Source: Candidatus Helarchaeota archaeon
Lineage (GTDB): Archaea > Asgardarchaeota > Lokiarchaeia > Helarchaeales > HEL-GB-A
Length of the DNA: 9,071 bases
Direction: 5' to 3'
NCBI GenBank assembly: GCA_013375405.1
Contig: JABXJU010000184.1
Location: forward strand, 1 to 9,071
Position 1 is the first letter of the stretch. Every line of letters begins with the position of its first letter. The translations under genes were made by a program, and so were the position numbers. Below the pieces are notes generated by a model. That model saw nothing but the letters and a program-made list of their open reading frames with translations. It was not told the DNA's origin and ran no database searches. Positions 1-9,071 of this stretch are shown in pieces.

Positions 1-1
1 A

Positions 2-1711
2 CTTATTTTTGAAGGTGAGCTGCTCGATCTCGTATTAGAGACCAAGCCTAATGTGCCAAATGTCCGATTTTATATTGGAACGAGTGATTCAGATAAGGAG
101 CTGCCCCCTGATTTTTATGATTATGAAGCTCTAATTAAAGAAGGAAAGAATAAAAACACGAAAGCGAAAGTCGATTGGGATGATACCAGCGTCATTATCT
201 ATACGGGTGGCACCACTGGGCGCCCTAAGGGGGTGATGCTATCTTATGAGAATATGGTTGTGAATCAAGAAGCTACCGTCAACTTGTTAATTACGTTTCT
301 CCCAAAAGTTAAAGATATTGATTATCCCCATTACGCACGGAGCAAAGGACAAGAAAAAATCCTCGATGTGCTCAATATGTTCCTCGGCCAGATGTATGCG
401 AAATTATTTACTGACCCTGAAGATAGAAGAATCATCGTTTTTGAATTGCCCCTTAAAGAAGGTGCCGTGCCTATGCCCCCTATAACGGTTAGACAGGTAG
501 AAGGAAAACTAAAGATGTTCCACGGAAAACCTGAGGAATATGATCTAAGGTTTGAGGGGACAATCATGGATCAAATCCGAGAATTTGTGAATTTACTTCC
601 AAAAGTATATAGTAAGAAAGGAAAACTTTCGATGTTTCCGAAATTAATTTGGAAATTTTTACTTGGAGGCGTTCATATGGAGGGATCCTTCAGAGATCGT
701 TTAAGGATGATCGGATCATTAGGCGCAAAGCCCGAAGATGAACGGATTACAGTAATGTTACTAACACCTCCAATGTTTCATCTTGCAGCTTATGCGTTAT
801 TTGTCCTCAATTGGCTGTTAAGCGGATCGACACTTGTATTTCCAGAGAGCCCAAGGTTTATACCGGCTCAAATAATTGAAATCATGGAAGAAAATAACGT
901 AGTGTGGACGCTTTTTGTGCCGACACAATGGAAGTGGATAATTGATTACTTAGAAAAGGAACGTCCCGATTTTACCTTGGATAGTTTAGAGGTAGCTTTC
1001 TCCGGAGCCGCCTTATTACGTGCTAAATACAAAAAGAAGATTTTGAAGTACTTTCCTAAAGCTCTACTAATAGATGTCTTTGGACAAACGGAAATGGCAC
1101 CTGCAGCCAGTGTTAAGATTGATGGGGATGAATCGACCTTACGAGATCGATCTGTAGGAAAAATAATTCCCAATATTGAAATTCAAATCGTTGATGATGA
1201 TGGGAATATAGTCGAAGATGAGGTAATAGGAGAAATCCTTTACCGAGGGCCAAATATAATGAAGGGTTATTATGGTGATCCAGAAAAAACGGCGCAAACT
1301 ATTGATGAAGATGGATGGTTGCACTCCGGGGACCTGGGATATATGAAAGATGGCGAAATATATACCATCGAACGGAAAAAAGAGTGTATTAGTACTGGCG
1401 CCGAAAAAGTGTTTCCGCTTGAAGTCGAAGAAATTCTCTCTGAGCATCCAAAGATAAAGGAAGTTTGTATTATTGGAGTTCCTGATGAAGATTGGGGGCA
1501 TACAGTCAGGGCAGTTGTCATCCCTAAAAAAGGATTAGTTCCTGAAAAAGACATTACTGGTCAAGAAATAATGGACTTTTGCAAAGATAAAATGGCAGGT
1601 TATAAAAAACCAAGATCAGTTGTATTCACCGACTCTTTTCCAATCTCGCCGGTGGGAAAAGCCCTGCGTGCGAAAATTCGGGAAAAATACGGACAACCTG
1701 ATACGAAATAA
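2..1711 (+). CDS. AMP-forming acyl-CoA ligase (ANL superfamily), 5'-truncated
   Basis: Probably activates a carboxylic acid, likely a fatty acid, with ATP to an acyl-AMP and then to acyl-CoA in the cytoplasm. The frame is open to the left edge, so the GTG at 53 is internal; upstream codons read LIFEGELLDLV, typical of this fold. Numbering from base 2 (569 residues visible), the ATP-binding loop YTGGTTGRPKG is at 67-77 (GG as in FadD-type ligases), PPMFHLAAY near 256-264, the VFGQTE adenine motif at 359-364, YRGPNIMKGYY from 414, GWLHSGDLG with the ribose-binding Asp at 438-446, the hinge-side RKKE at 458-461, and the C-terminal catalytic lysine in PVGKALRAKIRE at 553. All catalytic motifs are intact. 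About 180 residues separate the first two motifs instead of the usual 45-50, so a large insertion is present. Family is certain; the substrate cannot be read from sequence. The downstream gene is 153 bases away and seems unrelated. Confidence 0.93.
   Translation, partial: LIFEGELLDLVLETKPNVPNVRFYIGTSDSDKELPPDFYDYEALIKEGKNKNTKAKVDWDDTSVIIYTGGTTGRPKGVMLSYENMVVNQEATVNLLITFLPKVKDIDYPHYARSKGQEKILDVLNMFLGQMYAKLFTDPEDRRIIVFELPLKEGAVPMPPITVRQVEGKLKMFHGKPEEYDLRFEGTIMDQIREFVNLLPKVYSKKGKLSMFPKLIWKFLLGGVHMEGSFRDRLRMIGSLGAKPEDERITVMLLTPPMFHLAAYALFVLNWLLSGSTLVFPESPRFIPAQIIEIMEENNVVWTLFVPTQWKWIIDYLEKERPDFTLDSLEVAFSGAALLRAKYKKKILKYFPKALLIDVFGQTEMAPAASVKIDGDESTLRDRSVGKIIPNIEIQIVDDDGNIVEDEVIGEILYRGPNIMKGYYGDPEKTAQTIDEDGWLHSGDLGYMKDGEIYTIERKKECISTGAEKVFPLEVEEILSEHPKIKEVCIIGVPDEDWGHTVRAVVIPKKGLVPEKDITGQEIMDFCKDKMAGYKKPRSVVFTDSFPISPVGKALRAKIREKYGQPDTK
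284..730 (+). other. Insertion of about 150 residues within the acyl-CoA ligase
   Basis: Between the phosphate-binding loop and the PMFH motif this protein has roughly 150 extra residues (about 95-243 of the visible part). The reading frame stays open and the flanks match the family: LSYENM before and EDERITVMLLTPPMFH after. The inserted piece is charged and partly amphipathic, with a basic/hydrophobic run (KVYSKKGKLSMFPKLIWKFL) that could touch a membrane. I do not recognise it as a named domain. Exact edges are uncertain by about ten residues. Confidence 0.7.
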
Positions 1712-1720
1712 AGTCGTCTT

Positions 1721-1737
1721 ATAATTATTTCAATTAT
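1721..1737 (+). terminator. Weak AT-only hairpin after the ligase gene
   Basis: ATAATT and AATTAT can pair across a five-base loop ten bases after the ligase stop codon. There is no strong T-tract behind it, so this is only a possible 3' end signal and may be chance in AT-rich DNA. Confidence 0.2.
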
Positions 1738-1790
1738 TAAAAATTCTACTACTCACTATTCTAGGAACAAATTGAAGAAGAAGAAAAAAA

Positions 1791-1805
1791 AAATAAGCCT
1801 TATTT
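1791..1805. repeat. 15-base perfect palindrome AAATAAG-C-CTTATTT
   Basis: Seven-base arms around a single C, lying 60 bases before the TPR-JAMM start and directly after a purine-rich tract (GAAGAAGAAG then A-run). It could be an operator for a dimeric regulator or part of a promoter; it is too short and AT-rich to be certain. Confidence 0.3.
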
Positions 1806-1840
1806 AATTGCCGTTCTTAAGTACATAGTGATAATTTTAA
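1800..1840 (+). promoter_or_regulatory. Candidate archaeal promoter of the TPR-JAMM gene
   Basis: Two TATA-like stretches are visible: TTATTTAA at 1800-1807, behind a purine-rich stretch that could serve as a BRE, and ATAATTTTAA at 1831-1840. Initiation about 25-27 bases after the second would fall near 1863, giving a leaderless mRNA, which fits the lack of any Shine-Dalgarno before the ATG at 1865. The first would give a leader of about 35 bases. Which one is used cannot be told from sequence. Confidence 0.35.
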
Positions 1841-1864
1841 TGAAATATATGAGTTAAAATAATA

Positions 1865-3922
1865 ATGGAATCCAGGGATAAAGCAAAAGCGGCAGAGAGC
1901 GTAGGAAACTTCGAGGCGGCAATTAAGCAATATAAAGCCGCAATTGAAGGTTATCTTGGAAGTGATGAGTTTTTAACTAACATTTTCCGCAATGTAGGAG
2001 AATGCCATTCGAGCATTGGTGCATGTTATTTGGTTAAATCCGATTATAAGGCTGCTTTAGAACATTTTAATAAAGCTATTGAATATATTGAAAGAGCCGC
2101 TGAAATTGAAGAAGAACAAGAGCTAAATCATTATATAATAGAATCTACTATTTTTAATATTGCGCTTTCAATTCTCTGTTCAATCAATTTAAATAAAGTA
2201 AATACCGATGTATTGCCTTCCATCCAAAAAGCAATCACATTAAGTGAAAATAATAATGTAGAAGGATTTGCTACGGATTTGAGCCTCTTTTTCTCGCATA
2301 TAATTGAAGAGAACATAAGCGAGGCTAAAACAATTTTAGAGGACAAAATTGAGAATGCCAAAGATGTGACCTTTTTGAGTTCGACTTTACAACCAATAAT
2401 CATAAGTCATGTAAGGAATGTTGCAACTAGATACCTACCAGCAGAATGGAGTCAAGATGAAGTTCTTGAGCAAAAATTAGAATTTGAGAATAAGGCAAAA
2501 GATGCCGAGAATGCGGGTGACTATTTATCTGCTATAAAAAACTATTCTCAAGCTTTAAAATCACTGAAATCAATCGGTCCACCTCAAAATCTTCGATTTG
2601 AGACCGGAACCTTACTCAATCGTGGTGCCTATTTAGCCACTCTTATCGGTAATTTCGATGATGCAATTAAACAATACAAAGAAGCAATCTCGGTATATTT
2701 AGTTAGTGATGCATACCTAATTGAAATATCTCGCAGTACGGGCGACTCTTATTCAAGCATTGGTGCGTGTTATCTGGCACAATCTAAATATAAAGCTGCT
2801 TTAGAACATTTTGAGAAGGCTATAGAATTTTATAATAGATCCATTGATCTGGAAGAAGAGGGCCAACGTTATTCTTTAGTAGAATGTACCGTTTTCAATT
2901 TAGCACTCTCAATCCTCTGTTTAATCAATTTAAATAACTCTACTGATATAATGCCATATTTACGAAAAGCAACTGTGTTAAGTCAAAAATATAATATAGA
3001 GGGGTTTGCTAAAGATTTGTGCCTCTTTTTTTTGCATGTAACAGATGAGAGCACTAGCGACGCTTATGCTAATTTAAATGAGAAACTTGAAAATGCCACG
3101 AATGTACCCGTGTTGAGTTCCACTCTGCATGCAACGGTTATGGCACTTGTAATGGACTTCGCGACTCGATATATTCCAGCAGCACGGACTCAGACTCAAG
3201 AGAAATTTATTGAGGAAAAGGGTGAAGTAATCCTCACGCGGAAAATATACGAGGACATGCTCTTATATGGACTTACATTCGCCAATAGAAAAATACCTCA
3301 TCCAAAATATCAAGAAGTCATGGCATTAATCGTCGGAAAATTAGTAAATGATGATGTTGTGATTTCTGAAATTGTTCCGATGGCTTCTGGAACAGATGTG
3401 GAAGTAGAATTTAAAGAAGAACATTATGCAAAAGCAGCTATGATTGATTCTAAAGCGGCAGAACGAAATGAGTTCATTGTAGGTTGGTTTCATACTCATC
3501 CACGTATAGGGTTATTTTTATCTCCGATAGATATTATTAATCAACTTGGATATCAGGCGTTGAACGAAAAAGCAATTGCCATTGTATTTGATTTCACTCA
3601 AATGACTCTTTTAAAATCAGGGTTTGGTATTTTTCGCTTAGATAATCCTAACAAGTCATATGCAGCATACCATTCGGTTCGTTGGCGCATTACTGATGAC
3701 TCCAAAAACCTATATTTTGATAGTATTGCCTTTTACAATAATTTTTTAGCTATTTTGAACAATAGACTCGCAAAAAAACAACAGATGAGTCTCACTCAAC
3801 TAGCAGAAGAATTAAACCGTTCGGAACTGATGCTCGAAGAAATCATCCCCAAATTGATCGAATTACAATATCTCCCCTCTACTTCCTATAATCCCGAAAC
3901 AAAAATAATATCAAAAAACTAA
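1865..3922 (+). CDS. TPR-like protein with C-terminal Rpn11-type JAMM (MPN+) metalloprotease
   Basis: Probable zinc isopeptidase that could remove ubiquitin-like modifiers in the cytoplasm, with helical repeats binding a partner. Residues 1-200 and about 201-440 are two related TPR-like helical modules, for example GNFEAAIKQYK and GNFDDAIKQYK, both reaching SSIGACYL and ALEHF. The JAMM domain spans about 455-600: Glu484 in QEVMALIVG, then VGWFHTHPRIGLFLSPID giving His543, His545, Ser553 and Asp556, the full E/HxH(x7)SxxD set. The flanks SGTDVEVE, YQALNEKAIAIVFD and the domain order follow eukaryotic Rpn11 closely. Residues 640-685 look like a small winged helix (LTQLAEELNR, then LIELQYLP). 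The ATG is bounded upstream by an in-frame TGA at 1850-1852 and has no Shine-Dalgarno. No signal peptide or membrane helix is seen. Substrate and partners are unknown; no ubiquitin, E1 or E2 gene is nearby. Confidence 0.9.
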   Translation: MESRDKAKAAESVGNFEAAIKQYKAAIEGYLGSDEFLTNIFRNVGECHSSIGACYLVKSDYKAALEHFNKAIEYIERAAEIEEEQELNHYIIESTIFNIALSILCSINLNKVNTDVLPSIQKAITLSENNNVEGFATDLSLFFSHIIEENISEAKTILEDKIENAKDVTFLSSTLQPIIISHVRNVATRYLPAEWSQDEVLEQKLEFENKAKDAENAGDYLSAIKNYSQALKSLKSIGPPQNLRFETGTLLNRGAYLATLIGNFDDAIKQYKEAISVYLVSDAYLIEISRSTGDSYSSIGACYLAQSKYKAALEHFEKAIEFYNRSIDLEEEGQRYSLVECTVFNLALSILCLINLNNSTDIMPYLRKATVLSQKYNIEGFAKDLCLFFLHVTDESTSDAYANLNEKLENATNVPVLSSTLHATVMALVMDFATRYIPAARTQTQEKFIEEKGEVILTRKIYEDMLLYGLTFANRKIPHPKYQEVMALIVGKLVNDDVVISEIVPMASGTDVEVEFKEEHYAKAAMIDSKAAERNEFIVGWFHTHPRIGLFLSPIDIINQLGYQALNEKAIAIVFDFTQMTLLKSGFGIFRLDNPNKSYAAYHSVRWRITDDSKNLYFDSIAFYNNFLAILNNRLAKKQQMSLTQLAEELNRSELMLEEIIPKLIELQYLPSTSYNPETKIISKN
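1904..3181 (+). repeat. In-frame internal duplication of the helical module (period about 744 bases)
   Basis: Residues 14-193 (bases 1904-2443) are repeated at 262-439 (2648-3181). The two copies share GNF..AIKQYK, SSIGACYL, YKAALEHF, FNxALSILCxINLN, NxEGFAxDLxLFF, LSSTL and ATRYxPA. At DNA level GCTGCTTTAGAACATTTT is identical at 2051 and 2795, exactly 744 bases (248 codons) apart. The copies end 246 residues apart, so two residues have been lost or gained since. An extra TPR-like helix pair (about 205-261) sits between them. Confidence 0.85.
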
Positions 3923-3953
3923 GTATAAATTTGTATAGATTTTGAACAAACAG

Positions 3954-3985
3954 TTCTTTTAAAAAAATAAAAAAAAATAAAAGAA
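3954..3985. terminator. Shared A/T-rich terminator between convergent genes
   Basis: The 65-base gap between the two convergent stop codons holds TTCTTTT (3954-3960) and its complement AAAAGAA (3979-3985) around an A-rich stretch. Read on the minus strand this is a long interrupted T-tract starting within five bases of the HhH gene stop, the usual archaeal termination signal. On the plus strand only TTCTTTT serves, which is weaker. Confidence 0.55.
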
Positions 3986-3987
3986 TT

Positions 3988-5334
3988 TTACTCAGATTTT
4001 AAGAACTTGCTGTATATTTCAAAAAACGTGTCATAATGAATTTCAAGCAGATCTAAATGTTTAATGGCAGCCTCGGGCTTTATTATCTTTTCTTGCATAT
4101 CAGCTCGGATGTTGTCTATCATATATTCGGGATAATATTGTGGTATTGAGATGTCTGTCTTAAGTAATACCCAATCTCTTTTCGTCTCATCAGGAATGAT
4201 TGTAACTAATCCATCCATTTCCAATGCTTTAATGATTGTCTGCATATCTATTTCCCCAAATCCCTTCGGAAATTTTTTGAATGGGTAGGATTGCTCTCGT
4301 AAAAGTACGACGGTTACAAAAACATCGGGATTCAATATATCTTCTGCAAGAAGGATATTATCTCCAGGATTTGGTCTGTAAGTATTAAAGTACTCTGTAA
4401 TTTCTTCGAGATATTTGTCAGCAACTTCCTTTGTTGGAAGGCCTTTCTTGGCCTCCGCAACAATCTTCTCGGCTGGTGACCTAAATAGTGCAAAATCAGA
4501 AATTAAAAAGAGATGCACATCGTAATTACCTTTGAACCACTCCATTTGAACAAGTTCGGCTCTAACAAAATAATCAAGAACCTCATTTAGCTTATGAGCC
4601 GTACATGGGATTTCTTTTGCCTCTAAATGACTTAATATATCAGCTTTATTTCTGGCTCTTTTCCGTAAGAGATCCAAGATGTTTCTTTCTATTTCGTTGG
4701 CGTGAATATAAGCGAGCATTTGTTCTCTTCCCAAGAATTCTATCTCTTCTTCAATGGGTACAGTTGGTTCAGTTGGTGGTTCAACTGGTTTCGGTTTAGC
4801 TCGATGAAGAATTGCTACAGAATTCGCTCGACACGTAATTGCATCCAAATACATTGTAATTTCTACAACATTTTCTAGAAAATCATGGACGGTCTTCCTA
4901 TTTTTTCCAGTAATATCCTCTATGACTTTAGGCTCTTCTTCAATTGCTTTCTCGATAGTGTAATCTTTATCGGCTAGACTATTAAGAATCTCCTTATCGA
5001 AGTCTAATAGTAGAATCCGTTGCGCTTTTTTTCGGTATTCGATGAATCTATGGACTGGGAGTTTCACCTTCGCATAAAGAGCAAATGGATTTGCCTTTGT
5101 TAAATCTTCTATAGTCTTGACTCCGATACCCTCGAACTTGGCTGTAATTTTAGGTCCGAGTCCATCTATGGCTTCTACGCTTAGATTATCTAATGTTTTT
5201 TCAGAAATGATTTTTTTCTCTATTTCTTCTTTTAGTGATTTTTTAGCTGCTTTTTCAGGTGCTTTTTTAGCTGCTTTTTCAGGTGCTTTTTTAGCTGCTT
5301 TTTCAGGTGCTTTTCCTTTCTCCGAATTACTCAT
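3988..5334 (-). CDS. HhH and winged-helix-like protein with lysine/alanine/proline repeat tail
   Basis: A 448-residue soluble protein of unknown function; the folds suggest nucleic-acid or protein binding. Residues 8-32 are a basic low-complexity tail of KAPEKAAK repeats. Residues 52-90 form a helix-hairpin-helix like the N-terminal domain of RadA (AIDGLGPKITAKFEGIGVKT), and 118-165 look like a second helical unit of the same kind (TIEKAIEEEP, ITGKNRKTVHDFL). A proline-rich linker (180-195) leads to a probable winged helix at 211-285 (ERNILDLLRKR, then LNEVLDYFVRAELVQ), and 330-395 may be another. No catalytic motif, signal peptide or membrane segment is seen. The ATG at 5334 has a strong Shine-Dalgarno six bases upstream and lies 24 bases behind the surface-protein gene, so the two are surely co-transcribed. 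It could be a DNA-binding regulator or a cytosolic partner of the surface protein; neither is shown. Confidence 0.85.
   Translation of the reverse strand: MSNSEKGKAPEKAAKKAPEKAAKKAPEKAAKKSLKEEIEKKIISEKTLDNLSVEAIDGLGPKITAKFEGIGVKTIEDLTKANPFALYAKVKLPVHRFIEYRKKAQRILLLDFDKEILNSLADKDYTIEKAIEEEPKVIEDITGKNRKTVHDFLENVVEITMYLDAITCRANSVAILHRAKPKPVEPPTEPTVPIEEEIEFLGREQMLAYIHANEIERNILDLLRKRARNKADILSHLEAKEIPCTAHKLNEVLDYFVRAELVQMEWFKGNYDVHLFLISDFALFRSPAEKIVAEAKKGLPTKEVADKYLEEITEYFNTYRPNPGDNILLAEDILNPDVFVTVVLLREQSYPFKKFPKGFGEIDMQTIIKALEMDGLVTIIPDETKRDWVLLKTDISIPQYYPEYMIDNIRADMQEKIIKPEAAIKHLDLLEIHYDTFFEIYSKFLKSE
5239..5310 (-). repeat. Three perfect 24-base tandem repeats encoding KAPEKAAK
   Basis: Units at 5239-5262, 5263-5286 and 5287-5310 are identical on the given strand. 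Each encodes eight residues of a lysine-, alanine- and proline-rich tail near the N-terminus of the HhH protein. Identity at third codon positions points to recent or slippage-driven expansion, so copy number may vary between strains. Confidence 0.95.
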
Positions 5335-5340
5335 AATCTT

Positions 5341-5348
5341 CTCTCCTT
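5341..5348 (-). promoter_or_regulatory. Shine-Dalgarno AAGGAGAG of the HhH gene
   Basis: On the minus strand AAGGAGAG ends six bases before the ATG at 5334. It fixes this start and lies in the 24-base gap after the surface-protein stop codon, as expected for an internal operon gene. Confidence 0.8.
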
Positions 5349-5358
5349 ACCTAGTTTT

Positions 5359-8300
5359 CTATTCCATCCCCTTGCTCTTCTTTAATACGGAAATTGTTTC
5401 AGGTTCTGGCTTTGCAACGGGCGCTTTTCCTATTTTTCCTAACTTTAATTTCTCCAAGTAGATATCTTCGACCATCGCTTCTCTTTTCTTTAAATCCAAT
5501 GGAGGTGTTTCTTTGCCTTTATTTATATCGCGTTTCGTCTTTCGAATGGTTCTGATCGTCTTTGGCACTTTAAAGTATAATTGATATACTGTGAAAGCTC
5601 CTGCTACTGCTCCAAGTACTCCAACTAAGGTCCAAATTAACCATGTAAAGCTGGGCGCAATCCAATTCACCAGGACGGATACAGGTATCGCGTCCAATCC
5701 AAAAGTCGAGTTGGCCCAAAACTTGAATTCAAATTCACCTGCCTCTGAACGCGTGAAGATCAGAATTTCACTATAAAATCCCGAAAAATTGGTCGCTAAG
5801 GTAACATTGATTCCCGTGAATGGATTGAGATACCACAGGTGGGAAACATTGCCGGATCCGCTTGTACAAGTCACGTTGATATAGGTATTTTTTTTGGTTT
5901 CAGGATTTTGGGGACTCGCGCTCACGGTTAAGCTGGGAGGTGAAAGGGCTGTCCAGGTGATTGTGATGGTTTCAGAGACCTCCAAATCAAAAGTGGAGTT
6001 GGCCCAAAACTTGAAGTCATATGGGCCTGGTGTTAGACTCGTGAAGTCTAAGTAATAGGTTTGACTCCCTGTAAAGTCATTGGCTAAGGTAGTATTGCTT
6101 CCCAAAAGCGGATTGTGATACCAGAGTGTGTCTACAAGTCCGGAACCATTTTCACAGGTCACGTTGAATTGAACCCATTCATTGACGTCAAGAACTGTGG
6201 TATTCGCGCTCACATCTAAGGTAGGAGGTAAAGGATCTACCCACACCACTGTGATGAACGCATAAACTTCTTCACCTAAACTTGTGTTGGCCCAGAACTT
6301 ATATTCATATGCGCCTGCCGTTGGACTCTGATTGGTTATGGGAAAGGCCTGGAGTAACACAAAGTTGGTAGCTAAGGTAGTATTGCTTCCAATGAACGGA
6401 TTGAGATACCACAGGTGTGAAACGTTCACGGATCCAGGTTGACAGGTGACCGTAAGTTCTGTCCAGTCATTCGTGTAAGGATCTGTGATATTAGCGATCA
6501 CATTTAACAAAGGAGGAACAGGGGTTACCCAGACTATCATGAGAGACGTAGATTCCTCTGCTAAGAATGTTGAGTTGGCCCAAAACGTGTATTGATATGG
6601 GCCGGCTGTTGGACTCGCGTTATACACATAAAAGGTCTGGAGTCCTGCAAAGTTAGTGCCTAGGGTTATATTGGTACCAGTGAACGGATTTTCATACCAC
6701 ACGTGCGAAACATTCCCGGATCCACTTAAACAGCTCACGTTGATTTGAACCGTTAGATCGAGGTAAAGAGTTGTAGTATTTGCAAGCACATTTAAAGCGG
6801 GGGGTTGCGGTTCTGCCCAGACTATGATGATAGAATCAAATGTCTCTAATCCTAAGGTTGAGTTGGCCCAAAACTTGTATTCCTGTATAACTGGAGTTGT
6901 ACTCATATTGTACACGTAAAAGATCTGATACCCCGCAAAGTTAGTGCCTAGGGTTATATTGGTTCCAGTGAATGGGTTTTCATACCACACGTGTGAAACG
7001 TTTCCAGATCCACTTTGACAACCCAATGTGATTTCAGTCCAAAAATTAATGAAGGGATTCGTGGTATTGGCGATCAAAGTTAAGGCGGGGGGTAGCGGTT
7101 CTACCCAGACCACCGTAACGGATTCAGTAACTTCCAAACCTAGACTCGAGTTGGCCCAAACCTTGAATTCATACGGGCCTGCTGTGTCATTCATGAAGTC
7201 CACATAATGGGTCTGAAGTCCCGTAAAGTCGGTCGCTAAGGTATTATTGGTTCCATCGAACGGATTGTTATACCACAAGCGGGAAACACTGCCGGATCCA
7301 CTTTGACAGGTTATCGTGAGTTGAGTCCACTCATTAACGTCTGGAGTAGTGTCATTAGCGCTCACAGTTAAGGCGGGAGGTTGAGGTTCTACCCACATCA
7401 CCGTGACGGATTCGGTAGCTAGCAATCCTAAAGTCGAGTTGGCCCAGAACTTGAATTCATATTGGCCTGCTGTATCGTTGGTAAAGGCTAAATAATGGAT
7501 TTGGAACCCTGAAAAGTCGGTTGCTATAGTATTATTGGTTCCATCGAACGGATTGTTATACCACAAGCGGGAAACATTGCCGGAACCACTTTGACAGGTC
7601 ACCGTGAGGTTCGTCCAGTCATTGGTGTAAGGATTTGTGATATTAGCGACAACTGTTAACAAAGGCGGGACAGGGGTTACCCAGACTATGATGATCGACG
7701 TAGATACATTCACTCGATAAGTTGAGTTAGCCCAAAACTTGTATTCATATGAGCCTGCTATTAAAGTCGTATTGTACACATAAAAGGTCTGGAGTCCTGC
7801 AAAGTTAGTACCTAAGGTTATATTGCTTCCAGTGAACGGATTTTCATACCATACACGCGAAATATTTCCGGTCCCACTTAAACAGCTCACGTTGATTTGA
7901 ACCCATTGGGTGAGGAAAAGACTTGTAGTATTAGCGAGCACAGTTAGAATGGGCGGTTGAGGTTCTACCCAGACTATTGTGATGTCATCATATACCTCTA
8001 TTCCTAAAGATGAGTTGGCCCAAAACTGGTATATATAAGGGCCGGCTATTGTACTCGTATCGTATATACTAAAACTCTGGATCCCAGTGAAGTCGGTGGC
8101 TAAGGTGGTATTGGATCCAGTGATCGGATTGAAATACCATAACGTGTCAACAAGTCCGGAGCCGTTTTCACAGGTCACCGTGATGTTCGTGTAGTCAAGC
8201 ATGAAAAGATTGGTGACATTTGCGGTCACACTCAAGGTGGGTGCTGTAGATTGTACCCATACAACAAGGACTTCGTCATATGACTCTAATCCAATGCTGG

Positions 8301-9071
8301 AATTGGCCCAAAATCTAAACAACTTCGCCCCCGGCGTCGCGCTCGTGAAGTTTAAAAGGTGGATTTGTTGTCCAGTAAAGTCTGTTGCTATTGTATAATT
8401 CGTCGTATTAAGTGGATGGTAATACCATAGTGTATCGACAAGTCCGGTACCATTGTCACAGGTCACTGTCATTTGAGTCGTTTGATTTACGAATAAATAA
8501 GTTGTGTTCGCCACGACACTCAATGATGGCTCATCCAAAGTTATTGTATAGTTTATCCAAAGATAGACGTCATCGATGGAAATAGTAATACTATTATTTA
8601 AAATGAAATTATCGGCGAGATACACTCGAAGTGAGAGTGTAATATTCACATTTTTTTGGATTAAGGGGGTGACATCATATCCACCCGTTTTGGCGTCTTG
8701 AAAACTCGCGGTAGCAGAACTCAGTTTGACGGTTTCGGAATGCGGAATATTATTAATCAACATTCTGATTTCAGCGTTGGGGGAGTCCGCTGTAGGCCAA
8801 CTCTGATTTGATCTATATCTGAAATGTAACCTTGCCGAATCTACTAGAAGGGTCCCTGGGGTTTGGGGTAGTTCATTTCCTACCTGGTTCCAATCCGCGT
8901 AGGTGTTGCGATCAATGTTTTTCTCGTAGGAAAAGGTTAGATTGAACGATTTAATCCGGATCATGGTCCAAGTATCCAAATCAAACGCTGGATCATTATC
9001 TTCGCAATAAATGAATATTCCCAGAGTAATGGTAAAGTTATAATCATCGCTTCCTAAAGCAGATGTTAAAT
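5359..9071 (-). CDS. Giant surface protein with ten Ig-like 96-residue repeats and C-terminal membrane anchor, 5'-truncated
   Basis: A probable type I membrane protein forming an extracellular stalk, adhesin or surface-layer component. The frame stays open to the right edge; the TTG at 8979 is an internal Leu codon, and 30 further residues precede it. Numbering from that codon, residues 1-150 form a beta-rich domain (YADWNQVGNE, VDSARLHFRYR, GYDVTPLIQ), and the residues at the edge look like the end of a previous copy. Residues 151-1110 are ten repeats of exactly 96 residues, each with a lone Cys, a WY pair, a WAN sequon and a late Trp. I count about 55 N-x-S/T sites in the repeats. A membrane helix at 1111-1136 is followed by a 70-residue basic cytoplasmic tail. 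The signal peptide must lie outside the window. The HhH gene follows by 24 bases. I do not recognise a named family; an Ig-like or PKD-like fold is likely. Confidence 0.9.
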   Translation of the reverse strand, partial: LTSALGSDDYNFTITLGIFIYCEDNDPAFDLDTWTMIRIKSFNLTFSYEKNIDRNTYADWNQVGNELPQTPGTLLVDSARLHFRYRSNQSWPTADSPNAEIRMLINNIPHSETVKLSSATASFQDAKTGGYDVTPLIQKNVNITLSLRVYLADNFILNNSITISIDDVYLWINYTITLDEPSLSVVANTTYLFVNQTTQMTVTCDNGTGLVDTLWYYHPLNTTNYTIATDFTGQQIHLLNFTSATPGAKLFRFWANSSIGLESYDEVLVVWVQSTAPTLSVTANVTNLFMLDYTNITVTCENGSGLVDTLWYFNPITGSNTTLATDFTGIQSFSIYDTSTIAGPYIYQFWANSSLGIEVYDDITIVWVEPQPPILTVLANTTSLFLTQWVQINVSCLSGTGNISRVWYENPFTGSNITLGTNFAGLQTFYVYNTTLIAGSYEYKFWANSTYRVNVSTSIIIVWVTPVPPLLTVVANITNPYTNDWTNLTVTCQSGSGNVSRLWYNNPFDGTNNTIATDFSGFQIHYLAFTNDTAGQYEFKFWANSTLGLLATESVTVMWVEPQPPALTVSANDTTPDVNEWTQLTITCQSGSGSVSRLWYNNPFDGTNNTLATDFTGLQTHYVDFMNDTAGPYEFKVWANSSLGLEVTESVTVVWVEPLPPALTLIANTTNPFINFWTEITLGCQSGSGNVSHVWYENPFTGTNITLGTNFAGYQIFYVYNMSTTPVIQEYKFWANSTLGLETFDSIIIVWAEPQPPALNVLANTTTLYLDLTVQINVSCLSGSGNVSHVWYENPFTGTNITLGTNFAGLQTFYVYNASPTAGPYQYTFWANSTFLAEESTSLMIVWVTPVPPLLNVIANITDPYTNDWTELTVTCQPGSVNVSHLWYLNPFIGSNTTLATNFVLLQAFPITNQSPTAGAYEYKFWANTSLGEEVYAFITVVWVDPLPPTLDVSANTTVLDVNEWVQFNVTCENGSGLVDTLWYHNPLLGSNTTLANDFTGSQTYYLDFTSLTPGPYDFKFWANSTFDLEVSETITITWTALSPPSLTVSASPQNPETKKNTYINVTCTSGSGNVSHLWYLNPFTGINVTLATNFSGFYSEILIFTRSEAGEFEFKFWANSTFGLDAIPVSVLVNWIAPSFTWLIWTLVGVLGAVAGAFTVYQLYFKVPKTIRTIRKTKRDINKGKETPPLDLKKREAMVEDIYLEKLKLGKIGKAPVAKPEPETISVLKKSKGME
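5572..5649 (-). other. C-terminal transmembrane helix of the surface protein
   Basis: Residues 1111-1136 (numbered from the TTG at 8979) are a hydrophobic run with TLVGVLGAVAGAFTVY, bordered on the C-terminal side by KVPKTIRTIRKTKR. The positive-inside rule puts the repeats outside and the tail inside. A GAVAG (GxxxG) step could pack helices together. Confidence 0.88.
5650..8529 (-). repeat. Ten gapless 288-base tandem units (96 residues each)
   Basis: In protein order the units begin at bases 8529, 8241, 7953, 7665, 7377, 7089, 6801, 6513, 6225 and 5937 and end at 5650. I counted every unit by hand and each is exactly 96 residues with no insertion or deletion. Conserved in all ten are a Cys at unit position 24, WY at about 35-36, WAN near 74-76 followed by a sequon, and Trp near 91. 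The order Cys, Trp, (A/P)G.Y or similar, then AN..G matches Ig strands B, C and F, but the strand-F Cys is replaced by an aromatic or other residue. Confidence 0.95.

Follow-up and report, generated by a model that had tools for sequence, protein, structure and literature searches.

The window, the whole 9,071-nucleotide stretch of Helarchaeota DNA analyzed here, encodes a protein of 685 residues. With a probability of roughly 0.68, we consider it to be a JAMM isopeptidase with several domains, belonging to Asgard archaea of the Helarchaeota type and acting in the manner of Rpn11 or CSN5 by the mechanism proposed below. The list of open reading frames (ORFs), Pfam matches, and an AlphaFold2 model (mean pLDDT, 86.2; pTM, 0.68) give the order TPR block 1, TPR block 2, JAMM domain, and winged helix. 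The features of the window are as follows.

1865-3922, + strand: JAMM gene (ORF), 685 amino acids
1868..2434, + strand: TPR block 1 (residues 2-190; model helices H2-12 to H175-190), a diverged extra copy present only in the JAMM protein of the window
2453..3172, + strand: TPR block 2 (residues 197-436), the block common to the family
3209..3688, + strand: JAMM (MPN+) domain (residues 449-608), the span aligned with CsRpn11
3314..3316, + strand: E484, predicted catalytic glutamate, in 29/29 members, aligned with Glu48 of yeast Rpn11
3395..3397, + strand: D511 in the Ins-1 loop, at the place of yeast Rpn11 Gly77 in the alignment
3491..3499, + strand: H543-T-H545, predicted zinc ligands, both His in 29/29
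3521..3532, + strand: S553 and D556 of SxxD, predicted to act on the transition state and on zinc, respectively, both in 29/29
3698..3919, + strand: lead-in helix and C-terminal winged helix (residues 612-685), PCI type by fold
2-1711, + strand: acyl-CoA ligase (AMP-binding) by Pfam, open at the 5' end
3988-5334, - strand: helix-hairpin-helix-like protein of 448 amino acids, weak matches
5359-9069, - strand: large surface protein whose 5' end lies beyond the contig

The JAMM domain is, as judged from its sequence, Rpn11/CSN5-like. Pfam JAB (PF01398) matched with 45.1 bits against a cutoff of 22.5 (E value, 1e-11), and the modeled domain has the MPN fold. Among the 57 PDB sequences found at E values up to 1, Rpn11/PSMD14 ranked best (about 6e-17), followed by the archaeal CsRpn11 (4e-14) and CSN5 (3e-11) and then by AMSH and BRCC36 (about 1e-6), eIF3h, and a subunit-7 MPN protein. 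Rpn11, CsRpn11, and CSN5 are also the nearest solved structures when sequence and predicted fold are taken together; the structure-match rows (with chain names such as 9e8o_X) were sorted by title. These scores, together with the five active-site residues kept in 29/29 members and a mean JAMM identity of 66% (see below), show that the match is not due to chance. Placement among bacterial RadC/JAB proteins, which the original prediction had named as the contrary outcome, was not seen: the 57 PDB sequences included no RadC, Prok-JAB (PF14464) stayed below its cutoff (17.9 versus 25 bits), and the tree described below has no RadC row.

The residues of the motif E...HxHx7SxxD that had been read from the letters alone are all present (E484, H543, H545, S553, and D556, with codons starting at 3314, 3491, 3497, 3521, and 3530), and each is identical in 29 of the 29 aligned members (window protein and family). 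All five segments quoted with them were likewise found (EVMALIVG, 3314-3337; SGTDVEVE, 3386-3409; VGWFHTHP, 3479-3502; LSPIDI, 3518-3535; and ALNEKAIAIVFD, 3557-3592). These had been said to follow eukaryotic Rpn11 segment by segment; the pattern is the same, but most letters differ, with 25 to 28% identity in the Foldseek rows for isolated yeast Rpn11 chains. The domain does lie at 3227..3664, where it had been placed, although the range aligned with CsRpn11 is slightly wider at both ends. In Ins-1, D511 stands where yeast Rpn11, CsRpn11, and AMSH carry Gly or Pro, and the equivalent position in the 29 aligned members is occupied by E (18), D (7), K (2), N (1), or S (1) and by Gly in none. 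Gly77 of Rpn11 has been assigned a role in the Ins-1 loop (PMC6043591, in part).

The required residues are present and conserved, and the protein is likely to be an active deubiquitinase-like isopeptidase. In JAMM enzymology, the glutamate activates water and the serine stabilizes the transition state. The motif His and Asp residues bind zinc, and the Glu forms a hydrogen bond to the zinc's ligand (in part from PMC300881). By the mechanism that we propose, H543, H545, and D556 would hold a zinc ion, E484 would activate the zinc-bound water, and S553 would steady the transition state, so that a ubiquitin-like protein would be hydrolyzed off at the bond following its C-terminal glycine while Ins-1 (residues ~507 to 517) held the tail of this putative modifier. 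In the structure of CsRpn11 with ubiquitin, the last glycine of the modifier lies at the cleavage site (PMC6043591, in part). By analogy with PCI proteins, the tagged substrate, or an adaptor, may be brought in by the TPR blocks, and the PCI-type winged helix may link the protein edge to edge with further copies of itself or with partners. CsRpn11 is described as acting alone (PMC5654768, in part), and its Asgard relative may therefore do so too.

A search with residues 440 to 685 returned 34 proteins, namely, the window's own (P0001), P0002 to P0029 (28 proteins of 479 to 533 amino acids with the order TPR-JAMM-winged helix), and P0030 to P0034. In the latter (P0032 is from Promethearchaeota) the order is reversed, with JAMM first and then a long, probably helical-repeat part; P0030 has weak Rgg_C and SNAP matches. 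The family alignment comprised 29 rows including the window protein, and the mean pairwise identity, taken from 28 rows with P0029 left out, was 66% for JAMM compared with 46% for the winged helix and 43% for TPR, which makes the JAMM core the best-kept part of the family. A wider profile search gave 132 matches, of which 120 were listed, and added other archaeal JAMM proteins as well as P0038 and P0085, which among the matches listed have the TPR-JAMM-winged helix order with a longer C terminus; P0035 and P0036 are short and perhaps fragments. The pattern G[WT][FYIV]H[ST]HPx6SxxD occurred in 117 of the 121 proteins collected, the window's own included. Classified by simple lengths before and after the JAMM motif, these 121 proteins comprise 31 of the TPR-JAMM type (motif more than 300 residues from the start), 7 with more than 300 residues after the motif, 70 of middle size, 12 short ones, and 1 without the motif. 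The window's own protein is the only one of the 31 in which the motif lies beyond residue 500, starting 542 residues from the N terminus versus 335 to 346 in the other 30. Its TPR block 1 is identical to block 2 at 100 of 191 aligned residues and to P0002 at 92 of 180, which is about as close, and the doubling is thus not recent. Other Asgard-type JAMM proteins (P0030 to P0034, P0072, P0051, P0101, and their kin) belong to the same larger JAMM group but have a long part or none after JAMM and, unlike the window protein, no preceding TPR block; no winged-helix Pfam model was found in P0030, P0051, P0072, or P0101.

The gene had been called apparently archaeal, which agrees with the names of its relatives: of the nine with a named organism, seven belong to Helarchaeota or Promethearchaeota, and these homologues point to a source among Asgard archaea of the Helarchaeota type. 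The remaining two, P0005 and P0006, come from assemblies labeled Candidatus Deferrimicrobium, which we take to be a bacterial name. P0006 is the sister of the window protein in the tree (91/57), and the label of both is likely a matter of mis-binning or wrong labeling. P0017 and P0028, two different family members, share the same longest contig size (135,780 bases) and are probably paralogues on one contig.

Phylogenies of the JAMM domain place it in an archaeal Rpn11/CSN5-like branch without linking it to Rpn11 alone. The first tree had 52 rows, consisting of the window protein, 43 of the 121 proteins (hand-picked to span the types), and 8 PDB references; the prokaryotic rows number 44, and one of them, P0120, has a bacterial name. 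In this tree the window protein is nested successively in its family (96/97), in a group that adds P0029 and P0038 (97/88), in a 29-row Asgard-type group (99/89) whose named rows are Asgard save for the two Deferrimicrobium labels, and in a 42-row group (96/87) in which the added named rows are Thermoplasmata or Methanomassiliicoccales. Af_JAMM, which had a very long branch, was dropped from the second tree (51 rows), on which AU tests were done for groups that were named only after the first tree had been inspected. There, Rpn11 paired with CSN5 (79/88), and the 44 prokaryotic rows lay, weakly, on one side of a branch (83/55). References were thin (two each for Rpn11 and AMSH and one each for CSN5, BRCC36, and CsRpn11), several branches were long, and an odd amino acid composition was flagged for AMSH and yeast Rpn11. 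A clade of the Asgard-type rows with eukaryotic Rpn11 but without CSN5 was rejected (P = 0.00115; two Rpn11 and one CSN5 reference). The groups that were not rejected were the Asgard-type rows with AMSH (P = 0.256; two AMSH references), the 44 rows with Rpn11, CSN5, and CsRpn11 (P = 0.295), all TPR-JAMM types as one group (P = 0.28), and the 44 rows with CsRpn11 and Rpn11 against CSN5, AMSH, and BRCC36 (P = 0.095); two further groups were already present in the tree.

It is very doubtful that the protein is a direct Rpn11 orthologue, that is, an archaeal lid deubiquitinase of ancestral type that acts at the archaeal proteasome. Eukaryotic Rpn11 shares the motif and fold of the domain. Its first rank among PDB sequences and the unrejected grouping of the 44 rows with CsRpn11 and Rpn11 would agree with such an origin. 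However, eukaryotic Rpn11 pairs with CSN5 rather than with the Asgard-type rows, the clade that would unite those rows with Rpn11 to the exclusion of CSN5 is the rejected one, and D511 occupies the position of the Ins-1 Gly77 (CsRpn11, with Pro, also lacks the Gly). The terminal helices and Ins-2, which anchor Rpn11 in the lid (PMC6043591, in part), set the two proteins further apart, as TPR and a winged helix take the place of the terminal helices in the window protein. On the few references compared, neither a specific tie to Rpn11 nor, with it, the relevance to the origin of the proteasome lid that had been proposed for this domain is supported in the form first given. It is highly improbable that the protein is a desampylase-like enzyme, one of the SAMP/JAMM-1 kind general to archaea with MoaD-like modifiers as its targets. 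The protein is archaeal with an intact JAMM motif, and such enzymes coexist with ubiquitin systems in archaea (PMC6043591, in part), but the family profile detects Rpn11, CsRpn11, CSN5, AMSH, and BRCC36 and not AfJAMM, the sole JAMM-1 protein compared, and the match to Prok-JAB is subthreshold. We also regard as quite unlikely a sensor-regulator with a DNA-binding winged helix, a TPR part that senses a partner in a Rap-like manner, and a JAMM domain that cleaves or only binds a modifier as a switch.

CSN5 acts within the COP9 signalosome and, to our knowledge, itself contains neither TPR nor winged helix; likewise, we know of no JAMM domain in the PCI subunits of the lid, CSN, or eIF3. CsRpn11 of Caldiarchaeum subterraneum (6fju, 6fnn) is a single domain of ~200 amino acids that adjoins a ubiquitin operon (PMC5654768 and PMC6043591, in part); it has neither TPR nor winged helix and carries Pro in Ins-1, in contrast to the TPR, winged helix, and D511 of the window protein. 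The gene in the window also lacks the neighbors of a deubiquitinase from such an operon: no ubiquitin, E1, E2, or E3/RING gene was found in the 9-kb window (four long ORFs and nine small ones), which covers ~1.9 kb upstream and ~5.1 kb downstream of the JAMM gene. The nine small ORFs (61 to 120 amino acids) had no Pfam match at E values up to 0.1. Ubiquitin-ESCRT genes are present in Helarchaeota (PMC9192718, in part), which means that the group possesses a substrate system, although the neighborhood of the JAMM gene showed none. Family models match two stretches of the acyl-CoA ligase, best from about residue 250, and the segment between them resembles an insertion. The 448-amino-acid protein has weak matches to DNA polymerase beta (E value, 0.0016) and DNA polymerase IV models and a run of APEKAAKK repeats at its N terminus. 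The surface protein contains ten [FV]WAN[ST] motifs with a constant spacing of exactly 96 residues and 61 N-glycosylation sequons in 1,236 residues, and its C terminus carries a hydrophobic segment and a basic tail.

What is most relevant to lid-type complexes, namely, the TPR blocks and the winged helix, lies outside the coordinates first given for the domain. The modeled C terminus has the PCI winged-helix fold with its lead-in helix and fits the winged helices of PCI subunits, in a comparison that included no unrelated archaeal winged helix as a control. Pfam PCI (PF01399) did not match the winged-helix piece of the window protein at E values up to 1; in the family, 19 pieces from the 29 rows were scanned, and 7 of them matched, all below the cutoff (best, 20.4 versus 22 bits). 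P0038 (Helarchaeota) has a second winged helix (residues 489 to 541), absent from the window protein, that passes Pfam PCI with 27 bits; P0085 (Lokiarchaeota) resembles it in layout but gave no PCI match. Like the window protein, PCI subunits of the lid, CSN, and eIF3 combine TPR-like repeats with a C-terminal winged helix, which in PCI proteins has a role in PCI-PCI contacts (PMC1274264, in part); their repeats lead into the winged helix, whereas here JAMM (residues 449 to 608) intervenes. In the lid, six PCI winged helices form an 18-stranded sheet (PMC4749569, in part). PCI-like winged helices have been described in archaeal ESCRT-linked kinases, and HTH/PCI and TPR domains in Asgard proteins (PMC10936438, in part); terms starting with "JAB" or "Rpn11" are absent from the main text of that paper, supplements aside.

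We found no description of a TPR-JAMM-winged-helix family in titles and the starts of abstracts of the open-access literature, and it may have been described elsewhere. It is possible, though unlikely, that a PCI/MPN complex has a one-chain counterpart in this protein, with a TPR solenoid, a catalytic MPN domain, and a true PCI winged helix, and that the protein forms an arc of deubiquitinase sites through winged-helix sheets. If so, the MPN and PCI modules of the lid, the COP9 signalosome, and eIF3 would have been linked in Asgard archaea before they were split into separate subunits, or Asgard archaea would have built a parallel version of the complex. The interest of the Rpn11- or CSN5-like isopeptidase lies in the combination of TPR, a catalytic MPN domain, and a PCI-type winged helix within a single archaeal chain that is conserved. 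This combination raises the question of whether the winged helix assembles and whether assembly controls cleavage of the cognate ubiquitin-like protein, a question that, with all three parts in one chain, can be tested on a single recombinant protein. The elements joined in this archaeal chain resemble the building blocks of separate proteasome lid subunits in human cells.
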